A stretch of 64,000 nucleotides of DNA. It comes from Nocardia sp. BMG111209. GTDB taxonomy: Bacteria > Actinomycetota > Actinomycetes > Mycobacteriales > Mycobacteriaceae. Shown here piece by piece: positions 1 through 64,000 of the stretch. The notes beneath the pieces are model-generated. The model was given only the letters and a program-made list of their open reading frames with translations, made no database searches and was not told where the DNA came from. Numbering within the stretch: the stretch's first letter is position 1; the number at the start of each line of letters is the position of its first letter. The DNA lies in NCBI RefSeq assembly GCF_000381925.1, contig NZ_KB907309.1, positions 1,240,001-1,304,000 on the forward strand, in the 5' to 3' direction. The translations under genes were made by a program, and so were the position numbers.

Positions 1-211
1 GGGCGGACAGTTCGTAGCCCAGGACCGCGACGGCGTGGTCGTTCTGGCCGACATAGGCGGCCACCCGGGCCGCGTCCTTCTGGCGGGCCAGGTACCGATC
101 CCAGGTGAAGTTCACCAGATCCAGATCGCGTGCGGTCACCTCACGGCCGGCCAGGGGCACGGTGAGACCGCCGACCAGGCTCTCCGCCAACCGCACGATT
201 TCGAAATCCAC
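1..211 (-). CDS. GyrI-like effector-binding protein, 3' end cut by window edge
   Basis: Partial gene read on the minus strand from a GTG at 211; its C-terminus lies outside the window. The visible 70 codons begin VDFEIVRLAESLVGGLTVPL and contain a TWDRYL motif. This matches the N-terminal layout of GyrI/SOUL-like effector-binding proteins (AraC effector-binding or integron-associated fold), which bind small molecules. It resembles the gene just upstream (start MDFNVVERHETLVAGT), so the two look like diverged tandem duplicates. The GTG sits 8 bases after the upstream stop, with a G-rich stretch between, so the two genes are probably cotranscribed. No enzymatic residues can be assigned. The family assignment is by eye and the function is unknown. 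Confidence 0.6.
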   Translation of the reverse strand, partial: MDFEIVRLAESLVGGLTVPLAGREVTARDLDLVNFTWDRYLARQKDAARVAAYVGQNDHAVAVLGYELSA

Positions 212-219
212 GCGTACCC

Positions 220-684
220 CTACCTGTTCCCGGTCACGGTCTCGTCGGCCAGGGCGACGAACACCTCGACGGTGTGCGAATCCGGATAGTGCTCGAAATC
301 ACCGGTGTACGCCCGCACCAGCGTGCCGGCGGCCTCGAGATCCCACACCGACCGCCAGATCGACACGACGGTGTCGCCCAGATTGTCACCGGTGCTCAGG
401 AACTGGGCGAAGCGTCCGGCGGGCACGCGCGCGAGCACGTCGCCGGGCTGCAGATCGGTCAGGCTCTCGCAGCGGTAGCCGACGATATGGGTGAGGTACG
501 AGCCGATCTCCGGCGCGTGGTCCACATACGCGGTGGCCGGCTCGCCGGGGAGGGAGCGGGCGAGATTGCGTTTCCACGCCTCCTCCACCTTCAGCCGGCG
601 CGGTCCCTCGACCGCCAGGGCCGGACTGCGCAGCACCGTCCCGGCTACCAGCGTCTCGTGGCGCTCAACGACATTGAAGTCCAT
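220..684 (-). CDS. GyrI-like (AraC effector-binding type) protein
   Basis: A 154-residue protein, the usual size for a stand-alone GyrI-like effector-binding domain. The open frame extends further upstream, but the ATG at 684 (MDFNVVERHE) is chosen because the upstream stretch looks non-coding and family members begin with this short beta-strand. Features seen are an N-terminal VxxxETLVAGT strand, a central EEAWKRNLAR helix, and a C-terminal strand EHYPDSHTVEVFVAL typical of integron-associated effector-binding proteins. Family members bind small hydrophobic or cationic ligands, and some hydrolyse or sequester toxins. No DNA-binding domain is attached. It is followed by a second GyrI-like gene 8 bases downstream. 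The fold is fairly sure; the ligand is unknown. Confidence 0.7.
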   Translation of the reverse strand: MDFNVVERHETLVAGTVLRSPALAVEGPRRLKVEEAWKRNLARSLPGEPATAYVDHAPEIGSYLTHIVGYRCESLTDLQPGDVLARVPAGRFAQFLSTGDNLGDTVVSIWRSVWDLEAAGTLVRAYTGDFEHYPDSHTVEVFVALADETVTGNR

Positions 685-911
685 CGGTGTCGCCCCTATG
701 TCTCGTGCTGTATGGAATCCCACCCGGCTCCCTGGTCCATCACTGTCGCGCACATCCTTCCGCATCCTGCCACCGTCGCGCCGTATCGGCCCATCGCATC
801 GCGCGGCGGCAGCTCGGAGAAGCACCGAGAACCCCTGGCGCACCACGCTTCACGCATCCCACCCTATCGGCGCGCCGAGCACGATGGTCGGATAACGAGT
901 TCGCGCTGTGC

Positions 912-3353
912 CTACCTTAGGCCGGGGACGTGGAGTCCGGGGAAGATCTCCCCCGGGAACGGCTCGGGTTGCGGCTCCGGGGCCGGCGCGGTCTCCGGGG
1001 CCGGTGGGAAGCTGATCACCGGTGGCGGCGAACTCGGCGGTGCCAGGACGTCGAACGGGCCCTGACCGGGTGCGGAGGAGGTACTCGGCAGGGCCGCGGT
1101 GGGTGCGGTGGGCACGCTGGGTGTCGTGGGGGCGATCGACCAGAACGGCCCCGACGCGATCGACGGTTCGGACGGGGCCGGGAACTCCTCGACCGGGGTG
1201 CCGCGCAGCGCGCCGTCCATGGTGTGCTTCCAGATGTCGGCCGGCACGGTGGATCCCCAGATCGCCGCGCCGTGCGCGCGGATGGCCTCGGACTGCGCGG
1301 TGCCGATCCACACCGCGGTCGACAGCGACGGGGTGAAGCCGATCATCCAGGCGTCCTTGTTGGCGCCGGTGTCGCCGAGCTGGGTGGTCCCGGTCTTGGC
1401 CGCGACCGCCCGCCCGCCCGCGAGCGTGTGCCCGTTGGAGTAGCCGGCGATCGGCAGCATCGCCTGGATCGTGGTGTCGGCGATGGTCCGCGGCAGCCGC
1501 TGCTGGCCGGGCGGCAACACACCCTTCGCACCCTCCGTGCCACGATCCAGCAAAACCCGGCCGTCGCCCGCGACGACCTGCTGCACGAAGTACGGCTTGT
1601 GATAGATGCCGTCCGCGGCGATCGTGGCGTAGGCCGACGCCATATCGATCGGCCGCACCGAATACGAGCCCAGCACGATCGAGGGCGTGGGCATACCGTC
1701 CGGTTCGGTCAGGGTGCGGCCGGGTACGCCCGGAATCTGCTCCGGAATACCGGCCTGATGCGCCGCGTCGGCGACCGCCTTCGGCCCGACCGCCTCGGTG
1801 AGCCGGTAGAAGCTGGTGTTCAGCGAGCGCTTGAAGGCCTCGGCCATGGAACACACGCCGCAGGAATCCCCCTCGGCATTGGTGACCTTGGTGTCGTTGA
1901 CGGTCACCGGCGAGCTGTCCAGCTGATACGACAGCGGCATACCCTGCTGCAGGGCGGCGATCACCGCGAAGGTCTTGAACGCGGAGCCGGTCTGCAACGG
2001 CGCCTGCGCGAAATCGAAGCCGACCCCGTCCTCGCCGCCGTAGTAGGCGCGGACCGCGCCGGTGTGCGGATCGATCGACACCACCGCGCTGCGCAGATCG
2101 GCGGACTGACCGCCGAGCGAGGCGTGCACCGCGTCCAGGGCGGACTGCTGGGCACGGGCGTCGATCGTGGTGACGATGCGCAGCGCGCCGGTGTCCACCT
2201 CCTGATCGCTGATGCCGGCCTCCCGCAGCTCGTGCAGCACCTCGGTGCGGATCAGGCCGGCGGGTCCCTGGGTGCCGTCGTCGGCGGGCGGGGCGATCGG
2301 CGCGATGGGCGGGAACACCAGGGTGTCGCGGGTGCCGGGCGGCAGCCAGTTCATCTCGACCATGCCGTCGAGTACGTAGGCCCAGCGCGCCTTCAGCTGG
2401 TTCGGGTGGGTCTCCGGATCGAGCAGCGCCGGTGTGCGGACCACGGCGGCCAGTACCGCGCCCTCGGCCAGGGTCAGCTCCGGAACCGGTTTGTTGAAAT
2501 AGGCGCGCGCGGCGGCGGCGATACCGTACGCGCCGCGGCCGTAGTAGATGGTGTTGAAGTAGGCGGCGAGGATGTCGTCCTTGTTCCACTGCCGGGCCAT
2601 CTTGGCGGAGATGATCAGCTCGCGCATCTTCCGCGACAGGGTGCGATCCGAGGTGAGGAACGCGTTCTTCACGTACTGCTGGGTGATGGTGGAACCGCCG
2701 CCGGCATCGTCGTGGCCGAACAGATTGTCGCGCGCGGCCCGCAGGTAGGCGCTGGTGTCGTAGCCGGGATTGGTATAGAAGTGCCGGTCCTCGGCCGAGA
2801 GCATCGCGTAGCGGACCGGTTGCGGCACATCGGACAGCGGGACCGGGGTGCGATTGCCCTGGGGCGGCACCACCGTCGCCAGCACGGTACTGCCGTCGGC
2901 GGCGAGCACGGTCGCGATCTGGTTGCTGCGGACCGCGGCCGGATCGGGGATCTCCGCACTCCAGTAGGCCAGGGCCAGCAGCATCGAGGGGATCACCACG
3001 AAGATCAGGAATACGGCGGCCACCGCCCGCAGGATGCGCTGACGGCGGGTGCGCGGCGTCCGCGGCGCGGAGGGGTCGCCGGCCGGTTTGAGACGACGCT
3101 GCAACGGGGTGCGGGAGCGCTTGGCCGCGGCCGCCCGGCGGCGCGCGGTGACGGATTCGATCTCTTTCCAGCCGGCGATCGTCGAGACGACCGGTGGGGT
3201 CGCGGGTGGTTGTTCATCGCCGTGGTGGCCACCGGCCGGATCCGATGCGTCGCCGGCCGCCGGAGCACCGTCGTACCGTGCGCGCGAATCTCCGCTGTCC
3301 TGCGTCGGCGGCGTGCCGGAGCGGCGCCGCTTGCGGATCGAGCTCACGGTCAT
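912..3353 (-). CDS. ponA1: Bifunctional penicillin-binding protein, PonA1 type (class A PBP)
   Basis: An 813-residue class A PBP that polymerises lipid II into glycan strands and cross-links stem peptides outside the membrane. The N-terminus (1-105) is cytosolic, basic and disordered, followed by one membrane anchor at about 108-130. The glycosyltransferase domain carries the AEDRHFY motif (catalytic Glu188) and GGSTITQQYVKN (about 219-230). The transpeptidase domain carries SAFK (Ser457, Lys460), SLN (Ser510-Asn512) and KTGT (Lys653). The C-terminal 90 or so residues are Pro/Ser-rich, like the proline tail of mycobacterial PonA1, which it resembles more closely than PonA2. All catalytic motifs are intact. 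The ATG at 3353 has an AGGAG-like site just upstream. It stands alone between the GyrI-like genes and the sugar importer. Confidence 0.95.
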   Translation of the reverse strand: MTVSSIRKRRRSGTPPTQDSGDSRARYDGAPAAGDASDPAGGHHGDEQPPATPPVVSTIAGWKEIESVTARRRAAAAKRSRTPLQRRLKPAGDPSAPRTPRTRRQRILRAVAAVFLIFVVIPSMLLALAYWSAEIPDPAAVRSNQIATVLAADGSTVLATVVPPQGNRTPVPLSDVPQPVRYAMLSAEDRHFYTNPGYDTSAYLRAARDNLFGHDDAGGGSTITQQYVKNAFLTSDRTLSRKMRELIISAKMARQWNKDDILAAYFNTIYYGRGAYGIAAAARAYFNKPVPELTLAEGAVLAAVVRTPALLDPETHPNQLKARWAYVLDGMVEMNWLPPGTRDTLVFPPIAPIAPPADDGTQGPAGLIRTEVLHELREAGISDQEVDTGALRIVTTIDARAQQSALDAVHASLGGQSADLRSAVVSIDPHTGAVRAYYGGEDGVGFDFAQAPLQTGSAFKTFAVIAALQQGMPLSYQLDSSPVTVNDTKVTNAEGDSCGVCSMAEAFKRSLNTSFYRLTEAVGPKAVADAAHQAGIPEQIPGVPGRTLTEPDGMPTPSIVLGSYSVRPIDMASAYATIAADGIYHKPYFVQQVVAGDGRVLLDRGTEGAKGVLPPGQQRLPRTIADTTIQAMLPIAGYSNGHTLAGGRAVAAKTGTTQLGDTGANKDAWMIGFTPSLSTAVWIGTAQSEAIRAHGAAIWGSTVPADIWKHTMDGALRGTPVEEFPAPSEPSIASGPFWSIAPTTPSVPTAPTAALPSTSSAPGQGPFDVLAPPSSPPPVISFPPAPETAPAPEPQPEPFPGEIFPGLHVPGLR

Positions 3354-3510
3354 CTCCTCCCGGAGAAATCGGTGAACCTGTACGAGCTACCGGTGGAATA
3401 GCACCACGAACGAAGAATAACCCAGCCCTCGTGCCTGCTACCGTGCACACAACCCCACCGCGCCAAGATGATTCGCGATCGTAGCAGCGGGGTCCGACAG
3501 CGAGCCGGGC

Positions 3511-4344
3511 TCAGCTCTTGACGCCGCCCGCGGTCAGACCGGCGATGATGCGGCGCTGGAAGATCAGCACCATGATCACCAGCGGCACCGTGACCAGGGT
3601 GCCCGCCGCCATGATCTCCACATACGGCGGCACCTTCGGATCGTTGCCGGAGAACCGGGAGATCGCGACGGTGACCGGCTCGGTCTTGTCCGCCGACAGC
3701 AGCCGGGCCAGCAGGTATTCGTTGACCGCCGCGATGAACGCCAGGATGGCCGTGGTGAACACCGCCGGCGCGGCCAGCGGCAGCATCACCAGCCGGAACG
3801 CCTGGAGCCGGCCGGCGCCGTCGATGCGGGCCGCCTCCTCCAGCTCCCACGGCAGTTCGGTGAAGAACGACGCCAGCGTGTACACCGTCATCGGCAGCAC
3901 GAACGAGATGTTCGGGATGATCATCGCCTGGTAGTGGCCGATCCAGCCCAGATCGGTGAACAGCTGGAACAGTGGGGTCACCAGCACCACGACCGGGAAC
4001 ATCGAGGCCGACAGGATCAGCCCCGACACCACGCCCTTGCCGCGGAAGTTCACCCGGGCCAGCGTGTACGCGGCGAGCATGCCGAGCAGCAGCGCGATCA
4101 CCATGGTGGCCGCGCCGATGATCACGCTGTTGACCAGCGCGCGGCCGAAGTCGTTACCCCGGGTGGTGTCGAATACGTGCTGGAAATTGGCCAGCGTGAC
4201 GTGTGTGGGCCACGGGGTGCTGTCGAAGGTGTAGGCCGGGTCGCGGAACGCGGTGACCGCCATCCAGTAGAACGGGCCCAGCCCCCAGACGAGCACGATC
4301 AGCGCGGCGACGTAGATCCGCGCGGATTTCAGTCGTTTCGTCAT
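3511..4344 (-). CDS. sugB: Sugar ABC importer inner-membrane permease, MalG/SugB type
   Basis: A 277-residue permease of the binding-protein-dependent carbohydrate importer family (MalG, SugB). About six membrane segments are visible. The ABC-contacting EAA loop reads ELEEAARIDGAGRLQAFRLV (residues about 183-202). The start ATG at 4344 overlaps the TGA of the preceding permease gene (ATGA), so translation is coupled. The longer open frame upstream is a shadow of sugA. With LpqY-like and SugA-like partners it should form the transmembrane pore for a sugar. In mycobacteria the LpqY-SugABC system recycles trehalose released during mycolate transfer. That substrate is inferred from family resemblance and gene order only; a maltose-type substrate is possible. 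Confidence 0.85.
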   Translation of the reverse strand: MTKRLKSARIYVAALIVLVWGLGPFYWMAVTAFRDPAYTFDSTPWPTHVTLANFQHVFDTTRGNDFGRALVNSVIIGAATMVIALLLGMLAAYTLARVNFRGKGVVSGLILSASMFPVVVLVTPLFQLFTDLGWIGHYQAMIIPNISFVLPMTVYTLASFFTELPWELEEAARIDGAGRLQAFRLVMLPLAAPAVFTTAILAFIAAVNEYLLARLLSADKTEPVTVAISRFSGNDPKVPPYVEIMAAGTLVTVPLVIMVLIFQRRIIAGLTAGGVKS

Positions 4345-5360
4345 CAGTGCGCCTTCCGCTGCTCTTCCTGGGTGGCGACGGCATTCGCGCCGAGCACCTT
4401 CACCAGCAGGAACGCGACCGCGAAGATCATCAGGAAGGTGATGACCGACAGTGCCGAGGCGCTGTTGGGGCCCTGGCGCACCTGATCGACGACGAGCATC
4501 GAGATCGTCCGGGTGGACGGATTGCCCTGCATCATGATCGCGGGCAGGTCGTAGAGCCGCAGCGCGTCCATGGTCCGGAACAGCACCGCCACCAGCAGTG
4601 CGGGCTTGAGCAACGGCAGCGTGATCCGGGTGAACCGCTGCCAGGCCGAGGCGCCGTCGACCCGTGCCGCCTCGTAGACGTCGCCCGGAATGACCTGCAA
4701 CCCGGCCAGCAGCAACAACGCCATGAACGGCGTGGTCTTCCACACATCGGCCACGATCACCGCGAACCGCGACGGCCACGGATCGGTCTTCCACAGGATG
4801 TGGGTGCCGAAGAGGTGGTTCACCACGCCGTCGTACTGGAACATGTACTCCCACAGCCGGGCCGTCACCGCGGTGGGGATCGCCCACGGGATCAGCACCG
4901 CCGCGCGCAGCACCGCGCGGCCGCGGAAGGTCTTGCCCATCACCGAGGCCATCCCCAGCCCGAGGGCGGTCTCCAGCAGGACGGTCACCACCGTGAACAG
5001 CAGGGTGATGCCGATCGCCGCCCAGAACTGCGAGCCCAGATTGCCGGTCGGACAGGATTCGACGCTGCCGTCGGGCAACTGGCACTGCTGCAGCAGCCAG
5101 TGCGTGTAGTTGTCGAAGCCGGCGCCGCCGCCCTGGACGAACATGCCGGTCGCGGCGTCGAGTCCGGAGTCCTTCTGGAAGGACATCACCACCGCTCGCA
5201 CCACCGGATAGCCGATGACCACGGCCAGCGCCAGCAGCACGGGTGCGACGAACACCCAGGCCCGTCCCGAACCGGGGAGCCGGATCCGGCCGCTGCGTGC
5301 GGGTTTCTCGGGCGCGGCGGGAGGCGCGGCCGATTCGGTGGTTCCCGAAGGATCTGACAC
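4344..5360 (-). CDS. sugA: Sugar ABC importer permease, MalF/SugA type
   Basis: A 338-residue permease of the MalF/UgpA class, partner of the SugB-like protein. A Pro/Ala-rich cytosolic N-terminus of about 35 residues is followed by a first membrane helix (AWVFVAPVLLALAVVIGYPV). There is then an extracytoplasmic loop with two Cys (QQCQLP, ESCPTG) and further helices. The EAA loop is YEAARVDGASAWQRFTRITL. Its stop overlaps the next start (ATGA). About 47 bases separate it from the lipoprotein gene upstream, so all three genes are probably one transcript. No ATPase gene follows; the likely ATPase is encoded at 17.3-18.4 kb. The importer role is well supported and the trehalose assignment is inferred. 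Confidence 0.85.
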   Translation of the reverse strand: MSDPSGTTESAAPPAAPEKPARSGRIRLPGSGRAWVFVAPVLLALAVVIGYPVVRAVVMSFQKDSGLDAATGMFVQGGGAGFDNYTHWLLQQCQLPDGSVESCPTGNLGSQFWAAIGITLLFTVVTVLLETALGLGMASVMGKTFRGRAVLRAAVLIPWAIPTAVTARLWEYMFQYDGVVNHLFGTHILWKTDPWPSRFAVIVADVWKTTPFMALLLLAGLQVIPGDVYEAARVDGASAWQRFTRITLPLLKPALLVAVLFRTMDALRLYDLPAIMMQGNPSTRTISMLVVDQVRQGPNSASALSVITFLMIFAVAFLLVKVLGANAVATQEEQRKAH

Positions 5361-5407
5361 CGTGACTCTCTCCTACGGGAACGACTCGACGGGAACGGGG
5401 ACGACGG

Positions 5408-6709
5408 TTACGAACCGGCGGCCTCGATACCCTTCTGCATGCCGGTGATCGCGTCGTCGACCGACTTGCTCCCGGTCAGGGCAGCATATGCGTTCTCCGA
5501 GATGGCCTTCGACACCGCCGGGTAGAACGGGGTCACCGGCCGCGGGACCGCGCTGGCGATGGAATCCTTCAGCGCGGGCAGGTACGGCATCTTCGCGATC
5601 AGCGCCGGATCGTCGTACAGCGAGGCCCGCACCGACGGCAGCGCGCCGTCGGCGACGATGTGCTGGGCATCCTCGCTGATCAGGAAGCGCAGGAAGTCCA
5701 GCGCGGTGGCCTTGTTCTTGGAGTAGGCGCTGATCGCCGCGTTGTAGCCACCCAGGGTGGAGGCGCCGATGCCGTCCTTACCGGGCAGCGGCGCGACCCC
5801 GGTGTTGCCCTTGGTCGCCGCGGAATCGGCGTTGGCGGGACCGTAGAAGCTCGGCCAGGTGCGCAGGAACAGCAGCTTGCCCTGGGCGAAGGCGTTCTGG
5901 CTCTCGGTCTCGGTGAAGGAGGTGGCCTCCTTCGGGATGTCGCCGTCCTTGAACGAGTCGACGAGTACCTGCAGACCCGCGCGGGACTGCGGGCTGTTGA
6001 CGGTCGGGGTCTTGCCGTCCGGGCCGACGAAGGTGCCGCCGTAGGCGTTGATCACCTCGGCCGCGTTCACGGTGAGGCCCTCGTAGTTCTTGAACTGCCC
6101 GGCGTAGCAGTCGATTGCGTGCGACTTCGCGACGTTGCAGTCGGCGAGCAGCTCGGACCAGGTCTTCGGCGGGCTCTGGATCAGATCCTTGCGGTAGAAC
6201 AGCAGGCCGCCGTTGGTGTTGCGCGGCGCGGCGTACAGCGTGCCCTTGTAGGTGGCGCTCGCCACCGTCGGGGACAGCAGCGTGGAGGTATCGATCGAGA
6301 ACGAGTCCTTCAACGGCTGGATCCAGCCCTTGGCCGCGAATTCGGCGGTCCACGGGACGTCCAGCGCCATCACGTCGTAGTCCGGCTGTTTGGCGCCGAG
6401 GTGCTGGGCCAGGTCGTCGTACTGCTGGGAGGCGTCGTTGGACTGTTCCTTGAAGGTGACCTTCTCGTCCGCGTGCGCCGCGTTCCAGCGTTCGACCAGC
6501 TGCTTCACCACGCCGGTCTCGGTGGTGTCCTTGCCCTCCACATAGGTGATGGGCCCGCGGCCGGAGAGATTCTCGGCCAGCGGATTGCTGCTGCCGGAAC
6601 TGGAGCAGGCGCTGGTGAACGCGGCGGTCAGTAGTGCTGCCGACGCTGCCGCCAGCGCGGCTCGGGACACGAGAGATCGACGCCGGGGCGCCATCTTGTT
6701 CAAAGCCAT
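5408..6709 (-). CDS. lpqY: Sugar-binding lipoprotein of the ABC importer, LpqY type
   Basis: A 433-residue extracellular solute-binding protein (MalE/LpqY class). The signal peptide has an Arg-rich start (MALNKMAPRRR), a hydrophobic core, and a lipobox ending TSAC, so it should be lipid-anchored outside the membrane. The mature part begins Ser/Gly-rich and has the usual solute-binding pattern (ITYVEGKD, then DYDVMALDVPWTAEFA). The ATG at 6709 is preferred over 6694 because a GGAG lies at the right distance upstream. It is the first gene of the importer operon and diverges from the DUF2786 gene, so the 98 bases between them hold both promoters. In mycobacteria LpqY captures trehalose; the ligand here is inferred. 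Confidence 0.87.
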   Translation of the reverse strand: MALNKMAPRRRSLVSRAALAAASAALLTAAFTSACSSSGSSNPLAENLSGRGPITYVEGKDTTETGVVKQLVERWNAAHADEKVTFKEQSNDASQQYDDLAQHLGAKQPDYDVMALDVPWTAEFAAKGWIQPLKDSFSIDTSTLLSPTVASATYKGTLYAAPRNTNGGLLFYRKDLIQSPPKTWSELLADCNVAKSHAIDCYAGQFKNYEGLTVNAAEVINAYGGTFVGPDGKTPTVNSPQSRAGLQVLVDSFKDGDIPKEATSFTETESQNAFAQGKLLFLRTWPSFYGPANADSAATKGNTGVAPLPGKDGIGASTLGGYNAAISAYSKNKATALDFLRFLISEDAQHIVADGALPSVRASLYDDPALIAKMPYLPALKDSIASAVPRPVTPFYPAVSKAISENAYAALTGSKSVDDAITGMQKGIEAAGS

Positions 6710-6807
6710 CGCGGATACTCCAGGGTCGAGACGTGAGCGCCAGCACACTCAGCCGGGTGCACATGGCAAGATACATGGTCGTCACTTCTCCCGCCCGAGG
6801 AGTGTCG

Positions 6808-7677
6808 GTGGATTCTCGTATCCTGGCCGCCATGTCCACTCAGACCGGCACCGCGACGCAGGACAAGCTGCTGACCCGAATCGGCGGCCTGTTGCGGCAG
6901 GCCGAGTCGACCGACAACGAGCACGAGGCCGAGGCGTTCCTCGCCGCCGCGCAACGCTTGGCCACCCGCTCCTCGATCGATCTGGCGGTGGCGCGGGCCC
7001 ATGTGGCCGGACGGGAGCGCCGCGCGGTCCCCATCCAGCGGATGATCCCGATCGGCGAGCCCGGTAAGCGCGGTTTGCGCACCTACGTGCAGCTTTTCGT
7101 GGCGATCGCCACCGCCAACGACGTGCGCTGTGATGTGGCGCGCACGTCCACCCAGGTGTACGCCTACGGATTCGACACCGACATCGCCACCTGCGAGGCG
7201 CTGTACGCGAGTCTGCTGGTGCAGATGGTGCGGGCCTCCGACCAGTACATCAAATCGGGTGCGTACAAGTCGGCGACCGTGGAGAAGATCGTGGTCGAAT
7301 CCCGCTGGGGCCGTAAGGTGCAACGACGGGTGCAGGCCCCGGTCGCCGCGGTGACGGCCCGGCTGAACTTCCAGATGGCCTTCGCCGCCAGGGTCGGCCG
7401 CCGACTGTCCTCCGTACAGGCCGATGTCCGGGAAGAGGCCCTGCGCGAGGAGGATACGGCCCCCGGTACCGCGATCGCGCTGCGCGACAAGGATATCGAG
7501 CTCACCGACTTCTACTCCCGCACCTCGCAGGCGCGCGGGGTGTGGCGCGGCCCGCAGGAGTCGGCGGGCTATTCGGCCGCGGCCCGCCGCGCCGGCGACC
7601 GAGCCGGCCGCGCGGCCCGCCTCGGCACCGCCCCCGAACTGGGTGCCGCACGCGGGCAATTGGACGAGGGCCGGTGA
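6808..7677 (+). CDS. DUF2786 domain-containing protein
   Basis: About 289 residues. The N-terminal stretch KLLTRIGGLLRQAESTDNEH and EAEAFLAAAQRLATRSSIDL is the diagnostic DUF2786 helix pair. A conserved middle part (RTYVQLFVAIATANDVRC) and a basic helical C-terminus rich in Arg/Ala follow. The start is taken at the GTG at 6808 because GAGGAG ends five bases upstream; an ATG at 6832 is an alternative that removes eight residues. The function of the family is unknown. The next gene, a zinc-protease-like metallohydrolase, begins 60 bases downstream on the same strand, and I believe these two families are commonly neighbours in actinobacteria. No catalytic motif is visible. Confidence 0.85.
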   Translation: MDSRILAAMSTQTGTATQDKLLTRIGGLLRQAESTDNEHEAEAFLAAAQRLATRSSIDLAVARAHVAGRERRAVPIQRMIPIGEPGKRGLRTYVQLFVAIATANDVRCDVARTSTQVYAYGFDTDIATCEALYASLLVQMVRASDQYIKSGAYKSATVEKIVVESRWGRKVQRRVQAPVAAVTARLNFQMAFAARVGRRLSSVQADVREEALREEDTAPGTAIALRDKDIELTDFYSRTSQARGVWRGPQESAGYSAAARRAGDRAGRAARLGTAPELGAARGQLDEGR

Positions 7678-7737
7678 ACTCCGGCTGTCCCGGATACGCC
7701 ACGGGCATCTGTGGGCGACGGGCCGGATGAGCCTCCG

Positions 7738-8253
7738 ATGAGCGGCGAACGCGATGTCCAGCGGTCGCGGGTGTACGACGCGGAGGGGCTGGTGCGCCGG
7801 ATGTTCGACCGCGCCGACGAGTACGGCACGCGCGCGGTGGAACTACACGGTTCGCACCTGACCCTGCCGATCGAGCGGAGGTTCGCCTCGGTCGAGTCGG
7901 TACAGAGCTATGCGGACAAGGTGCTGGCCCTGAATTGGGTACGGGCACAATGGGAACGGGCCACCGTGCCGATCCGGGTGCGGTCCCGCGCCGGGGCCGC
8001 GGCGGCACACTACGAATTCGAGACCGCGGTACTCGCGGTCCCTCTGCACACCGGCGAAACCGCGTGGGCCCTGCGCGAATTGGTGATCCTGCACGAACTG
8101 GCCCACCACCTGGAACCGTCCGGCGACGACCTGGCCCCGCACGGCCCGGAATTCTGCACCCGGTACATCGACCTGGTCGACGGCATCGTCGGCCCCGAGG
8201 CCGCGCTCGTACTGCGCACCACATTGCTCGGCTGCGGAGCGCGGCTGGGCTGA
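7738..8253 (+). CDS. Small HExxH metallohydrolase (TIGR04338-like)
   Basis: A 171-residue protein with a zinc-binding helix HELAHH at about residues 120-125. A further candidate ligand lies in PHGPEFCTRY about 15 residues later, giving a gluzincin or WLM-like HExxH...H arrangement. The size and the opening RDVQRSRVYDAE fit the actinobacterial TIGR04338 metallohydrolase family, whose substrate is not known. No signal peptide is present, so it should be cytosolic. The ATG at 7738 is preferred (GATGAG six bases upstream); a GTG at 7711 would add nine residues. It probably forms an operon with the DUF2786 gene. The catalytic class is inferred from the motif only. Confidence 0.8.
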   Translation: MSGERDVQRSRVYDAEGLVRRMFDRADEYGTRAVELHGSHLTLPIERRFASVESVQSYADKVLALNWVRAQWERATVPIRVRSRAGAAAAHYEFETAVLAVPLHTGETAWALRELVILHELAHHLEPSGDDLAPHGPEFCTRYIDLVDGIVGPEAALVLRTTLLGCGARLG

Positions 8254-8298
8254 CTATTCCTCGGTGTGGCAGGCATCGGAGCTACCGGCCTCTCGTCG

Positions 8299-8364
8299 GC
8301 CGGGAGCGTGGGCAGAGCGCACCAGTCGGGTGCGGGCCGGGAGCACCAGCCGAGAGTGTGGGCC
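8299..8364. repeat. Decayed GC-rich tandem repeat (about 25-bp unit), copy cluster A
   Basis: About two and a half imperfect units of the type GGAGCACCAGCCGAGAGTG followed by TGGGCCG. The 24 bases at 8341-8364 match 10161-10184 at 22 of 24 positions. No coding frame is convincing here. A second cluster lies at 10139-10230, on the other side of the SDR/HxlR module. Confidence 0.6.
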
Positions 8365-8375
8365 GAGAGCACTTA

Positions 8376-8671
8376 GGGCATGTCCGCTAAATCTTGGCCC
8401 AGGTCAGGACCACCGCGAGCAGGTTGAAGATCGTTCGACGACGTTTCGGCCCTTGTGAAACTCAGCGTCGAAAGCGGGCGGACGCCAGCCTTCAGAATCA
8501 CGTCGCTTCCGGTTCGACTGCTGGTCGCGAGGTTCGGGGATGACAGCCTTGATACTGCGGGCCCTGAGGTCCTTCCGGATCCTCTTCGAGGAGTGTGCCT
8601 TGTCACCGAGCAGTGCCGTCGGGGTCGTGCGGGGCCTGCCAGCGTCGAGCCGGAGTACACGCAGGCAGGAT
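8376..8671 (-). mobile_element. 3' remnant of an IS5-family transposase
   Basis: On the minus strand a broken frame reads LDAGRPRTTPTALLGDKAHS, then an IRKDLRAR helix, then IPEPRDQQSNRKRR, PAFDAEFHKGRNVVER and finally FNLLAVVLTWAKI before a stop. This is the C-terminal part of an IS5-type DDE transposase; the NVVER motif contains the catalytic Glu. The frame shifts after NVVER, and the residues usual between NVVERxFN and the C-terminal helix are missing, so there has been an internal deletion. The first two thirds are absent. The outer end carries GGGCATGTCCGCTAA, a possible terminal repeat. It abuts the truncated doxX gene and cannot be active. Confidence 0.75.
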
Positions 8672-8853
8672 CAGACCGAGTGCGCCGAGCATCTCTCGGC
8701 CACGCCGATCAGCCGGAGCGCACCGGCGGAGACGTCTTCGACCCACCGCAGCCTTTCGGCGAGCTCGTCCCTGGGCTGAGTGGTCTTCATCACCCTGGCA
8801 GCTGCGAACACGAAGGCCAGGACCCCGGCCACGATCCACAAGGCGACGTTCAT
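8672..8853 (-). pseudogene. DoxX-family membrane protein, truncated and frameshifted
   Basis: Starts at the ATG at 8853 with a good AAGGAG site and reads MNVALWIVAGVLAFVFAAAR with KTTQPRDELAERLRWVED after it. This is the typical first membrane helix and loop of DoxX-like proteins. After RLIGVAE the frame shifts, and the expected continuation MLGALGLILPA appears in another frame. The sequence then runs straight into transposase-derived DNA. Only about 60 of the usual 115-150 residues remain. It lies 44 bases after the SDR stop, so SDR-doxX was probably an operon under the divergent HxlR regulator. DoxX proteins act in membrane redox complexes; this copy should be dead. Confidence 0.8.
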
Positions 8854-8897
8854 GGGCTACTCCTTCATCCAGGTATCGATGGCCTCGGGTGTACCGG

Positions 8898-9566
8898 TTA
8901 GGGGGTGAAGATCTTCTCGGCCTGGTCACGCTGGATATGCAGGTCCCAGTACAGCGGGGAGATCTGATCCGCGGTGGCGCTGGGCGTGCCTTCCGGTGCG
9001 CGGTCACCGATCCATGCCCCGATGGCCACGTGCGCGGCCTGAATGTCCTCGGGTGCGAGTTCCTTGTGCAAGTTCAGTACCCACGAACGCAGGGCGGCGC
9101 CGGCGGTGTTGATGTCACCGAGCATCGGGGTGGGATCGACCGACCCGGCTCCGGTGGTGAACAGCAACGTGCCGGCACCCGCCTTTCGCATCGCGGGTAG
9201 CACCACTCCGGTGGCGGCGATCGCGCCGTAGGCCAGGTACCGCATCTGCAGATCCACATCCGCGGCGGTAACCCTGGTGGGTGTGAGGAACCTCGGCTCG
9301 GGGCCGCCTGGGGAGTATTCGAGCACGTCGATTCCACCGAAGTGCTGTGCTGCGGACTCGAGTGCGCGGGTGAGGGAAGCTGTGTCCAGGACGTCGGCCG
9401 CAAACCCCTTGGCGATGACGCCTTCCGAGGAAAGAGTCGCGGCGTGTGCGTCGAGATTGGCCTTGCTGCGGGACAGCAGCGCCACGTCGAATCCGTGGGA
9501 GCCGAAGGTGCGGGCGATGGCCAGGCCCATACCGGGGCCGGCGCCGATGACAGCGATGGTAGGCAC
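8898..9566 (-). CDS. Short-chain dehydrogenase/reductase
   Basis: A 222-residue SDR. The N-terminal Rossmann motif reads AVIGAGPGMGLAIARTFG (GxGxGxG-like). An acidic DVLDTASLTRAL follows where the adenine pocket lies. The place of the usual catalytic Tyr-x-x-x-Lys is unclear: the region after TTGAGSVDPTPMLGDINTAG lacks an evident YxxxK, so this may be an atypical SDR. The GTG at 9566 is used because GGAG sits eight bases upstream. The gene is divergent from an HxlR regulator and upstream of the doxX remnant. HxlR-SDR-DoxX sets often respond to electrophile or quinone stress, but that is inference. The substrate is unknown. Confidence 0.82.
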   Translation of the reverse strand: MPTIAVIGAGPGMGLAIARTFGSHGFDVALLSRSKANLDAHAATLSSEGVIAKGFAADVLDTASLTRALESAAQHFGGIDVLEYSPGGPEPRFLTPTRVTAADVDLQMRYLAYGAIAATGVVLPAMRKAGAGTLLFTTGAGSVDPTPMLGDINTAGAALRSWVLNLHKELAPEDIQAAHVAIGAWIGDRAPEGTPSATADQISPLYWDLHIQRDQAEKIFTP

Positions 9567-9621
9567 GAAGAGAACTCCTTCAGGAACGGCCTCTTCCCTG
9601 GGCGGGACGAGAAGCCGGTTA

Positions 9622-9644
9622 GTTACCAATAGTTCCCTGGTAAC
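9622..9644. promoter_or_regulatory. Inverted repeat in the SDR/HxlR divergent promoter
   Basis: GTTACC at 9622-9627 and GGTAAC at 9639-9644 form perfect 6-bp arms 11 bases apart, in the 144-bp gap between two divergent genes. A further GGTAAC lies just before the HxlR start. HxlR proteins bind such short palindromes, so this is the best operator candidate. Confidence 0.55.
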
Positions 9645-9710
9645 TTTGGATAACCACCTAGGGATGGTCAAGAAGGCACTTTCGAGTGCTGTGGTTCTCT
9701 GGAGGTAACC

Positions 9711-10097
9711 ATGCAGGTCAACGACAATACGGACCAGATCTGCGGGGAAGGCGGGACCCGGGCGAGGGAGGTCCTGGACCTGGTTTCGGACAAGTGGTCG
9801 CTCTACGTTGTGGCCGCTCTGGGGCAAGGCCCACTGCGGTTCAATCAGGCCCGGCGGGCCGTGGCCGGGATCAGCCAGCGCATGCTCACTGTCACACTGC
9901 GCCGACTCGTGCGCGACGGCCTGGTCGCACGCATGGTGATCCCCACGGTGCCGCCGCAGGTCACATATTCGTTGACCGAGACCGGGCACAGCCTGCGCCG
10001 GGCCGTTCAGCCGTTGACCGAGTGGGCTTTCACCACCGTCGACGACATCGACGCCGCGCGGGCAGCCTACGACGCACAAGTCGACCAGCAGGAGTGA
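9711..10097 (+). CDS. HxlR-family transcriptional regulator
   Basis: A 128-residue winged helix-turn-helix protein of the HxlR family, which act as dimeric regulators of nearby redox or detoxification genes. An N-terminal Cys (QICG) is followed by EVLDLVSDKWSLYVVAALGQ, the family signature. The recognition region RFNQARRAVAGISQRMLTVT comes next, then the wing (YSLTETGHSLRR). One N-terminal Cys is where thiol sensing occurs in several members, so redox control is plausible. The gene has a GGAGG site next to the start. It is divergent from the SDR-doxX pair, its probable target. The family call is secure; the signal is unknown. Confidence 0.9.
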   Translation: MQVNDNTDQICGEGGTRAREVLDLVSDKWSLYVVAALGQGPLRFNQARRAVAGISQRMLTVTLRRLVRDGLVARMVIPTVPPQVTYSLTETGHSLRRAVQPLTEWAFTTVDDIDAARAAYDAQVDQQE

Positions 10098-10138
10098 CCA
10101 CGACTCCGCAGGGTTGTCGGGAATTGACGGACACGCCC

Positions 10139-10230
10139 CAGCCGAGAGTGCGGGGCTGGGGAGCACCAGCCGGGAGTGCGGGCCGGGGGCACCGGTTGGG
10201 AGCGTGGGCCGGGGATCGCGGGCCCGGAGC
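10139..10230. repeat. Decayed GC-rich tandem repeat (about 25-bp unit), copy cluster B
   Basis: About three imperfect units of GGGAGCACCAGCCGGGAGTG and similar, related to the cluster at 8299-8364 in the same orientation. The clusters lie on either side of the IS remnant/doxX/SDR/HxlR module. No gene is seen in 10098-10251. Confidence 0.6.
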
Positions 10231-10251
10231 GAAACCGGGATCGCGGTGAGT

Positions 10252-11226
10252 TCAAGGCAGCAGCAGGCGCACTCGTTCCAGCCGGGTGCGCCACCAGGCG
10301 ACGCGATCCGGGTCCGGATGCCGGAAGCGTTGCAGCCGAGCGGGATCCGGAGTGGGAGGGGTGCGTGGGACCGGGAGGTAGCCGTCGACCGGGCGGAGCG
10401 AATCGACGACCACGTCACCGTCGAACAGGTTCATCGTGCCGAGGCCGCAGGCGAAATCGAGGTGCGGCAGCGCGCCGGCCAGCGCGAGCTGTGCCGACAG
10501 TCCGACGCTGGTCTCGAGTGCGGACGAGACCACGCACGGCAGCCCGACCGCCTCGGCGACCTGCAATGCCCGGCGGACCCCACCCAGCGGGGTGCATTTC
10601 AGCACGGCGATATCGGCGGCATCCGTGACGGCCGCGCGCAGCGGATCCGCGGCGCGGCGGATGGACTCGTCGGCGGCGATCCGGACGTTCAGACGACCGC
10701 GGACGGCCGCCAGTTCCTCGACGTCACGGCAGGGTTGCTCGACGTATTCCAGTCCGCCGGCGGCCTTCTCGATGAGCTGGATGTGATGGACCGCGGTTTC
10801 GACGTCCCAGACCGCGTTGGCGTCCACCCGGATCGCACCGCCGGGTCCGAGCGCGTCGCGGACCGCCTCCACCCGGGCCAGATCCTCCGACAGCGAACCG
10901 GGATGGTCGGCGATCTTCACTTTCGCTGTCCGGCAACCGGATTCGATGACGATCGCGTGCGCGCGGGCCGGATCCACCGCCGGCACGATGCAATTCACCG
11001 GAATCCGGTCGCGCACCGGCGCGGGCCAGCCGACGGTGATCTGTTCCACCGTGGTGGCCAGCCACCCGGCGGCCTCCCGATCGTCGTATTCGGCGAACGG
11101 ACAGAACTCGCCCCACCCGAGCGGGCCCTCGATCAGCACACCCTCCCGCACGGTGATCCCCCGGAACCGGGTGCGCAGCGGGATCGCGTAGACGAACGCG
11201 GCCCGGGGATCCAGCAGATCGTTCAT
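10252..11226 (-). CDS. menC: o-Succinylbenzoate synthase
   Basis: A 324-residue enolase-superfamily enzyme that dehydrates SHCHC to o-succinylbenzoate in menaquinone synthesis. Catalytic elements seen in order are KVKI (acid/base Lys), RVDANAVWDV (metal Asp), YVEQPC (metal Glu), AADESI (metal Asp) and VLKCTPLGG (second Lys). The N-terminal capping domain has GWGEFCPFAEYDD. The ATG at 11226 is chosen over a longer open frame because MenC proteins start with a short FVYAIPLRTRF strand. No other men gene is in the window. Actinobacterial MenC is correctly this short (about 320 residues). Related dipeptide epimerases share the fold, but the EFCPF motif favours MenC. Confidence 0.9.
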   Translation of the reverse strand: MNDLLDPRAAFVYAIPLRTRFRGITVREGVLIEGPLGWGEFCPFAEYDDREAAGWLATTVEQITVGWPAPVRDRIPVNCIVPAVDPARAHAIVIESGCRTAKVKIADHPGSLSEDLARVEAVRDALGPGGAIRVDANAVWDVETAVHHIQLIEKAAGGLEYVEQPCRDVEELAAVRGRLNVRIAADESIRRAADPLRAAVTDAADIAVLKCTPLGGVRRALQVAEAVGLPCVVSSALETSVGLSAQLALAGALPHLDFACGLGTMNLFDGDVVVDSLRPVDGYLPVPRTPPTPDPARLQRFRHPDPDRVAWWRTRLERVRLLLP

Positions 11227-11523
11227 GAAGTCAGAGTAGAGCCCGGGAGACCCGCCCGGATGCTGCGGGACCTGGTGCGAAGTGGGTGCGGACCGCAGTG
11301 CCCGGCTGACTGCCGCCGAACCCTTCACCTGCGCGGCGGGCCGTGCGCGTTGCCGAAGATCCCCGCGATTATGCGGACACCGGCGATGGAGGTCGGATCA
11401 CATCCGGGAGCGCATCGTCTACGCCTCCCACGCCGGGCGGCGGTCGAGGCCCCGGGGCGCAGGCTCAACGCAGCGGTACCTGCTCCTGACGATCGTCGCC
11501 GCCGGTTGCGGGTCGCGGCGGAT
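11227..11523. other. Intergenic stretch without a supported gene
   Basis: About 300 bases between the menC start and the stop of the monooxygenase gene. Open frames cross it, but none shows a family motif or a credible ribosome site. It probably holds the menC promoter; no hairpin or repeat stands out. Confidence 0.5.
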
Positions 11524-13038
11524 TCACCCCGCCACTGCCGCACCGGTCCGCGCGCGGCCGAGCCAGCGCACCAGGGCGGTCTCCAGCCCGGAGAGGTCGC
11601 CGGCCGGATCCGTGGCAGCCCACGCGACGAAGCCGTCGGGCCGGATCAGCAACGCACCCACCCCCGCACCGCTCGCCCGCCCCCGAATCAGGTCCAGACA
11701 GCCGGGGTACGACGCGGCCATGCCGGTCAGCCGGCCATCGCCCGTGAGGTCGACCAGCAGGGCCCGGCCGGTACGAGCGTGTTCGGTGAGCCGGGTGCCG
11801 TCGTCCAGCCGCAGTTCGGGCATCGTCGTCCCGACCAGCGGATGGCCGTCGCCGAGGTCGTAGCGCTGGCCCAGACCGGAGACCCGTTGCGCGTAGTAGG
11901 TCGCCCCGTCCCGGGTGCCGAGGAAATCGGTGACGACGTGACGAAGCGCGCGGCTGTCGGCGTCGCCACGCATCACGGCGACCTGGGCGCGGGTCCAATC
12001 GAGTATCTGACCGCCGATCGGATGCCGCTCGGCGGTGTAACTGTCGAGCAGTCCCTCGGGGGCCCGGCCGTGGACGGTCGCGGCGAGCTTCCAGCCCAGG
12101 TTGACGGCATCGCCGAGTCCGAGATTCAGGCCTTGACCGCTGAACGGCGAATGCACGTGCGCGGCATCCCCGCACAACAGGACGCGACCGCGGCGATAGG
12201 TCGTCGCCTGCCGGGCGTTGTCGGTGAAGCGCGCACCGCTGACGATCTCGGTGACTCGGACATCGACCCCACTGACACGCCGCAGACTGGCCTCGATCTC
12301 GGCCGCGGTGACCGGCGCGTCCCGGTCCACCGGCGGCCCGTCGAATTCGACCGTCCGGACCCGGCCGGGCATCGGTCCGTACACGTAGACGCCGGTCGGT
12401 GTGTGCTGCCAGCCCTGCCCCAGACCTTCGGTCCCGTCCGCGACCACGACCGCCTGACGGCCGGTGATCCCGGGATCGGTGCCGGGGAACTCGAAACCGG
12501 CCAGCCGCCGCACGGTGCTGCGGCCGCCGTCGCAACCGGCCAACCAGGCCGCGCGCACGTCACCGCCGTCCAGACGCACGGTGACACCGGACTCGTCCGC
12601 GTCGAATCCGCGCAGTTCGACCCCGCGCCGCACCTCGGCACCGAGTTCCACCGCGCGGGCGCCGAGGATTCGTTCCACCTCGACCTGCGGAATCTCCAGG
12701 AACCACCCGTTCGCGCCGCGGCCGCGCAGGAGTGGATCGTCGCGATCCACCGGATCCGCCGGGACGAGGATCCCGCCGAAATGACCGGCGAAGGCGGGCC
12801 GTCTCGCGGCCGCCGGTTCCAGGGCGGACAGCAGCCCGCGCCGGTCGAGCGCGGCCGCGGACGCGGTGTTGATCCCACCCGCTTTCACCGCCGTATCGGG
12901 TTCCCGCCGCCGCTCGACCACGAGCACCCGCACACCCGCCAGTCGCAGTTCCGCGGCGAGCATCAGGCCGACCGGCCCGGCACCGGCCACGAGGACGTCG
13001 TAATCGGTGCGGGTTGTAGATGTGAACTTCTCCGACAT
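11524..13038 (-). CDS. FAD-dependent class A monooxygenase
   Basis: A 504-residue flavoprotein hydroxylase of the aromatic hydroxylase/RdmE-Rox type. The dinucleotide fold GAGPVGLMLAAEL lies near residue 19. The DG motif appears as GCDGGRSTVRR. The FAD ribityl motif GRVLLCGDAAHVHSPFSGQG is intact. A thioredoxin-like C-terminal domain (RALLVDLTGDGRL) follows, as in polyketide and rifampicin hydroxylases. The ATG at 13038 has a GGAG-rich leader. It is divergent from a TetR regulator with a strong operator between them, suggesting that an aromatic or antibiotic ligand induces it. The substrate cannot be read from the sequence; rifampicin monooxygenase is one possibility among many. Confidence 0.88.
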   Translation of the reverse strand: MSEKFTSTTRTDYDVLVAGAGPVGLMLAAELRLAGVRVLVVERRREPDTAVKAGGINTASAAALDRRGLLSALEPAAARRPAFAGHFGGILVPADPVDRDDPLLRGRGANGWFLEIPQVEVERILGARAVELGAEVRRGVELRGFDADESGVTVRLDGGDVRAAWLAGCDGGRSTVRRLAGFEFPGTDPGITGRQAVVVADGTEGLGQGWQHTPTGVYVYGPMPGRVRTVEFDGPPVDRDAPVTAAEIEASLRRVSGVDVRVTEIVSGARFTDNARQATTYRRGRVLLCGDAAHVHSPFSGQGLNLGLGDAVNLGWKLAATVHGRAPEGLLDSYTAERHPIGGQILDWTRAQVAVMRGDADSRALRHVVTDFLGTRDGATYYAQRVSGLGQRYDLGDGHPLVGTTMPELRLDDGTRLTEHARTGRALLVDLTGDGRLTGMAASYPGCLDLIRGRASGAGVGALLIRPDGFVAWAATDPAGDLSGLETALVRWLGRARTGAAVAG

Positions 13039-13194
13039 GGAATTCTCTCTCCGCCGTGCGACCGGACGCGCAATCCGAATCGTCTGCGCCGCAATCGTTC
13101 TCGATGACAAACCGGGATCGCCGACCACCCGGAGCCGATCCGGACGCCCCCGGACCCTCCTCGACGGATTCGCGGCAACGACCGGAAATCGCTT

Positions 13195-13227
13195 ACGAAC
13201 ACTGTTCTACAGACGAACAGTGTTCGT
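13195..13227. promoter_or_regulatory. Double palindromic operator, probable TetR site
   Basis: ACGAACACTGTTC (13195-13207), seven bases, then GAACAGTGTTCGT (13215-13227): perfect 13-bp inverted arms. Each arm is itself palindromic (GAACA-N-TGTTC), so two dimer sites lie 18 bp apart. It sits between the divergent monooxygenase and TetR genes, 41 bases before the regulator start. Confidence 0.8.
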
Positions 13228-13267
13228 GTCAACCAGAACCGTGCTCGTCCGGCGCTACACTGCCCGC

Positions 13268-13984
13268 ATGGCATCACCCCCGCAGCGACGACGTGCCGCG
13301 CGGCACCAGCAACCCCTCGCCGAGGACCCCGGCGCGGCCCGGCGCGGCGCCTCCGCCGGGCGCAAGCAGCCCATCACCGTCGATGCCATCGTCGAGACCG
13401 CACTCGGGATCGTCGAACGAGAGGGATACGCCGCGCTGACCATGCGACGGGTGGCCGCCGCCCTCGAGACGGGCCCCGCATCGCTGTACGCGCACGTCGT
13501 CAACAAGGAGGACCTGGACGATCTTCTGGTCGGGCGGCTGTGCGCGGAAATCGAACTCCCCGAAGCGGATCCACGCATCTGGCGCACCCAGCTCATCGAG
13601 GTCTGCAACCGGCTGCGCGACCGATACCAGCGCTATCCGGGCGTCTCTCTGGCGGCCCTCGCCGTGGTCCCGACCAATCTGGAGACCCTGCGTGTCAGCG
13701 AGGGCATGCTCGCCATCGTGCTGGCCGGCGGCATCGATCCCCGAACGGCGGCCTGGGCGATCGACGCACTGTTCCTCTACATCAACGCGTTCTGCCTGGA
13801 GAACGCCCTCATCGACCGCTCGGCACCCGACCGCGACGAACTACCCCAGCGCTTCGCGGCCCTCCCCGATTCCCTGCCCAACACCAAGCGCTACGCCGCC
13901 GAACTGACCGCCGGAACCGCCGAGGACCGATTCGCATTCACCCTCGACCTGATCCTCGACGGCATCGCCGTCCACCACCACTGA
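13268..13984 (+). CDS. TetR-family regulator (TetR_C-type ligand domain)
   Basis: A 238-residue repressor. A basic disordered N-terminus of about 35 residues precedes the helix-turn-helix (ITVDAIVETALGIVEREGYA, then TMRRVAAALETGPASLYAHV). The C-terminal domain (DRYQRYPGVSLAAL, AIDALFLYINAFCLENAL) resembles the tetracycline-repressor C-terminal class. The ATG at 13268 fits the end of the operator region. It is divergent from the flavin monooxygenase, and a double palindrome lies in the shared promoter, so it very likely represses both genes until an aromatic or polyketide-like ligand binds. The ligand is unknown. The stop lies 14 bases from the converging ATPase gene. Confidence 0.92.
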   Translation: MASPPQRRRAARHQQPLAEDPGAARRGASAGRKQPITVDAIVETALGIVEREGYAALTMRRVAAALETGPASLYAHVVNKEDLDDLLVGRLCAEIELPEADPRIWRTQLIEVCNRLRDRYQRYPGVSLAALAVVPTNLETLRVSEGMLAIVLAGGIDPRTAAWAIDALFLYINAFCLENALIDRSAPDRDELPQRFAALPDSLPNTKRYAAELTAGTAEDRFAFTLDLILDGIAVHHH

Positions 13985-13998
13985 ACAGCCTCCATCGG

Positions 13999-15438
13999 TC
14001 ACGCCCGCCAGGCTTCGAGCACCTGCTCGGGCCCCCACGCGATCTCGTCACTCCCCAATGTCACGTCATCGGCCAATGCCGACAGCGAGACGATAACCAG
14101 GCCATTGCCGTCGAATCCCGGCACCTGTGCCGCCCCACGCCGGAGTTCGTGCAGATCATGTTTGTCGAATGGGGTACCGAGCCATTTCACCGAGCCCGCG
14201 AAGTGGATTCGGCTCGCCACCGGCGCCCGGTCGGCACCCACCAGATCCACCTCGGGGTTGAACTGCCGATTCCACCAGCCGCCGACAGTCTGTACGTCCG
14301 GCCACGGTAGCCGCCCGGCCAGCGCAGCCGATTCCAGTGCTTGCCGGACCATCGGTTCGACCGCCCGGCCTCGCCAGGTATGCCATTGCCGCGTGATCAC
14401 AGTGGAGGCCGCATCGGGGCGTCCCCGCCGGACAAGTTCGTGGACGGTGCGCAGAAAAGCGAGATACAAGCGGAGATTGCTGTCGTCCACGCGATACAAG
14501 GCGGGTTTCCCAGGTGTGGTGGACAACGGTTCGTCGATCGCGAGCACACGCTTTTCCGTGACGAGGCGTTGCAGCAGTGGCGACAGCGATCCGGACGGGA
14601 TCGCACCGGCCCGGCTGCCTGCCGCGGCGGCGATATTGGCATGCGTGCGCTCCCCGCTACCGACGGCTTCGAGCACGCGGCGGGACTGGTCCGGTGACGG
14701 AAACTCGGCGAGCAGTGCCGATTCCGGAATGCCGAAGACCGGAGCCGCCGGATCGAGGCATTCCTGCCGCAGGAAATCCAGCGCGGATGTTCCCTGCGGC
14801 CAGCTGCGAAGAATGCCGGGAATTCCACCGGACACGAGGTGTGCGTCGATGGCGTCGGCCGGGCTCAGTGCCAGCGCATCCTCCACCTCGGCCGGATTGA
14901 GTGGGCCCAGGACCAGATTGTCCGCGCGACCGTAGAACGGCCGGTCGTACGCTGTCAGCCGCTCCATCATGTGAATGTCGCTGCCGAGCAGGAGGAGCAG
15001 CACGGGCCGACGGGAGAGCAGACGATCCCACGCCGTCTGCAACGCGCCGTCGAACAGATCATCCTGTTCCGTCAACCAGGGAAGTTCATCGATCACGACA
15101 ATGGACGGCGTATCGGGAAGCGCGGAGGCCAGGATCCGGAAGGCGTCCGGCCAGCCGCCCGGCGCCTGGGTCGGTACGAGCTCGCGGTCGGCCGGCAATG
15201 TCGATGCACGGATCTCGTCGAGGAACCAGCCGACCGATTCGATCGACGATGCGCCCTTGGTTGCGGTGAAGTAGCAGTAAGGAACATGGGCCCGATCGCA
15301 GAATTCCTGGATCAGGCGGGATTTACCCACCTGACGGCGACCGCGAACCGCGACGGCGGCTCCCGTCTGCGCCGCACGATCCAGCCTCTTGTCCAGGAGG
15401 GCCAGTTCTCTGGCACGCCCGATGAACCCGACCGCCAT
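13999..15438 (-). CDS. AAA/STAND-like ATPase with C-terminal DUF234-type nuclease-like domain
   Basis: A 479-residue protein of the archaeal-type ATPase class. The opening FIGRARELALL is diagnostic. Walker A is GRRQVGKSRLI (about residues 33-43) and Walker B is SIVVIDELPWL. A sensor-like LLLLGSDIHMME follows, then a winged-helix part (ERTHANIAAAAGSRAGAIPS). The C-terminal region has NPEVDLVGADR and later AGSVKWLG, the spacing expected for a PD-(D/E)xK nuclease core (Glu/Asp...Lys) as in DUF234. Such genes are often mobile and of unknown role, possibly in defence or toxin function. A perfect palindrome lies ten bases upstream of the start, suggesting self-control. No partner gene is evident. 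Confidence 0.85.
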   Translation of the reverse strand: MAVGFIGRARELALLDKRLDRAAQTGAAVAVRGRRQVGKSRLIQEFCDRAHVPYCYFTATKGASSIESVGWFLDEIRASTLPADRELVPTQAPGGWPDAFRILASALPDTPSIVVIDELPWLTEQDDLFDGALQTAWDRLLSRRPVLLLLLGSDIHMMERLTAYDRPFYGRADNLVLGPLNPAEVEDALALSPADAIDAHLVSGGIPGILRSWPQGTSALDFLRQECLDPAAPVFGIPESALLAEFPSPDQSRRVLEAVGSGERTHANIAAAAGSRAGAIPSGSLSPLLQRLVTEKRVLAIDEPLSTTPGKPALYRVDDSNLRLYLAFLRTVHELVRRGRPDAASTVITRQWHTWRGRAVEPMVRQALESAALAGRLPWPDVQTVGGWWNRQFNPEVDLVGADRAPVASRIHFAGSVKWLGTPFDKHDLHELRRGAAQVPGFDGNGLVIVSLSALADDVTLGSDEIAWGPEQVLEAWRA

Positions 15439-15447
15439 TCTGCTCCC

Positions 15448-15474
15448 ATCTATGTAGAACGGATCTACATAGAT
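15448..15474. promoter_or_regulatory. Perfect palindrome upstream of the AAA/DUF234 gene
   Basis: ATCTATGTAGA (15448-15458), ACGGA, TCTACATAGAT (15464-15474): 11-bp perfect arms, AT-rich in a GC-rich genome, ending ten bases before the ATPase start codon on the minus strand. The position suits an operator or a core promoter rather than a terminator. Confidence 0.75.
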
Positions 15475-15526
15475 GTTAAAACAGGGTCCGAGATCCGCAT
15501 CGCAGACCCCGGACCCGAGAGGTTCC

Positions 15527-16696
15527 TTACAACCGTTCGTAGATGGTCGCGTTGGCCAGCCCGCCGGCCTCGCACATGGTCTGCAGGCCGAATCGGGCGC
15601 CGCGCTCGGCCATGGCGTGGATCAGGGTGGTGGCCAGGCGGGCACCCGAGGCGCCGAGCGGGTGGCCGATCGCGATCGCGCCGCCGTGCACGTTGACCTT
15701 CGACAGGTCGGCGCCGGTGTCCTGGGCCCAGGCCAGTACCACCGCGGCGAACGCCTCGTTCACCTCGAACAGATCGATATCGGACAGTTGCAGCCCGGCC
15801 CGTTGCAGCACCTTGCGGGTGGCGGGGATGACCGCGGTCAGCATGAGCAGCGGATCGTCACCGGCGACGGCGAAGCTGTGCAACCGGGCCAGCGGCCGCA
15901 GGCCCAGTTCCTTCGCCTTCTCGCTGGTGGTGATCAGGACCGCGGCGCTACCGTCGTTGATCTGGCTGGAGTTGGCGGCGGTGATGTTCCAGCCGATCTC
16001 CGGGAAGCGGGCGCCGTACCCCTCGTGGTAGAACGCCGGGCGCAGGCCGCCCAGGGTTTCCAGTGAGCTGCCGACGCGGATGCCCTCGTCGGTGGTGAGC
16101 CCGGCCAGCGGCGCGAGTTGCGCCTCGAACAGGCCGTTCTTCGTTGCGGCGGCGGCCTTCTCGTGGCTGGCGAGGGAGAACTCGTCCATCGCGGTCCGGC
16201 CGATACCCCAGCGGGACGCGATCAGTTCGGCGCTGATGCCTTGGGGCACAAGCTCTTCCGGATAGCGCTCGGCGAAGGCCACGCCGTTGAGGTCGGTGGC
16301 GCCGATGGTGCTGGAGCCCATCGGGATTCGGCTCATCGACTCCAGGCCGGCGGCGACCACGACATCGTAGGCGCCGGCGATCACGCCCTGCGCCGCGAAG
16401 TGGATGGCCTGCTGGCTGCTGCCGCACTGCCGGTCGACGGTGGTCGCGGGGACCGATTCCGGATAACCGGCAGCCAGCGCGGCCCGCCTGGTCACGTTGA
16501 CCGACTGCTCGCCGACCTGGGTGACCACACCTCCGATCACGTCGTCGATGAGACCCGCGTCGACTCCGCTGCGGTCCACCACCTCGCGCAGGCTGTGCGC
16601 GAGCAGGTCCACCGGGTGTACTCCGTGCAGGGCGCCGGTCGCCTTGCCCTTGCCGACGGGAGTGCGCACGGCTTCGACGATCACTGCGTCTCTCAT
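15527..16696 (-). CDS. Acetyl-CoA acyltransferase (thiolase family)
   Basis: A 389-residue thiolase, the standard length. The nucleophile Cys is at DRQCGSSQQA (Cys91), the NEAF motif reads FEVNEAFAAVVLA, the His motif is GHPLGASGARL, and the second Cys motif is MCEAGGLANATIYE. The last departs from the commonest CxGGGxG but is seen in degradative actinobacterial thiolases. It condenses or cleaves acyl-CoA with acetyl-CoA in the cytosol. It is divergent from an HxlR regulator with CTGAC/GTCAG elements in the short gap, so it is likely under local control. No beta-oxidation partner genes are nearby, so the direction (beta-oxidation or a specific degradation) is open. Confidence 0.92.
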   Translation of the reverse strand: MRDAVIVEAVRTPVGKGKATGALHGVHPVDLLAHSLREVVDRSGVDAGLIDDVIGGVVTQVGEQSVNVTRRAALAAGYPESVPATTVDRQCGSSQQAIHFAAQGVIAGAYDVVVAAGLESMSRIPMGSSTIGATDLNGVAFAERYPEELVPQGISAELIASRWGIGRTAMDEFSLASHEKAAAATKNGLFEAQLAPLAGLTTDEGIRVGSSLETLGGLRPAFYHEGYGARFPEIGWNITAANSSQINDGSAAVLITTSEKAKELGLRPLARLHSFAVAGDDPLLMLTAVIPATRKVLQRAGLQLSDIDLFEVNEAFAAVVLAWAQDTGADLSKVNVHGGAIAIGHPLGASGARLATTLIHAMAERGARFGLQTMCEAGGLANATIYERL

Positions 16697-16795
16697 GGCC
16701 AGTCCTTCCGATTGTCGCAATCGGCCGGCTACCTGACTCGGCCGATCTAAAGTCAGAGTAGGCCCTGACGATAGTTGCCACAAGTCAGATGAGCT

Positions 16796-17293
16796 ATGAT
16801 GTCCGTCATGGCCGTAGTTCTGGAAGGTCCGTTACGCGATCTCGCCTCCTGGCAACCCGACGAATGCTCCATCGCGAAGGCGCTGGATGTGATCGGCACG
16901 CGCTCGGCGATACTCATCCTGCGTGAGGCGATGTACGGCACCACGCGGTTCGACGGGTTCGCCGGCCGGGTCGGCATCACCGACGCCGCCGCCGCGACCG
17001 CGCTGCGCCGGCTGACCGAGGCCGGACTGCTGCGTAAACAGCCCTATCGCGAAGAGGGTAAGCGCACCCGGCACGAGTACGTGCTCACCGAATGCGGCCG
17101 CGACGCGCTGCCGGTGGTGCTGGCGTTGTGGCAGTGGGGCGACAAGTACCTGCAGGACGGGGTGCCGCCGCTGGAACGGGTCGATGACGACACCGGCGAG
17201 CCGGTGCGGCTGGACCTGCGCGCCGCCGACGGCACCGAGGTCCCGCTGGAGAATGTGCGGGTGCGACTGAACAGATCCTGGCGCCGCCGCTGA
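16796..17293 (+). CDS. HxlR-family transcriptional regulator
   Basis: A 165-residue winged-helix regulator. The HxlR core is DECSIAKALDVIGTRSAILI, with the recognition part TRFDGFAGRVGITDAAAATA and a wing region EEGKRTRHEYVLTECG. The C-terminal 35 residues extend beyond the minimal family domain (DDDTGEPVRLDLRA), as in longer actinobacterial members. Three ATGs are possible (16796, 16799, 16808); none has a strong ribosome site. It is divergent from the thiolase gene, and repeated AGTCAGA elements in the 99-bp gap could be its binding sites. It presumably controls the thiolase. The signal is unknown. Confidence 0.88.
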   Translation: MMSVMAVVLEGPLRDLASWQPDECSIAKALDVIGTRSAILILREAMYGTTRFDGFAGRVGITDAAAATALRRLTEAGLLRKQPYREEGKRTRHEYVLTECGRDALPVVLALWQWGDKYLQDGVPPLERVDDDTGEPVRLDLRAADGTEVPLENVRVRLNRSWRRR

Positions 17294-17318
17294 CCGAGCG
17301 GCCCGCGGCGGCGACCGG

Positions 17319-18392
<1,074 letters not shown>

Positions 18393-18549
18393 GCTGAATC
18401 AATCCCTTCACCGGCAGGAACGTGCCGGACGATCCGAGTAGAGGGGGTCTTCCGTGACAGGACCAGTACGTTAGCCCCTGTGGATACTGCCGGCGAGGCG
18501 CAGGTGTGCGGAAACCTCGCACAGGTCTCTGCTGGTTGAGTGAGGACTC

Positions 18550-19095
18550 ATGTCTGTTTATCACGGGCGTTGCCGGATAACCGTTGCGTCCGTTGCGGCG
18601 CTGTTTCCCCAGCGGGTGGCGGTGCACCTGCGTGGTCATGTGTATGCGGCCGTGCTGGAGGGTGTTGCGGGTGCGTCGTGTGTGGTCGACGAGGACTCCT
18701 GGGAGTTGTTGTTGCAGCACTGGGTCGATGGGGAGTGGCGGGCGAATGTGCGCAACCTGGTCGGTGAGTGGATTGCCGACGGGGATGTGGAGCGGCAGAT
18801 GATCCGCAGTAAGGACCGTGACTGGTCTAACGACCGGGACGAGCGGAACCTGATCGTGATTCTGGAACGTGCGGTCGGCAGGGATCTCGGGGATGACCGG
18901 GACCGCGGGAGTGTGCGGAACACGGCGGTTTCCCACGTTCGTGCCACAGCGGTCACTCGTGCCACGGCGGCGCGGTCGGAACAATTCGTGGAGCCGGATA
19001 TCGGGCCGGTGCGCGCGGCGCCGTCGACCGGCCGGCCGGTGCCGGAACCGGTACGCCGGGAGCGGCCCGGGGTGCGTCGGCCCGGGGTGGGGTGA
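18550..19095 (+). CDS. Unrecognised protein, 181 residues
   Basis: I do not recognise a family. The start ATG at 18550 has a GAGGA site a few bases upstream, and codon third positions are strongly G/C, so the frame looks real. The first 100 residues look folded (CVVDEDSWELLLQHWVDGEW, NVRNLVGEWIADGD). From about residue 100 the sequence becomes charged and then low complexity (DRDWSNDRDERN; Arg/Ala/Thr/Pro-rich tail), probably disordered. There is no signal peptide or membrane segment. It lies divergent from sugC and 125 bases ahead of an F420-type oxidoreductase. Confidence 0.6.
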   Translation: MSVYHGRCRITVASVAALFPQRVAVHLRGHVYAAVLEGVAGASCVVDEDSWELLLQHWVDGEWRANVRNLVGEWIADGDVERQMIRSKDRDWSNDRDERNLIVILERAVGRDLGDDRDRGSVRNTAVSHVRATAVTRATAARSEQFVEPDIGPVRAAPSTGRPVPEPVRRERPGVRRPGVG

Positions 19096-19219
19096 TGCTC
19101 GGTCGCTGTGAGCTGCGGTGACGCCGGGGTCTCGCACGCGGGGTGGTGGATCGGGCGTGGGGGGCGGGACGCGGGTAACGTCGGGCACGCAGGCCACCCG
19201 AGAACGAGGAGAGGCAGAT

Positions 19220-19999
19220 ATGGCGACTCGACCGGTTCGCGTCGGCGTTCAGATGCAGCCGCAGCAGGCACCCGATTACGGTTTGATCCGGGATACGGTG
19301 CGGCGGGCCGAGGATGCGGGTGTGGACGTCGTGTTCAACTGGGATCACTTCTATCCGCTGTACGGGGATCCGGACGGGGCGCACTTCGAGTGCTGGACCA
19401 TGCTCGGGGCGATCGCGGAGCAGACCGAGCGGGTGGAGTTGGGTGCTCTGGTCACCGGTACGGGGTACCGGAATCCCGATCTGCTGGCGGATATGGCGCG
19501 GACCGTCGATCACATCTCCGGTGGGCGGTTGATCCTGGGGATCGGGGCGGGGTGGTTCGAGCGGGACTACGACGAGTACGGGTACGAATTCGGTACGGCC
19601 GGTTCGCGTCTGGCCTTGTTGAAGGAGCATCTGGGGCGGATCGATGCGCGGCTGAAGAAGTTGAATCCGGCTCCGCTGCGGCATATTCCGATTCTGATCG
19701 GGGGTGGCGGCGAGAAGAAGACGCTGCGGTTGGTCGCCGAATATGCCGACATCTGGCATTCCTTCGCGAAACTCGATGTGCTGGAGCACAAGTCGAAGAT
19801 TCTCGCGGATCACTGTGCCGCGGCCGGCACCGATCCGGCGGGTATCGAGCGATCGGTGGGGTGGCCGGGACCGGAGCAGGCGGCGGAATTCGTGGCCGGC
19901 GGCGCGACGTTGTTCACCATCGGTACCGGCGGGCCCGATTACGACCTGACCCAGGTGATCGAGGCCGTGCGCTGGCGGGACGAGTTCAACGCGCGCTGA
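19220..19999 (+). CDS. LLM-class F420-dependent oxidoreductase
   Basis: A 259-residue luciferase-like TIM-barrel oxidoreductase. Family motifs include the N-terminal VRVGVQMQPQ strand, VVFNWDHFYPLYG near residue 40, LGALVTGTGYRNPDLLADMA, and HISGGRLILGIGAGWFERDY. The last is the classic phosphate-binding SGGRxxLGxGAGW of F420 enzymes. The C-terminal TLFTIGTGGPDYDL closes the barrel. The ATG at 19220 has an ideal GAGGAGAG leader; the open frame begins earlier but is non-coding in appearance. F420 use is inferred from the family and from the actinobacterial host. The substrate is unknown. It appears to be a single-gene unit. Confidence 0.9.
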   Translation: MATRPVRVGVQMQPQQAPDYGLIRDTVRRAEDAGVDVVFNWDHFYPLYGDPDGAHFECWTMLGAIAEQTERVELGALVTGTGYRNPDLLADMARTVDHISGGRLILGIGAGWFERDYDEYGYEFGTAGSRLALLKEHLGRIDARLKKLNPAPLRHIPILIGGGGEKKTLRLVAEYADIWHSFAKLDVLEHKSKILADHCAAAGTDPAGIERSVGWPGPEQAAEFVAGGATLFTIGTGGPDYDLTQVIEAVRWRDEFNAR

Positions 20000-20049
20000 G
20001 CATCGTAGAGCCGCTTCCGCGCGCTGTCCGGGCAATTCGGACATGTGCT

Positions 20050-20078
20050 CACGGTGATTTCATTCGTTCCTCACCGTG
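20050..20078. promoter_or_regulatory. Inverted repeat upstream of the yeiH unit
   Basis: CACGGTGA (20050-20057) and TCACCGTG (20071-20078), 8-bp perfect arms around 13 bases, lying 50 bases before the small membrane ORF. A third, similar half (ATCACGGGTGA) overlaps the ribosome site. It may be an operator for the exporter, or a weak terminator for the preceding gene. Confidence 0.45.
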
Positions 20079-20127
20079 ATGGCCGGCCCCATCATTGCGG
20101 CTGACCATCACGGGTGAGGAGTCGGTC

Positions 20128-20256
20128 ATGAGTAGTCCGGGGCCCCGGCGGCAATCCGTTGCCGCGCGGATCGGTGTCGACTGGTGGGCGGTCATCGTCA
20201 CCGGTGTTTTCGTCGTACTCGCCGTCGCCGGCGTGCTGCCGAGAATTCCGTGGTGA
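20128..20256 (+). CDS. Small single-span membrane protein, 42 residues, ahead of YeiH exporter
   Basis: A short gene that reads [20 protein letters not shown] and then [20 protein letters not shown] before PW and a TGA. It has a basic cytosolic start and one clear membrane helix. A strong AGGAG site lies seven bases before the ATG, and only four bases separate its stop from the exporter start, so the two are almost certainly cotranscribed and translationally linked. This layout suggests a small subunit or regulator of the exporter. I know of no described function. Confidence 0.75.
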
Positions 20257-20260
20257 CGTC

Positions 20261-21382
20261 ATGGCAACCGAAACAGCCACTGTCGCTGCGGATTCCGGCG
20301 ACACGTCACAGTCCGCGGTAGGTCGGGTCCTGGCGTATCTGCCGGGAATTCTGCTGCTGATCGCGATCGGCCTGCTGGGCAAGTACACCGAGATCTGGGT
20401 GAACAGTTTCGCCAAACATCACCACTGGCAGTTCCCGGATATCGAATATGTGTTGTGGGCCATCGTCTTCGGCTTGATCATCGCCAATACCGTTGGCGTG
20501 CACCGGATTTTCAAGCCCGGTATCGGTACCTACGAATTCTGGCTGAAGGCCGGGATCGTCGCGCTCGGTTCCCGGTTCGTGCTCGGTGATGTGGCGAAGC
20601 TGGGCGGGACCAGTTTCGTGATCATCCTGATCGATATGACCATCGCCGGTGCGATCATCCTGGCGGCGTCGCGGCTGCTGGGGTTGTCCGGCAAGCTCGG
20701 TTCGCTGCTGGCGATCGGCACCTCCATCTGCGGCGTCTCGGCAATTGTGGCCTCGCGCGGGGCGATTCGTGCCCGCAACGAGGATGTCGGTTACGCGATC
20801 GCGGCGATTCTGACGCTGGGGGCGGTGTCGCTGTTCCTGTTTCCGGTGATCGGGCACGGAATCGGTTTGACCAACCACGAATTCGGTCTGTGGGCGGGCC
20901 TGGCCGTGGACAACACGGCCGAGACCACCGCGACCGGATACGCGTATTCCGATGCGGCGGGCAAGGTTGCGGTGCTGGTGAAGTCGACGCGCAACGCGCT
21001 CATCGGATTCGTGGTCCTCGGCTTCGGCCTGTACTGGTCCGCGCGTGGCGAGGCCGATGCCATCGCGCCGGGGGTGCGGGCGAAGGCGTTGTTCGTATGG
21101 GAGAAGTTCCCGAAGTTCGTCCTCGGCTTCCTGGCGGTGTCGGCGCTGGCGACGGTGCACTGGATCAGCGCGAAGCAGATCACCAACCTGGCCAACGTGT
21201 CCCGCTGGGCCTTCCTGCTAACCTTTGCCGGGGTCGGCCTGAACACCAACTTCCGGGAGTTGGGTCGCACCGGCTGGCGGCCGTTGGTCGTCGCCGTGGT
21301 CGGCTTGGCCGTGGTCGCGACGGTGTCGCTGGGCCTGGTCCTGTTCACCTCCCGGGTCCTGCACTGGGGTTTGGTCAACTGA
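20261..21382 (+). CDS. YeiH-family putative sulfate exporter
   Basis: A 373-residue polytopic membrane protein of the YeiH/UPF0324 family, annotated as putative sulfate exporters. About ten membrane helices are visible. Family hallmarks are [14 protein letters not shown], the re-entrant-like [17 protein letters not shown] (with a Cys), and [18 protein letters not shown]. The ATG at 20261 follows the small membrane ORF by four bases. A stem-loop terminator follows the stop, so the transcription unit is the 42-residue peptide plus this gene. In other bacteria the family is tied to sulfur or taurine metabolism and CysB-type regulators; no such gene is here. The substrate is by family only. Confidence 0.88.
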
Positions 21383-21404
21383 TCGGAATACGTTTCGATC
21401 GGTA

Positions 21405-21436
21405 ATCGCCGCGCGGTCCCCGGGCCGCGCGGCGAT
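21405..21436 (+). terminator. Stem-loop terminator after the YeiH gene
   Basis: Perfect 12-bp arms ATCGCCGCGCGG and CCGCGCGGCGAT around an 8-base loop, starting 22 bases after the stop. No U tract follows, as is common in GC-rich actinobacteria. Confidence 0.75.
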
Positions 21437-21543
21437 CGCGTTCGCACCCCGGGACCGGGTCGTCACATGCGTGAGTACTAATGTGTTCTATCGGCTCCAC
21501 CTGTCCGTACCGCTGGAAAATCCGCTGGAAAAGGAGAGGTTCG

Positions 21544-21843
21544 ATGACTACTGCACATGCGGTTCACCCCGATCACGACCATATTCACGGTCCCGGTTGT
21601 GGACACGAGTCGTTCCACCATGGTGATCATGTGGACTACGTCCACGACGGTCATCTGCACCGGGAGCACGAGGGGCATTTCGACGAATGCGAGCCGACCG
21701 GCCACGTCGAGCACACCGCCGCACACGATCACGTACACGGCGAGGGTTGTGGACACGCGGCTATTCAGCACGGCGACCATGTGGACTACCTGCACGACGG
21801 CCATCGGCACGCTGTGCACAACGGGCACTACGACGAGCACTGA
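21544..21843 (+). CDS. Histidine-rich duplicated metal-binding protein
   Basis: A 99-residue protein built from two copies of a roughly 40-residue unit. Each has the pattern HDHxHGxGCGH, then HGDHVDYxHDGH, then a His/Asp tail. About a quarter of the residues are His, with one GCGH Cys per unit. It lacks a signal peptide and should be a cytosolic zinc or nickel store or chaperone. The ATG at 21544 has an AAGGAGAGG leader. Related His-rich proteins in actinobacteria are often zinc-linked, but no Zur-type box was recognised upstream. It converges on the CHAT gene, leaving seven bases between stops. Confidence 0.82.
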   Translation: MTTAHAVHPDHDHIHGPGCGHESFHHGDHVDYVHDGHLHREHEGHFDECEPTGHVEHTAAHDHVHGEGCGHAAIQHGDHVDYLHDGHRHAVHNGHYDEH

Positions 21844-21850
21844 CCGGGCG

Positions 21851-24800
21851 CTACGACGAGCACCGATGGGTGTCGACGGTGGCGAACGCCGCCCACAACA
21901 GCGGTGAATCCACCACCTGCCGGGTCTCGCGCCAGGCGGCGAGTCGCTCGCGCTGCCAGCGCAGCAGCGCCTCGACCGGGTCCGGTCGCTCGTGCGCCGC
22001 ATCGATCGCGCACACCGCGTCCTGCAGCGGCCGTGCCTGCGGTCCCGCCGCGCCGAAGCGCTGGAACGCCAGATCCGTCGGCAGCGTCCACCGACTCGCG
22101 GTGACCAGCTCGGCGCCGCCGTGAATCATCGCCGCGAGCAGTCCGAGGGCCTCCCCGAAACGCAGGTCCCCGCCGCTCTCACAGGCGATCAGCGCAACCC
22201 GGCCGGGAATCGGCCACATGCGCGACCCGTCGACCGGATCGGCCGCCGCCGCATGCGTGCCCAGGATCAGATCCTTGGCCGACAGCGGCCGGTGGATCCG
22301 GTCGACCGGGGCGAAACCCGTGGTGGCGTCGGTGCACGCCAGATGCAGCCGGGCTTCCTCGCTGCGTCCGGATTCCGGCGCCGCCGCCGTCACATGCCCC
22401 ACGTAGACCAACCGTGCGGCACCCGCCCGCAGCGCGTGCCCGAGCCAGTCGCGATCGATATCGGTGCGCCGAAAGGCGTCGACCGGATCGCCGACCGCCG
22501 GCCGCAACCGGTCGCCGTATTCCGCGACGCGGCGCGCCAGCGGGGCCTGTCCGTCCATCCGGCCCAGCACCGAACCCAGCGGGGAGTCGGCCCGGAAGCC
22601 CGGCACCCGCGGATCGAGTACGGCCACGACCGGCAACGCGCGATCCGCCGCCCAGGACCGCGCCACCCGCCCCGGCGCGTGCACCAATCCCGTGGGTGCG
22701 AGCGTGCCGATATCGGCGATATCGAGCAGCCGCACCTCCGGATCCGGTGCGAGCAACTCCCACGGAATCCGGGCCACCCGTGGCGACGGCTGCCACCGCA
22801 CATACGGCCGCACCCCGCTCGTCCACAGCCGATGCAACTGCTCCCCCAACCGGAACGGGAGAAACACCCGCGAAAGGTACTGGGCCAGTTCATTTTCGGC
22901 GTCGAATGTGGCCAACTCGCCGCTGATGAAGGCGGATTCGAGCCCACCGGGCATCTCGGGCCGAGGCAGCGCCGCGGCGAACCGGGCGACCGCCGCCTCC
23001 ACCTGCCCCTCGGGAATCACCGCCACCCCAGGCGTATCCACCTCCCCGGCCCAGTGCCAGGACAGATACAGATCGCCCGCATCGGCCATCCGCACGAATA
23101 CCGTGGGCTGTCCGTCAGCGCCGACGGTTCGCTCATCCGCCGAACCCGGAACCGTCGCCGAGCGGGCGGATTGCGCGGACGAACCGCGCACGGTTCGAAT
23201 CGCCGTTGCGGCCCTTGCGTTCTGTGGATCCGCCGCTGGAGGTTCCGATGGTGACACTGCGCGGCCGGTGCCGGTGATTGCCGAGTCGCCGGATGGTCGG
23301 CCGGTGCCGGTGGTTGCCGAGGCACTGGACGTGATGGTTGTGGAGTCGTCGGACCCGGTCGCTGCCGAGTCGTCGGATCGGCTGAGCACCGTGCTGCCTG
23401 AGCGGGTGGGCTCTGAACCGGCCGATCGGGTGGGCACCGAATCGGTGGCGACCGCAGGGCCGGTGGCCGATTCGGCTGTCGGCTCGAAGGGGGTGGTGGC
23501 CGATGTGCTCGGCGGCGTGGTGTCGTGCCCGTCCAGCGTGGGACGCGGGTGGGTGGGTTCGGTGGTCGCGGGGAGGGTTCGCGTGTCGCGAATGGTGCGG
23601 TGGTAGCGGGCTTCCGCGGTGGCGATGTGGTCGGCGAGGGCGATGTGGCCGTCCGGGGCGACTCGTACCAGGGGCGGGGGGCCCACGGCTAGGCCCGCGC
23701 TCGCCGCCAGGTCGGACAGGGCGGTGCCCAGGGTGGCTGCCGCCGAAATCGTAGGGGCCGTGGGTGATTCGGGTGGGGCTTCCGGAATGGTGAGCGGGAT
23801 GGTCGTGGCTCGTTCCGCGGGTTGGCGGTCGGGGGCCGGTATTGCTCCCGCACAACAGGTTTCGACCAGGTCTGCGATCACTCGGGCATCGCGGGCGGCG
23901 GTGGCGAAGCGGAATGCCAGGCGTACGGCGGGTTCGGCGAGGCGGGTGTGCCACTGTTGCCGGTGGTAGCCGTCGGCGAAGGTGTGGCGGACGGCATCGA
24001 TGGTGAGTGCGGCCGGTACCGCCAGGTCCAAGCCGTTGCGGGCCGGATCGTCGCCGGTCGGGTGTTCGGCGAGCAGGGTCGCGCGCCAGAAGTCGATGTG
24101 TGCGCAGTCGAGGCCGCGGCCGTGCCGGGCGTAGGTGTCGAATGCCTCGGACAGTAGGCGTTCCGCCGCGTCGGGACGGCCGGATCGGGCCTCCGCCACG
24201 GCCGTCCGGAGCTGAACCTCGGCGGCCTCCAACACCGCACCGGAGGCGCGGAAGTGGTCCGAACTGCGCCGATACCACTGCCGCGCCGCGACCGGGTCGC
24301 CGGTGCCGTCGGCGAGGAAACCCCGCAACTTCCAGCCGATCGCGGCGCGCGGGCCGAGCCCGTTCCCCTCGAACCACTCCTGGCTCGCGTCGAGCAGCGG
24401 CCGGGATTCGTCGAATTCCCCGGCCCGCAGGTGCATCATCGCGAGATTCTGCTGGGTCTCGGCGATTCCGTTGCGGTCACCGGCCTCGGTGAAGGCGTCC
24501 AGCGCCTGGCGCGCGAAATCGATGGCCAGCGTGTCCCGGCCGGTCTCGAAGTAGACCGCGGCCAGATTCATCAGCGGATGGCCGAGCAGTTCCGGGGCGA
24601 AAAGCATGGCGGCGTCGAGGGATTCGGTGGCGTTCGCCAATGCGTCCGACCAGCGCCGGCCGTGGATCGCCACCGCGGTGATCGACAACAGGCAGGCGAC
24701 CCGCAGACCACCGAACTCCGGATCGTCGCCGAGCAGGTCACGCGCCTCGGTGAGCGCGGCCTGCGCCGCCTCGAGATCACCGAGATGCTGCAACGCCTGG

Positions 24801-25069
24801 GACATGTCGACCAGCGCGGTGGCCCGCATCCGGATCGCGTCATCGGGGATGTCCGGCAGTGCGGTGCGATACCAGTCCAGCGCCGCGGCGTGCTCACCGA
24901 GCAGATCACACATGGAGGCCGCATTGACCATGGCCGCCAACCGAACCCGGCCCCCGGCCGTATCCACCGCCGCCTCGAACATCCGCCGCGCCTGCGCCAC
25001 GTCACCGGTCTGATAAACAGCCGCCGCCTCGTGTAGCGGTGCCCAGTCGTCCGTGCCCGCCTCGCTCAT
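21851..25069 (-). CDS. TPR - CHAT (caspase-like) protease
   Basis: A 1072-residue protein. Residues about 10-330 are helical TPR-type repeats (for example ARRMFEAAVDTAGGRVRLAA, IDFARQALDAFTEAGDRNGI). Residues about 490-640 are Ser/Thr/Asp-rich and disordered. The C-terminal CHAT domain carries the catalytic pair: His892 in LVYVGH and Cys963 in VALIACESGGDLRFGE, 71 residues apart as usual. CHAT proteases cut partner proteins when triggered; in defence systems such as gasdermin or Craspase (TPR-CHAT) they act as effectors. The start overlaps the preceding stop (ATGA). It is the last gene of an operon with three uncharacterised ORFs. Target and trigger are unknown. Confidence 0.88.
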   Translation of the reverse strand: MSEAGTDDWAPLHEAAAVYQTGDVAQARRMFEAAVDTAGGRVRLAAMVNAASMCDLLGEHAAALDWYRTALPDIPDDAIRMRATALVDMSQALQHLGDLEAAQAALTEARDLLGDDPEFGGLRVACLLSITAVAIHGRRWSDALANATESLDAAMLFAPELLGHPLMNLAAVYFETGRDTLAIDFARQALDAFTEAGDRNGIAETQQNLAMMHLRAGEFDESRPLLDASQEWFEGNGLGPRAAIGWKLRGFLADGTGDPVAARQWYRRSSDHFRASGAVLEAAEVQLRTAVAEARSGRPDAAERLLSEAFDTYARHGRGLDCAHIDFWRATLLAEHPTGDDPARNGLDLAVPAALTIDAVRHTFADGYHRQQWHTRLAEPAVRLAFRFATAARDARVIADLVETCCAGAIPAPDRQPAERATTIPLTIPEAPPESPTAPTISAAATLGTALSDLAASAGLAVGPPPLVRVAPDGHIALADHIATAEARYHRTIRDTRTLPATTEPTHPRPTLDGHDTTPPSTSATTPFEPTAESATGPAVATDSVPTRSAGSEPTRSGSTVLSRSDDSAATGSDDSTTITSSASATTGTGRPSGDSAITGTGRAVSPSEPPAADPQNARAATAIRTVRGSSAQSARSATVPGSADERTVGADGQPTVFVRMADAGDLYLSWHWAGEVDTPGVAVIPEGQVEAAVARFAAALPRPEMPGGLESAFISGELATFDAENELAQYLSRVFLPFRLGEQLHRLWTSGVRPYVRWQPSPRVARIPWELLAPDPEVRLLDIADIGTLAPTGLVHAPGRVARSWAADRALPVVAVLDPRVPGFRADSPLGSVLGRMDGQAPLARRVAEYGDRLRPAVGDPVDAFRRTDIDRDWLGHALRAGAARLVYVGHVTAAAPESGRSEEARLHLACTDATTGFAPVDRIHRPLSAKDLILGTHAAAADPVDGSRMWPIPGRVALIACESGGDLRFGEALGLLAAMIHGGAELVTASRWTLPTDLAFQRFGAAGPQARPLQDAVCAIDAAHERPDPVEALLRWQRERLAAWRETRQVVDSPLLWAAFATVDTHRCSS

Positions 25070-25575
25070 CCGCCCACCTTCCGCACCGGCCGCAGCGGTA
25101 CGTCACCGTTCCGGGAGCCACCTGCCCTCGAAGCGCCGGTGCCGCAGGTGATTCCGGCGACTCTCGGGGCAATGGTGCGGCAGGCTATCCCGGCGACCTT
25201 TGAAGCGCCAGTGCCGCAGGCGATCCCGACAACTCTCGGAGCCGTGGTGTGGCAGGCGGTCGCGGCGACCCTTGGAGCGGTGGTGCAGTAGGCGGTCGCC
25301 GCGACCCTTGCTGTGGCAGTGCAGCAGTTGATCTCGGCGGCCCTCGGCGCGGCAGCGCGGCAGCTGATCCCGACGACCCCCGGAGTGCTGGTGCGGTAGG
25401 TGGTCGCGGCGACCGCCAGAGCGGTGGTGCCGCAGACGATCCCGACGGCATCGGCGCTTCTCCCTGCCGCAGGTCGAACGACCACCCGGCCGGATTCGCG
25501 GTCACCCTGCCGGGGACCTGCATGCTCACCGTGCCATCGAGATCCGGCACAGTATGCCCCGAGCGCTGTCCACAT
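25066..25575 (-). CDS. Repeat-built ORF (12-residue repeats) between unknown gene and CHAT gene
   Basis: A 169-codon frame whose ATG (25575) lies one base after the stop of the preceding gene and whose TGA overlaps the CHAT start as ATGA, a placement that supports translation. Residues about 45-165 are nine to ten 12-residue repeats of the type GIACRTIAPRVA, encoded by 36-bp tandem units. The first 45 residues have unusual codon choice. A second minus-strand frame across the same DNA reads VPDLDGTVSMQVPGRVTANP with better third-position G/C and ends at 25185 after Pro/Arg-rich repeats. Which frame is translated is therefore unsure; the operon may have suffered a frameshift in its repeats. Confidence 0.45.
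   Translation of the reverse strand: MWTALGAYCAGSRWHGEHAGPRQGDRESGRVVVRPAAGRSADAVGIVCGTTALAVAATTYRTSTPGVVGISCRAAAPRAAEINCCTATARVAATAYCTTAPRVAATACHTTAPRVVGIACGTGASKVAGIACRTIAPRVAGITCGTGASRAGGSRNGDVPLRPVRKVGG
25103..25462. repeat. Tandem array of 36-bp units (nine, plus one degenerate)
   Basis: Nine contiguous 36-bp units from 25139 to 25462, each opening like GTGCCGCAGGCGATCCCG on the plus strand, with a decayed tenth at 25103-25138. There are no spacers. The period is a multiple of three, and a minus-strand frame stays open across all units while the plus-strand frame of the same phase has two stops. Confidence 0.9.
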
Positions 25576-25576
25576 C

Positions 25577-26647
25577 TCAGAAATCCGTCTCCGTAGCCGC
25601 TATCTCGGCGAGCAGCGGGGCCTCGTACGGGTCGTCGCCGGCGAGGGCCGCGCGACGCAGCCGGGTGGTGGCGAAGTCTCGGATGCGTTGCCGGAGTTGC
25701 TCCGCCGGAACGGATTCGGCCGGGCCCATCCCGGGGACCCGGACGGTCACCGTCACCGGGGCGCCCGGATCGAGCAGTGGTGCGAGTCCGTACCAGTAGT
25801 CGCCGGTGAGGGTCAGCGGGGTCGGTGCGATGGCGGCCGCGAATGCGGTGGGCCGCAGGTGTTCCGGTACGAGGCGGCGCAGTCCGGGGGCCGCGACGGC
25901 CCGGACCCGGACGTTGGTGGCGCCGTCGGCGCGCACGACCTCCCAGGAGACGGCACGTTCCGAGGCATCGAGGATGCCCGGCGGGCAGCGGTACCAGTCC
26001 CAGCCGGTGACGCCGCGGGCCAGGACCGTCGCATCGCGCGTCGCGGCATCCGCGGCTCCGGCGGCGAGGGCGTAGTCGTCGGCGCGGCCGGAGGACGGTA
26101 CGGTGCCGAATTCCTCGGCGGGCGTGCGGATCGTGCCGAAGTCGTCGTCCGGATCCGGTTCGCCGAATGCGTCGGCGCCGTCCACCAGCGCCTCGCATTC
26201 GCCGGTCAGCGTGGCGATCTCGGCGGTGAGCAGCCGATCGTCCAGCGCCGCGATGGCATCGATGGCCGAGGCGGGCCACCAGCGGGCCGCCCAGTGCGCG
26301 TAGCCGAGGCGCCGGGCGGCGGCCGCCAGGGCGGGTAGGCCGGGCCGGGCCGTTGCCTGCCGTGGCGCGCCGTCGAAGTCGGCGACCGCCAGCGCGACCT
26401 CCTCGCCGTACACGGCCCAGATCCACTGCTGGGCGAGATCCGGATCGTCGAGTACCGCGGCCGGAATACGATTGCCGGAGAACAGGTTCCAGGTCAGCTG
26501 GGCGCCGGCGGCGGTCAGCACGAGGGTGTCCGGACCGGTCGCCGCCTCGGCGAGGGTGGCGGTCGCGGGCGGGGCGACGAGCACCGTGCCGTCGGGGCCG
26601 CCGCGCACCTCGACTTCACCGCTGTCGAAAGGGATTTCGGGATTCAT
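25577..26647 (-). CDS. Unrecognised protein of the CHAT operon, 356 residues
   Basis: No family is recognised. The start ATG (26647) overlaps the stop of the upstream gene (ATGA), showing coupling. The N-terminal 70 residues are beta-rich (VEVRGGPDGTVLVAPPATAT). A helical middle follows (LPALAAAARRLGYAHWAARW, SAIDAIAALDDRLLTAEIAT), and a beta-rich C-terminal part (VSWEVVRADGATNVRVRAVA, LTLTGDYWYGLAPLLDPGAP). There is no signal peptide or membrane span. Its place next to a TPR-CHAT gene is reminiscent of the CATRA-type conflict-system proteins described for actinobacteria, but that match is from memory and unproven. It could be the sensor or the substrate of the protease. Confidence 0.8.
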   Translation of the reverse strand: MNPEIPFDSGEVEVRGGPDGTVLVAPPATATLAEAATGPDTLVLTAAGAQLTWNLFSGNRIPAAVLDDPDLAQQWIWAVYGEEVALAVADFDGAPRQATARPGLPALAAAARRLGYAHWAARWWPASAIDAIAALDDRLLTAEIATLTGECEALVDGADAFGEPDPDDDFGTIRTPAEEFGTVPSSGRADDYALAAGAADAATRDATVLARGVTGWDWYRCPPGILDASERAVSWEVVRADGATNVRVRAVAAPGLRRLVPEHLRPTAFAAAIAPTPLTLTGDYWYGLAPLLDPGAPVTVTVRVPGMGPAESVPAEQLRQRIRDFATTRLRRAALAGDDPYEAPLLAEIAATETDF

Positions 26648-27978
26648 CAGCTCGCCCTCGATTCGGCCGGGACCGTATCGGGTTCGGTCGCGAGGGCGCC
26701 GAGGGCCTGTTTCACCCGCATTCGGTGGTCGAGGACGACCGAGCGGGCGACCCCGTCGAGGACGTCCCACAGTTCGTCGGTGGCGGTCATCGGTAGTTCG
26801 CGCACGTCCCGGCCGTGCAGGCGGACCCACAGGCGGCGCAGGTACGGCTGCCAGGGGGCCTGGAGTTCGGCGGCCACGGCGGCCAGCGGGCCGGTGGCCG
26901 CCGGGTCCGGATGGACGGACATCCGCCGGGCCTGCAGGACGTAGGCCTCGCGTCGCCAGCGGCCGTTGATCACCTGCTGCGCGGCGGTTTCCGGTTCGGC
27001 GCCGGTGGTGGTGGGCCGCAGGCCGAGGGCCAGTTCGGCGCCGGCGGTCGCGGCGACCCGCAGCGATTCGTCGAGCAGGGCCCACGGCGCGCAGCTGCGC
27101 GCGATCTCGGCGTCGACCAGTTCCGGGATCTCGGGCAGGTCGGCGCGTTCGGCCGCGGCCTGCAACACGGTGAACACCCGCTCGTGGACGGTGCGGTCGA
27201 AGGGGCGGGCCAGGGTGGCCTTGGCGGCGCTCGTGCCGAGTTCCGGTCGGCGCGGGGCCGGATGCACGGTCAGGCCGAGATGTCTTGCGGTGGGCGGGGT
27301 TTCGGCGGACCAGAGCCGGATGCCGAAATGCGTTCCGGCGCGGGCGTTCAGCAGGGTGGTGAAGATGGCGTGGCCGTCGGCGGGTGTGCGGCGCAACCGG
27401 CTGGTCGCGCAGATCTCCAGCAGCGCACCGATTTCCGCGGTGTGCGAATTGCGCGGGCCGCCGCTGCTGGGCCGTCGTTGCCAGGCCAGGTCGATCAGTT
27501 CGGACAGGACGCGCGCGCGGACCGGGTCGGTGAGGTGGTCCTTCAGCGCCCGGGTGGTCCGGCCGGCGGTGAACTCGTGCAGTTCGCGCACCGCGGACTC
27601 GGCGATCGCCGTGCCGCGCACCGGATCCGGTGCGCCGACGGTGCTCGCCAGTTCGAAACAGCGCTGGAAGTACAGATCCTGTGGATTGCCCTCGGTGATC
27701 CGCAGCGCGCGCCGCACCTGCTTGCAGACGGTGAACCAGGCGGCGGTGGCGCGCAGAACCTCGGCGGCGGCGGTGAGCCGGACCGTCACCTCGATCGCGC
27801 CCTCGGCGGTGAGGATCGGGCCCGCGCACTGCGGATGCTGCACCGGGCGCAGCACCAGGGGATCGAGGATCAGCTTGACGGTGCGGCTCAGTGGGCCGCC
27901 CTGGGGACCGGACAGCGGCTCGACGCCCTCGATCCGGCGCCAAACCTCGTCCAGCACCATCGCGCGCGGCCGTCGCAT
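26647..27978 (-). CDS. Unrecognised helical protein, first gene of the CHAT operon
   Basis: A 443-residue, mostly helical protein with no recognised family. Notable stretches are a VRLTAAAEVLRATAAWFTVC helix and LYFQRCFELASTVGAPDPVR. A repeated helical pattern runs to the C-terminus (WQPYLRRLWVRLHGRDVREL). No catalytic, nucleotide-binding or membrane motif was found. Starts at 27978 or 27960 are both possible. It leads the operon and is coupled by ATGA to the 356-residue protein. The divergent lpqH-like gene lies 152 bases away. Constant coupling to the TPR-CHAT gene suggests it is a scaffold or sensor of the same system; this is inference from context. Confidence 0.8.
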   Translation of the reverse strand: MRRPRAMVLDEVWRRIEGVEPLSGPQGGPLSRTVKLILDPLVLRPVQHPQCAGPILTAEGAIEVTVRLTAAAEVLRATAAWFTVCKQVRRALRITEGNPQDLYFQRCFELASTVGAPDPVRGTAIAESAVRELHEFTAGRTTRALKDHLTDPVRARVLSELIDLAWQRRPSSGGPRNSHTAEIGALLEICATSRLRRTPADGHAIFTTLLNARAGTHFGIRLWSAETPPTARHLGLTVHPAPRRPELGTSAAKATLARPFDRTVHERVFTVLQAAAERADLPEIPELVDAEIARSCAPWALLDESLRVAATAGAELALGLRPTTTGAEPETAAQQVINGRWRREAYVLQARRMSVHPDPAATGPLAAVAAELQAPWQPYLRRLWVRLHGRDVRELPMTATDELWDVLDGVARSVVLDHRMRVKQALGALATEPDTVPAESRAS

Positions 27979-28130
27979 TCGACCAGGTTAACCAACCCGT
28001 GCCCGGATCGGCCAGGGGAAAACCTGGGATCGGTAGGGCGCGAACGATTCCTACCTTCATGACATCGGTTCCACCACGGAGCCGGAAGTACCGAAGCGAG
28101 CGGCAACGCTCCCGACATCGAGGAATTCCG

Positions 28131-28685
28131 ATGAGCACTGCAACCATTCGTCTCTGCACCGCCGCCGTCGCCGCGTCCGCCGCGCTGGCCCTGGTCCTCA
28201 CCGGCTGTGGCGACAGCAAGCCCGCCGCCGCGCCGGCCACCCCGGCGCCGGGCTCGTCCGCTCCGGCGGGACCGGCCGGACCGGCCGCGCTGTCCGGCAA
28301 GTCGACCGTCAGCGTCGACGGCACCGCGCTGGCCGGCTCGTTCGACACCACCTGCGCCAAGCAGGGCGACGTGCTCGCGCTGGCCCTGACCGACAATGCG
28401 AACGGCACCTACGGCACCCTCGCGGTGGCCGCCACGGTCACCGGCACCGGGACCGTGCAGGCGGTCGGCATCACCGGCAGCAAGGGCGGCTCCAGCGGCC
28501 TGCCCTACGCGGTCGGCTTCGGCAAGGGCCAGCCCGGCGGTTCGGCCCAGTCCACCAAGAGCGGCAACACCTTCCACGTCACCGGTGAGGGTGTCGGCGC
28601 GCCGGATATGACCAACCCCACGGCCGGCCCGAAGACCTCGAAGTTCGACATCACCTTCTCCTGCTCGACCATCGTGGGCGGGTGA
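28131..28685 (+). CDS. LpqH-like (19-kDa-antigen type) lipoprotein
   Basis: A 184-residue lipoprotein. The signal peptide ends in the lipobox LTGC (LVLTGCGDS), followed by a Pro/Ala linker of about 35 residues. A beta-rich domain follows with two Cys (TTCAKQGD and TFSCSTIVGG), as in the mycobacterial LpqH family, where they form a disulfide. The ATG at 28131 has a GAGGA site seven bases upstream. It would be anchored in the cell envelope; its function in Nocardia is unknown and may include envelope integrity or host interaction. The next gene, a membrane protein, starts six bases downstream, so they probably form an operon. Confidence 0.87.
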   Translation: MSTATIRLCTAAVAASAALALVLTGCGDSKPAAAPATPAPGSSAPAGPAGPAALSGKSTVSVDGTALAGSFDTTCAKQGDVLALALTDNANGTYGTLAVAATVTGTGTVQAVGITGSKGGSSGLPYAVGFGKGQPGGSAQSTKSGNTFHVTGEGVGAPDMTNPTAGPKTSKFDITFSCSTIVGG

Positions 28686-28691
28686 TCGGCG

Positions 28692-29483
28692 ATGCGGACC
28701 GCGATCCGGGCCGCCGCCGCGACGTTCTTCGTCGTGGCGGTGGGCTGGTACCTCTGGCACGGCCTCACCTACCGGGCCACGGATGCCTTCGGCGGCGCCG
28801 TGTTCGGCTGGGTGGGCTGGCAGATGGCCCTGCCGATCGTCGCGTTGTCGGTGGTGCCGGTGGCCTTCGTGCTCACCAGCACCGCCGTGACCGGGGGCAA
28901 CAGCCCCCGGTTCCGGGACGGGCAGCTGGGCATCGGCACCGTGGAGTCGTTCCGGCAGACCGGGCTCTACGTCAACGAACAGCCGCAGCTGCGCATCGAG
29001 ATGCAGGTGGAGGGCGCCGGGGGCGAGAACTTCCGGTCCCACGCGAAGATGGTCGTGCCGCTGGCCGAACTGGCGCTGCTGCGACCGGGTGTGGTCCTGC
29101 CGGTGCGATATCTGCCGGGCCGCACCGATCGGGTCGAGATCGACCACTCCGGCGATCGCTCGGCGGTGCAGCGAGCCATGAACGAGACGATGATCCGCAA
29201 GGGCTTGACCACTCGCGCCGCCCTCGACGTGGCCGAACGCGGGGTGGCCGCGCAGGCGGTGGTGCAGACGCTGTCGGTGCCGGGCGAGACCCGCGACGAC
29301 AGCACCAAGGTGGACCTGCACCTGCTGATCACCCGTCCGGACGGCAGCACCTTCACCGCCGCGGTGCAGAAGTTCGTCCCGCAGCGCAATATCGGGCAGG
29401 TGCAGGTCGGCCGGATCGTGCAGGTCCGCTATCTCGCCGAGAACGAGCGGGAAGTGGTGCTGGCCCTGCCGGTGAACACCTGA
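28692..29483 (+). CDS. Membrane protein with duplicated beta domain (DUF3592-like)
   Basis: A 263-residue protein. Two N-terminal membrane helices (AAAATFFVVAVGWYLWHGL and MALPIVALSVVPVAFVLTST) anchor a cytosolic part of two similar halves. The first is GIGTVESFRQTG..., LRIEMQVEG..., VVLPVRYLPGRTDRVEI. The second is AAQAVVQTLSVPG..., LHLLITRPDG..., RIVQVRYLAENEREVVL. This VxxxRYLxxN pattern resembles DUF3592/OB-like domains in bacterial membrane proteins of unknown role. The gene follows the LpqH-like lipoprotein by six bases, suggesting a joint envelope function. A strong hairpin terminates the unit. Confidence 0.75.
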   Translation: MRTAIRAAAATFFVVAVGWYLWHGLTYRATDAFGGAVFGWVGWQMALPIVALSVVPVAFVLTSTAVTGGNSPRFRDGQLGIGTVESFRQTGLYVNEQPQLRIEMQVEGAGGENFRSHAKMVVPLAELALLRPGVVLPVRYLPGRTDRVEIDHSGDRSAVQRAMNETMIRKGLTTRAALDVAERGVAAQAVVQTLSVPGETRDDSTKVDLHLLITRPDGSTFTAAVQKFVPQRNIGQVQVGRIVQVRYLAENEREVVLALPVNT

Positions 29484-29500
29484 TCCACCGATACGGACAC

Positions 29501-29532
29501 GGCCGCCGGCCTCGGAATCGAGGCCGGCGGCC
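29501..29532. terminator. Bidirectional stem-loop between converging genes
   Basis: Perfect 14-bp arms GGCCGCCGGCCTCG and CGAGGCCGGCGGCC around the tetraloop GAAT. It lies 18 bases after the membrane-protein stop and 11 bases from the stop of the converging lysozyme gene, so it can serve both. Confidence 0.88.
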
Positions 29533-29542
29533 GCATGTCGTG

Positions 29543-30274
29543 TCACATATTGGCGAAGCGGGCGAAGGTGCCCTGCGCGCCGCTGTAGACGTTCATATCG
29601 GTCTTCCCGCTGATCCCGGGGATGAATCCGGAGTCGGTGGTCTGCCAGAAGGTCCAGGCGGGCCAGCCGCCGGGGACCTCCGGCTGCTCGTTGCCGCGAT
29701 AGTCGGCGATCCACAGCGGGTAGCGGGTGAACTCGGTGGAGTTCGCCATTGCCGACTTCCAGAAGTTCGGATAGGTGTAGACGATCGGCAACCGGCCGGT
29801 CAGCGCCTGCACCGTGTTCAGGTACCGGTGCGTCCAGTCGATCAGGGCGGCGGGGGCCAGCCCGTCGGACTCCTCGAGGTCGAGCACCGGCGGCAGGTCC
29901 AGCGGGCCGTTCTGCCCGAGCACCACCGCCGCGTACAGGGCGGCCTGCTGCTCCGGCGACTGGTTCGGATGGGCGTAGTGGTACGTGCCCCGGGCGATTC
30001 CGGCGTTGCGCATCAGCACGCTGTCGGCGACGAAATAGGGGTTGAGATAGGTCACACCCTCGGTGGCCTTCAACATGGCGAAGTTGTGCCCCGCAGAGCG
30101 CACATCACCCCAGTTGATCATCCGGCCGTCGACGTGCTGCCAGGACGAGACGTCCGGTCCGGTCGGGTCGGCTGCCGCCGTACCGGTTGCCGAAAATACG
30201 CCGGAGACCGAGATTGCGAGCAGGGCTACAAGGGCGCGGCGAAGTTTCGGGCTGGTCACGGGAAGCTTACGCAT
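29543..30274 (-). CDS. Secreted GH25 lysozyme-like muramidase
   Basis: A 243-residue glycoside hydrolase family 25 protein. The signal peptide (PVTSPKLRRALVALLAISVS) ends near ATGTAAA. The catalytic domain begins GPDVSSWQHVDG (first catalytic Asp) and has FAMLKATEGVTYLNPYF, GTYHYAHP, the DxE motif LPPVLDLEES, and the closing IWIAD-like LWIADYRG and WTFWQTTDSGFIPG. It would cut the glycan backbone of peptidoglycan outside the cell. The ATG at 30274 is used; 30280 would add two residues. It stands alone, converging on the lipoprotein unit. Confidence 0.92.
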   Translation of the reverse strand: MRKLPVTSPKLRRALVALLAISVSGVFSATGTAAADPTGPDVSSWQHVDGRMINWGDVRSAGHNFAMLKATEGVTYLNPYFVADSVLMRNAGIARGTYHYAHPNQSPEQQAALYAAVVLGQNGPLDLPPVLDLEESDGLAPAALIDWTHRYLNTVQALTGRLPIVYTYPNFWKSAMANSTEFTRYPLWIADYRGNEQPEVPGGWPAWTFWQTTDSGFIPGISGKTDMNVYSGAQGTFARFANM

Positions 30275-30366
30275 GATCAACAGGGTATTCGAAAGACAAA
30301 CCGGTGACCACCAGCGGCACTGTGATGTGTTACTAAAAAATTGCTGTCGATTCGGTCAAGATACGG

Positions 30367-31701
30367 TCACCCCAGCCAGTCGAGAACCGAGGCCGCCGTC
30401 CAGGACTGCTGCATACTGCCCAGCGGCTCACCGGTGAAGGGCTCGTAGTACTCGGCGAAGCTGCCGTCGCTGGCCTGCCGCAGGCCCTCGGCCCGCAGCA
30501 TGAACGAGCGCTCGGCCCAGCCGCGGCGGGCGAACACCCAGGAGAACAGCCAGCTCATCACCGGCCACACCGGTCCGCGCCAGTATTCGCGCGACCGGAA
30601 ATCCTTCGAGACCGGCGAGGTGGACGGCGGCAGCGCGTACCGCAGATCGGGATGTCCGCAGAATCGCGGGCCCTCGAACAGCCGCAGCAGGCTGCGCTCC
30701 CCGTCGCGCGGCAGTCCACCGCACAGCAGCGGCGCGAACATCGCCAGCGTCTCGGTACTGATCCACCGGCCCAGCCGGACGTCGAAATCGCGCGCGGCGC
30801 CGGTGCGCGGATCGGTGGTGGCGATCACCCCGGCCCGGAAGTAGTCGGCCCATTCGTACAGTTCCCGCACATCGGCGTGCGGCATCCGGTAGTCCTCGCC
30901 GATCCCGGCCAGCACCTCGTTGGCCAGCGCGAAGATGGCGGTGACGAAGACGTCCTCCACAGCGAAGGACATCGTCGAGGCCAGTTGGAAATCGTCGTAT
31001 CCACATCGGCGCATCTGCTCGACCAGCCACAGGTAGCGGTCGTACTCGCGATCGCTGGGCCGTTCGGTGGGATCCACCAACTGGATGTCGGCGCGCTCGT
31101 AGGCCAGCAGATCGCCGGGTACGACGTTTTCGTAGGCGCGGTCCCAGCGCGGCGAGTTGTCCATCCCGGACTCCCACCCGTGATACAGCGTGATCCGGCC
31201 GTTGTGCTTCGTGTCGCGAGCGTTGGCCAGCCAGCGATGCCAGCGCATCAGATCCGGCCAGCGCCGGTCCAGGAATTCCTCAGCGACGGCCCGGGTACTG
31301 CGCCCGTGCCGGCGGGAATGGTCGAGAATCCGCTGCACCGCGATGGCGTGCACCGGCGGCTGGGTGATACCGGAGGTGTCCGGGCCGTCCGGCGCGTTGG
31401 TGGCCAACCGGCGGCATTCCCAGCGCGCCGGTCCGGGGAAGTAGCCGTCCACGCCGTTGGCGAAGACGATGTGCGGGATCATCCCGTTGCGCCACTGCGC
31501 GGACAACAGGGTGTCGAGTTCGGTCACCGCGCGTTCCACACTGAGCGGCGCCAGGCCGACCGCGACGAAAGCCGCATCCCAGCTCCACATGTGTGGATAC
31601 AATTTCGGCGCCGCCGTGGTCATGGTCCCCAGGTCGTTGCCGCGCAGCAGGTACGCGGCGCGGGCCGCCAGCTGGGTCGGCGTGAATCCGGGCCCGTTCA
31701 T
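30367..31701 (-). CDS. ggH: Glucosylglycerate hydrolase (GH63-like)
   Basis: A 444-residue (alpha/alpha)6-barrel hydrolase that splits glucosylglycerate into glucose and glycerate, a step in recovery from nitrogen starvation in mycobacteria. Hallmarks are AARAAYLLRGNDLG, LYPHMWSWDAAFVAVGLAPL, QWRNGMIPHIVFANGVDGYF, GWESGMDNSPRWDRAY (with a catalytic Asp), and SREYWRGPVWPVMSWLF. The length and motifs match mycobacterial GgH as I recall it, with no signal peptide. The ATG at 31701 is taken because homologues begin near FTPTQLAARA, although its ribosome site is too close. It is a single gene divergent from an SDR. A glycerate kinase, which could use the released glycerate, lies about 15 kb away. 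Confidence 0.88.
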   Translation of the reverse strand: MNGPGFTPTQLAARAAYLLRGNDLGTMTTAAPKLYPHMWSWDAAFVAVGLAPLSVERAVTELDTLLSAQWRNGMIPHIVFANGVDGYFPGPARWECRRLATNAPDGPDTSGITQPPVHAIAVQRILDHSRRHGRSTRAVAEEFLDRRWPDLMRWHRWLANARDTKHNGRITLYHGWESGMDNSPRWDRAYENVVPGDLLAYERADIQLVDPTERPSDREYDRYLWLVEQMRRCGYDDFQLASTMSFAVEDVFVTAIFALANEVLAGIGEDYRMPHADVRELYEWADYFRAGVIATTDPRTGAARDFDVRLGRWISTETLAMFAPLLCGGLPRDGERSLLRLFEGPRFCGHPDLRYALPPSTSPVSKDFRSREYWRGPVWPVMSWLFSWVFARRGWAERSFMLRAEGLRQASDGSFAEYYEPFTGEPLGSMQQSWTAASVLDWLG

Positions 31702-31877
31702 CCCCCCATTGTGCGATGACACGCGCAAGTACGCGCGCTGCGTGAATTCCACACCCTCCGCCCGGCGTGGCGCCGGCAGCCTCTCGGTAGTGCTCACCTG
31801 TGCTCGCCCTCGCTTCGTGATACGAGATGTGGTCATCCGTGCATCGCCGGAGGTCGCTTTCCGGTTACCGTGATCGC

Positions 31878-32567
31878 ATGGTGACCAGCTCCGAACCGCT
31901 CGCCTTGATCACCGGCGCCAGCCGTGGCCTGGGAGCGGCGATCGCCCGCGAACTGTCGGGAACCCACCGGCTGCTGCTCGGCGCCCGCACACCCGCCGCG
32001 CTGACCGGGATACTCGCCGAACTGCCGCAGGCGCAGCCCTGGCCGGTGGACCTCACCGACTACGACGAGGTGGCCCGGGCCGCCGCCGCGATCGACCGGC
32101 TGGACGTCCTGGTCCACAACGCCGGAATCGCCGAATTGGGCACGGTGGCAGAATCTTCCGTGGAACTGTGGCGAAATGTCATGGAGGCCAACCTCATCGC
32201 GGTCGCCGAACTGACCCGGTTGTTGCTGCCCGCCCTCCGCGCCGCGAAAGGTCATGTGGTGCTGATCAATTCGGGTGCCGGTATCCGTGCCGCCGCGGGC
32301 TGGGGCGCCTATGCGGCGAGCAAGTTCGCCCTGCGCGCCTTCGGCGACTCGCTGCGCCAGGAGGAACTCGACCTGCGGGTGACCTCGATCCACCCCGGTC
32401 GCATCGATACCGACATGCAGCAGGCCATCGTCGCCGGCGAGCACCGCGACTATCGGCCCGAGGACTTCCTCACCGCCGACACGGTGGCGCAGGCGGTCGG
32501 ACACGCCGTGCGGACCCCGCGCGACGCCCACCCGGTCGAGATCGTGCTGCGCCCCGTCCCGCGCTGA
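31878..32567 (+). CDS. Short-chain dehydrogenase/reductase
   Basis: A 229-residue classical SDR. The cofactor motif is ALITGASRGLGAAIA (TGxxxGxG), followed by DVLVHNAGIAELG (NAG). The catalytic Ser lies in VVLINSGAG and the YxxxK motif in WGAYAASKFALRAF (Tyr, Lys). The C-terminus, TSIHPGRIDTDMQQ, is typical. NADP is likely because of the GARTPAAL basic stretch after strand 2. The ATG at 31878 is preferred over an earlier open-frame start. The substrate is unknown and the gene appears to stand alone, divergent from ggH. Confidence 0.92.
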   Translation: MVTSSEPLALITGASRGLGAAIARELSGTHRLLLGARTPAALTGILAELPQAQPWPVDLTDYDEVARAAAAIDRLDVLVHNAGIAELGTVAESSVELWRNVMEANLIAVAELTRLLLPALRAAKGHVVLINSGAGIRAAAGWGAYAASKFALRAFGDSLRQEELDLRVTSIHPGRIDTDMQQAIVAGEHRDYRPEDFLTADTVAQAVGHAVRTPRDAHPVEIVLRPVPR

Positions 32568-32700
32568 ACCGGCCACGTCGTCCCGGCCGTTCGCGAACCG
32601 CCGAGCGGACCGAAGCAATACCGTTTCACGTCCGAATCACCCGTTTCCTGCGATAGGTTCGCGAGCGACAGGTTCGACCCGCCGACACGGTAGGTGCGAC

Positions 32701-33540
32701 ATGAGAACCGATCCGACCCGGCGGCAGTGGCTGATGCTGCTGGCCGCCGGCACCGTGGCAAGCCTGACCGCCGCCTGTTCCGCGGCGAAGCCGGCCGTGA
32801 GCGATTCCCCCAGACTCGGTGCCGCCGGCGTCGGCGTCGGTGGCGGCGGGTCGTCCGCCGCGCCGCGGCCGCCGATGCTGCCGCCCCCGCCGCGTGGCCC
32901 GCGCACGCCGATCGCGGCCGAGACCATCACCGGTCTGCCCGGTGACGGCACCAGTCTCGCCCTCACCGTCGACGACGGTGTCAATCCGGATGTGGTCGGC
33001 GCCTACATCCAGTTCGCCCGCGACACCGGCGCTCGGTTCACCTTCTTCGTCACCGGCTGTTACGACTCGTGGACGATCAATCGCGACGCGCTGCGTCCGC
33101 TGGTGGAGTCCGGTCAGATCCAGCTCGCCAACCACACCTGGGATCACCCGTCACTGACCCGCCTGTCCGCGGGCGGCGTCGCCGAGCAGCTGAACCGCAC
33201 CAGACAGTTCCTGCACGACACCTTCGGGGTCGACGGCGCACCCTACTTCCGGCCGCCGTACGGCTACCACAACGCGACGGTCGACCGGGTCGCCGCCGAC
33301 TGCGGGTACACCGTGCCGGTCATGTGGTACGGCTCCCTGTCGGATGCGGGCCTGGTCACCGAGGACTACATCGTCCAGATGGCCGACCAGTGGTTCAACA
33401 ACCAGGCGATCGTGATCGGCCACGCCAACCACCCCCCGGTGACCCACGTCTACGGCCAGCTGGTCGACGTCATCCGCGCCCGCAAACTGTCCATGGTGAC
33501 CCTGAACGACGTCCTGCAACCCCCCGGCGGCATCGCCTAG
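32701..33540 (+). CDS. Secreted polysaccharide deacetylase (NodB domain) lipoprotein
   Basis: A 279-residue NodB-type deacetylase. A twin-Arg start (TRRQWLMLLAAG) with lipobox TAAC suggests Tat or Sec export and lipid anchoring. A Gly/Pro-rich linker follows. The catalytic domain has LALTVDDGVNPD (catalytic and metal Asp), ANHTWDHPSLTRL (metal His pair), and FRPPYGYHN (motif 3). The later motif AIVIGHANHP supplies the general-acid region. It would remove acetyl groups from peptidoglycan or another envelope glycan. The ATG at 32701 is clear. Its stop lies ten bases from the converging leuS gene. Confidence 0.92.
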   Translation: MRTDPTRRQWLMLLAAGTVASLTAACSAAKPAVSDSPRLGAAGVGVGGGGSSAAPRPPMLPPPPRGPRTPIAAETITGLPGDGTSLALTVDDGVNPDVVGAYIQFARDTGARFTFFVTGCYDSWTINRDALRPLVESGQIQLANHTWDHPSLTRLSAGGVAEQLNRTRQFLHDTFGVDGAPYFRPPYGYHNATVDRVAADCGYTVPVMWYGSLSDAGLVTEDYIVQMADQWFNNQAIVIGHANHPPVTHVYGQLVDVIRARKLSMVTLNDVLQPPGGIA

Positions 33541-33550
33541 CGGGCCGAGC

Positions 33551-36433
33551 TCACAGAACGACGTTCACCAGGCGGCCGGGGACGACGATGATCTTGCGGG
33601 GTTCCTTGTCGCCCAGGAACTCTCGCAGTTTGCCGTCGGCCAGGGCGACCGCCTCGATGGCCTTCGCGTCGGCGTCGGCCGCGACGCTGATCCGGCTGCG
33701 GACCTTGCCGTTGACCTGGATCGGGTACTCGACCGAATCCGCCACCAGCAGAGCGGGATCCGCGACCGGGAACGGGCCGTGGGCCAGGGCCGCGGTGTGC
33801 CCCAGGCGTTCCCACAGTTCCTCGGTGATGTGCGGGGCCATCGGCGCCAGCATCAGGACCAGCGGTTCCACCACCGCGCGCGGCGCACCCTGCGGATACT
33901 GCTTGGTCAGGTGGTTGGTCAGCTCGATCAGTTTGGCGCCGGCGGTGTTGTCGCGCAGCGCGGCGTAGTCGCCGTCGACGCCGTCGATCGTGCGGTGCAG
34001 CAGGCGCAGGGTGGCGTCGGCGGGGTCGGCCTCGGTGACCCGGACCTCGCCCGACTCCTCGTCCACGACCAGCCGCCACACCCGCTGCAGGAAGCGGTGC
34101 GCGCCGACGACATCCTTGGTCGACCAGGGGCGCGAGGTGTCCAGCGGGCCCATCGACATCTCGTAGAAGCGGAAGGTGTCCGCGCCGTACAGGTCGTACA
34201 TCTCGTCGGGGGAGACGGCGTTCTTCAGCGACTTGCCGATCTTGCCGTACTCCTGGAACACCTCGTGCTCGATACCGGCGCCGTCGGTCCAGAAGAACTT
34301 GTCCAGCCGCTCCTGGACCTCGGCCGCGGGCACGTAGGCGCCGCGCTTGTCGGTATAGGCGTAGGCCTGGATGTAGCCCTGGTTGAACAGCCGGCGGTAC
34401 GGCTCGGGGCCGGACACGTCGCCCAGATCGAACAGCACCTTCTGCCAGAACCGCGCGTACAGCAGATGCAGTACCGCGTGCTCGACGCCGCCGACGTACA
34501 GGTCGACGCCGCCGGGATCGTCCGGGCCGTGCTCGGCGGGCCGCGGGCCCAGCCAGTACCGCTCGTTCGCCGGATCGGCCAGGGTCTCGGTGTTGGTCGG
34601 ATCGGTGTAGCGCAGCTGGTACCAGGAGCTGCCGGCCCACTGCGGCATCACATTGGTGTCGCGGCGGTAGGTCTTCGGGCCGTCGCCCAGATCCAGTTCG
34701 ACGGTGACCCAGTCGGTGGCCTTCGCCAGCGGCGGCGAGGGCTCGGAGTCGGCGTCGTCGGCGTCGAAGGTGACCGGGGCGAAATCCTTCACCTCCGGCA
34801 GCTGCACCGGCAGCAGTTCCGTCGGCAGCGGATGCGCGACACCCTCCTCGTCGTAGACGATCGGGAAGGGCTCGCCCCAGTACCGCTGCCGCGCGAACAG
34901 CCAGTCGCGCAGCTTGAACTGCACGGTGCCGATGCCGTGCCCGTCGGCCGCCAGCCGCTCGACGACCTTCGCCTTGGCGGCCTCGACGTCCAGGCCGTCC
35001 AGATAGTCGGAGTTGACCAGGACGCCGTCGCCGGACCAGGCCGACTCCGTGATGTCACCGCCGGAGATGACCTCCACGATCGGCAGTCCGAAGGCGGTCG
35101 CGAACTCCCAGTCGCGCTGGTCGTGGCCCGGGACGGCCATGATCGCGCCGGTGCCGTAGCCGATCAGCACGTAGTCGGCGACGAAGATGGGCAGCCGCGC
35201 GTCGTTGACCGGGTCGACGGCGTACGCACCGGTGAAGACGCCGGTCTTCACCTTGTTCTCCTGGCGCTCCAGGTCGGATTTCGCGGCGATCGAACGCCGG
35301 TATGCCGCAACGGCTTCCGTAGGGGTGGCGGCGCCGGAGGTCCAGCGCGGATCCACCCCGGCGGGCCACTGCGCCGCCACCAGGCGGTCCACCAGTTCGT
35401 GTTCGGGGGCCAGCACCACGTAGGTCGCGCCGAACAGGGTGTCGGGCCGGGTGGTGAACACCTCGACGGTCGCGACCGGGCCGGCCGAATCCGCGCCCAC
35501 CGCAGGGAATTTCACCCGGGCGCCGCGCGAACGGCCGATCCAGTTGCGCTGCATGGCCTTCACGTTGTCCGGCCAGTCCAGCCGCTCCAGATCGTCGATC
35601 AGCCGATCGGAGTAGGCGGTGATACGCATCATCCACTGCCGCAAGCGCTTCCGGAAGACCGGGAAGTTGCCGCGCTCGCTGCGGCCGTCGGCGGTGACTT
35701 CCTCGTTGGCCAGTACCGTACCCAGCCCGGGGCACCAGTTGACGATCGATTCCGACTGGTACACCAGGCGATACGAGTCCAGGACGGCCCCACGCTCGGC
35801 GGCGCTCAGCACGGACCAGGCCCGGCCGTCGTCGATCGGCCGTGCGCCGGAAGCGAATTCGGCCTCCAGTTCGGCGATCGGCCGGGCCCGCTGCGCCGAT
35901 TCGTCGTACCAGGCGTTGTAGATGCGCAGGAAGATCCACTGCGTCCACTTGTAGAACTCGGGATCGGTGGTGGCGAACGAACGCCGCCGATCGTGGCCCA
36001 GGCCCAGCCGGTCCAGCTGGCGGCGCATGTTCTTGATGTTCGCCTCGGTGGTCACCCGCGGGTGCGCGCCGGTCTGCACCGCGTACTGCTCGGCCGGCAG
36101 GCCGAAGGCGTCGTAGCCCAGTGCGTGCAGGACGTTGCGGCCGCGCATCCGGTGATAGCGGGCGAACACGTCGGTGGCGATATAACCCAGCGGATGTCCG
36201 ACGTGCAGTCCGGCGCCCGACGGGTAGGGGAACATGTCCTGGATGAACAGCTTGTCGGCCGGGATGTCGCCGTGCAGCGGTCCGGTCGGATTCGGCGCGA
36301 AGAAGGTGCCGCGGTCGGCCCACGCCTGCTGCCACTTACTCTCGATCCGGCCGGCCAGTTCGGCGTTGTAGCGGTGCGCGGGCACATCGTCGCCGACTGC
36401 GACGGTGGCATCGGTTGCGCGAGTGTCCTGCAC
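33551..36433 (-). CDS. leuS: Leucyl-tRNA synthetase
   Basis: A 960-residue class I synthetase that charges tRNA-Leu. The HIGH motif appears as [14 protein letters not shown] (residues about 71-84). The editing (CP1) domain includes [20 protein letters not shown], and the anticodon region begins after the KMSKS equivalent, which reads [14 protein letters not shown]. The Met-to-Ile change in KMSKS and the Gly at the third place are within the range of actinobacterial LeuRS. The GTG at 36433 with an AGGA site is used; upstream codons are not conserved-looking. Single gene, essential. No regulatory leader (T-box) was seen. Confidence 0.97.
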
Positions 36434-36590
36434 GGTCCTGCCTTCTCGTTGGCCCAGTTCCCCGGATTGACGTCGCCCATCAGGGTAGAACCTGGTGGTC
36501 CCGGGACCCAAAAAGGGTGCCGTCCGCCGCCGGGGCGGTGACCGGCGTCATCGGCAGGTCCCGTGCCGTGGCCGCCCGTCGCGGGGTAGC

Positions 36591-37001
36591 GTGGACCTCG
36601 TGTTCGTGGTAGCGCTGGTCCTGTTCATGCTCGCGGCGGTCTCCGTCGTCACCGGGGTGCTCGGGTTCACCGGGACGCTGCCCCGCAATCGTTTCGTCGG
36701 TGTGCACACCGACGATGCCCTCAGTACCGAGGAAACCTTCCGCGTCGCCAACCGGGTGGCGGCCCCGACCGGTTTCGGAGCCGGCCTGCTGCTGGCCGTC
36801 GGCGGCGCGATCGCGCTGACCGCCGGACCGCTCGCCGGGCTCGCGGCCGCCGCGGTGGCCATGGTGATCGCGCTGTTCACCCTCGGCGCGGGCGTGAACG
36901 CGGCCGAGGCGGCCGTCGCCGCGCTGGTGCCGGTCCGGGAGTCCTGCGGCAGCTCCTGTGGAGCCTGCTCCCTGCGCGGCGCCTGCGAGTCGGCGAACTG
37001 A
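36591..37001 (+). CDS. SdpI/YhfL-family membrane protein
   Basis: A 136-residue protein with three membrane helices. The SdpI-type core is GVLGFTGTLPRNRFVGVHTD, with ALSTEETFRVANRVA after it. In Bacillus the family gives immunity to the SdpC toxin, but most members have no known role. The C-terminus is unusual: ESCGSSCGACSLRGACES has four Cys in a CxxxCxxCxxxxxC pattern, which could bind metal or a cluster. The GTG at 36591 is chosen because TM1 begins right after it; the next GTG, nine bases on, is also possible. It converges on an ABC exporter gene. Confidence 0.82.
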   Translation: MDLVFVVALVLFMLAAVSVVTGVLGFTGTLPRNRFVGVHTDDALSTEETFRVANRVAAPTGFGAGLLLAVGGAIALTAGPLAGLAAAAVAMVIALFTLGAGVNAAEAAVAALVPVRESCGSSCGACSLRGACESAN

Positions 37002-37017
37002 TCGCCCCGGCCGTCGC

Positions 37018-37824
37018 TCAGCGGGTCTTGCGGCGGAACTGCGTCCGTGACCACCAGTAGCCCACCACTGCGAAGCCCACGCACCAGGCGACCGCGACGA
37101 TCCCGTTGTGGCCGATCGGGGTGCCCGACAGCAGTCCGCGCAGGGTCTCGGTCATCGGTGTGAAGGGCTGATATTCGGCGAACTGCCGGACCCCGCCGGG
37201 CATGGTGTCCGTCGGCACCAGCCCGCTGCCCAGGAAGGGCAGGAACAGGATCGGGGCCGGGAGGTTGCTGGCGCTCTCCGGCGTCGACGCGGACAGTCCG
37301 AAACCGACACCGAGCCAGGCCAGTCCGAAGATCACCAGTCCGACCAGGCCGAAGGCCGCCAGCCAGGCCAGCGGATTCGCCCCGGAGCGGAATCCGATCA
37401 GGACACCGACGACGACCATCAGGATCACCCCCAGCAGCCCCTGGATCAGCGTGCCCAGCACCTGACCGGTGAGGATCGCCGCATGGGACATGGGCATGGT
37501 CCGGAAGCGGTCGACGATGCCCTTCGTCATATCCGAGGCCACCCCCACCGCCACCCCGGCGACCAGGTACGCCGGAATCATCAGCATCATTCCGGGCACC
37601 ACGTAGTCGATGTAGCGCACACCCGACATGGCCCGGCCCAGCGCGCCGCCGAAGATGTAGTCGAACAACAGCAGCAACAGCACCGGCATGACGATCACGC
37701 CGATGGTCATGCCGGGATACCGCTTGGCGTGCACCAGGTTCCGGCGCAGCATGGTGACCGTGTCGGTCACCGGGGCGGTGGTCGTGCTCATGGGTCGATC
37801 CGCTCTCTGGTAGGTGGTGGTCAT
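37018..37824 (-). CDS. ABC-2 exporter permease, DrrB type
   Basis: A 268-residue permease of the ABC-2 family with about six membrane helices. It contains the DrrB-like stretch VVPGMMLMIPAYLVAGVAVG and DMTKGIVDRFRTMPMSHAAI. The C-terminal region PFLGSGLVPTDTMPGGVRQF and EYQPFTPMTETLRGLL is characteristic. The start ATG (37824) overlaps the ATPase stop (ATGA). With the ATPase it forms an exporter for a drug, lipid or other hydrophobic compound. The substrate is not evident; the closest described relatives export daunorubicin or cell-envelope lipids. The EXLDI gene upstream is probably under the same control. Confidence 0.9.
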   Translation of the reverse strand: MTTTYQRADRPMSTTTAPVTDTVTMLRRNLVHAKRYPGMTIGVIVMPVLLLLLFDYIFGGALGRAMSGVRYIDYVVPGMMLMIPAYLVAGVAVGVASDMTKGIVDRFRTMPMSHAAILTGQVLGTLIQGLLGVILMVVVGVLIGFRSGANPLAWLAAFGLVGLVIFGLAWLGVGFGLSASTPESASNLPAPILFLPFLGSGLVPTDTMPGGVRQFAEYQPFTPMTETLRGLLSGTPIGHNGIVAVAWCVGFAVVGYWWSRTQFRRKTR

Positions 37825-38774
37825 CGGCCGGCGGGGGTCCGGTCCGGGTCGCCGGTGAGGGTGAGGAAGACGTCGTCGAGGTCCGGGGTGTGCACGGACA
37901 GGCCCGCGGGTTCCAGGCCGGCGCCGTCGAGGCGGTCGAGTACCGCGCGCAGGGTGGCCACGGCGCCGTCGCTGGGCACCGCGAGGGTCAGATCCTCGGG
38001 CCGGGCCACGCCGCCGAGCAGGTCGGCGGCCGTGTCCAGTTCGGCGCGGTTGTCGAAGTCCAGCCGGATGTGGCCGCCGGGGACCAGCCGTTTCAGCTGA
38101 TCCGGGGTGCCCTCGGCGACGATGCGACCGTGGTCGAGGACCGCGATCCGATGCGCCAGCGCGTCGGCCTCCTCCAGATACTGCGTGGTGAGGAAGATGG
38201 TGACGCCGCCGGCGACCAGCTCGCGGATGACGTCCCACATGGCCCGGCGGCTGCGGGGGTCCAGGCCGACGGTGGGCTCGTCCAGGAAGATGATCCGGGG
38301 TTCGCCGACCAGCGTCATCGCCAGGTCCAGGCGGCGCTGCATACCGCCGGAGTAGGTGCTCGCCACCTTGTTCGCGGCCTCGGCCAGATCGAACCGGGCC
38401 AGCAGCTCGTCGGCGCGCCGGGTGCGCTCGCGGCGGGGCAGATGCCGCAGATCGCCCATCAGCAGCAGGTTCTCCCGGCCGGTGAGCAGTTCGTCGACCG
38501 CCGAGAACTGGCCGGTCACGCCGATCAGTTCGCGCACCGGGCCCGGATCGACGGTGACGTCGTGCCCGCCGACGCGGATATCGCCCCCGTCGGCGCGCAG
38601 CAGGGTCGACAGGATGTGCACGGTGGTGGTCTTGCCGGCGCCGTTGGGCCCGAGCATGGCGTAGATCGTGCCGGCCGGGACGGTGAGGTCGATACCGTCC
38701 AGCACGACCTGATCGCCGAAGGATTTCCGCAGGCCGGCGGCCGAGATGGCGGGGGTTCGCGGGATATCGGACAT
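37821..38774 (-). CDS. ABC exporter ATPase, DrrA type
   Basis: A 317-residue ATPase. Walker A is LGPNGAGKTTTVHIL, the Q-loop region GVTGQFSAVDELLTG, the signature YSGGMQRRLDLAMTLV, and Walker B RIIFLDEPTVGLDPRSRR. The H-loop reads FLTTQYLEEAD, with Gln in place of the usual His, a DrrA-subfamily trait. The C-terminal DUF4162-like part contains LSVHTPDLDDVFLTLTG. The ATG at 38774 has GAGGAA upstream, and its stop overlaps the permease start. It powers the DrrB-like permease. An AT-rich stretch with repeated ATGAAT upstream may be a regulator site. Confidence 0.93.
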   Translation of the reverse strand: MSDIPRTPAISAAGLRKSFGDQVVLDGIDLTVPAGTIYAMLGPNGAGKTTTVHILSTLLRADGGDIRVGGHDVTVDPGPVRELIGVTGQFSAVDELLTGRENLLLMGDLRHLPRRERTRRADELLARFDLAEAANKVASTYSGGMQRRLDLAMTLVGEPRIIFLDEPTVGLDPRSRRAMWDVIRELVAGGVTIFLTTQYLEEADALAHRIAVLDHGRIVAEGTPDQLKRLVPGGHIRLDFDNRAELDTAADLLGGVARPEDLTLAVPSDGAVATLRAVLDRLDGAGLEPAGLSVHTPDLDDVFLTLTGDPDRTPAGR

Positions 38775-38800
38775 GATTCCTCTTCGTTCGAAATTGATAA

Positions 38801-38816
38801 ATGAATCGTTATGAAT
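38801..38816. promoter_or_regulatory. Direct repeat in the AT-rich exporter promoter
   Basis: ATGAAT at 38801-38806 and again at 38811-38816, exactly one helical turn apart, within an AT-rich patch 27 to 42 bases upstream of the DrrA-like start. A candidate site for a regulator or for RNA polymerase. Confidence 0.4.
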
Positions 38817-38900
38817 GCATGGGTCGGGTACGCCGCGACCATGGGGACGGCCGAGGTGGACGGTGTGCGGTTGTGGCCGGGCGCGGGGCCCGGCGGTCGA

Positions 38901-39419
38901 TCAGATGTCGAGATCCTCGATGTGCGGATGCGATTCGAGGTCGGCCACCCGGCGGTACAACTTCGCCGGGATGTGGTCACGGAGGTCGTCGAGCGAATCG
39001 AACACCTGCATGTCGAAATCGCCCCACTCCTCCATCGGGGCGATGCCGAGCATCTTGCGCCAGTTGGTCAGATCCTTGAGCCAGTTGGCGTCGGTGGGGT
39101 AGTCCTTCCAATCCGAGTGCTGGGTGTGCAGCGCCAATTTGCCCTTCCGCGTGCGGAATACGCGGTACTGCTCGAGCTTCGCGCCGTTCAGGTCGCGCAA
39201 CTCGGCCAGCAGCCGGCCGGAGAACCGGATCTGCCGGACGCCGTCGTGCCCGACCCGGAGCACCACTTCTTCGAAGCCGGCCATGCGGCCCTCCTCCAGT
39301 TCGATGAATCGGCGCAGCGCCGCGAGGATCGCGCCGGACAGATTGCCCCCCACGAGCTCCTGCGCGCGATCGAACAGCGGCAGGTCCTCGTCTTTCACGT
39401 AGACCGTCTTGTTGGGCAT
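38901..39419 (-). CDS. EXLDI-family protein
   Basis: A 172-residue actinobacterial protein whose C-terminus ends HPHIEDLDI, the motif that names the EXLDI family. The N-terminus (MPNKTVYVKDEDLPLFDRAQ) looks like a ribbon-helix-helix segment, so it may bind DNA or partner proteins. The middle part is conserved (KGKLALHTQHSDWKDYPTDA). The family function is not known. It is 126 bases upstream of a DrrAB-type exporter on the same strand. A perfect ATACGTATA palindrome lies 10 bases before its ATG (39419), so expression is tightly controlled, perhaps by the protein itself. Members of this family often neighbour PadR or TetR regulators; none is present here. Confidence 0.85.
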   Translation of the reverse strand: MPNKTVYVKDEDLPLFDRAQELVGGNLSGAILAALRRFIELEEGRMAGFEEVVLRVGHDGVRQIRFSGRLLAELRDLNGAKLEQYRVFRTRKGKLALHTQHSDWKDYPTDANWLKDLTNWRKMLGIAPMEEWGDFDMQVFDSLDDLRDHIPAKLYRRVADLESHPHIEDLDI

Positions 39420-39428
39420 GCCTCCAAT

Positions 39429-39448
39429 ATACGTATATGTATACGTAT
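39429..39448. promoter_or_regulatory. Perfect ATACGTATA palindrome before the EXLDI gene
   Basis: ATACGTATA (39429-39437), TG, TATACGTAT (39440-39448): perfect 9-bp arms. It is pure AT/CG alternation in a GC-rich genome, ten bases from the EXLDI start. Very likely an operator overlapping the promoter. Confidence 0.8.
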
Positions 39449-39612
39449 AAGGCAAGGAGGGCGGCGACCTGCGTATACGGGTCGGTTCCGAACTCGGAGC
39501 CGGAAAATCCGGCCCGTACTGAACCGAAGATCGGCGTGGCTCGTGGACGGGTTGTACGAGCGACCCGGATGTGCGCGAACGTCGAGGTGTGCGTGCACAG
39601 GAAGGAGTGCCC

Positions 39613-41301
39613 ATGCCGACGCGGGCGGTGGACTATCTGGTGCAAGCGGTCGCGGCCCTGGACGTACATCACGTCTTCGGGGTCGACGGCGCGAATATCG
39701 AGGATTTCTACGATGCCGTGTTCGACACGGACTGTGATGTCACCGGTGTGGTGGCCAAACACGAATTCTCGGCGGCCACCATGGCCGACGGCTACGCCCG
39801 TTCCACTGCCGGACTCGGGGTCGTGGTCGCCACCTCCGGCGGCGGGTCGATGAATCTGGTTGCCGGACTGGCGGAATCGTTCGCCTCCCGGGTTCCGGTG
39901 CTGGCGCTGGTCGGACAGGCTCCGACCGTACTGGAAGGCAAAGGGGCCTTTCAGGACACCAGCGGACTTGCCGGAACCTTCGATGCCGCAAGGCTTTACG
40001 AGCCGATCAGCTACTACTGCGCCCGGGTGAACAGTGCGGCCGAACTGCCGGCCCACCTGGCGCGGGCGGTGGTGGCGACCCGGCGCGGCGGGCCCGCGGT
40101 GTTGTTGTTGCCCAAGGATGTGCAACAAGCGGACATGGGCGAGGTCGAACCCTTCCGGGTGCCGGCGCCGGCGGGCACGGCGGATGCGGCCGGCGTGGAG
40201 TCGGTCCGCACCGCGCTGTGGACCGCCCGGTCCACCGGCAAGGTGGTGGTCATCGCCGGCGATCAGGTGGCGCGCGACGACGCGCGCGCCGAATTGCAGC
40301 GATTGGCCACGGCACTGGATGCCGCGGTGGGAGTGGCACCGGATGCCAAGGATGTCTACGACCACGATCTGCCCGGATTCTGCGGAGTGGCCGGCAGCAT
40401 GGGCCACGCGGAACTCGTCGACGCCGTGCGCGGCGCCGCCCTGTGTGTCCTGGTCGGCACCCGGTTGCCGGTCACCGCGCGCACCGGACTGGACGAGCCG
40501 CTGGGCACGGTGCCGGTGGTCAGTGTCGGCGCCGAGGAGCCGTATCTGCCCGCACTCCACTTCACCAGCACGGATCTGGCCGCCACGCTGGCCCTGCTCG
40601 CCGCGCCGGAGGACGGCGCCGCGGCGGTGACTTCGGCGGAGCCGCAGCGCCGGATGAAGGAGCTCACGCCACTGTCGGTGCCGGAGGCCGGCGGGCCCGG
40701 CCTGCGCTACCGCGATATCGTCGAAACCCTCAACGGCGCAATCGAATCCGGCACGGACGTATTCGCCGACGCGGGTAACACCGGCGCCGCGGTGGTACAC
40801 CACCTGCGGTTGCCGCACGACGGCCGGTTCGTCGTGGCCCTCGGCATGGGCGGTATGGGATACGCCTTCGGGGCGGGTATCGGCTCGGCATTCGCCCGCC
40901 GGTGGCAGCCCGACGGCGGCGAGCGCCGGACATTCGTCGTCGCGGGGGACGGCGCATTCTTCATGCACGGTATGGAGATTCACACTGCGATCGAATACGC
41001 ACTGCCGATCACATTCGTGGTGTGCAACAACAATGCACACGCCATGTGCATCACTCGGGAGCAACTGTATTATGGGGACAGATACAGCTTCAATCGCTTC
41101 CGGCCCACCGACATCGGCGCCGGTGTGGCGGCAATGTTCCCGGAACTGCCGGCCTGGTCTCCGCGAAGCATCGAGGAATTGGCCGCCGTTCTGCGCCTGT
41201 GCCTGGACCACCCGGGCCCCTCGTTCGTCTGTATCGATTGCGATCCCGACGAAATTCCCCCGTTCGTTCCCTTTCTGTCGGTTCCCAGGAGGCATCCGTG
41301 A
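39613..41301 (+). CDS. Thiamine-diphosphate enzyme (acetolactate synthase/benzoylformate decarboxylase type)
   Basis: A 562-residue ThDP enzyme with the three usual domains. The catalytic Glu lies in VAKHEFSAATMADGYA. The central Rossmann domain is at about 190-330. The ThDP motif GDGAFFMHGMEIHTAIEYAL, running into FVVCNNNAHAM, supplies GDG...NN. Close features to acetolactate synthase are seen, but no FAD-linked context or small subunit. It would decarboxylate a 2-oxo acid and may add the aldehyde unit to another carbonyl. The ATG at 39613 has an AAGGAG site. It is the first of four overlapping genes (SRPBCC, KAS III-like, aminotransferase), so it probably makes the starter for a small amino-ketone-like product. 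The substrate is unknown. Confidence 0.88.
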   Translation: MPTRAVDYLVQAVAALDVHHVFGVDGANIEDFYDAVFDTDCDVTGVVAKHEFSAATMADGYARSTAGLGVVVATSGGGSMNLVAGLAESFASRVPVLALVGQAPTVLEGKGAFQDTSGLAGTFDAARLYEPISYYCARVNSAAELPAHLARAVVATRRGGPAVLLLPKDVQQADMGEVEPFRVPAPAGTADAAGVESVRTALWTARSTGKVVVIAGDQVARDDARAELQRLATALDAAVGVAPDAKDVYDHDLPGFCGVAGSMGHAELVDAVRGAALCVLVGTRLPVTARTGLDEPLGTVPVVSVGAEEPYLPALHFTSTDLAATLALLAAPEDGAAAVTSAEPQRRMKELTPLSVPEAGGPGLRYRDIVETLNGAIESGTDVFADAGNTGAAVVHHLRLPHDGRFVVALGMGGMGYAFGAGIGSAFARRWQPDGGERRTFVVAGDGAFFMHGMEIHTAIEYALPITFVVCNNNAHAMCITREQLYYGDRYSFNRFRPTDIGAGVAAMFPELPAWSPRSIEELAAVLRLCLDHPGPSFVCIDCDPDEIPPFVPFLSVPRRHP

Positions 41302-41954
41302 CCACCAGTGCCCTACCCGCGCTCAGCGATATTCCCGAGGTGTTGCCCGGCGTCCTGCGCATCGAGAACTCCGATCGCGAGGCCACCACGCCGATCATCG
41401 TCGACATGCTGCGCTCGGTGTATCCGCACGATCAGATCTTCGGTGAGTTCTGCCCGGTCCAGGCCTACATCGCCGCACCGCCGCAGGAGGTGTTCGACTA
41501 TCTGGCCGACACCCGGTGCCTGGAGGAATGGACCTACAGCCTGCGCGGATTCGTCGAGACCGAGGAGCCCGGGCTCTGGCTCGCCTACGACCGGCTGGGC
41601 AAGGAGACCGAGATCTACACTCGCACGGTCGCGCACGCCGACGCCATGACGGTGGACTACCACTGCGCCTGGGATCAGGGTTCGCATCTGTGGATGATCT
41701 ACCTGATGCGCGTGATCGATGCGCAATTGGTATTCAACAAGCCGGGTTCGGTGGTGATCTGGGTCAACTGTCACCATCCGTTCTACGACGAGAATCCCTA
41801 TCCGGAAGCGGCGCCGCCGGGACGACCGGTGTGGGTCGGCGATTTCTGGGACATGTTCTCCGCCGGACATCAGCTGGAAATGGACAACCTGAAGGCCATC
41901 TGTGAATATCGGGCAGCGCACGGCCTCCCCATCAAGCCCGACTGGATGAAGTGA
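41298..41954 (+). CDS. SRPBCC (START-like) domain protein
   Basis: A 218-residue protein. The GTG at 41298 overlaps the ThDP enzyme stop (GTGA). After about 50 residues the START/Bet v1-like fold begins at CPVQAYIAAPPQEVFDYLAD with the conserved TRCLEEWTYSLRG. It ends in a long helix (FWDMFSAGHQLEMDNLKAIC). Such proteins bind hydrophobic molecules; in biosynthetic clusters they act as cyclases, aromatases or carriers of intermediates. No catalytic motif can be named. The position between the ThDP enzyme and the KAS III-like protein indicates it handles an intermediate of the same pathway. Confidence 0.85.
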   Translation: MTTSALPALSDIPEVLPGVLRIENSDREATTPIIVDMLRSVYPHDQIFGEFCPVQAYIAAPPQEVFDYLADTRCLEEWTYSLRGFVETEEPGLWLAYDRLGKETEIYTRTVAHADAMTVDYHCAWDQGSHLWMIYLMRVIDAQLVFNKPGSVVIWVNCHHPFYDENPYPEAAPPGRPVWVGDFWDMFSAGHQLEMDNLKAICEYRAAHGLPIKPDWMK

Positions 41955-41968
41955 GGACGGTAACACCC

Positions 41969-43012
41969 ATGGAATTCACGGATTCCGTCGCGCCGACGCA
42001 TGCGCCGGTGAGTCTCGTCGACGTGTCGAGTTATCTGCCCGGCGACCCGGTCGGCACCGAATATTTCACGCAGTTCGCCCGCTCCGATCGGATGGCGAAG
42101 AATGTCATGTTCCGCGCGCCGCGCGCCCGCCATCACGTCTCGCGGGACCAGACGGCGGTGGACATGGTCGAACAGGCGGCGGCGCCGCTGCGCGAGCGGC
42201 ACGGCACCGATCTGTTCCGCGATATCGACATCCTGATCACCCACACCCAGCTGCCGGACAATCCGGTGATGGGCTGCGGGCCGGAGGTGGCCCGGCGGCT
42301 GGACATGCGTCCCGGCTGGGTTTTCGATGTGCACAACAGCGGGTGCGCGGCCTTCGTGCACATGATGGCGCTGGCCCGGATGATCATGCAGACCACCGAC
42401 GCCAAGACCGCGCTGATCGCCGCGACCCAGAACACCGCCGGTCAGGTCTTCACCCAGACCGATATCCGCAAACTCGCCCAGGCCCCGGTGCCCGGCGACG
42501 GCTGCGGCGTCGGGCTGCTGGTGAAGAACGACGACGCGCCGATCCTGGACATCGAATGCCGCAGCTATCCCGAATTCGCCGGTGACATGGACTTCAGCAG
42601 CGGATCCGACCGCAAGTACTGGGAGCCGGGCGAGGGGCAGGGCTGCGTCAGCTTCACCGAATCCAAGGTCACCAAGGTGTTCGCGCGCGGCAACCGGCTG
42701 GTGCCGGAGGTGGCGCTGACGGTGTGCGACCGGATCGGGGTGAAGGGGCGCGATATCGACACCTTCGTCACCAACCAGCCGAACCGGCTGTTCCTGCGCA
42801 ACTGGCACGACGCGCTGGAGATGCCGGCCGAGCGGCATCCGGACACCTTCGACCGGTGCGGAAACCTTTTCGCCGCAGGCATTCCCGTCACCCTCGACAC
42901 CGAGAACCGGGCCGGGCGGCTGGACAACGGTTCGGTGGTGCTGATGGCCGCCTTCGCGCACGCGGGCGATTTCGCGGCGGCCGCGGCGGTGCGCTGGGGG
43001 GCCGGACGATGA
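41969..43012 (+). CDS. KAS III-like thiolase-fold enzyme with altered triad
   Basis: A 347-residue FabH-like protein. The nucleophile Cys126 is in DVHNSGCAAFVHMM, and the Asn of the triad is in DRCGNLFAAGIP (Asn299). The place of the usual His (HQAN) reads TNQPNRL, giving Asn269. A Cys-Asn-Asn set suggests acyl transfer to O, N or S rather than decarboxylative condensation, as in CerJ/DpsC-type variants. The ATG at 41969 is used; a GTG at 41951 overlapping the previous stop would add six residues. The end overlaps the aminotransferase start (ATGA). Its acyl donor and acceptor are unknown. Confidence 0.87.
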   Translation: MEFTDSVAPTHAPVSLVDVSSYLPGDPVGTEYFTQFARSDRMAKNVMFRAPRARHHVSRDQTAVDMVEQAAAPLRERHGTDLFRDIDILITHTQLPDNPVMGCGPEVARRLDMRPGWVFDVHNSGCAAFVHMMALARMIMQTTDAKTALIAATQNTAGQVFTQTDIRKLAQAPVPGDGCGVGLLVKNDDAPILDIECRSYPEFAGDMDFSSGSDRKYWEPGEGQGCVSFTESKVTKVFARGNRLVPEVALTVCDRIGVKGRDIDTFVTNQPNRLFLRNWHDALEMPAERHPDTFDRCGNLFAAGIPVTLDTENRAGRLDNGSVVLMAAFAHAGDFAAAAAVRWGAGR

Positions 43013-44124
43013 CCACCCGCACCGCGACCTTCCGGCACCGTCCGGAGGGCGCCCGCTTCGATCTCACGCTCAGCGAGAATCCGTTCCCGCCTTTACCTTC
43101 CGTGGTGTCCGCGCTGGAACACACTCTGGCGGAGGCGAATCGGTATCCGGAGTTCCTGCCGCACCGGCTGCCGCAGGTGATCTCGGCGCATCTGGGCATC
43201 GATGCCGATCGGGTCGTGGTCGGGGCCGGCGGTACCGGGGTGGTGCTGCAGATCATGCAGGCGCTCACGGTACCCGGGCAGCGCATGGTGTACGCGGCGC
43301 CGACCTTCGACGGCTATCCGATCATGGCGGGGATGGTCGGCCTGGAAACCGTTGGCGTGGGCCTGGATTCGTCCGGCCGGCAGGACCTGTGGGCGATGGC
43401 GCGGGCCGTCGACGAGTGCACCGGGCTGATCGCGGTGTGCCGTCCGCACAATCCGACCGGCACCGTGGTCCCGGCCAGCGAGCTGAAGGCGTTCCTCTTC
43501 GGTGTGCCCCGGCACATTCCGGTGATCCTGGACGAGGCGTACGTCGAATTCCTCGGCGACGGGGATTCGCTGGACGCGGTGCAGTTGACGGACCGGTATC
43601 CGAATCTGCTGGTGCTGCGCACCTTCTCGAAGGCGTACGGTCTCGCCGGACTGCGCATCGGCTACGCCTTCGGGCAGCCGGAGCTGGTCCGCCGGGTCCG
43701 CCGGCTGCAATTGCCGTTCGGCACACCGGAATCCGCGGTGGCGGCGGTCGTCGCCTGCTATGCGGCCGGCGCCGAACTGACCGAGCGCATCGCCCGCATC
43801 GGCACCGAACGGGAACTGCTGCGCACGATGTTGCGGACCCGCGGTATCCGGGTGCCCCGCAGCCGGGCCAACTTCCTGTATCTGCCCGGACCGGGGACCG
43901 CCGAGACCCTGGCCCGCGCCGGAATCGCCGCCAAGGCGTATCCGGACGGCAGCGCCCGCATCACCGTCGGCGATCCCGCCGCGGGCGCCGCGGTGCTGAG
44001 CGCGCTGGGATTCCCGGCGGCGCCGCTGCCGGTTCGCCGCGGCCCGGCGATCCCGCAGATCCTGCCGGACGATACGAACATGTGGGCCCGGACCGTCGAC
44101 TGCGAGCCCAGTCTGTCGCGCTGA
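43009..44124 (+). CDS. PLP aminotransferase, HisC/aromatic type
   Basis: A 371-residue fold-type I aminotransferase of the HisC/Pat class. The N-terminal LTLSENPFPPLPSVV (residues about 18-32) is the HisC start. PLP contacts are VGAGGTGVVLQIMQAL, CRPHNPTGTVVP (Asn), VILDEAYVEFLGDGD (Asp, Tyr), and the Schiff-base Lys in RTFSKAYGLAGLRIG. The substrate Arg lies near SARITVGDP. It could form an amine from a ketone made by the preceding enzymes. It is coupled by ATGA to the KAS III-like gene and ends the operon before a strong terminator. A dedicated histidine role is unlikely with this company. Confidence 0.9.
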   Translation: MTTRTATFRHRPEGARFDLTLSENPFPPLPSVVSALEHTLAEANRYPEFLPHRLPQVISAHLGIDADRVVVGAGGTGVVLQIMQALTVPGQRMVYAAPTFDGYPIMAGMVGLETVGVGLDSSGRQDLWAMARAVDECTGLIAVCRPHNPTGTVVPASELKAFLFGVPRHIPVILDEAYVEFLGDGDSLDAVQLTDRYPNLLVLRTFSKAYGLAGLRIGYAFGQPELVRRVRRLQLPFGTPESAVAAVVACYAAGAELTERIARIGTERELLRTMLRTRGIRVPRSRANFLYLPGPGTAETLARAGIAAKAYPDGSARITVGDPAAGAAVLSALGFPAAPLPVRRGPAIPQILPDDTNMWARTVDCEPSLSR

Positions 44125-44139
44125 CGCCGGAACACGAAC

Positions 44140-44170
44140 GGGGCCCACCGGATTGCTTCCGGTGGGCCCC
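44140..44170 (+). terminator. Stem-loop terminator of the biosynthetic operon
   Basis: GGGGCCCACCGG (44140-44151), a 7-base loop, and CCGGTGGGCCCC (44159-44170): perfect 12-bp arms starting 15 bases after the stop codon. It also stands between this unit and the converging anti-sigma gene. Confidence 0.87.
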
Positions 44171-44217
44171 GTATTCGTCGTGGTGGGTGGGTCCTGCAGG
44201 GCCTACTGCCGTGGGCC

Positions 44218-44988
44218 CTACAGCGTGCCGACCAGGATGGTCTGACCACCCGCCGCGCGGATCTCCACGCTGCGGACGTGCTGCGGATCGAGGTCCGTGG
44301 TCCGGGACAGGGTCAAGGCATCGCCGGGGCCGGCCCACCAGCCCGCGAGCCGTTGTGGCGGCCCGGCCTGCTCGTTCAGCCACAGTTCGAAGGCGGCCTG
44401 ATAGGGGGCGCCACCGGCGGCGTAGTTGCACGACATCTCCACGGTCGCCTTGCCGTGCGAGTCGATCACCTTGAAGCTCGCCGAGACCGGGGTCGACACC
44501 ACCGGGTTCATCTGGCGCTCGGCGACCACCTGGGCGGCGACGGGAGGTGCGGACCGCTCGGTCAGCGTGGCCGTGATCGGCACCGCGATCGCCACGGCGG
44601 CGGCCGCGGCGGCGACCGCACCGGCCACCGCGAGCGACCGGCGCCGCGGCGGGCGGGTCGCCGGCGAGCGGTGCGCGGGCGAACGACGCGTGGCCGCGCG
44701 GTGCGCGACGGTGGACAGCGGGACAACCGGTGCCGGATCCACGGCGCCCGGCTCGATCTCCGGGAGGGGATCGAGCAGCGCCAGGGCCACATCGGCATCG
44801 ACGCGGCCCAGCAGGCCGGGCAGACCCGACAGCTCGGCCACCGCCGCACGGCACTCCGGACAGCCGACCAGATGCTCCTCGTACTCGAGCCGATCCGTAC
44901 GGCCGAGGGCGCCGAGCAGGTACGGGCCGTCCCACGTCGCATAGCGGTCGCCCGACTCCGGATCCGCGGCAGGCGCGGTCTCGGTCAC
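44218..44988 (-). CDS. Zinc-finger anti-sigma factor (membrane)
   Basis: A 256-residue protein. The N-terminal anti-sigma zinc-binding motif is EEHLVGCPECRAAV (HxxxCxxC). A membrane helix lies at about 110-135 (SLAVAGAVAAAAAAVAIAVP), and an outer domain of about 120 residues follows, with one Cys (VEMSCNYAAGGA). This is the RslA/RskA-like arrangement: it holds the ECF sigma factor until an external or redox signal releases it. The GTG at 44988 overlaps the sigma stop (GTGA), so the pair is made in balance. The outer domain is of the anti-sigma C-terminal type found in SigL/SigK systems. The signal is not known. Confidence 0.9.
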   Translation of the reverse strand: MTETAPAADPESGDRYATWDGPYLLGALGRTDRLEYEEHLVGCPECRAAVAELSGLPGLLGRVDADVALALLDPLPEIEPGAVDPAPVVPLSTVAHRAATRRSPAHRSPATRPPRRRSLAVAGAVAAAAAAVAIAVPITATLTERSAPPVAAQVVAERQMNPVVSTPVSASFKVIDSHGKATVEMSCNYAAGGAPYQAAFELWLNEQAGPPQRLAGWWAGPGDALTLSRTTDLDPQHVRSVEIRAAGGQTILVGTL

Positions 44989-45578
44989 TTCGTCACCCCC
45001 ATCTCCTGTAGTATCGAGCGCAGGGCCCGCATACCGTAATGCATGCGTGACTTCACGGTGCCCTCGGGGATGGCCAACTCGGTCGCGATCTGCTGGGTGG
45101 ACAGACCGCGGTAGTAGGCCCGCACGATCACCGCGCGGTGATCGCCGCTCAATCGCGCCAGCGCGTCCGCGATGAGCCAGCCGTCGACGGCCCGGTCCGC
45201 CTGATCCGGTTCCGACTGTTCCGGGGGGTTGTCCATCCGGTATTCGCGCCGGTGCCGGGCGCTGCGGTGCTCGTCCACGGCCAGGTTGCGCGCCACGGTG
45301 AACAACCAGGCCCGCGCCGAGGAGGTGGACTGGTCCAGCACGTGCGGGCGCTGCCAGGCGCGCAGCAGGGTCTCCTGCACGATGTCCTCGGCTCGTCCCG
45401 CGTCTCCGACCAGGCTGTAGGTGTAGCGCCACAGCGGGGTCGCGTGTTCGTCGTACAGTGCCCGCAACAGCCGTGCCTGCTCCGGCGAGGCGCCGGTCTC
45501 CGGTGGGGTCCGGGGATCTCGGAAGACGCCTGCCGTGTGGGTGGCCCGGTCGCCGGGGGAATGGGTCGGGACGCCCAT
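44985..45578 (-). CDS. ECF sigma-70 factor
   Basis: A 197-residue extracytoplasmic-function sigma factor. Region 2 reads RLLRALYDEHATPLWRYTYS, then DAGRAEDIVQETLLRAWQRP (the 2.2-2.3 core), and AWLFTVARNLAVDEHRSARH. Region 4 reads DALARLSGDHRAVIVRAYYR, then STQQIATELAIPEGTVKSRM. The combination with the membrane anti-sigma resembles mycobacterial SigL/RslA. The ATG at 45578 adds about 35 disordered residues; a later start cannot be excluded. The pair probably responds to envelope or oxidative stress. No target promoters were identified in the window. Confidence 0.9.
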   Translation of the reverse strand: MGVPTHSPGDRATHTAGVFRDPRTPPETGASPEQARLLRALYDEHATPLWRYTYSLVGDAGRAEDIVQETLLRAWQRPHVLDQSTSSARAWLFTVARNLAVDEHRSARHRREYRMDNPPEQSEPDQADRAVDGWLIADALARLSGDHRAVIVRAYYRGLSTQQIATELAIPEGTVKSRMHYGMRALRSILQEMGVTK

Positions 45579-45701
45579 CTCACCGTGTCGATCGGCGAGC
45601 TGGGAGCCCGAGGGGCTCGCGCACGACGGCGGGGATCACCGTCGGCAGGTCCGGGGACGCCGCTTCGACACAGTTCGTGGCCACACTAGGCGTATACGAT
45701 T

Positions 45702-46316
45702 TCAATTGCGTTCTAGTTCGATCGGATGTGTGGCCAACAACGACAGCGGCAGCGGTTGCCGGCGCAACACCTGGGCCCAGAGGTCGGTGCGGCCGGCGAT
45801 CGGGTCCGTCGGCAGGGCCGACAGTACGATCCAATCGCCGCGTTCCAGTTCGCCGGCCAGCTGACCGAAGGTCCAACCGGCATATCCGGCGAAGATCCGG
45901 ATGCCCTCGACCAGCGGGCCGATGTCCTCGGGATCCGAATCGAGATCCAGCAGCGCCACCCGGCCGTCGACCCGGCGCAGTCCGCGCACCTGTTCGATGG
46001 CGGTACCGGCCTTGACCGTGGCCAGGCACAGCGCGGCGTCACGCTTGACCGGTCCGCCCAGATACAGCGCGCGCGGCGCGGCGGCGAGCTCGGACCAGCG
46101 GGGCAGCACGTCCTGCAGGGCGGTGTCGCTGGGGCGGTTCAGCACCACGCCCAGGCTGCCGGCGTCGTTGTGCTCCACGATGTACACCACCGTGCGCCGG
46201 AACGAGGGCTCCACCAGGTCGGTCGCCGAGACCAGCAGCGTTCCCGGTCGTACTGCCTGCTCGTCGTGCCGGGATTCGCGTCTGGAGCGGTCACCGTGTT
46301 CCTCTGCGCGTGCCAC
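45702..46316 (-). CDS. YqgE/AlgH family protein
   Basis: A 204-residue cytosolic protein of the YqgE/AlgH (DUF179) family. Conserved stretches are RPGTLLVSATDLVEPSFRRT, VVYIVEHNDAGSLGVVLNRP, ALYLGGPVKRDAALCLATVK and IRIFAGYAGWTFGQLAGELE. It also has GDWIVL and the end LWAQVLRRQPLPLSLLATHP. The function is not settled despite wide conservation. The mycobacterial homologue lies near leuS, as here (within 10 kb). The GTG at 46316 is the start of the open frame; the conserved part begins at about residue 22, so a later start is possible. Single gene, divergent from nothing within 100 bases. Confidence 0.9.
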   Translation of the reverse strand: MARAEEHGDRSRRESRHDEQAVRPGTLLVSATDLVEPSFRRTVVYIVEHNDAGSLGVVLNRPSDTALQDVLPRWSELAAAPRALYLGGPVKRDAALCLATVKAGTAIEQVRGLRRVDGRVALLDLDSDPEDIGPLVEGIRIFAGYAGWTFGQLAGELERGDWIVLSALPTDPIAGRTDLWAQVLRRQPLPLSLLATHPIELERN

Positions 46317-46444
46317 GCAGTCATCATCGCACCGCGAGCGAAACCGTGTGGTGCCAAGCGTCGAGTTGGAATGTTCGCACTGGGCGAATCAGGTCCGAAA
46401 TGCAGGCATTCCTACTTTCGAATCGGGCAATTGTTACCGGACCG

Positions 46445-46783
46445 CTACTGGAGCCCGAATGATTCCCGGGCCCAGTGCGGTACCAGTGCGCCGTATTCCG
46501 GATTGGTTTCGATGAAATGTCGCACCACCGCGCACATCGGCAGAATTTGGGCGCCGTCGAGGCGGGTGTCGTCCAGCGCGGTCCGTACCAGCAGCGCCTC
46601 GTGGCCCCGGCCGGACCAGCGGGCATCGATCTCGGTGTGCACGAAGGCCCGTTCGGCGGCGGTCTCCTGATATTCGGCGGTGCCCGCGAGTTCACCGCCG
46701 ACATACAGTTCGAAACGGCTCGCGGCGGGGTTGTTGCGCACGGTTGGAGCGTCCGCGATGTCGAGATCGGTCTGCCTGGTCAC
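46445..46783 (-). CDS. Small GNAT acetyltransferase (YjdJ type)
   Basis: A 112-residue minimal GNAT of the COG2388 class. Visible parts are FELYVGGELAGTAEYQ, AERAFVHTEIDARWSGRGHE (R/QxxGxG/A acetyl-CoA loop region), and ILPMCAVVRHFIETNPEYGA with the C-terminal WARESFGL. These short proteins are thought to modify small molecules or proteins; the substrate is unknown. The GTG at 46783 is the start, and it lies divergent from the glycerate kinase gene with about 135 bases between. It ends 128 bases from the YqgE/AlgH start. Confidence 0.87.
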   Translation of the reverse strand: MTRQTDLDIADAPTVRNNPAASRFELYVGGELAGTAEYQETAAERAFVHTEIDARWSGRGHEALLVRTALDDTRLDGAQILPMCAVVRHFIETNPEYGALVPHWARESFGLQ

Positions 46784-46918
46784 CCGACGAGCCTATGGCC
46801 TGCCGCCCGTGGCCGCCGATCGAAACATGATCATGTCTGTTTCTCGTCCTATGCACACCTGTGGACAACTCCGCGCACCGAGTTCCGGTGGCGCACATGT
46901 GCTGTGCACAATATCGGG

Positions 46919-48064
46919 ATGGTGCACGGGAATCCGGGCGTGGTGGTGCTGGCGCCGGACAAGTTCAAGGGTTCGCTGTCCGCACCCGGGGTGGCGGCGG
47001 CGCTCGCCGCCGGCATCCGTCGCGTGCTACCCGCCGCGGACATCCGCCCGCTGCCGGTCGCCGACGGCGGCGACGGGACCGTCGACGCGTTCGTGGCGGC
47101 GGGCTGGACAGCGGTGCCGCTGGACGCGGTCGGTCCGACCGGTGCGCCGGTGACCACCTCCTATGCCGTGCACGACGGTACCGCCGTCATCGAGTTGGCC
47201 ACCGTCGCCGGGCTGGAGCGGCTGCCCGGTGGCCGGCCCGATCCGTTGCGGGCCGGTACCCGCGGACTGGGCCTCGCGGTCCGGCACGCGCTCGACCACG
47301 GCATCCGTTCGATCGTGCTGGGACTGGGCGGCAGCGCCTCCACCGACGGCGGCGCCGGTCTGCTGCAGGCCCTGGGCCTGCGCATCCTGGCTGCGGACGG
47401 TCGCGAAATACCTTCGGGCGGTGCGGCTCTCGTCGATGCGGTGCGGGTGGACAAGTCGGGTCTGCACCCGGCGCTCGCCGAGACCACCGTCACGCTCGCC
47501 TCGGATGTGGACAACCCGTTGCTCGGAAGCCGGGGCGCGGCAGCGATCTTCGGGCCGCAGAAGGGCGCCGATCGTGCCCAGATCGCGCTGCTGGAAACGG
47601 GATTGGCGCGCTGGGCCGAACTGATCGGCCCGGACCGCGCCGACCGGCCCGGGGCGGGCGCGGCCGGCGGCACCGGATTCGGGGCCATGGCGGTGCTCGG
47701 CGCGGTGGCGCGTTCCGGGATCGAGGTGGTGCTCGACCTCGTCGACTTCCGCACCCTGGTGCGGGATGCCGCGCTGGTGATCACCGGTGAGGGCTCACTG
47801 GACGAACAGAGCCTGCACGGCAAGGCGCCGATCGGCGTCTGCGCCGCCGCGCGCGCAGCCGGGGTACCGGTCGTGGCGGTGGCCGGTCGCTGCCTGCTCG
47901 ACGCCGATCGGCTCCGGGCCGCCGGATTCACGGCCTGCTATCCACTGACCGACCTCGAACCGGATCCGGCCCGCTCCATGGCCGGTGCGGCACAACTGTT
48001 GTCGGAGCTGGGGGCGCGGATCGCCACCGGCCATCTGATCTCCCCGGCATCGGAACCGCACTGA
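46919..48064 (+). CDS. glxK: Glycerate kinase, type II (GlxK)
   Basis: A 381-residue glycerate 2-kinase (Pfam Gly_kinase). Motifs are VVLAPDKFKGSLSAPGVAAA, PVADGGDGTVDAF, SIVLGLGGSASTDGGAGLLQ, VTLASDVDNPLLGSRGAAAI, IFGPQKGAD, and ALVITGEGSLDEQSLHGKAP. All are intact. It phosphorylates D-glycerate with ATP, linking glyoxylate or sugar acids to glycolysis. The ATG at 46919 is used; the next codon (GTG) is a possible start. It could consume glycerate released by the glucosylglycerate hydrolase at 30.4 kb, which is an inference. It converges on aroQ. Confidence 0.93.
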   Translation: MVHGNPGVVVLAPDKFKGSLSAPGVAAALAAGIRRVLPAADIRPLPVADGGDGTVDAFVAAGWTAVPLDAVGPTGAPVTTSYAVHDGTAVIELATVAGLERLPGGRPDPLRAGTRGLGLAVRHALDHGIRSIVLGLGGSASTDGGAGLLQALGLRILAADGREIPSGGAALVDAVRVDKSGLHPALAETTVTLASDVDNPLLGSRGAAAIFGPQKGADRAQIALLETGLARWAELIGPDRADRPGAGAAGGTGFGAMAVLGAVARSGIEVVLDLVDFRTLVRDAALVITGEGSLDEQSLHGKAPIGVCAAARAAGVPVVAVAGRCLLDADRLRAAGFTACYPLTDLEPDPARSMAGAAQLLSELGARIATGHLISPASEPH

Positions 48065-48070
48065 CTCCCG

Positions 48071-48103
48071 CGCGGAAACGATTCGAGGACGGCCTGTTCC
48101 GCG
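48071..48103. terminator. Weak inverted repeat between glycerate kinase and aroQ
   Basis: CGCGGAA (48071-48077) and TTCCGCG (48097-48103), 7-bp perfect arms with a long 19-base loop, in the 58-bp gap between two converging genes. It may terminate both, but is weak. Confidence 0.35.
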
Positions 48104-48122
48104 AATTCGTCGCGGCGCCGGA

Positions 48123-48554
48123 TCAGGCTCGGGTGCAGAGGAATTCGACGGCCGCGGCGTAGCCCTGGATTCCCATGCCCGCGATCACCGCGGTGGCGAT
48201 CGGGGAGATGTAGGAGTGGTGCCGGAATTCCTCGCGCGCATGCACATTCGAGATGTGCACCTCGACGATCGGCACCTCCGGGATCACCAGCGCGTCGCGC
48301 AGCGCCACCGACGTGTGGGTGAGGCCGCCCGGGTTGATCACGATGCCGGAGACCGCGCCGTGGCCGGCGTGGATCCGATCGATCAGCGCCCCTTCGGAAT
48401 TCGACTGGAACGCGGCGACCTCGCGGTCGAAGCGGGCGGCCGTCCGCTCGGCCAGCGCCACGATGTCGTCGAGGGTGTCCGAGCCGTACACCTCGGGCTG
48501 CCGGATGCCCAGCATGTTCAGATTCGGGCCGTTGAGCACGAGGATCGGTGACAT
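48123..48554 (-). CDS. aroQ: Type II 3-dehydroquinate dehydratase
   Basis: A 143-residue enzyme of the shikimate pathway that removes water from 3-dehydroquinate. Motifs are [20 protein letters not shown] (catalytic Tyr of the flexible lid), [34 protein letters not shown], and [20 protein letters not shown] (catalytic His and Arg). The mycobacterial enzyme has the same length. The ATG at 48554 is used; a GTG nine bases upstream is the alternative. It is a dodecamer in relatives. No other aro gene adjoins, so this is a scattered pathway gene. Confidence 0.93.
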
Positions 48555-48600
48555 GCCGGACACCCTAGCGGGGCCGGGCGAGGTGGCGGCGGAGGGGAGT

Positions 48601-49242
48601 TCAGAGCCCCTTCGGACCCTCGGCGCGCAGGTCGTCGACCTTCGTCATGGCCGTGCGCAACTCCTCGAGCCATTCCTCCGCATGCTTACCGGCCAGCCGT
48701 ACGGTCCACGCCAGGGCGTCGGCGCGGGAGCGGGCGACACCGGCGTCGACGAGGGTGTCGAGCACCTTGCGTTCCGGCTGGCGCAGCCGGGTCATCACCG
48801 GAACGGCCAGATGGGTGAACATGATTCGCTCGGCGGTCGCCGTGGGCGGCGCGCCGATCGTGACGCCCCAGGCCACGCTGCGGCCGTACCGCGCCTGCGC
48901 CTCCTGGGCGATCTGCATCCGGGCCGGGCGGGTGCCCTCCCGGAACCGCGACACCAGACCCTCCCGGGTCGCCGCCGGGACCTCGGCATCCGCGGTCGCG
49001 TCGGCCGGTGGTTCGGCCTCGGCGGGGGTCTCGGCGTCGAGCGGTTCGCCGGTGGCGGACAGCGGCAGGCGGCCGATCACCACGATCTCGTCCCGGTCGA
49101 TCTCGATGACGGGCGCGCCGAGGAACCATTCGGCGGGCAACCGCCCGGCGAACCAGTCCGGCGCATCCTGCGGATCCGGAAGATCCGCCTGCTGCCAGCC
49201 GCCCGGGCGGCCGAATCCGCGCCCTCGATGTCCGTGTCTCAT
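48601..49242 (-). CDS. Unrecognised conserved-looking protein, 213 residues
   Basis: I do not recognise a family by name. The N-terminal 30 residues are Gly/Arg-rich, then [20 protein letters not shown] has a compact folded look ([14 protein letters not shown]). A Glu/Ala/Asp-rich linker follows (about 70-90). The C-terminal half is helical ([40 protein letters not shown]) with several conserved-looking Arg/Glu pairs. There is no membrane span or signal. The ATG at 49242 starts the frame. It lies 46 bases upstream of the aroQ start codon on the same strand, so they may be cotranscribed. Confidence 0.75.
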
Positions 49243-49561
49243 CTCTGCACCTCACTGAGTTCCGAGCGATACGTTGTAACTGTGATTACAAGATTACGCG
49301 GGAACGGCGGTACGGAATTACGCCGTCGGAGAACGGTTCCGGCGGTACGGAAGTGGTGACCACGGCTAACTAACGATTCCGCGAACGATCCGGCGAAAGT
49401 TGCGATCCGGGCACTATGGTGGTGCTCGAGTATGGCGCTGAACATTCAGAATGCGGGTCGGCGCGCCCCGTTCTCGCCGGACGGTGCGGCGAAATCGCGG
49501 ACGCTGCCTCGGGTACCGTTGGGCTGTTGCCGGAGTGACGAGGGTGAAGAGTGGGGCCGAT
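49243..49561. other. Divergent intergenic region with small palindrome
   Basis: About 320 bases between two divergent genes. TTGTAA (49274-49279) and TTACAA (49286-49291) form a short perfect inverted repeat, and CGGCGGTACGGAA occurs twice close together near 49300-49345. No gene is supported; it probably holds two promoters. Confidence 0.5.
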
Positions 49562-51244
49562 ATGAATGTGTGGGGATCCCGCCGCATTCGGGTACGCGGC
49601 GCACTGGCAGTGCTGAGTGCGGCCCTCGTGGCCGTCGCGACCGGATCCTGTGCGCTGCACAGCAAACCCAGCGGTCCCGAGGGTGTGGTCGAGCACTTCA
49701 CCCAGTTGCTCGACAAACGCGACGCCACCTCCGCGGCACAGCTGACCTCGTATCCCAGTGGCGCCGAGGCCACGTTGAAGCAGATGTTCGACGGTCTCGG
49801 CGACGCCAAGCCCGATTATCAACTGGCGCAGTACATCAACCTCGACGCCGATTCCGGCATGTTCAACCTCAAGGCCGACTGGAATTTCGGGGCCGGTAAG
49901 GACTGGAGCTACGACCTCCAGGGCAGTATCCGGAAACTGGCTATCGGCTGGCGAATCTCGTGGGATCCGGGTGTCGTGATGCCCGCGCTGGACAGTCAGC
50001 ACAGCGTGAAATACGTCCGCACCGACCCGACCCCGCCGCCGAAGGTCAACGACAACGCGGGCGAGGCGCTGATGACCCAGCAGACCATCAATGTGGTGAA
50101 ACTGGATCCGACCAGGACTTCCGACCCGGTGGCGTCCACCAACGCCCTCGCCGACGCAATCAAGCCGGTGGCGCCTTTGATCACCGGCGGTTCGCTGATG
50201 CAGGACCTCTCGGCGGCACAGGGCAAGCCGATCACCGCGGTGACGCTGCGCGACGACGATTTCGCCGTGCTCCAGCCGCGCCTGGCGCCGATTCCGGGTG
50301 TGGTGCTGGAACAGTCGCCCAAGGTGATCGCGACCGACCGCCGGGTGTGGTCACCGCTGCTGGACGCGCTGCGCAACGTGTGGCAGGAGGATCGCGACCA
50401 GCACGCCGGATGGGGTGTGCAACTGCTCGACCCCAACGGCCACCTGGTCTACCAGCTCGCCGGGCAGCCGGGACCGCCCGCGCCCGACGTCGCCTCCACG
50501 CTGGATCCGCGGTTGCAGCGCGCCGCCGAGGACGCGGTGGTCAGCGCCGGCACCGCGGCCTCGATCGTGGCCATCCAGCCGTCCACCGGCGCGGTGGTCG
50601 CCACCGCGCAGAACACCTATGCCAGCGAACAGGGTTCACCGGCGTTCACCGCCGCGTATCCGGTCGGCGGGGCCGCCGATCTGTTCAAGGCCGTCGCCGC
50701 GGTGGTGAAGAAGAAGGCGCCGCAGGACGTCTCGTTGCAGGACACCGCCGAGGCGGCGGCCATGCTCGGGATCGGGGTCGGGTACCGGGTGGCCGGACTC
50801 GACCAGATCACCGGCCGGGTACCGCTGTCCGGCAAGGGTGTCGAGCAGGTGAACAAGGGCAGCGGCGATCCGATCCTGGCCAGCCCGTTCGGGATGGCGA
50901 TCGCGGCGGCGGCCATCGCGCACGGCGGACTGATCCCGCCGATGATCGAGATCGGCCGGCCCGCGACCACCGACGCCCAGATCAACCCGCTGCCCGGTGA
51001 GGCGGTGGACCGGTTGCGCGCGATGCTGCACGACGAGGCCGTCGGCGGCCCGGATCTGGCGACCCTGCGCCACTACGCGGGGGTCACCGCCTTCGCGGCG
51101 AAGGGCGGCACCGGCGGCTGGTTGCTCGCCACCATGGGCGATCTGGCGTTCGCGGTGCACATCGACGATGTGGACTCCGGCGATGCCACCGCGCGAATGG
51201 CGGCCCGGCTGCTGCAATCGCTCGCGTCACCCGACAGCAAGTAG
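49562..51244 (+). CDS. NTF2/PBP-like lipoprotein with degenerate transpeptidase motifs
   Basis: A 560-residue lipoprotein (lipobox TGSC, Cys30). An NTF2-like MecA_N domain follows (GPEGVVEHFTQLLDKRDATS), then a dimerisation-like part, and a penicillin-binding transpeptidase-like domain from about 310 (TLDPRLQRAAEDAV, SIVAIQPSTGAVVATAQNTY). The catalytic motifs are lost: the SxxK place reads PVGGAADLFK (no Ser at the needed spot, Lys376 left), and KTG reads AAKGGTGG. It is therefore likely a non-catalytic relative of PBP-lipo, perhaps a scaffold or beta-lactam decoy. The ATG at 49562 is preferred over earlier starts because the signal peptide begins there. Confidence 0.82.
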   Translation: MNVWGSRRIRVRGALAVLSAALVAVATGSCALHSKPSGPEGVVEHFTQLLDKRDATSAAQLTSYPSGAEATLKQMFDGLGDAKPDYQLAQYINLDADSGMFNLKADWNFGAGKDWSYDLQGSIRKLAIGWRISWDPGVVMPALDSQHSVKYVRTDPTPPPKVNDNAGEALMTQQTINVVKLDPTRTSDPVASTNALADAIKPVAPLITGGSLMQDLSAAQGKPITAVTLRDDDFAVLQPRLAPIPGVVLEQSPKVIATDRRVWSPLLDALRNVWQEDRDQHAGWGVQLLDPNGHLVYQLAGQPGPPAPDVASTLDPRLQRAAEDAVVSAGTAASIVAIQPSTGAVVATAQNTYASEQGSPAFTAAYPVGGAADLFKAVAAVVKKKAPQDVSLQDTAEAAAMLGIGVGYRVAGLDQITGRVPLSGKGVEQVNKGSGDPILASPFGMAIAAAAIAHGGLIPPMIEIGRPATTDAQINPLPGEAVDRLRAMLHDEAVGGPDLATLRHYAGVTAFAAKGGTGGWLLATMGDLAFAVHIDDVDSGDATARMAARLLQSLASPDSK

Positions 51245-51343
51245 GGCCGGAGCCGCCGGACGCGGCAGCGATCGGTCGTCCGGCCGCCGCGCGACTGCCG
51301 GCTCGGCCACCGGGCGATCGTCGGCCCGGCCGCCGGATTGCGG

Positions 51344-51721
51344 TCAGCGCAGGGCTTTCCAGGCCGCGCGCCAGCCGAGCAGGAACAGCGCCAGCACCGT
51401 GGCCGCGACGACGATGAAGCTGGGTTCGGTGCCCTGGCCGCTGATCACCCGCAGCACCATGCCGCCCGCGACGGTGCAGAACCAGATGACGACACCTGTC
51501 GGCCACAGCGGCCGCGCGTCGAAACGGCGTATCGCGGAGCCGAATTCGCCGTCCGCGCGCAGCCACGCCGCCACCGCCCAGCCGAGCAGCAGACCGACGC
51601 CGAACGGCCAGAAGGTGCGCAACAGGCCGGGGAATACCGCCTCGTGATGGCTGCGCCGGCCGATCAGGCAGAACAGGACCACCAGCACGACGTCGATCAC
51701 CAACGGCACCAGTCTCTTCAC
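51344..51721 (-). CDS. DUF3054 membrane protein
   Basis: A 125-residue protein with four membrane helices (VPLVIDVVLVVLFCLIGRRS, WPFGVGLLLGWAVAAWL, TGVVIWFCTVAGGMVLRVIS, FIVVAATVLALFLLGWRAAW). The opening LVIDVVLVVLFCLIGRRSHH is the DUF3054 hallmark. The function of the family is unknown. The GTG at 51721 starts it. It lies 55 bases after the stop of the UPF0104 gene on the same strand and may share its transcript. No active-site residues can be named. Confidence 0.88.
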   Translation of the reverse strand: MKRLVPLVIDVVLVVLFCLIGRRSHHEAVFPGLLRTFWPFGVGLLLGWAVAAWLRADGEFGSAIRRFDARPLWPTGVVIWFCTVAGGMVLRVISGQGTEPSFIVVAATVLALFLLGWRAAWKALR

Positions 51722-51776
51722 GCCGCTCAGGTTAACGGGGAATCCGGCCGGCCCGGTCCCGAACCCGACGCGCCGG

Positions 51777-52964
51777 TCATTCGGCCGGTGCGCTGTCGGC
51801 GGCCTCCGGCCCGGACGACTCGGACAGCGGCCGGTCCTCGCCGAGCAGCCGCTGCTCGGCCAGGATCGCCGAGCGCCGCTCGAACTCCTGCTCGTATTCG
51901 GCGTCCCCGGCCTGCGGCGTGCGGAACAGGAAGGCGAACACGATCCAGCCGACCACCGCCACCAGGATGAAGCTGACCAGCCGGTAGACGAAGGCCGCGG
52001 CCACCGCCTGCGCGGCCGGCAGTCCCGCGGCGGCGGTGAGGCTGTAGATGAGGGTGGCGTCCACGTAGACGATGCCGCCCGGCGCGAACGGGATGGTCCC
52101 GACCGCCTTGCCGACGCTGAACGCGATCATCAGCCCGGCCAGCCGCGGTTCGCCGCCGACCGCGTAACAGGCCGCGCCCAGGCAGGCCACGTCGCCGAGC
52201 CGGTGCATCAGCGCCCACAGCGCGACCAGGGCGCCGTCGCGGCGGCCCAGATCCACCGATTCCAGCTGGTGGATCAGCTCGTCGACCTTGTCGCGACCGT
52301 CGTCGAGCGGGCGGTTCTTGTCCCACATCCGGCGGATCCGATTGACCAGGCGGAGCAGTCGCCGCAGGATCGCCTGGATCGAGCCGGGATTGGCGGATAC
52401 GTAGTTGCCGCCGGCGATCAGCAGCACCACCGCCCCCAGCGAGAGGATCAGCTGCCACGGCCCGATCCGGTCACCGACCAGGACCGCGCCGCCGACCCCG
52501 AGCAACACCATGCCGGCGGCGGCGACCACCCCGGACATCACCAGCTGCCAGGAGGCGACGATCGCGCTGGCGCCCCAGCGCCGGGTGTGCCGATAGGTGA
52601 ACGCGGTCGAGAACACCTGACCGGCGGGCAGCGTCACCGACATCGCGGTCGCGCCGAACACCACGGCCAGCGAACTGCGCTGACTCACCTCGACGCCACC
52701 GGCGTGCAGCAACTGTTTCTGGATCCGGCCGAAACCGCTCATCGACACCGCCTGCATCAGAACGCAGGCGGCGACCCAGCCCCAGTGCACCTCGGTGAGG
52801 TTCTTCCAGGACTCGTGCAGGCGCGGCCACAGATAGATGCCCTCGGTCACGAGGAGTGCGGACAGCAGGGCGCCGAGCACCCACTTCACCCAGCGGAACC
52901 GCCCCTTGCCGCTCGGCTGCGGCAGCGGTGCCGACACACCGGCGGATTCACCTCGGGCCGTCAC
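51777..52964 (-). CDS. UPF0104/LPG-synthase-TM-type membrane protein
   Basis: A 395-residue protein with about eight membrane helices, of the lysylphosphatidylglycerol-synthase TM (UPF0104) family. Motifs are VFGATAMSVTLPAGQVFSTA, MHRLGDVACLGAACYAVGGE, GKAVGTIPFAPGGIVYVDAT (the family core), and AAFVYRLVSFILVAVVGW. It lacks the synthase catalytic domain, so it may move lipids or be a flippase-like protein. Mycobacteria have a homologue next to mmpL3, as here. The GTG at 52964 follows the cyclase stop by four bases. The C-terminus is acidic and disordered. Confidence 0.88.
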   Translation of the reverse strand: MTARGESAGVSAPLPQPSGKGRFRWVKWVLGALLSALLVTEGIYLWPRLHESWKNLTEVHWGWVAACVLMQAVSMSGFGRIQKQLLHAGGVEVSQRSSLAVVFGATAMSVTLPAGQVFSTAFTYRHTRRWGASAIVASWQLVMSGVVAAAGMVLLGVGGAVLVGDRIGPWQLILSLGAVVLLIAGGNYVSANPGSIQAILRRLLRLVNRIRRMWDKNRPLDDGRDKVDELIHQLESVDLGRRDGALVALWALMHRLGDVACLGAACYAVGGEPRLAGLMIAFSVGKAVGTIPFAPGGIVYVDATLIYSLTAAAGLPAAQAVAAAFVYRLVSFILVAVVGWIVFAFLFRTPQAGDAEYEQEFERRSAILAEQRLLGEDRPLSESSGPEAADSAPAE

Positions 52965-52968
52965 TCCG

Positions 52969-54537
52969 TCAGAGTAACGAATCCGGAGCCGGTTGCGCCG
53001 CTTCCGTCGGGAGCGGGCGGGCGGCCCCGGGATCGATCCGCGGCCATGCCAGCCGGGTCTTGCGGCGCCGGCCCCGCAACTGCACCTCGTCGCCGGATTC
53101 CCAGCACTGCTGTTCCTGTTCGTCCGCGAAGTACAGCGCACTGCCGGAGGTGAGCACCCGGCCCGGATATTCCTTGGCCAATTCGGTCAGCCGGGAAGCC
53201 TCGTTGACGGGATCGCCGATCACCGTGTACTCGAAGCGATTCGCGGCGCCGATGTTGCCGGCCACCGCCAGCCCCGCCGAGACCCCGATGCCGACGTCCA
53301 GATCCGGCAGCGCGCGCAGCGCCCCGCGCAGGTCCCGGGCCGCGGCCAGCGCGGCGGTCGGGGCGTCCGGGCGATCCAGCGGCGCACCGAAGATGGCCAG
53401 CGCGGCATCGCCGACGAATTTGTTGATCAGGCCGTTGTGCCGGTCGACGACGTCGACGACGATCCGGAAGAACTCGTTGAGCAGCGCCACCACCTCGGTC
53501 GGTGGCCGTTCGGCGGCGGTCGCGGTGGAGCCGACCATATCGACGAACAGCACCGCCACGAACCGGGTCTCGCCGCCGAGTTCGGTGCCGTATTCCAGGG
53601 CCCGGCGGGCGACCTCCTCGCCGACGTGCTGGCCGAACAGCTCCTGCAGTTCGCGGCGCTGCGCGGCCTCCTCCATCATCCGGTTGAAACCGACCTGCAG
53701 CAGGCCGATCTCACTGCCGTCGAACACCTCCACCTGGACGTCGCGGGCGCCCTCCTGCACCCGCGCGATCGCCCGCGACAGCTGCCGCACCGGATCGGAG
53801 ATGCTGGAACCGGTCAGCATGGACAGCGCCAGCGCCTGCAGGATCACCACCCCGCACAGCAGCAGGATCGCCACCGCCATCGACTGCGCCGAGAACTTCA
53901 CCTGCGAGGTGATCTCGGTGACGCAGAGCAGCACGATGGCGATGGTCGGCGCGAAAGTGCCCATACCCCAGGTCATCGCCATCCGGGTGCCGACGCCGGG
54001 GGTCAGGTGGTGGTCGAACGTGCCGGTGGTCAGCGCCTGGGCGGCCACCGGGCGCAGGATCCGCTCGCCGAGCATGTAGGTGAAGCCGAAGACGATGGTG
54101 GCCGCCATGATCTCGGTGACGACGACCGCGCCGGCCAGCCGCGGGGTGTCGACGACGGTCACCGCCAGGACGGCGCCGCCGATCAGCCACAGCCCCAGAT
54201 GCACGATCGCCTGGCGCAGCGGCGCGTGCAGGGCGGCCATCTGTTCCTGCCGGCTGGGCGGCCCGCCGCGCACCTGCCAGCGCATCACCGGACGCAGCAT
54301 CAGCGCGGCGGCTGTGACGCTGAGCACCCCGCCGATCACGAAGACGAGAACGGGGACCAGCAGTCCCGCCCGGCGCACCCCGCTCGGCGCGCCCTCGGGC
54401 GCGGGCAGCCCGTACTGGATGAAGGCCCAGACCAGAACCGCGCCGAATGCGTTGGCCGCCAGCATCGAGGCGAGATACAGCGGCCAACGGGTGTGCATGG
54501 TCTGTTTGACCGCTTCCAGCGATGTGGATCCGGTCAT
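52969..54537 (-). CDS. Membrane adenylate/guanylate cyclase, class III
   Basis: A 522-residue cyclase. Six membrane helices (about 15-235) are followed by a HAMP linker (SSISDPVRQLSRAIARVQEG) and a class III cyclase domain from about 325. Metal-binding Asp residues are in VAVLFVDMVGSTATAAERPP (first) and INKFVGDAALAIFGAPLDR (second). Base and transition-state residues lie in FEYTVIGDPVNEASRL (Asp, Asn; Arg). All are present, so it should make cAMP (Asp in the specificity place points to adenine). The layout matches mycobacterial Rv1318c-type cyclases. It is cotranscribed with the UPF0104 gene four bases on. Confidence 0.92.
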   Translation of the reverse strand: MTGSTSLEAVKQTMHTRWPLYLASMLAANAFGAVLVWAFIQYGLPAPEGAPSGVRRAGLLVPVLVFVIGGVLSVTAAALMLRPVMRWQVRGGPPSRQEQMAALHAPLRQAIVHLGLWLIGGAVLAVTVVDTPRLAGAVVVTEIMAATIVFGFTYMLGERILRPVAAQALTTGTFDHHLTPGVGTRMAMTWGMGTFAPTIAIVLLCVTEITSQVKFSAQSMAVAILLLCGVVILQALALSMLTGSSISDPVRQLSRAIARVQEGARDVQVEVFDGSEIGLLQVGFNRMMEEAAQRRELQELFGQHVGEEVARRALEYGTELGGETRFVAVLFVDMVGSTATAAERPPTEVVALLNEFFRIVVDVVDRHNGLINKFVGDAALAIFGAPLDRPDAPTAALAAARDLRGALRALPDLDVGIGVSAGLAVAGNIGAANRFEYTVIGDPVNEASRLTELAKEYPGRVLTSGSALYFADEQEQQCWESGDEVQLRGRRRKTRLAWPRIDPGAARPLPTEAAQPAPDSLL

Positions 54538-54707
54538 GTAGGTACGGTGTCCGGTCTTGCTTCGGAGGGCGGCGGCACGATCACCAATCTAGCGTTCCGG
54601 GCGATTCCGGACAGGTGGCGCTCCCGGAAGGGTGCGCGCGGCCGACCGCACCACATTCCGGCAGGAGCAACCGACCACCCAGCCCGATTCCGGTTAGGCT
54701 CGCGGGC

Positions 54708-54886
54708 ATGAGCGGTGAGGGGCCGGAGGCGGCAGCGAAGCATCACCACGAAGGCCCCCCGAGCATGCCCGATGGAGACAGCATGAGCGGTGAGGGGCCG
54801 GAGGCGGCAGCGGAGCATCACCACGAAGGCCCTCCGAGCATGCCCCATGGCGACAGCATGAGCGGTGCGGGGCCGGAGGCGGCAGT
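54708..54886 (+). repeat. 75-bp in-frame tandem repeat, two full copies plus a partial third
   Basis: Units start at 54708, 54783 and 54858. Each encodes MSGEGPEAAA, then HHHEGPPSM, then GDS; the third stops after MSGAGPEAAV. Each copy brings its own ATG and an upstream AGGCCCCCC-rich stretch. Confidence 0.88.
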
Positions 54887-56135
54887 GGGGGGCGACGAGA
54901 CCGTGGTCACGGACGGCGTGGCGGCCATCGGGCGGCGGGCGTCCGGTCGGCCCGTCTACCCCGATCCCGCGGACGCGGTGCACCCGCTGGTGCGGCAGAC
55001 CGCGGAATGGTGCTGGCGGGTGCTGGTCATCCTGATCTCGGTGCTGGTGGTGGCCTATCTGGCGCATCGGCTGACCACGGTCGTGATTCCGCTGGCCATC
55101 GCCCTGCTGGCCGCGGCGCTGCTGTCGCCGCTGGTGGACCTGTTACAACGGGTCGGATTACCGCGCGGCATCGGGGTTTTCGTGGCGCTGGTCGGTTCGC
55201 TCGGCCTGCTGGCCGGCATCTTCACCTTCGTGATCGAGCAGTTCATCACGGGTGTGCCGCAGCTGACCGACGAATTCAAGACGAGCATCCAGAGCGTGCA
55301 GGACTGGCTGATCAACGGTCCGCTGCACATGAGCAACGATCAGATCCGCAACGCGGGCAACACGATCATCAAGACCCTCGAATCGAATCAGCAGTCGCTG
55401 ACCAGCGGCGCGCTGACCACGGCGACGGTGATCGGGGAGTTCCTCACCGGAACCTTCCTCACGCTGTTCATCACCATCTTCTTCCTCTACGGCGGCGACC
55501 AGATCTGGCATTTCGTCACCCGGATCGTCCCGACCCCGCATCGGGACCGGGTTCGCGTCGCCGGGCGGCTCGGTTTCGGCACGCTGATCGGCTTCGTGCG
55601 GGCGACGGTCGTGGTGGCCGGCGTGGACGCGATCGGAATCGGTTCGGGCCTGGCGATTCTCAACGTTCCGCTGGCGCTGCCGCTGGCCTCGCTGGTGTTC
55701 ATCGGCGCGTTCATCCCGATCATCGGGTCGCTGCTGGCCGGGACCATCGCGGTATTCCTCGCCCTGATGACGAAGGGCATGGTCACGGCCCTGATCGTGC
55801 TGGGTATCACGATCGCGGTCATGCAGCTGGAAAGCCATGTGCTGCAACCGTTGCTGCTGGGCCGTGCGGTGCGGATCCACCCGCTGGCCGTGATCCTCGC
55901 GATCACCGCGGGTGTGGTGCTCGCCGGTATCGCCGGCGGCCTGCTGGCGGTGCCGTTCGTCGCGGTGATGAACACCGCCGTGCGGTCACTGCTGGCCAGC
56001 AGTCCCACCGTCCTCTACGAGGAACTGACCAGCGGACGGCCCGGCGAACCGATGTTCCACGCCGATCCGGACAACCCGACCCCGGGCCGGTACGACGTAC
56101 CCGGGACCGGACCCGACTTGGTCACCGAGGGCTGA
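54708..56135 (+). CDS. AI-2E-family transporter with repeat-expanded N-terminus
   Basis: A 475-residue membrane protein of the AI-2E exporter/PerM family, about eight helices. Core motifs are VVIPLAIALLAAALLSPLVD, LTTATVIGEFLTGTFLTLFI, SLVFIGAFIPIIGSLLAGTI and ESHVLQPLLLGRAVRIHPL. Three ATGs 75 bases apart (54708, 54783, 54858) each begin a near-identical block (MSGEGPEAAAxHHHEGPPSM), so the true start is unclear; the first is used. The N-terminus is His/Glu-rich. In mycobacteria PerM-like proteins matter for division under stress and low Mg; the substrate here is unknown. It sits in the mmpL3 neighbourhood. Confidence 0.9.
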   Translation: MSGEGPEAAAKHHHEGPPSMPDGDSMSGEGPEAAAEHHHEGPPSMPHGDSMSGAGPEAAVGGDETVVTDGVAAIGRRASGRPVYPDPADAVHPLVRQTAEWCWRVLVILISVLVVAYLAHRLTTVVIPLAIALLAAALLSPLVDLLQRVGLPRGIGVFVALVGSLGLLAGIFTFVIEQFITGVPQLTDEFKTSIQSVQDWLINGPLHMSNDQIRNAGNTIIKTLESNQQSLTSGALTTATVIGEFLTGTFLTLFITIFFLYGGDQIWHFVTRIVPTPHRDRVRVAGRLGFGTLIGFVRATVVVAGVDAIGIGSGLAILNVPLALPLASLVFIGAFIPIIGSLLAGTIAVFLALMTKGMVTALIVLGITIAVMQLESHVLQPLLLGRAVRIHPLAVILAITAGVVLAGIAGGLLAVPFVAVMNTAVRSLLASSPTVLYEELTSGRPGEPMFHADPDNPTPGRYDVPGTGPDLVTEG

Positions 56136-56198
56136 CCGATACCGATTCGGGGTTTGCCCTGATGTGCGGGACCCGCCCCGTCGGTAGCCTTGGACAGC

Positions 56199-56873
56199 AT
56201 GGGTGAGGCAATGTCCACCTCCGGAACGCGCCCGACGGCGGCCGGGGGTGCGGTGGGTGACCGGGACCTTCGAGTATCGGACGCCGAACGTGAACACGTC
56301 GGAATGCTGCTGCAGCGGGCCGTCGGCCTGGGGATGCTGTCGCTGGGTGAATTCACCGAGCGGATGGATACGGCGCTGGCGGCCAAGACCCGCGGCGAAT
56401 TGAACGCCGTACTCGTCGACCTGCCGGGTATGCGGCTGAACGGGCAGCCGCGACCGGCCCCGGCCCACTACGGCCGGCCGCAGGCGACCCCCGCCCCGGC
56501 CGGCAATGTGATCCGCTCGCGGCTGTCCTCGGTGACCCGGCGCGGCCGCTGGCAGGTGCCGGCGTCGCTGTATCTGAGCAACCACATGTCGAGCGTGACC
56601 CTCGATTTCACCGAGGCGATCATGTCCACCCAGGTCGTCGAGCTGCGCATGGATGATTTCTGCTCCTCGCTGACCCTGATCGTGCCCGGCGAGGCCACCG
56701 TCGACCTGGACGGCCTGGAACTCACCGGATCCAGCATCACCAACAAGGTCCGCGGTGGCGGCACCGCGATCGGCGCACTGCATCTGGTGGTCCACGGCAA
56801 GTTGCGCTTCGGGTCCGTGACCGCCAAATATCCGTTCGGCGTGCAGTGGCGCCGGCTGGTGTCCGGCGCCTGA
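56199..56873 (+). CDS. DUF1707 (SHOCT-like) protein
   Basis: A 224-residue protein. The N-terminal DUF1707 domain reads LRVSDAEREHVGMLLQRAVG, with GMLSLGEFTERMDTALAAKT (residues about 24-64). A Pro-rich linker follows, then a beta-rich cell-wall-type domain like LiaF (SSLTLIVPGEATVDLDGLEL, KLRFGSVTAKYPFGVQWRRL). The starts at 56199 and 56211 are both possible. DUF1707 proteins in actinobacteria are often near envelope genes; a role in stress sensing is plausible. It converges on mmpL3. Confidence 0.85.
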   Translation: MGEAMSTSGTRPTAAGGAVGDRDLRVSDAEREHVGMLLQRAVGLGMLSLGEFTERMDTALAAKTRGELNAVLVDLPGMRLNGQPRPAPAHYGRPQATPAPAGNVIRSRLSSVTRRGRWQVPASLYLSNHMSSVTLDFTEAIMSTQVVELRMDDFCSSLTLIVPGEATVDLDGLELTGSSITNKVRGGGTAIGALHLVVHGKLRFGSVTAKYPFGVQWRRLVSGA

Positions 56874-56926
56874 GCCGAGCCGTCGACCGGCGTATCCCCG
56901 GTACCCGCCCGTACTACGCTCCGGTT

Positions 56927-56955
56927 CCCGGGCGCGGCCCTGTGGCCGGCCCGGG
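56927..56955. terminator. GC-rich hairpin between DUF1707 and mmpL3 genes
   Basis: CCCGGG-CGC-GGCC, loop CTGT, GGCC-GG-CCCGGG. The outer arms are perfect and the stem has a small internal mismatch. It lies in the 87-bp gap between two converging genes and could stop both. Confidence 0.55.
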
Positions 56956-56960
56956 ATCCG

Positions 56961-59948
56961 TCAGTTGTCGTTGTTGCGGCGGCGCAGCAGTTCGTTGACG
57001 CTGACCGTCCGGCCCGTGCCGGGGGTTTTCGCGGCGTCACCCGGGCCGGGCCGCGACGAGCGCAGGTCGGCCATCCACTGTTCGATGTTGTCCCGGTCGT
57101 GATTCCCGGGGGCGGCGGGGGCCGCCTCCTCCGGGGCCGCGGGCCGCGCCGGGACCGGCGTGGTCGGGGCGTCCAGCGATTCGCCGTGTTCCGCCGGGGC
57201 GGCGTGCGCCGGACCGGAGGCCGAAGGGACCGACTTCACGAGTGCGGATTCGGCCTCCGCCGCACCGAGATCGGCCGGATCCGCCTCGTTCGGCTGATAC
57301 AGCTGGGCCCGCACCGCCGGATGCGGTGGCACCTTCGACGGCCCGGCCGGCTGCGGCGGCAGCACGCGCGGGGTGGCGCCGACCGGGGCCACCGGGGTGG
57401 CGTCCGGGGTATCGGCGCCGGGCTGGGTCACCGTGCGCGGCGGTACGCCGGGCAGCGGGGCCTGCGGCGTGACCGTGCTGGTCACCACGGGGAAGGGCGT
57501 GGCCGGCGGGGTCGGTGCGGCAGGCGGCTCCGGCCGGGCGGCCGGGGGTTCGGCGGCCGGGGCCTCGTTCGCGGGCGGCTCGGCCGGTTTGGTACCCCAG
57601 CGGCTCATGAATCGCGGGCCGATCCGCTCGGTCGGCGCGTCACCGTCCACACCGCCGATGAAGCGCGCCCGGCGCGGTTTCCGCGCCGGTTTGGCGGGCG
57701 TGCCGTCGGCCAGCATCGGAATCTGCATGGTGACCGGATCCGTGACCGGCGTGGCCTTCACCAGGTCCACGACCTCGCCCTTGCGCGGGCGCTCGTCGTG
57801 CAGTCCCGGCTCGCCGAGGCCGACGCGCTGCTGGATCTTCTTCATCCAGCGTGGCGCCCACCAGCAGTCGTCGCCGAGCAGCTTCATGATCGCCGGCACC
57901 AGCAGCATGCGCAGCACGGTGGCGTCGATGAACAGCGCCGCGATCATGCCGTACGCGATGTACTGCATCATCACCAGATCGGAGAAGGCGAACGCGCCGG
58001 TCACCACGAGCAGGATCAGCGCGGCGGCGGTGATGATGCGGCCGGTCTGCGCGGTACCGATCCGGACCGCCTCGGTGGTACTGGCCCCCGTACTTCGGGC
58101 CTCGACCATCCGGGAGAGCAGGAACACCTCGTAGTCCGTGGACAGACCGTAGATCACCGCGATTATCAGCACCAGAACCGGTGACATGATCGGCTGTGGC
58201 GTGAAGTTGAGCAGTCCGGCGCCGTGACCGTCGACGAATATCCAGGTCAGGATGCCCAGCGTCGAACCCAGGCCGAGCGCGCTCATCAACGCGGCCTTGA
58301 TCGGCAGCACCAGCGAACCGAAGGTCAGGAACATCAGGATCGTGGTGACCAGGACGCCCAGCAAGATCATCAACGGCATCCGCGACAGCAGCGCGTCGAT
58401 ACTGTCCTTCTGGATCGCGGGCTGGCCGCCGACATATACCTGCACATCGTTCGGGACATTCATCGAACGCAGATAGTCGATGGTGGCGTCGGCGGTGTCG
58501 GTATCTCCGTCCTTCAGCGTGCTCGACGTCTGCCAGACGTTCGACCCGTTCGGCGGTTTACCCGGTGTGGAGAAGGCGCTCGTCAGCCCGGGGGCCTGGC
58601 TCGCCTTCTTGACGACGGCGCCGATCTCCGCGGTGTTGTCGGTGACGAGCACCAGCTGGATCGGATTCGACTTCCGCAGCGGGAACAACTTGTCGAAGTC
58701 GGCCTGCGCCACGCGCGTCGGATTGTCCGGCGGCAGATAGGTCTCGCTGATCCCGCCGAATTTCAGATTCTTCACCGGGATGATCAGCAGCAGCAGGATG
58801 ATGCACAGCGGGATCGCCACCTTCAGCGGATGTTTCATCACCCACTGCGGCAGGCGGCCCCAGAAGCCGCTCTCGATCTCCTCGGCGGTCTTGTTCTTGC
58901 GGAACCACTTCAGCCCGAGCATGTCGACGCGCGGGCCGAGAATGCTGAGCATCGCCGGCAGGACCGTGACGGCGCTGACCGCCGCGAGCAGCACCGTCGC
59001 GATGGTGCCGTACGCCACCGATTTCAGGAAGCCCTGTGGGAACAGCAACATGCCCGCACTGGCCGCGATGATCATGGTGGCCGAGAACAGCACGGTCCGG
59101 CCGGCGGTCATGACCGACCGCCGCACCGCCACCCCGGTGTCGTAACCCTCGGCCATCTCCTCGCGGAACCGGCTCACGATGAACAGGCCGTAGTCGATCG
59201 CCAGGCCCAGGCCGATCATCGATACCACCGGCGACACGAACGAGTTCACATCCGTGAAATTGGTGATGATCCGCACGATGCCGTTGGCGCCGACGACGGT
59301 CAGACCACCGACGATCAGCGGCAACGCGGCCGCGACCACACCACCGAAGATGAAGAACAGCAGCACCGCCACCGCCGGGATCGCGATGATCTCCATCCGG
59401 CGCTGGTCGGCGGACATGGTGTCGTTGAGGGTGCCCGACACCGTCTGCAGGCCGGCGACCTGGACCTTCACCCCCGGAATGGTGAAGGCGTCCTTCACCT
59501 TGCGGTAGTTCTTCACCTCGTCGGTGTCGTTGTCGCCCTTGATGGCCACCGACACGAACGCCGACTTCTTGTCCTTGGTGGCCAGCGCCGCCGTCGGCGC
59601 GGTGTTGCCGACCCGCCAGTACGAGTAGTTCAGCCCGGTGATCTCGGGATACTGGGTGAGCCCGGCGAGGCTCGACGTGATCTTGTCGGCGAAGGCCGGA
59701 TCGTCGACGGTGCTGCCGTCCGGCGCGGTGTACAGGACGATGACGTCACTGGTGTGGTCGCGCCCGTAGATGCGATCCAGCATCTGCGCCGCCTGCGAGG
59801 ACTCCGAATTCGGGTCGTCCCACCCGCTGGAGCTGAGATGATCCTCGAGACCGAACCCGTAGCCGCCCAATGCGAGCAGCGCCGCCACCACCACACCGAG
59901 CACGGTGTAGCGCAGTCGATAGACCAGATCGCCCCAGCGGGTGAACAC
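56961..59948 (-). CDS. mmpL3: Mycolate flippase MmpL3
   Basis: A 995-residue RND-family transporter that moves trehalose monomycolate across the inner membrane; essential in mycobacteria. Twelve helices are predicted in the usual 1+5+1+5 pattern with two outer porter domains (about 40-180 and 420-550). The proton-relay dyads are intact: Asp252-Tyr253 in GLGLAIDYGLFIVSR and Asp-Tyr in YGLSTDYEVFLLSR. The C-terminal 250 residues are Pro/Ala-rich and disordered, as in Corynebacteriales homologues. The ATG at 59948 abuts the stop of the NYN gene, so the genes are coupled. This gene implies a mycolate-containing envelope. Confidence 0.97.
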   Translation of the reverse strand: MFTRWGDLVYRLRYTVLGVVVAALLALGGYGFGLEDHLSSSGWDDPNSESSQAAQMLDRIYGRDHTSDVIVLYTAPDGSTVDDPAFADKITSSLAGLTQYPEITGLNYSYWRVGNTAPTAALATKDKKSAFVSVAIKGDNDTDEVKNYRKVKDAFTIPGVKVQVAGLQTVSGTLNDTMSADQRRMEIIAIPAVAVLLFFIFGGVVAAALPLIVGGLTVVGANGIVRIITNFTDVNSFVSPVVSMIGLGLAIDYGLFIVSRFREEMAEGYDTGVAVRRSVMTAGRTVLFSATMIIAASAGMLLFPQGFLKSVAYGTIATVLLAAVSAVTVLPAMLSILGPRVDMLGLKWFRKNKTAEEIESGFWGRLPQWVMKHPLKVAIPLCIILLLLIIPVKNLKFGGISETYLPPDNPTRVAQADFDKLFPLRKSNPIQLVLVTDNTAEIGAVVKKASQAPGLTSAFSTPGKPPNGSNVWQTSSTLKDGDTDTADATIDYLRSMNVPNDVQVYVGGQPAIQKDSIDALLSRMPLMILLGVLVTTILMFLTFGSLVLPIKAALMSALGLGSTLGILTWIFVDGHGAGLLNFTPQPIMSPVLVLIIAVIYGLSTDYEVFLLSRMVEARSTGASTTEAVRIGTAQTGRIITAAALILLVVTGAFAFSDLVMMQYIAYGMIAALFIDATVLRMLLVPAIMKLLGDDCWWAPRWMKKIQQRVGLGEPGLHDERPRKGEVVDLVKATPVTDPVTMQIPMLADGTPAKPARKPRRARFIGGVDGDAPTERIGPRFMSRWGTKPAEPPANEAPAAEPPAARPEPPAAPTPPATPFPVVTSTVTPQAPLPGVPPRTVTQPGADTPDATPVAPVGATPRVLPPQPAGPSKVPPHPAVRAQLYQPNEADPADLGAAEAESALVKSVPSASGPAHAAPAEHGESLDAPTTPVPARPAAPEEAAPAAPGNHDRDNIEQWMADLRSSRPGPGDAAKTPGTGRTVSVNELLRRRNNDN

Positions 59949-60746
59949 TTAAGCGACTCCTTGAGCGGGGCGGGAAGTGAGCAGGGCGGACAGCGGCCGG
60001 AACGGCTGCAGCCAGGCTCCTTCTTCGGGCAGCGAGTCGAGGCTGACCCGCGGCAACGGTTCGCGGAACACGCCGGGAATGTCCTCGAGATCGATGAACT
60101 CGAGGATATCGGACGTCACCGCCCAACTGGCGTGCTCGCGGAATCCCAGCACCTGCACCGGAACCCCGGCGGCTGCGATCTCCTCGAGCGGTTCCCGGAA
60201 CGCCTGGCCGTCCGCGGAGGCGACCATGATGCCCGCGAGCCCGGCACCGCGGCGCCGTAACTCGATGTGCGCGAGCATATCGCTGTCGACGTCCGAATCC
60301 TCGTCGATCTTGGGCTTGGCGAAGACGGCGTAGCCGACGTTGCGCAGCGCCTCGACCCAGGGCCGCACCACGTCGGCGGTGCCCGGGGCGATATTGGTGA
60401 AGACCGTGGCCTCCGCCTCCACCCGGTGCACACTGCCGACCGAGAGTTCGGCGGAACGGGCCAGCAACCATCGGCCGAGCGCGTCGAAGCGCGGGCGGTA
60501 GGCGGCGGTGGGCCGGCCGCCGAGGATGGCGCCGAGGCCCATGTCCAGATTGGGTGCGTCCCAGACCAGCAGCACCCGCCGGACATCCGTGGTGCCGGCG
60601 GGCAGCGGGGAAGACACGTCACCGTGACCGGGTGCGGCGCTGCCGGGTGTCGGGGCCGCGGCGGAACCGCCGTGCGGTTCGTCGCCGGTGCCGCGCATTA
60701 TTTCGGCAACATCCACGGCCACGGTGGCCATCTCACTGACGCTCAT
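59949..60746 (-). CDS. NYN (PIN-like) domain protein of the mmpL3 operon
   Basis: A 265-residue protein. A disordered N-terminal 55 residues precede an NYN/PIN-like domain with acidic metal residues: VLLVWDAPNLDMGLG, KPKIDEDSDVDSDMLAHIEL, and LAGIMVASADGQAFREPLEE. This arrangement suggests a metal-dependent RNase. The homologue lies between mmpL3 and trmB in mycobacteria, and here too. The ATG at 60746 overlaps the trmB stop (ATGA), and its stop touches the mmpL3 start. A role in RNA turnover tied to the envelope operon is inferred; no substrate is known. Confidence 0.88.
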   Translation of the reverse strand: MSVSEMATVAVDVAEIMRGTGDEPHGGSAAAPTPGSAAPGHGDVSSPLPAGTTDVRRVLLVWDAPNLDMGLGAILGGRPTAAYRPRFDALGRWLLARSAELSVGSVHRVEAEATVFTNIAPGTADVVRPWVEALRNVGYAVFAKPKIDEDSDVDSDMLAHIELRRRGAGLAGIMVASADGQAFREPLEEIAAAGVPVQVLGFREHASWAVTSDILEFIDLEDIPGVFREPLPRVSLDSLPEEGAWLQPFRPLSALLTSRPAQGVA

Positions 60747-61573
60747 GGATTGATCTTCCCCCAAATGAGCTCCGTGATCGCGCTACCGGCGCGATGTGCC
60801 TTGCTTTCGAACTTGGTCACCGGGCGTTCGAAGCCGATCGGCGCGTCGCGGCGGAACTGCTCCGGATCGCCGCCGGTGGCCTCGTTCATGCCGATGAACT
60901 GGGGTTCTTCCGCACCGACGGCCGCGATGTGCTCCGCGTACTCGGCATGGTCGGTGGCGACGTGCAACACGCCGCCGGGGATCAGCCGACTCGCGATCAG
61001 GCTCATGGTGGGCGCCTGCAGCAACCGCCGCTTGTGATGCCGGGCCTTCGGCCAGGGGTCCGGGAAGAAGACCCGCACACCAGTCAGCGAATTCTTGGCA
61101 ATCATGTGTTCGAGTACGTCGACCGCATCCCCGCGCAGCAGCCGGATATTGCCGATGTCCTCGCGCTCGATGCGCTGCACCAGCTGGGCCAGACCCGGCT
61201 GGTAGACCTCGATCCCGAGCAGGTCGAACTGCGGCTCGTCCCGGGCCATCGCGGCGGTGGCGGTACCGGTACCGCAGCCGATCTCGACGATCAGGGGAGC
61301 GGTGCGGCCGAACCAGACGGCGGCGTCGAGCCGGTCGTCGGACACCTCACGGCCGATGCGCGGCCACATCCGCTCCCAGGACTGTTGCTGGGTCGGCGTG
61401 AGCGCGACCCGGCGGGATCGGAAACTGGTGACCCGGGGATACAGACGGGAGCCCGTCCGCTTGCCCGGACCCGAGGCGGACGTGGTCGGCCCCGAACCGG
61501 GGGCGGACGTGGTCGGCCGCCGCCCGGGAACAGACTCTGTGGCGGGGTGTGCGGCGTCGTTCACGGGCTCCAT
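60743..61573 (-). CDS. trmB: tRNA (guanine46-N7)-methyltransferase
   Basis: A 276-residue SAM-dependent enzyme that makes m7G46 in tRNA. Motif I is LIVEIGCGTGTATAAMARDE (SAM-binding), then LLGIEVYQPGLAQLVQRIER. The TrmB signature is VRVFFPDPWPKARHHKRRLL, and the C-terminal GGVLHVATDHAEYAEHIAAV and KFESKAHRAGSAITELIW complete it. The first 45 residues are Ser/Gly/Pro-rich and vary in the family. The ATG at 61573 is used; a much longer open frame upstream is not coding. It leads the trmB - NYN - mmpL3 operon with overlapping codons. Confidence 0.95.
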   Translation of the reverse strand: MEPVNDAAHPATESVPGRRPTTSAPGSGPTTSASGPGKRTGSRLYPRVTSFRSRRVALTPTQQQSWERMWPRIGREVSDDRLDAAVWFGRTAPLIVEIGCGTGTATAAMARDEPQFDLLGIEVYQPGLAQLVQRIEREDIGNIRLLRGDAVDVLEHMIAKNSLTGVRVFFPDPWPKARHHKRRLLQAPTMSLIASRLIPGGVLHVATDHAEYAEHIAAVGAEEPQFIGMNEATGGDPEQFRRDAPIGFERPVTKFESKAHRAGSAITELIWGKINP

Positions 61574-61632
61574 TGTCCATATTCGATGATGAGCCCAAGT
61601 AACCGACCGGTCGTGCCGATCGGGCGCCCGGT

Positions 61633-63003
61633 TCACGCCGCCAGGGTGGGCACGGCCGGCACCGGGGGCTCGGACTCCTGACGCAGTGGCTGCCCGAGCA
61701 CGATGCGGGCGGCGGTGGTGGCCATGTCGAGCAGTCCGCGCCAGCGCGCCGGGGCGGCCGCCACGGACCAGACCGTCCGGGTTTCCTCCTGTTCGGGAAC
61801 GGGCAGGCCGGCGATCCGGTCCGCCAGCCAATCCAGCGCCAGCGGGGTGGCCAGCGGCAGCAGTGAGAAGTGTTCGCTGAGCCGATCGCGGATGTAGGTC
61901 ACCGAGGCGCCGCCGCGGCGGTAGCGCGCCACCTGATCGTCCACCCCGTCGGCGTGGATGACCTGGTCGTGCACCGGCTGGACGACCAGCAGCGGGCAGG
62001 CCGGTGTCGAATCGCCCAACCGCAGGTCGTCGAGCATCGCCTGCATACCCGGCTCGGCCAGCACCTCGGTCAGCGGCCGCGACAGATGTTCGTCGATGCT
62101 GTGGAACGCCATGCGCACCAGCACGGCCAGCGGCGCCGACCGGGTGGCCATCGCCAGCCGGCGGCGGCCGTCGTCGGTCAGATCCGCGTCCATCACCCGG
62201 GCCAGCGCCGGATACGACCGGGCCAGCGCCGCGATCACGAGCGCGGGGAAGCCGGAATAGCAGCCCCCGTTCAGCCTTGCGAAGACCCGGCCCGGATCGC
62301 CCACCGGCGCGCCGAGGACCGCGCCGGTCAGGTTGATCTCCGGGGCGTAGGTCGGCGCCATCTCGACCATCCAGGAACTGGCCATCCCGCCGCCGGAATA
62401 CCCCCAGGCCGCGACCGGGGTATCGGGACCCAGGCCCAGCGGCGTGAAATGCAGTGCGGCGCGGACGCCGTCGAGCGCGCGGTATCCGGGTTCGCGGGGA
62501 GCGCCGAAGTTCCCGTGCGAGCCGCCGTGATCGGCGATGCTCACCGCCCAGCCGCGGCGCAGCGCATTCGCGACCAGCAGCCATTCCAACTGGGTGATGG
62601 ATCCGGGCGCCCACGCGCCGCGGCGCAGCGCGTACGAGGGCGCGCAACGATCGGTCACCGAATCGATCGCCGACTGGAAGGCCAGCAGCGGCCGATCGAC
62701 AGGCTCGGGGCCGTCGTCGCCGGGGGCCGGCAGCAGCACCGTGGTGACCACGGCCTCGGCCCGGCCGTGCAGATCGTTGCTGCGGTACAGCAACTGCCAG
62801 GCCGAGACCTGCTGCGGTACGACGCCGAACAGGGCCACCTCGATCGACCGGCTGCGCAGGACGGTGCCGGGGGCATATCCGTCCAGGCCGGACGGCGGGT
62901 AATAGAACGGATCCTCCGACGGTGGTCGGGGCATGGTCGCACCGGGCGCGAGTAACGCGCCGGCGGCTCCTATTCGGCCGATGACGTCGACGTTGACGGT
63001 CAT
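61633..63003 (-). CDS. Secretory-lipase-family esterase (LIP)
   Basis: A 456-residue alpha/beta hydrolase of the secretory lipase (LIP) family. The nucleophile Ser is in AWGYSGGGMASSW (GxSxG), the Asp in LLVVQPVHDQVIHADGVDDQ, and the His in RDRLSEHFSLLPLATPL. The front part SEDPFYYPPSGLDGYAPGTV and VLRSRSI is typical of actinobacterial LIP proteins. There is no obvious signal peptide, although an N-terminal hydrophobic stretch (IGRIGAAGALLAPGA) exists. The ATG at 63003 has a GAGGAGGAAG leader. It could cut storage or host lipids; the substrate is unknown. Confidence 0.9.
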   Translation of the reverse strand: MTVNVDVIGRIGAAGALLAPGATMPRPPSEDPFYYPPSGLDGYAPGTVLRSRSIEVALFGVVPQQVSAWQLLYRSNDLHGRAEAVVTTVLLPAPGDDGPEPVDRPLLAFQSAIDSVTDRCAPSYALRRGAWAPGSITQLEWLLVANALRRGWAVSIADHGGSHGNFGAPREPGYRALDGVRAALHFTPLGLGPDTPVAAWGYSGGGMASSWMVEMAPTYAPEINLTGAVLGAPVGDPGRVFARLNGGCYSGFPALVIAALARSYPALARVMDADLTDDGRRRLAMATRSAPLAVLVRMAFHSIDEHLSRPLTEVLAEPGMQAMLDDLRLGDSTPACPLLVVQPVHDQVIHADGVDDQVARYRRGGASVTYIRDRLSEHFSLLPLATPLALDWLADRIAGLPVPEQEETRTVWSVAAAPARWRGLLDMATTAARIVLGQPLRQESEPPVPAVPTLAA

Positions 63004-63383
63004 CGCTTCCTCCTCGGTCTTCCCGGTCGGTGCCCGGCGGGCCGCCGCGGGCCCGCCGATGGCACACTCCCGGACGACCGAACGTGATCCGTTCCCACCG
63101 GCCGGTGTCGATGCTGTCGATTCGGACCAGGATAGGGTCCTGGACGTTTGTCCGGGAAGAGTACGACCGCCGCGCTGTGGCGCCGCACAGTGCGAGTCGG
63201 ACTCCGGCGGCCTTTTCCCCGATGCAAATTCCATCCCGTCGACCTGCATGATCGATTATCGCGATTGATGTGACATGGTTAACAGGTATCGTCGATCCCC
63301 CTGGAATTGTGATCGATTGCACATACCACAAGCCCCTCCGAGCAGCGGTGATCCCGCCGCCACGACCGTCCTCGAGGACACCT
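63004..63383. other. Long divergent intergenic region
   Basis: About 380 bases upstream of the lipase with no supported gene. An AT-richer patch at about 63245-63300 (TGATCGATTATCGCGATTGA and following) stands out from the GC-rich background and may hold promoters. Confidence 0.4.
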
Positions 63384-63722
63384 GTGGACGACCGGGAGCG
63401 TGTGCGTGACGAGCGCACGGGGACCCGGCCTCGGGCCGCCGCCGAGGCGACCGAGATCGAGCGCACGCCCGGCGACCGGGTGACGGTGCTCACCGGCGGC
63501 GACTTCTGCTCCGGGCCGATCCGGCGGATCGAGTGCGAACCGGGCTCGTGTGCGCACGCCGCCTCCGGGAAGGCCGTGCCGATGGGAGAATGCCCGGCGG
63601 AAGGGGGTGGTGCGGATGGCCAGGCGTACCGAGGACGGCGAGACCTATCGCGCCGCCGGTGTCGTATCCGGCCGAGGCGGGGTTGTACCCGGGCAGGATC
63701 GTGTCGTACCCGGCCGAGGTGA
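63384..63722 (+). CDS. Possible unrecognised ORF, 112 codons
   Basis: A frame from GTG at 63384 with strong G/C third positions up to about 63615 (VDDRERVRDERTGTRPRAAA, VTVLTGGDFCSGPIRRIECE). It contains three Cys and no recognised family. It overlaps the next gene in another frame, and its end is only Arg-rich repeats. Either the frame is real and shifted near 63600 into the P-loop gene, or it is chance. Low trust. Confidence 0.3.
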   Translation: MDDRERVRDERTGTRPRAAAEATEIERTPGDRVTVLTGGDFCSGPIRRIECEPGSCAHAASGKAVPMGECPAEGGGADGQAYRGRRDLSRRRCRIRPRRGCTRAGSCRTRPR

Positions 63723-64000
63723 TGGCGCGCCCGAGCAGGGCCGTGTCGCGCCCGGCCGAGGCGGTATGGCGCCGGGCCGAGGCGATATCGCACCTGGGCA
63801 AGGTGGTATCGCACCCGGTCAGGGCGGTGTCGCACCGGAACTCGACAGTCTGGCGGCGGACCTGCGAGTGAGCGCGGAACCCTCGATCGCCGCGGCCGCG
63901 ACGAAGGCGATCGCCATCTGGCGCCGGCCGCCGCGTATCCGGGTCACCGGCCGGGCCCGAACCGGAAAGAGCACGCTGATCCGGGCACTGGCCCTGATGT
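63616..64000 (+). CDS. P-loop GTPase-like protein, 5' part only
   Basis: The first 128 codons of a gene cut by the window edge. The ATG at 63616 has GGAAGGGGG eight bases upstream. Residues about 18-73 are eight 7-residue Gly/Pro repeats (PGRGGMA, PGQGGIA). A helix (LDSLAADLRVSAEPSIAAAA) and a beta strand then lead into the Walker A motif GRARTGKSTLIRAL. The placing of the P-loop after a helical lead, RVTGRARTGKST, resembles dynamin-like or other large GTPases of actinobacteria. G2-G4 motifs are beyond the edge, so ATPase or GTPase cannot be told. Confidence 0.6.
   Translation, partial: MARRTEDGETYRAAGVVSGRGGVVPGQDRVVPGRGDGAPEQGRVAPGRGGMAPGRGDIAPGQGGIAPGQGGVAPELDSLAADLRVSAEPSIAAAATKAIAIWRRPPRIRVTGRARTGKSTLIRALALM
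63667..63834 (+). repeat. Eight tandem 21-bp units (heptapeptide repeats)
   Basis: Eight contiguous 21-bp units, the typical form being CCCGGCCGAGGCGGTATGGC plus G. In the P-loop gene frame they encode PGRGGVA-like heptapeptides with variable fourth to seventh positions. The period keeps the frame. Confidence 0.85.

Follow-up and report, generated by a model that had tools for sequence, protein, structure and literature searches.

The operon examined here, on the minus strand of Nocardia sp. BMG111209, may well be part of a six-gene module for a caspase-like protease of the cytosol that is under control from the cell envelope, a reading that we put forward tentatively. Actinobacteria of soil and other environments retain or lose these genes jointly. 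The module consists of a membrane protein (UP), an exported protein, the proteins A and B, a TPR protein and a CHAT protease; in Mycobacteriaceae the exported protein is a lipoprotein of the LpqH family. The pairing of a lipoprotein and a membrane protein with the protease suggests that the protease switch is tied to the envelope. The window, that is, the whole stretch of 64,000 nt that was analysed, carries the following features:

21851..25069, minus strand: TPR-CHAT ORF, 1072 aa
21851..23119, minus strand: predicted CHAT protease part, residues 651-1072
22181..22183, minus strand: codon of the catalytic Cys963
22394..22396, minus strand: codon of the catalytic His892
23120..23809, minus strand: linker of TPR-CHAT, residues 421-650, low-complexity and fast-evolving
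23810..25069, minus strand: TPR part, residues 1-420, encoded separately from CHAT in most relatives
25125..25447, no strand assigned: 36/72-bp tandem array that generates a 169-aa ORF (25066-25575); not a gene
25577..26647, minus strand: gene B, 356 aa, soluble orphan family
26647..27978, minus strand: gene A, 443 aa, soluble orphan family
28020..28036, minus strand: conserved motif CTACCGATCCCAGGTTT between LpqH and A, the sole exact site in the window
28179..28685, plus strand: LpqH-family lipoprotein (Myco_19_kDa, PF05481), 168 aa, divergent from A
28692..29483, plus strand: membrane protein UP, 263 aa, with N-terminal TM segment(s)

Minus-strand ORFs of 443, 356 and 1072 aa were present where the preliminary description had placed them, and the operon that it proposed is real, but it contains three genes (A, B and TPR-CHAT) and not four. 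The repeat-built ORF counted there as a further operon gene corresponds to a lineage-specific 36-bp tandem array. It was rejected as a gene because of this array, because its GC content by codon position was 0.64/0.74/0.75 against 0.75/0.55/0.89 in gene A, and because related loci gave no matches: tblastn found none in 20 Nocardia loci and blastn none in loci L022 and L023, while the array itself is absent from the corresponding position of L022. The ATGA coupling reported between A and B was also misplaced, since these two genes overlap at TGATG with base 26647 in common, and the ATGA overlap joins the array ORF to TPR-CHAT. TPR and CHAT are separate genes in 113 of the 130 loci fetched, a single ORF in 14 and not scorable in 3, so that the fusion seen here is the minority form. 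TM segments were present in UP and in none of A, B and TPR-CHAT. Comparison with three relatives gave dN/dS values of 0.13-0.42 for A, B, TPR and CHAT, B being the fastest-evolving of these four parts; LpqH had the highest value in two of the three comparisons (0.62 and 0.46). Every part measured stayed below 1, and nothing pointed to positive selection acting on whole genes.

The TPR repeats were clearly recognised in TPR-CHAT (Pfam TPR_12, E 3.1e-22), and at E ≤ 1 the full 1072-aa protein matched TPR-type families only, with no CHAT match. When the C-terminal 420 aa were excised, PF12770 matched with an E-value of 7.4e-5 and 22.8 bits, just below the Pfam cut-off of 24. Relatives gave the same match at E ≤ 0.1 in 23 of 26 cases (best 3.3e-17), and the module CHATs encoded beside A in five genomes (G104, G127, G130, G139 and G148) scored 36-64 bits, above the cut-off. 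His892 and Cys963 were rightly described as intact: both are invariant in 26/26 aligned sequences. The profile match and the His/Cys dyad place this part among the predicted CHAT proteases (PF12770).

A and B had been described as proteins of unidentified family, and they indeed found no match in Pfam, NCBIfam or PADLOC that could be accepted. Apart from single chance-level matches, no Pfam family was found for A (27/27 members) or for B (29 members); one A member had a weak match to the proline-dehydrogenase N-terminus (E 0.033) that we took as chance. Against NCBIfam, A gave two matches (E 0.02 and 0.19), both far below the cut-off. When the PDB was searched by profile or sequence, A, B, CHAT and the multi-TM protein discussed below all remained without a usable match, the best of four matches of B having an E-value of 0.17. 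UniRef labels carried by single homologues, lantibiotic dehydratase in the case of A and NUDIX hydrolase and proline dehydrogenase in that of B, were rejected: neither a lantibiotic-dehydratase nor a NUDIX family appeared in any member at E ≤ 0.1. A second cassette contains a CHAT of the same family with other partners, X and Y; homology of A to X and of B to Y was dismissed at an hhalign probability below 1%. Within B, a variable middle is flanked by two conserved parts, and the C-terminal tail is conserved.

That the partners belong with the CHAT gene, as supposed from this one locus, was borne out by the neighbourhoods of other genomes. We searched A, B and the CHAT family separately in 298 genomes of the order and found A in 49 (one of them a remnant), B in 48 and the CHAT family in 48, all three being intact in the same 48 genomes. 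A, B, TPR and CHAT are carried together by 127 of the 130 fetched loci, which include seven pairs representing one genome fetched twice as well as two copies in a single genome (L183/L184), and which yield 122 distinct A sequences. Remnants of A occur in G313/L091 and G505/L132 (L132 was fetched but lies outside the 130 loci), and contig ends cut L127 and L225. Within Nocardia, A was found in 82/98 genomes, and the module mostly occupies a single chromosomal site next to conserved genes. The loss pattern required 6 changes on a leuS tree of 29 genomes, at least 3 of them forced by well-supported branches, so the absences in Nocardia reflect repeated losses of the module. Part of the joint loss of LpqH and UP could reflect deletion of one physical block. 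Outside Nocardia, the module is present in Rhodococcus jostii and R. opacus, in environmental mycobacteria and on Streptomyces megaplasmids, and seven Mycobacterium loci have the same six genes in a different order.

While A, B and TPR-CHAT are linked as proposed, the unit is larger, extending beyond A to the co-inherited LpqH-family lipoprotein and UP. The lipoprotein of the window matched PF05481 with an E-value of 4.2e-21 (75.9 bits, cut-off 23), and its lipoprotein signal, judged by eye, is a hydrophobic N-terminus up to LTGC, with relatives alike. The window copy of UP had no Pfam match at E ≤ 0.1; one relative showed a weak DUF3592 match. Among 96 Nocardia genomes (G096 and G097 lay outside the LpqH, UP and motif comparisons), LpqH was present in exactly the 81 having A, an agreement of 96/96, and UP agreed with A in 94/96. 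G055, an assembly of 1340 contigs, was scored as lacking A despite UP and a CHAT fragment. UP went undetected in the fetched span of 18/130 loci; six of these are loci of other families (L085, L123, L125, L126, L128 and L129), and several are Nocardia loci with an insertion or a contig end. LpqH is confined to Mycobacteriaceae plus L085. PROP was dropped as a universal partner, being found in only 10/130 loci (families f14, f15 and f34), and the fetched span of 20/130 loci lacks both LpqH and PROP. The families devoid of LpqH and UP, together with the fact that adjoining genes can go missing as a block, would fit a functional unit made of A, B, TPR and CHAT only, with LpqH and UP as bystanders. 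We consider this highly improbable, given that the concordance holds over several losses, that LpqH is retained with the module even at 2.9-13.1 kb from A after insertion, that both genes are kept in the rearranged Mycobacterium order, and that a DNA motif is shared.

This motif, CTACCGATCCCAnnTTT, sits between LpqH and A. Its alignment took in the 92 loci where LpqH and A diverge, except for 7 with gaps above 900 bp, and the window was added to make 86 rows (78 distinct). At loci with a wide separation of LpqH from A the motif remains beside LpqH, and in several families it lies near LpqH, PROP or A; the module of G006 has no site with up to one mismatch. Exact sites outside the module lie 44-46 nt ahead of the start of a 132-aa multi-TM protein in 19 of the 21 examined. 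The motif seems to mark a whole regulon. In the genome studied here and its two nearest relatives, off-module sites with one mismatch had no multi-TM gene beside them, and a literature search with the motif letters returned unrelated matches only. A bolder proposal, which we judge somewhat unlikely as it stands, is that these genes form an undescribed actinobacterial regulon in which an envelope sensor gates TPR-CHAT through A and B, and the response is carried out at the membrane by the small multi-TM protein, which the same operator controls. As sensor, UP would act together with either the LpqH-family lipoprotein or a PQQ-like protein anchored in the membrane. The 19-kDa lipoprotein family is a known mycobacterial antigen; if the regulon exists, this family gains a physiological partner and the regulon amounts to an outside-in caspase-like pathway in bacteria. 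Three subjects unconnected in the literature searched would be joined: CHAT proteases, the 19-kDa lipoprotein family and a DNA motif. The function would also be directly testable, the motif leading to a regulator, the catalytic Cys to a clean mutant and A and B to a substrate search, and non-pathogenic hosts are at hand since R. jostii, R. opacus and environmental mycobacteria carry the module.

The envelope-controlled protease favoured here draws on the gene content of the module, its joint inheritance, the shared motif, the intact dyad and dN/dS values below 1. Weighing against it are the loci in which UP, or both LpqH and PROP, went undetected, the motif's remaining with LpqH where A is distant, the module of G006, the off-module one-mismatch sites lacking a multi-TM gene, the possible deletion of LpqH and UP as one block, and the high dN/dS of LpqH. 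In this reading A and B are candidates for sensor and substrate. CHAT would sit in a complex with TPR, A and B that keeps it inactive and that UP brings to the membrane. An envelope signal, relayed by the lipoprotein and UP or received directly by TPR, A or B, would free CHAT to make a limited cut in a module partner. Our guess for this substrate is B, owing to its having evolved fastest among the four operon parts and to the two conserved parts around its variable middle. Through this cut an output concerned with envelope stress or cell death would be switched, and the co-regulated multi-TM protein, whose gene lies elsewhere, may contribute to it. The exported and membrane partners, the common motif and the wide retention in Nocardia would suit a protease with a non-lethal regulatory or processing task in envelope homeostasis, for example maturing or limiting UP or the exported partner, and with no death output. 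We give that alternative only a modest chance, as the exported lipoprotein is beyond direct reach of a cytosolic protease, and TPR with two orphan partners suggests a gated switch over plain processing.

The defence or death role initially proposed found no supporting evidence. It stays unproven because in Nocardia the locus is for the most part fixed and disappears as a whole, the tested neighbours are non-defence genes, and no relative of A was found in phage records or IMG/VR. PADLOC recognised none of the module proteins scanned, and matched none of ten neighbours drawn from four loci of other families; nine of the ten have Pfam families, mostly metabolic, so that these neighbours lend no support to a defence-island setting. 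Anti-phage abortive infection, in which infection would be sensed, CHAT would cut a partner and the cell would die or stop growing, is an unlikely explanation: it fits poorly with envelope partners, with a single site in most Nocardia genomes, with the non-defence neighbours and with whole genes showing no positive selection, even though the module resembles dispensable defence genes in its repeated loss, occurs also on Streptomyces megaplasmids and has a CHAT family shared with the differently partnered second cassette. PMC10028731 also places CHAT and TPR-CHAT proteases in CRISPR-linked defence.

Several described systems resemble the module in part. The Craspase TPR-CHAT (Csx29, type III-E CRISPR) likewise joins TPR to a CHAT with a catalytic His/Cys dyad, and by analogy with Csx30 a neighbouring dedicated protein could be the substrate here. 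The module differs in having TPR and CHAT mostly as separate genes, with orphan and envelope partners. Type III-E loci are characterised by Cas7-11, Csx30 or CASP-sigma beside the protease; in the module, A and B matched no PADLOC or Pfam model. Csx29 structures are reportedly in the PDB; a CHAT profile of 26 sequences gave two unrelated matches to PDB chains at E ≤ 10 and no Csx29 chain, and the module CHAT does not appear to be a sequence relative of Csx29. Its His-Cys spacing is 71 residues, against 43 in Csx29 (H615/C658, PMC10028731). The EACC1-caspase system is also actinobacterial and ties a caspase-superfamily peptidase to a membrane protein, but there a single-TM protein accompanies a caspase fused to many variable domains, whereas the module has constant gene content, CHAT at the ORF end, two orphan families, TPR and an exported partner. 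In 126 CHAT ORFs the part beyond the CHAT envelope is no longer than 18 residues, and variable C-terminal fusions of the EACC1 type do not seem to occur. Bacterial gasdermin operons include caspase-like proteases, and the module similarly combines such a protease, a putative substrate and a membrane protein of the same regulon; its A, B and UP gave no Pfam family or PADLOC match. The CATRA ternary systems, attributed to Burroughs and Aravind (2020), are named as caspase-dependent ternary conflict systems in PMC8195603. The VMAP ternary system comprises MoxR ATPase, vWA and VMAP genes, a set that was not found in the module: neither an AAA ATPase nor a vWA family appeared in A or B at E ≤ 0.1, except for a Cdc6 lid match in one B member (E 0.02, taken as chance). 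No report linking LpqH, the 19-kDa lipoprotein, to a CHAT protease was found in the literature searched; the module lipoprotein belongs to the same Pfam family (PF05481) as mycobacterial 19-kDa LpqH and is here tied to such a protease.

On the minus strand of the window, two soluble orphan proteins, A and B, are encoded next to a TPR-CHAT protease:

26647-27978, minus strand: gene A, 443 aa
25577-26647, minus strand: gene B, 356 aa
25125-25447, between B and TPR-CHAT: lineage-specific 36/72-bp tandem array, open in frame, making a 169-aa ORF
21851-25069, minus strand: TPR-CHAT gene, 1072 aa

The preliminary description had read this region as a four-ORF operon with A coupled to B through ATGA. 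A, B and TPR-CHAT are present as described, the A/B junction is TGATG with an overlap of one base, and three genes are counted. The 169-aa ORF was rejected as a gene in view of its 36-bp array, a codon-position GC unlike that of the real genes, the absence of matches in 20 related loci and the absence of the array at the corresponding place in the closest relative, locus L022. The host genome has 9.14 Mb; among the matches listed, its nearest named relatives are Nocardia, with N. aurantia A being 91% identical.

The CHAT part of the window protein is a divergent CHAT. The whole protein, in which TPR repeats are clear, gave no CHAT match at E≤1, and the excised CHAT part reached 22.8 bits for a Pfam cut-off of 24. 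PF12770 was matched at E≤0.1 by 23 of 26 relatives (best 3.3e-17), and the A-adjoining module CHATs of five genomes (G104, G127, G130, G139 and G148) exceeded the cut-off. The catalytic His and Cys, previously noted as intact, proved invariant in all 26 aligned sequences (26 of about 40 available). Of 130 fetched loci, 113 encode TPR and CHAT separately and 14 as a single ORF, the latter including the nearest relatives of the window; three could not be scored.

The preliminary description had made A and B the partners of CHAT, and they are conserved beside it elsewhere. A, B, TPR and CHAT are all present in 127 of the 130 loci, which were selected for holding A and contain 122 distinct A sequences; the other three comprise a remnant and two loci cut by contig ends. 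A comparison free of A-based selection bias comes from one set of 298 genomes of the order, in which A, B and CHAT were each searched for independently. There, 49 genomes hold A (in one case a remnant) and 48 hold B; the module CHAT family, at more than 450 bits, is in the same 48 genomes as B. Two more genomes matched other CHATs at about 30 bits only. A is present in 82 of 98 Nocardia genomes and, class-wide, in 34 of 394, one being a remnant. Among the 80 loci retained from 450, named holders include Rhodococcus, Antrihabitans, Streptomyces corynorhini and Phytomonospora, and Mycobacterium/Mycolicibacterium also hold A, as do plasmid-labelled records of five Streptomyces and one Nocardia farcinica. 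On the 1.6-Mb linear plasmid of Streptomyces sp. NBC_01237 (L317:8920-14576), A-B-TPR-CHAT stand with an exact copy of the DNA motif described below; UP and LpqH were not detected there. Nocardia albiluteola (G082) carries the module on two contigs, C3 and C34 (L183 and L184), whose A sequences are identical across the compared stretch, reflecting either a duplication or an assembly duplicate.

The module extends to a lipoprotein and a membrane protein, UP, both on the divergent side of A. The lipoprotein belongs to the Myco_19_kDa/LpqH family (E 4.2e-21); UP has one or two N-terminal TM segments by hydropathy, depending on the species. The A, LpqH and UP searches had 96 Nocardia genomes in common; among these, LpqH is found in exactly the 81 with A, and UP is concordant with A in 94, the discordant ones being G003, where A stands but UP does not, and G055, whose fragmented assembly holds UP together with a CHAT fragment. 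LpqH is kept even when it lies 2.9-13.1 kb from A (eight genomes: G007, G023, G026, G042, G052, G062, G071 and G081) or on another contig (G039 and G085). Seven Mycobacterium loci have the six genes reordered, with the lipoprotein first, then TPR, CHAT, an inverted UP, A and B; the UP match is short in three of them. PROP, which has a single predicted TM segment and gives weak matches of PQQ type, occupies the place of the lipoprotein in seven loci of families f14/f15 and lies downstream of CHAT in three f34 loci. Within the fetched span, UP was not detected in 18 of the 130 loci, and LpqH and PROP were both undetected in 20. In comparisons with three relatives, dN/dS remained below 1 for A, B, TPR and CHAT (0.13-0.42, with B always above the other three), UP (0.15-0.36) and LpqH (0.18-0.62); four flanking genes gave 0.07-0.30.

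The genes also share a 17-bp DNA motif. Every one of the 86 regions of 60-900 bp between LpqH and A contains TACCGAT, and CTACCGATCCCAnnTTT is present in 79 (78 of 78 and 71 of 78, respectively, when only distinct sequences are counted), and the motif adjoins LpqH wherever LpqH and A stand far apart. Allowing one mismatch, it was found in each of the 81 module-bearing Nocardia genomes and in 2 of the 15 that lack the module; by eye from the table, the site is at the LpqH/A region in 80 of the 81 and only elsewhere in G006. The exact motif is absent from all 15 module-lacking Nocardia genomes, and the pattern read backwards, used as control, gave 6 matches in the 96. With up to two mismatches, a tolerance that also yields scattered chance sites, module-lacking loci included, loci from other families have the motif close to A, LpqH, UP or PROP, and Mycobacterium loci usually carry two sites. 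Reading the table of the 96 genomes, we counted 44 exact off-module sites in 41 genomes. At 19 of 21 distinct ones examined, a gene starts 44-46 nt after the motif:

L319:1545-1940; also L352-L354, L356-L361 and L363-L365: 132-aa multi-TM protein with upstream motif

This protein has several hydrophobic stretches and, judged by eye, presumably resembles DUF4870. L355 and L362 have the exact site and no 132-aa gene, and this gene does not adjoin the off-module one-mismatch sites of the window's own genome and its two nearest relatives.

A single-gene (leuS) tree of 29 of the Nocardia genomes needs 6 changes between presence and absence of the module, at least 3 of them forced by well-supported branches. 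In four genomes from one part of the tree, which may represent one event, the site is empty, the GH25 and His-rich flanks being about 88-211 bp apart compared with 7.7 kb in the window; nine other fetched module-lacking loci have rearranged or partial sites. The His-rich flank of both module and empty site has near-repeats (HVDYVHDGH-like) and is possibly metal-binding:

21481-21843, plus strand: His-rich 120-aa protein

Ten neighbours from L122, L123, L124 and L129 matched no PADLOC model, and Pfam families, mostly metabolic, were assigned to nine of the ten. No relatives of A were found in 50,697 phage records or, by pattern scan, in IMG/VR.

TM segments are present in UP and absent from A, B and TPR-CHAT, and the exported partner is lipoprotein-like. 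UP would bring an A-B-TPR-CHAT complex to the membrane, where an envelope signal could set the protease free; limited cleavage, possibly of B, might then switch a stress or death output. Craspase offers a precedent by analogy only: Csx29 cleaves its neighbour Csx30 once, which relieves sigma factor inhibition (PMC10028731). The closest described theme found is the actinobacterial, membrane-associated EACC1-caspase pair (PMC7159879), from which the module differs by its constant gene content and by its partners. Searches of open-licence PubMed Central papers turned up no report of the module or of an LpqH-CHAT link.

The window's own genome (G000) carries a second cassette:

G000:C3:226757-233034 (L242:3758-10035): TPR, X (462 aa), Y (464 aa) and CHAT2

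X, Y and CHAT2 occur together in eight more Nocardia loci (L266-L273), in which UP and LpqH were not detected. CHAT2 belongs to the module CHAT family (hhalign probability 100, E 1.4e-98) and X and Y, both orphans, have no relation to A and B detectable by hhalign; therefore, the protease family serves at least two partner sets. A further TPR and CHAT pair of the module family, standing apart from A, B, X and Y, is found in genome G003 (L243:8493-11376), and the window's own genome contains another CHAT (G000:C2:198647-199462, locus L001; Pfam E 4e-43) inside a 1256-aa open frame.
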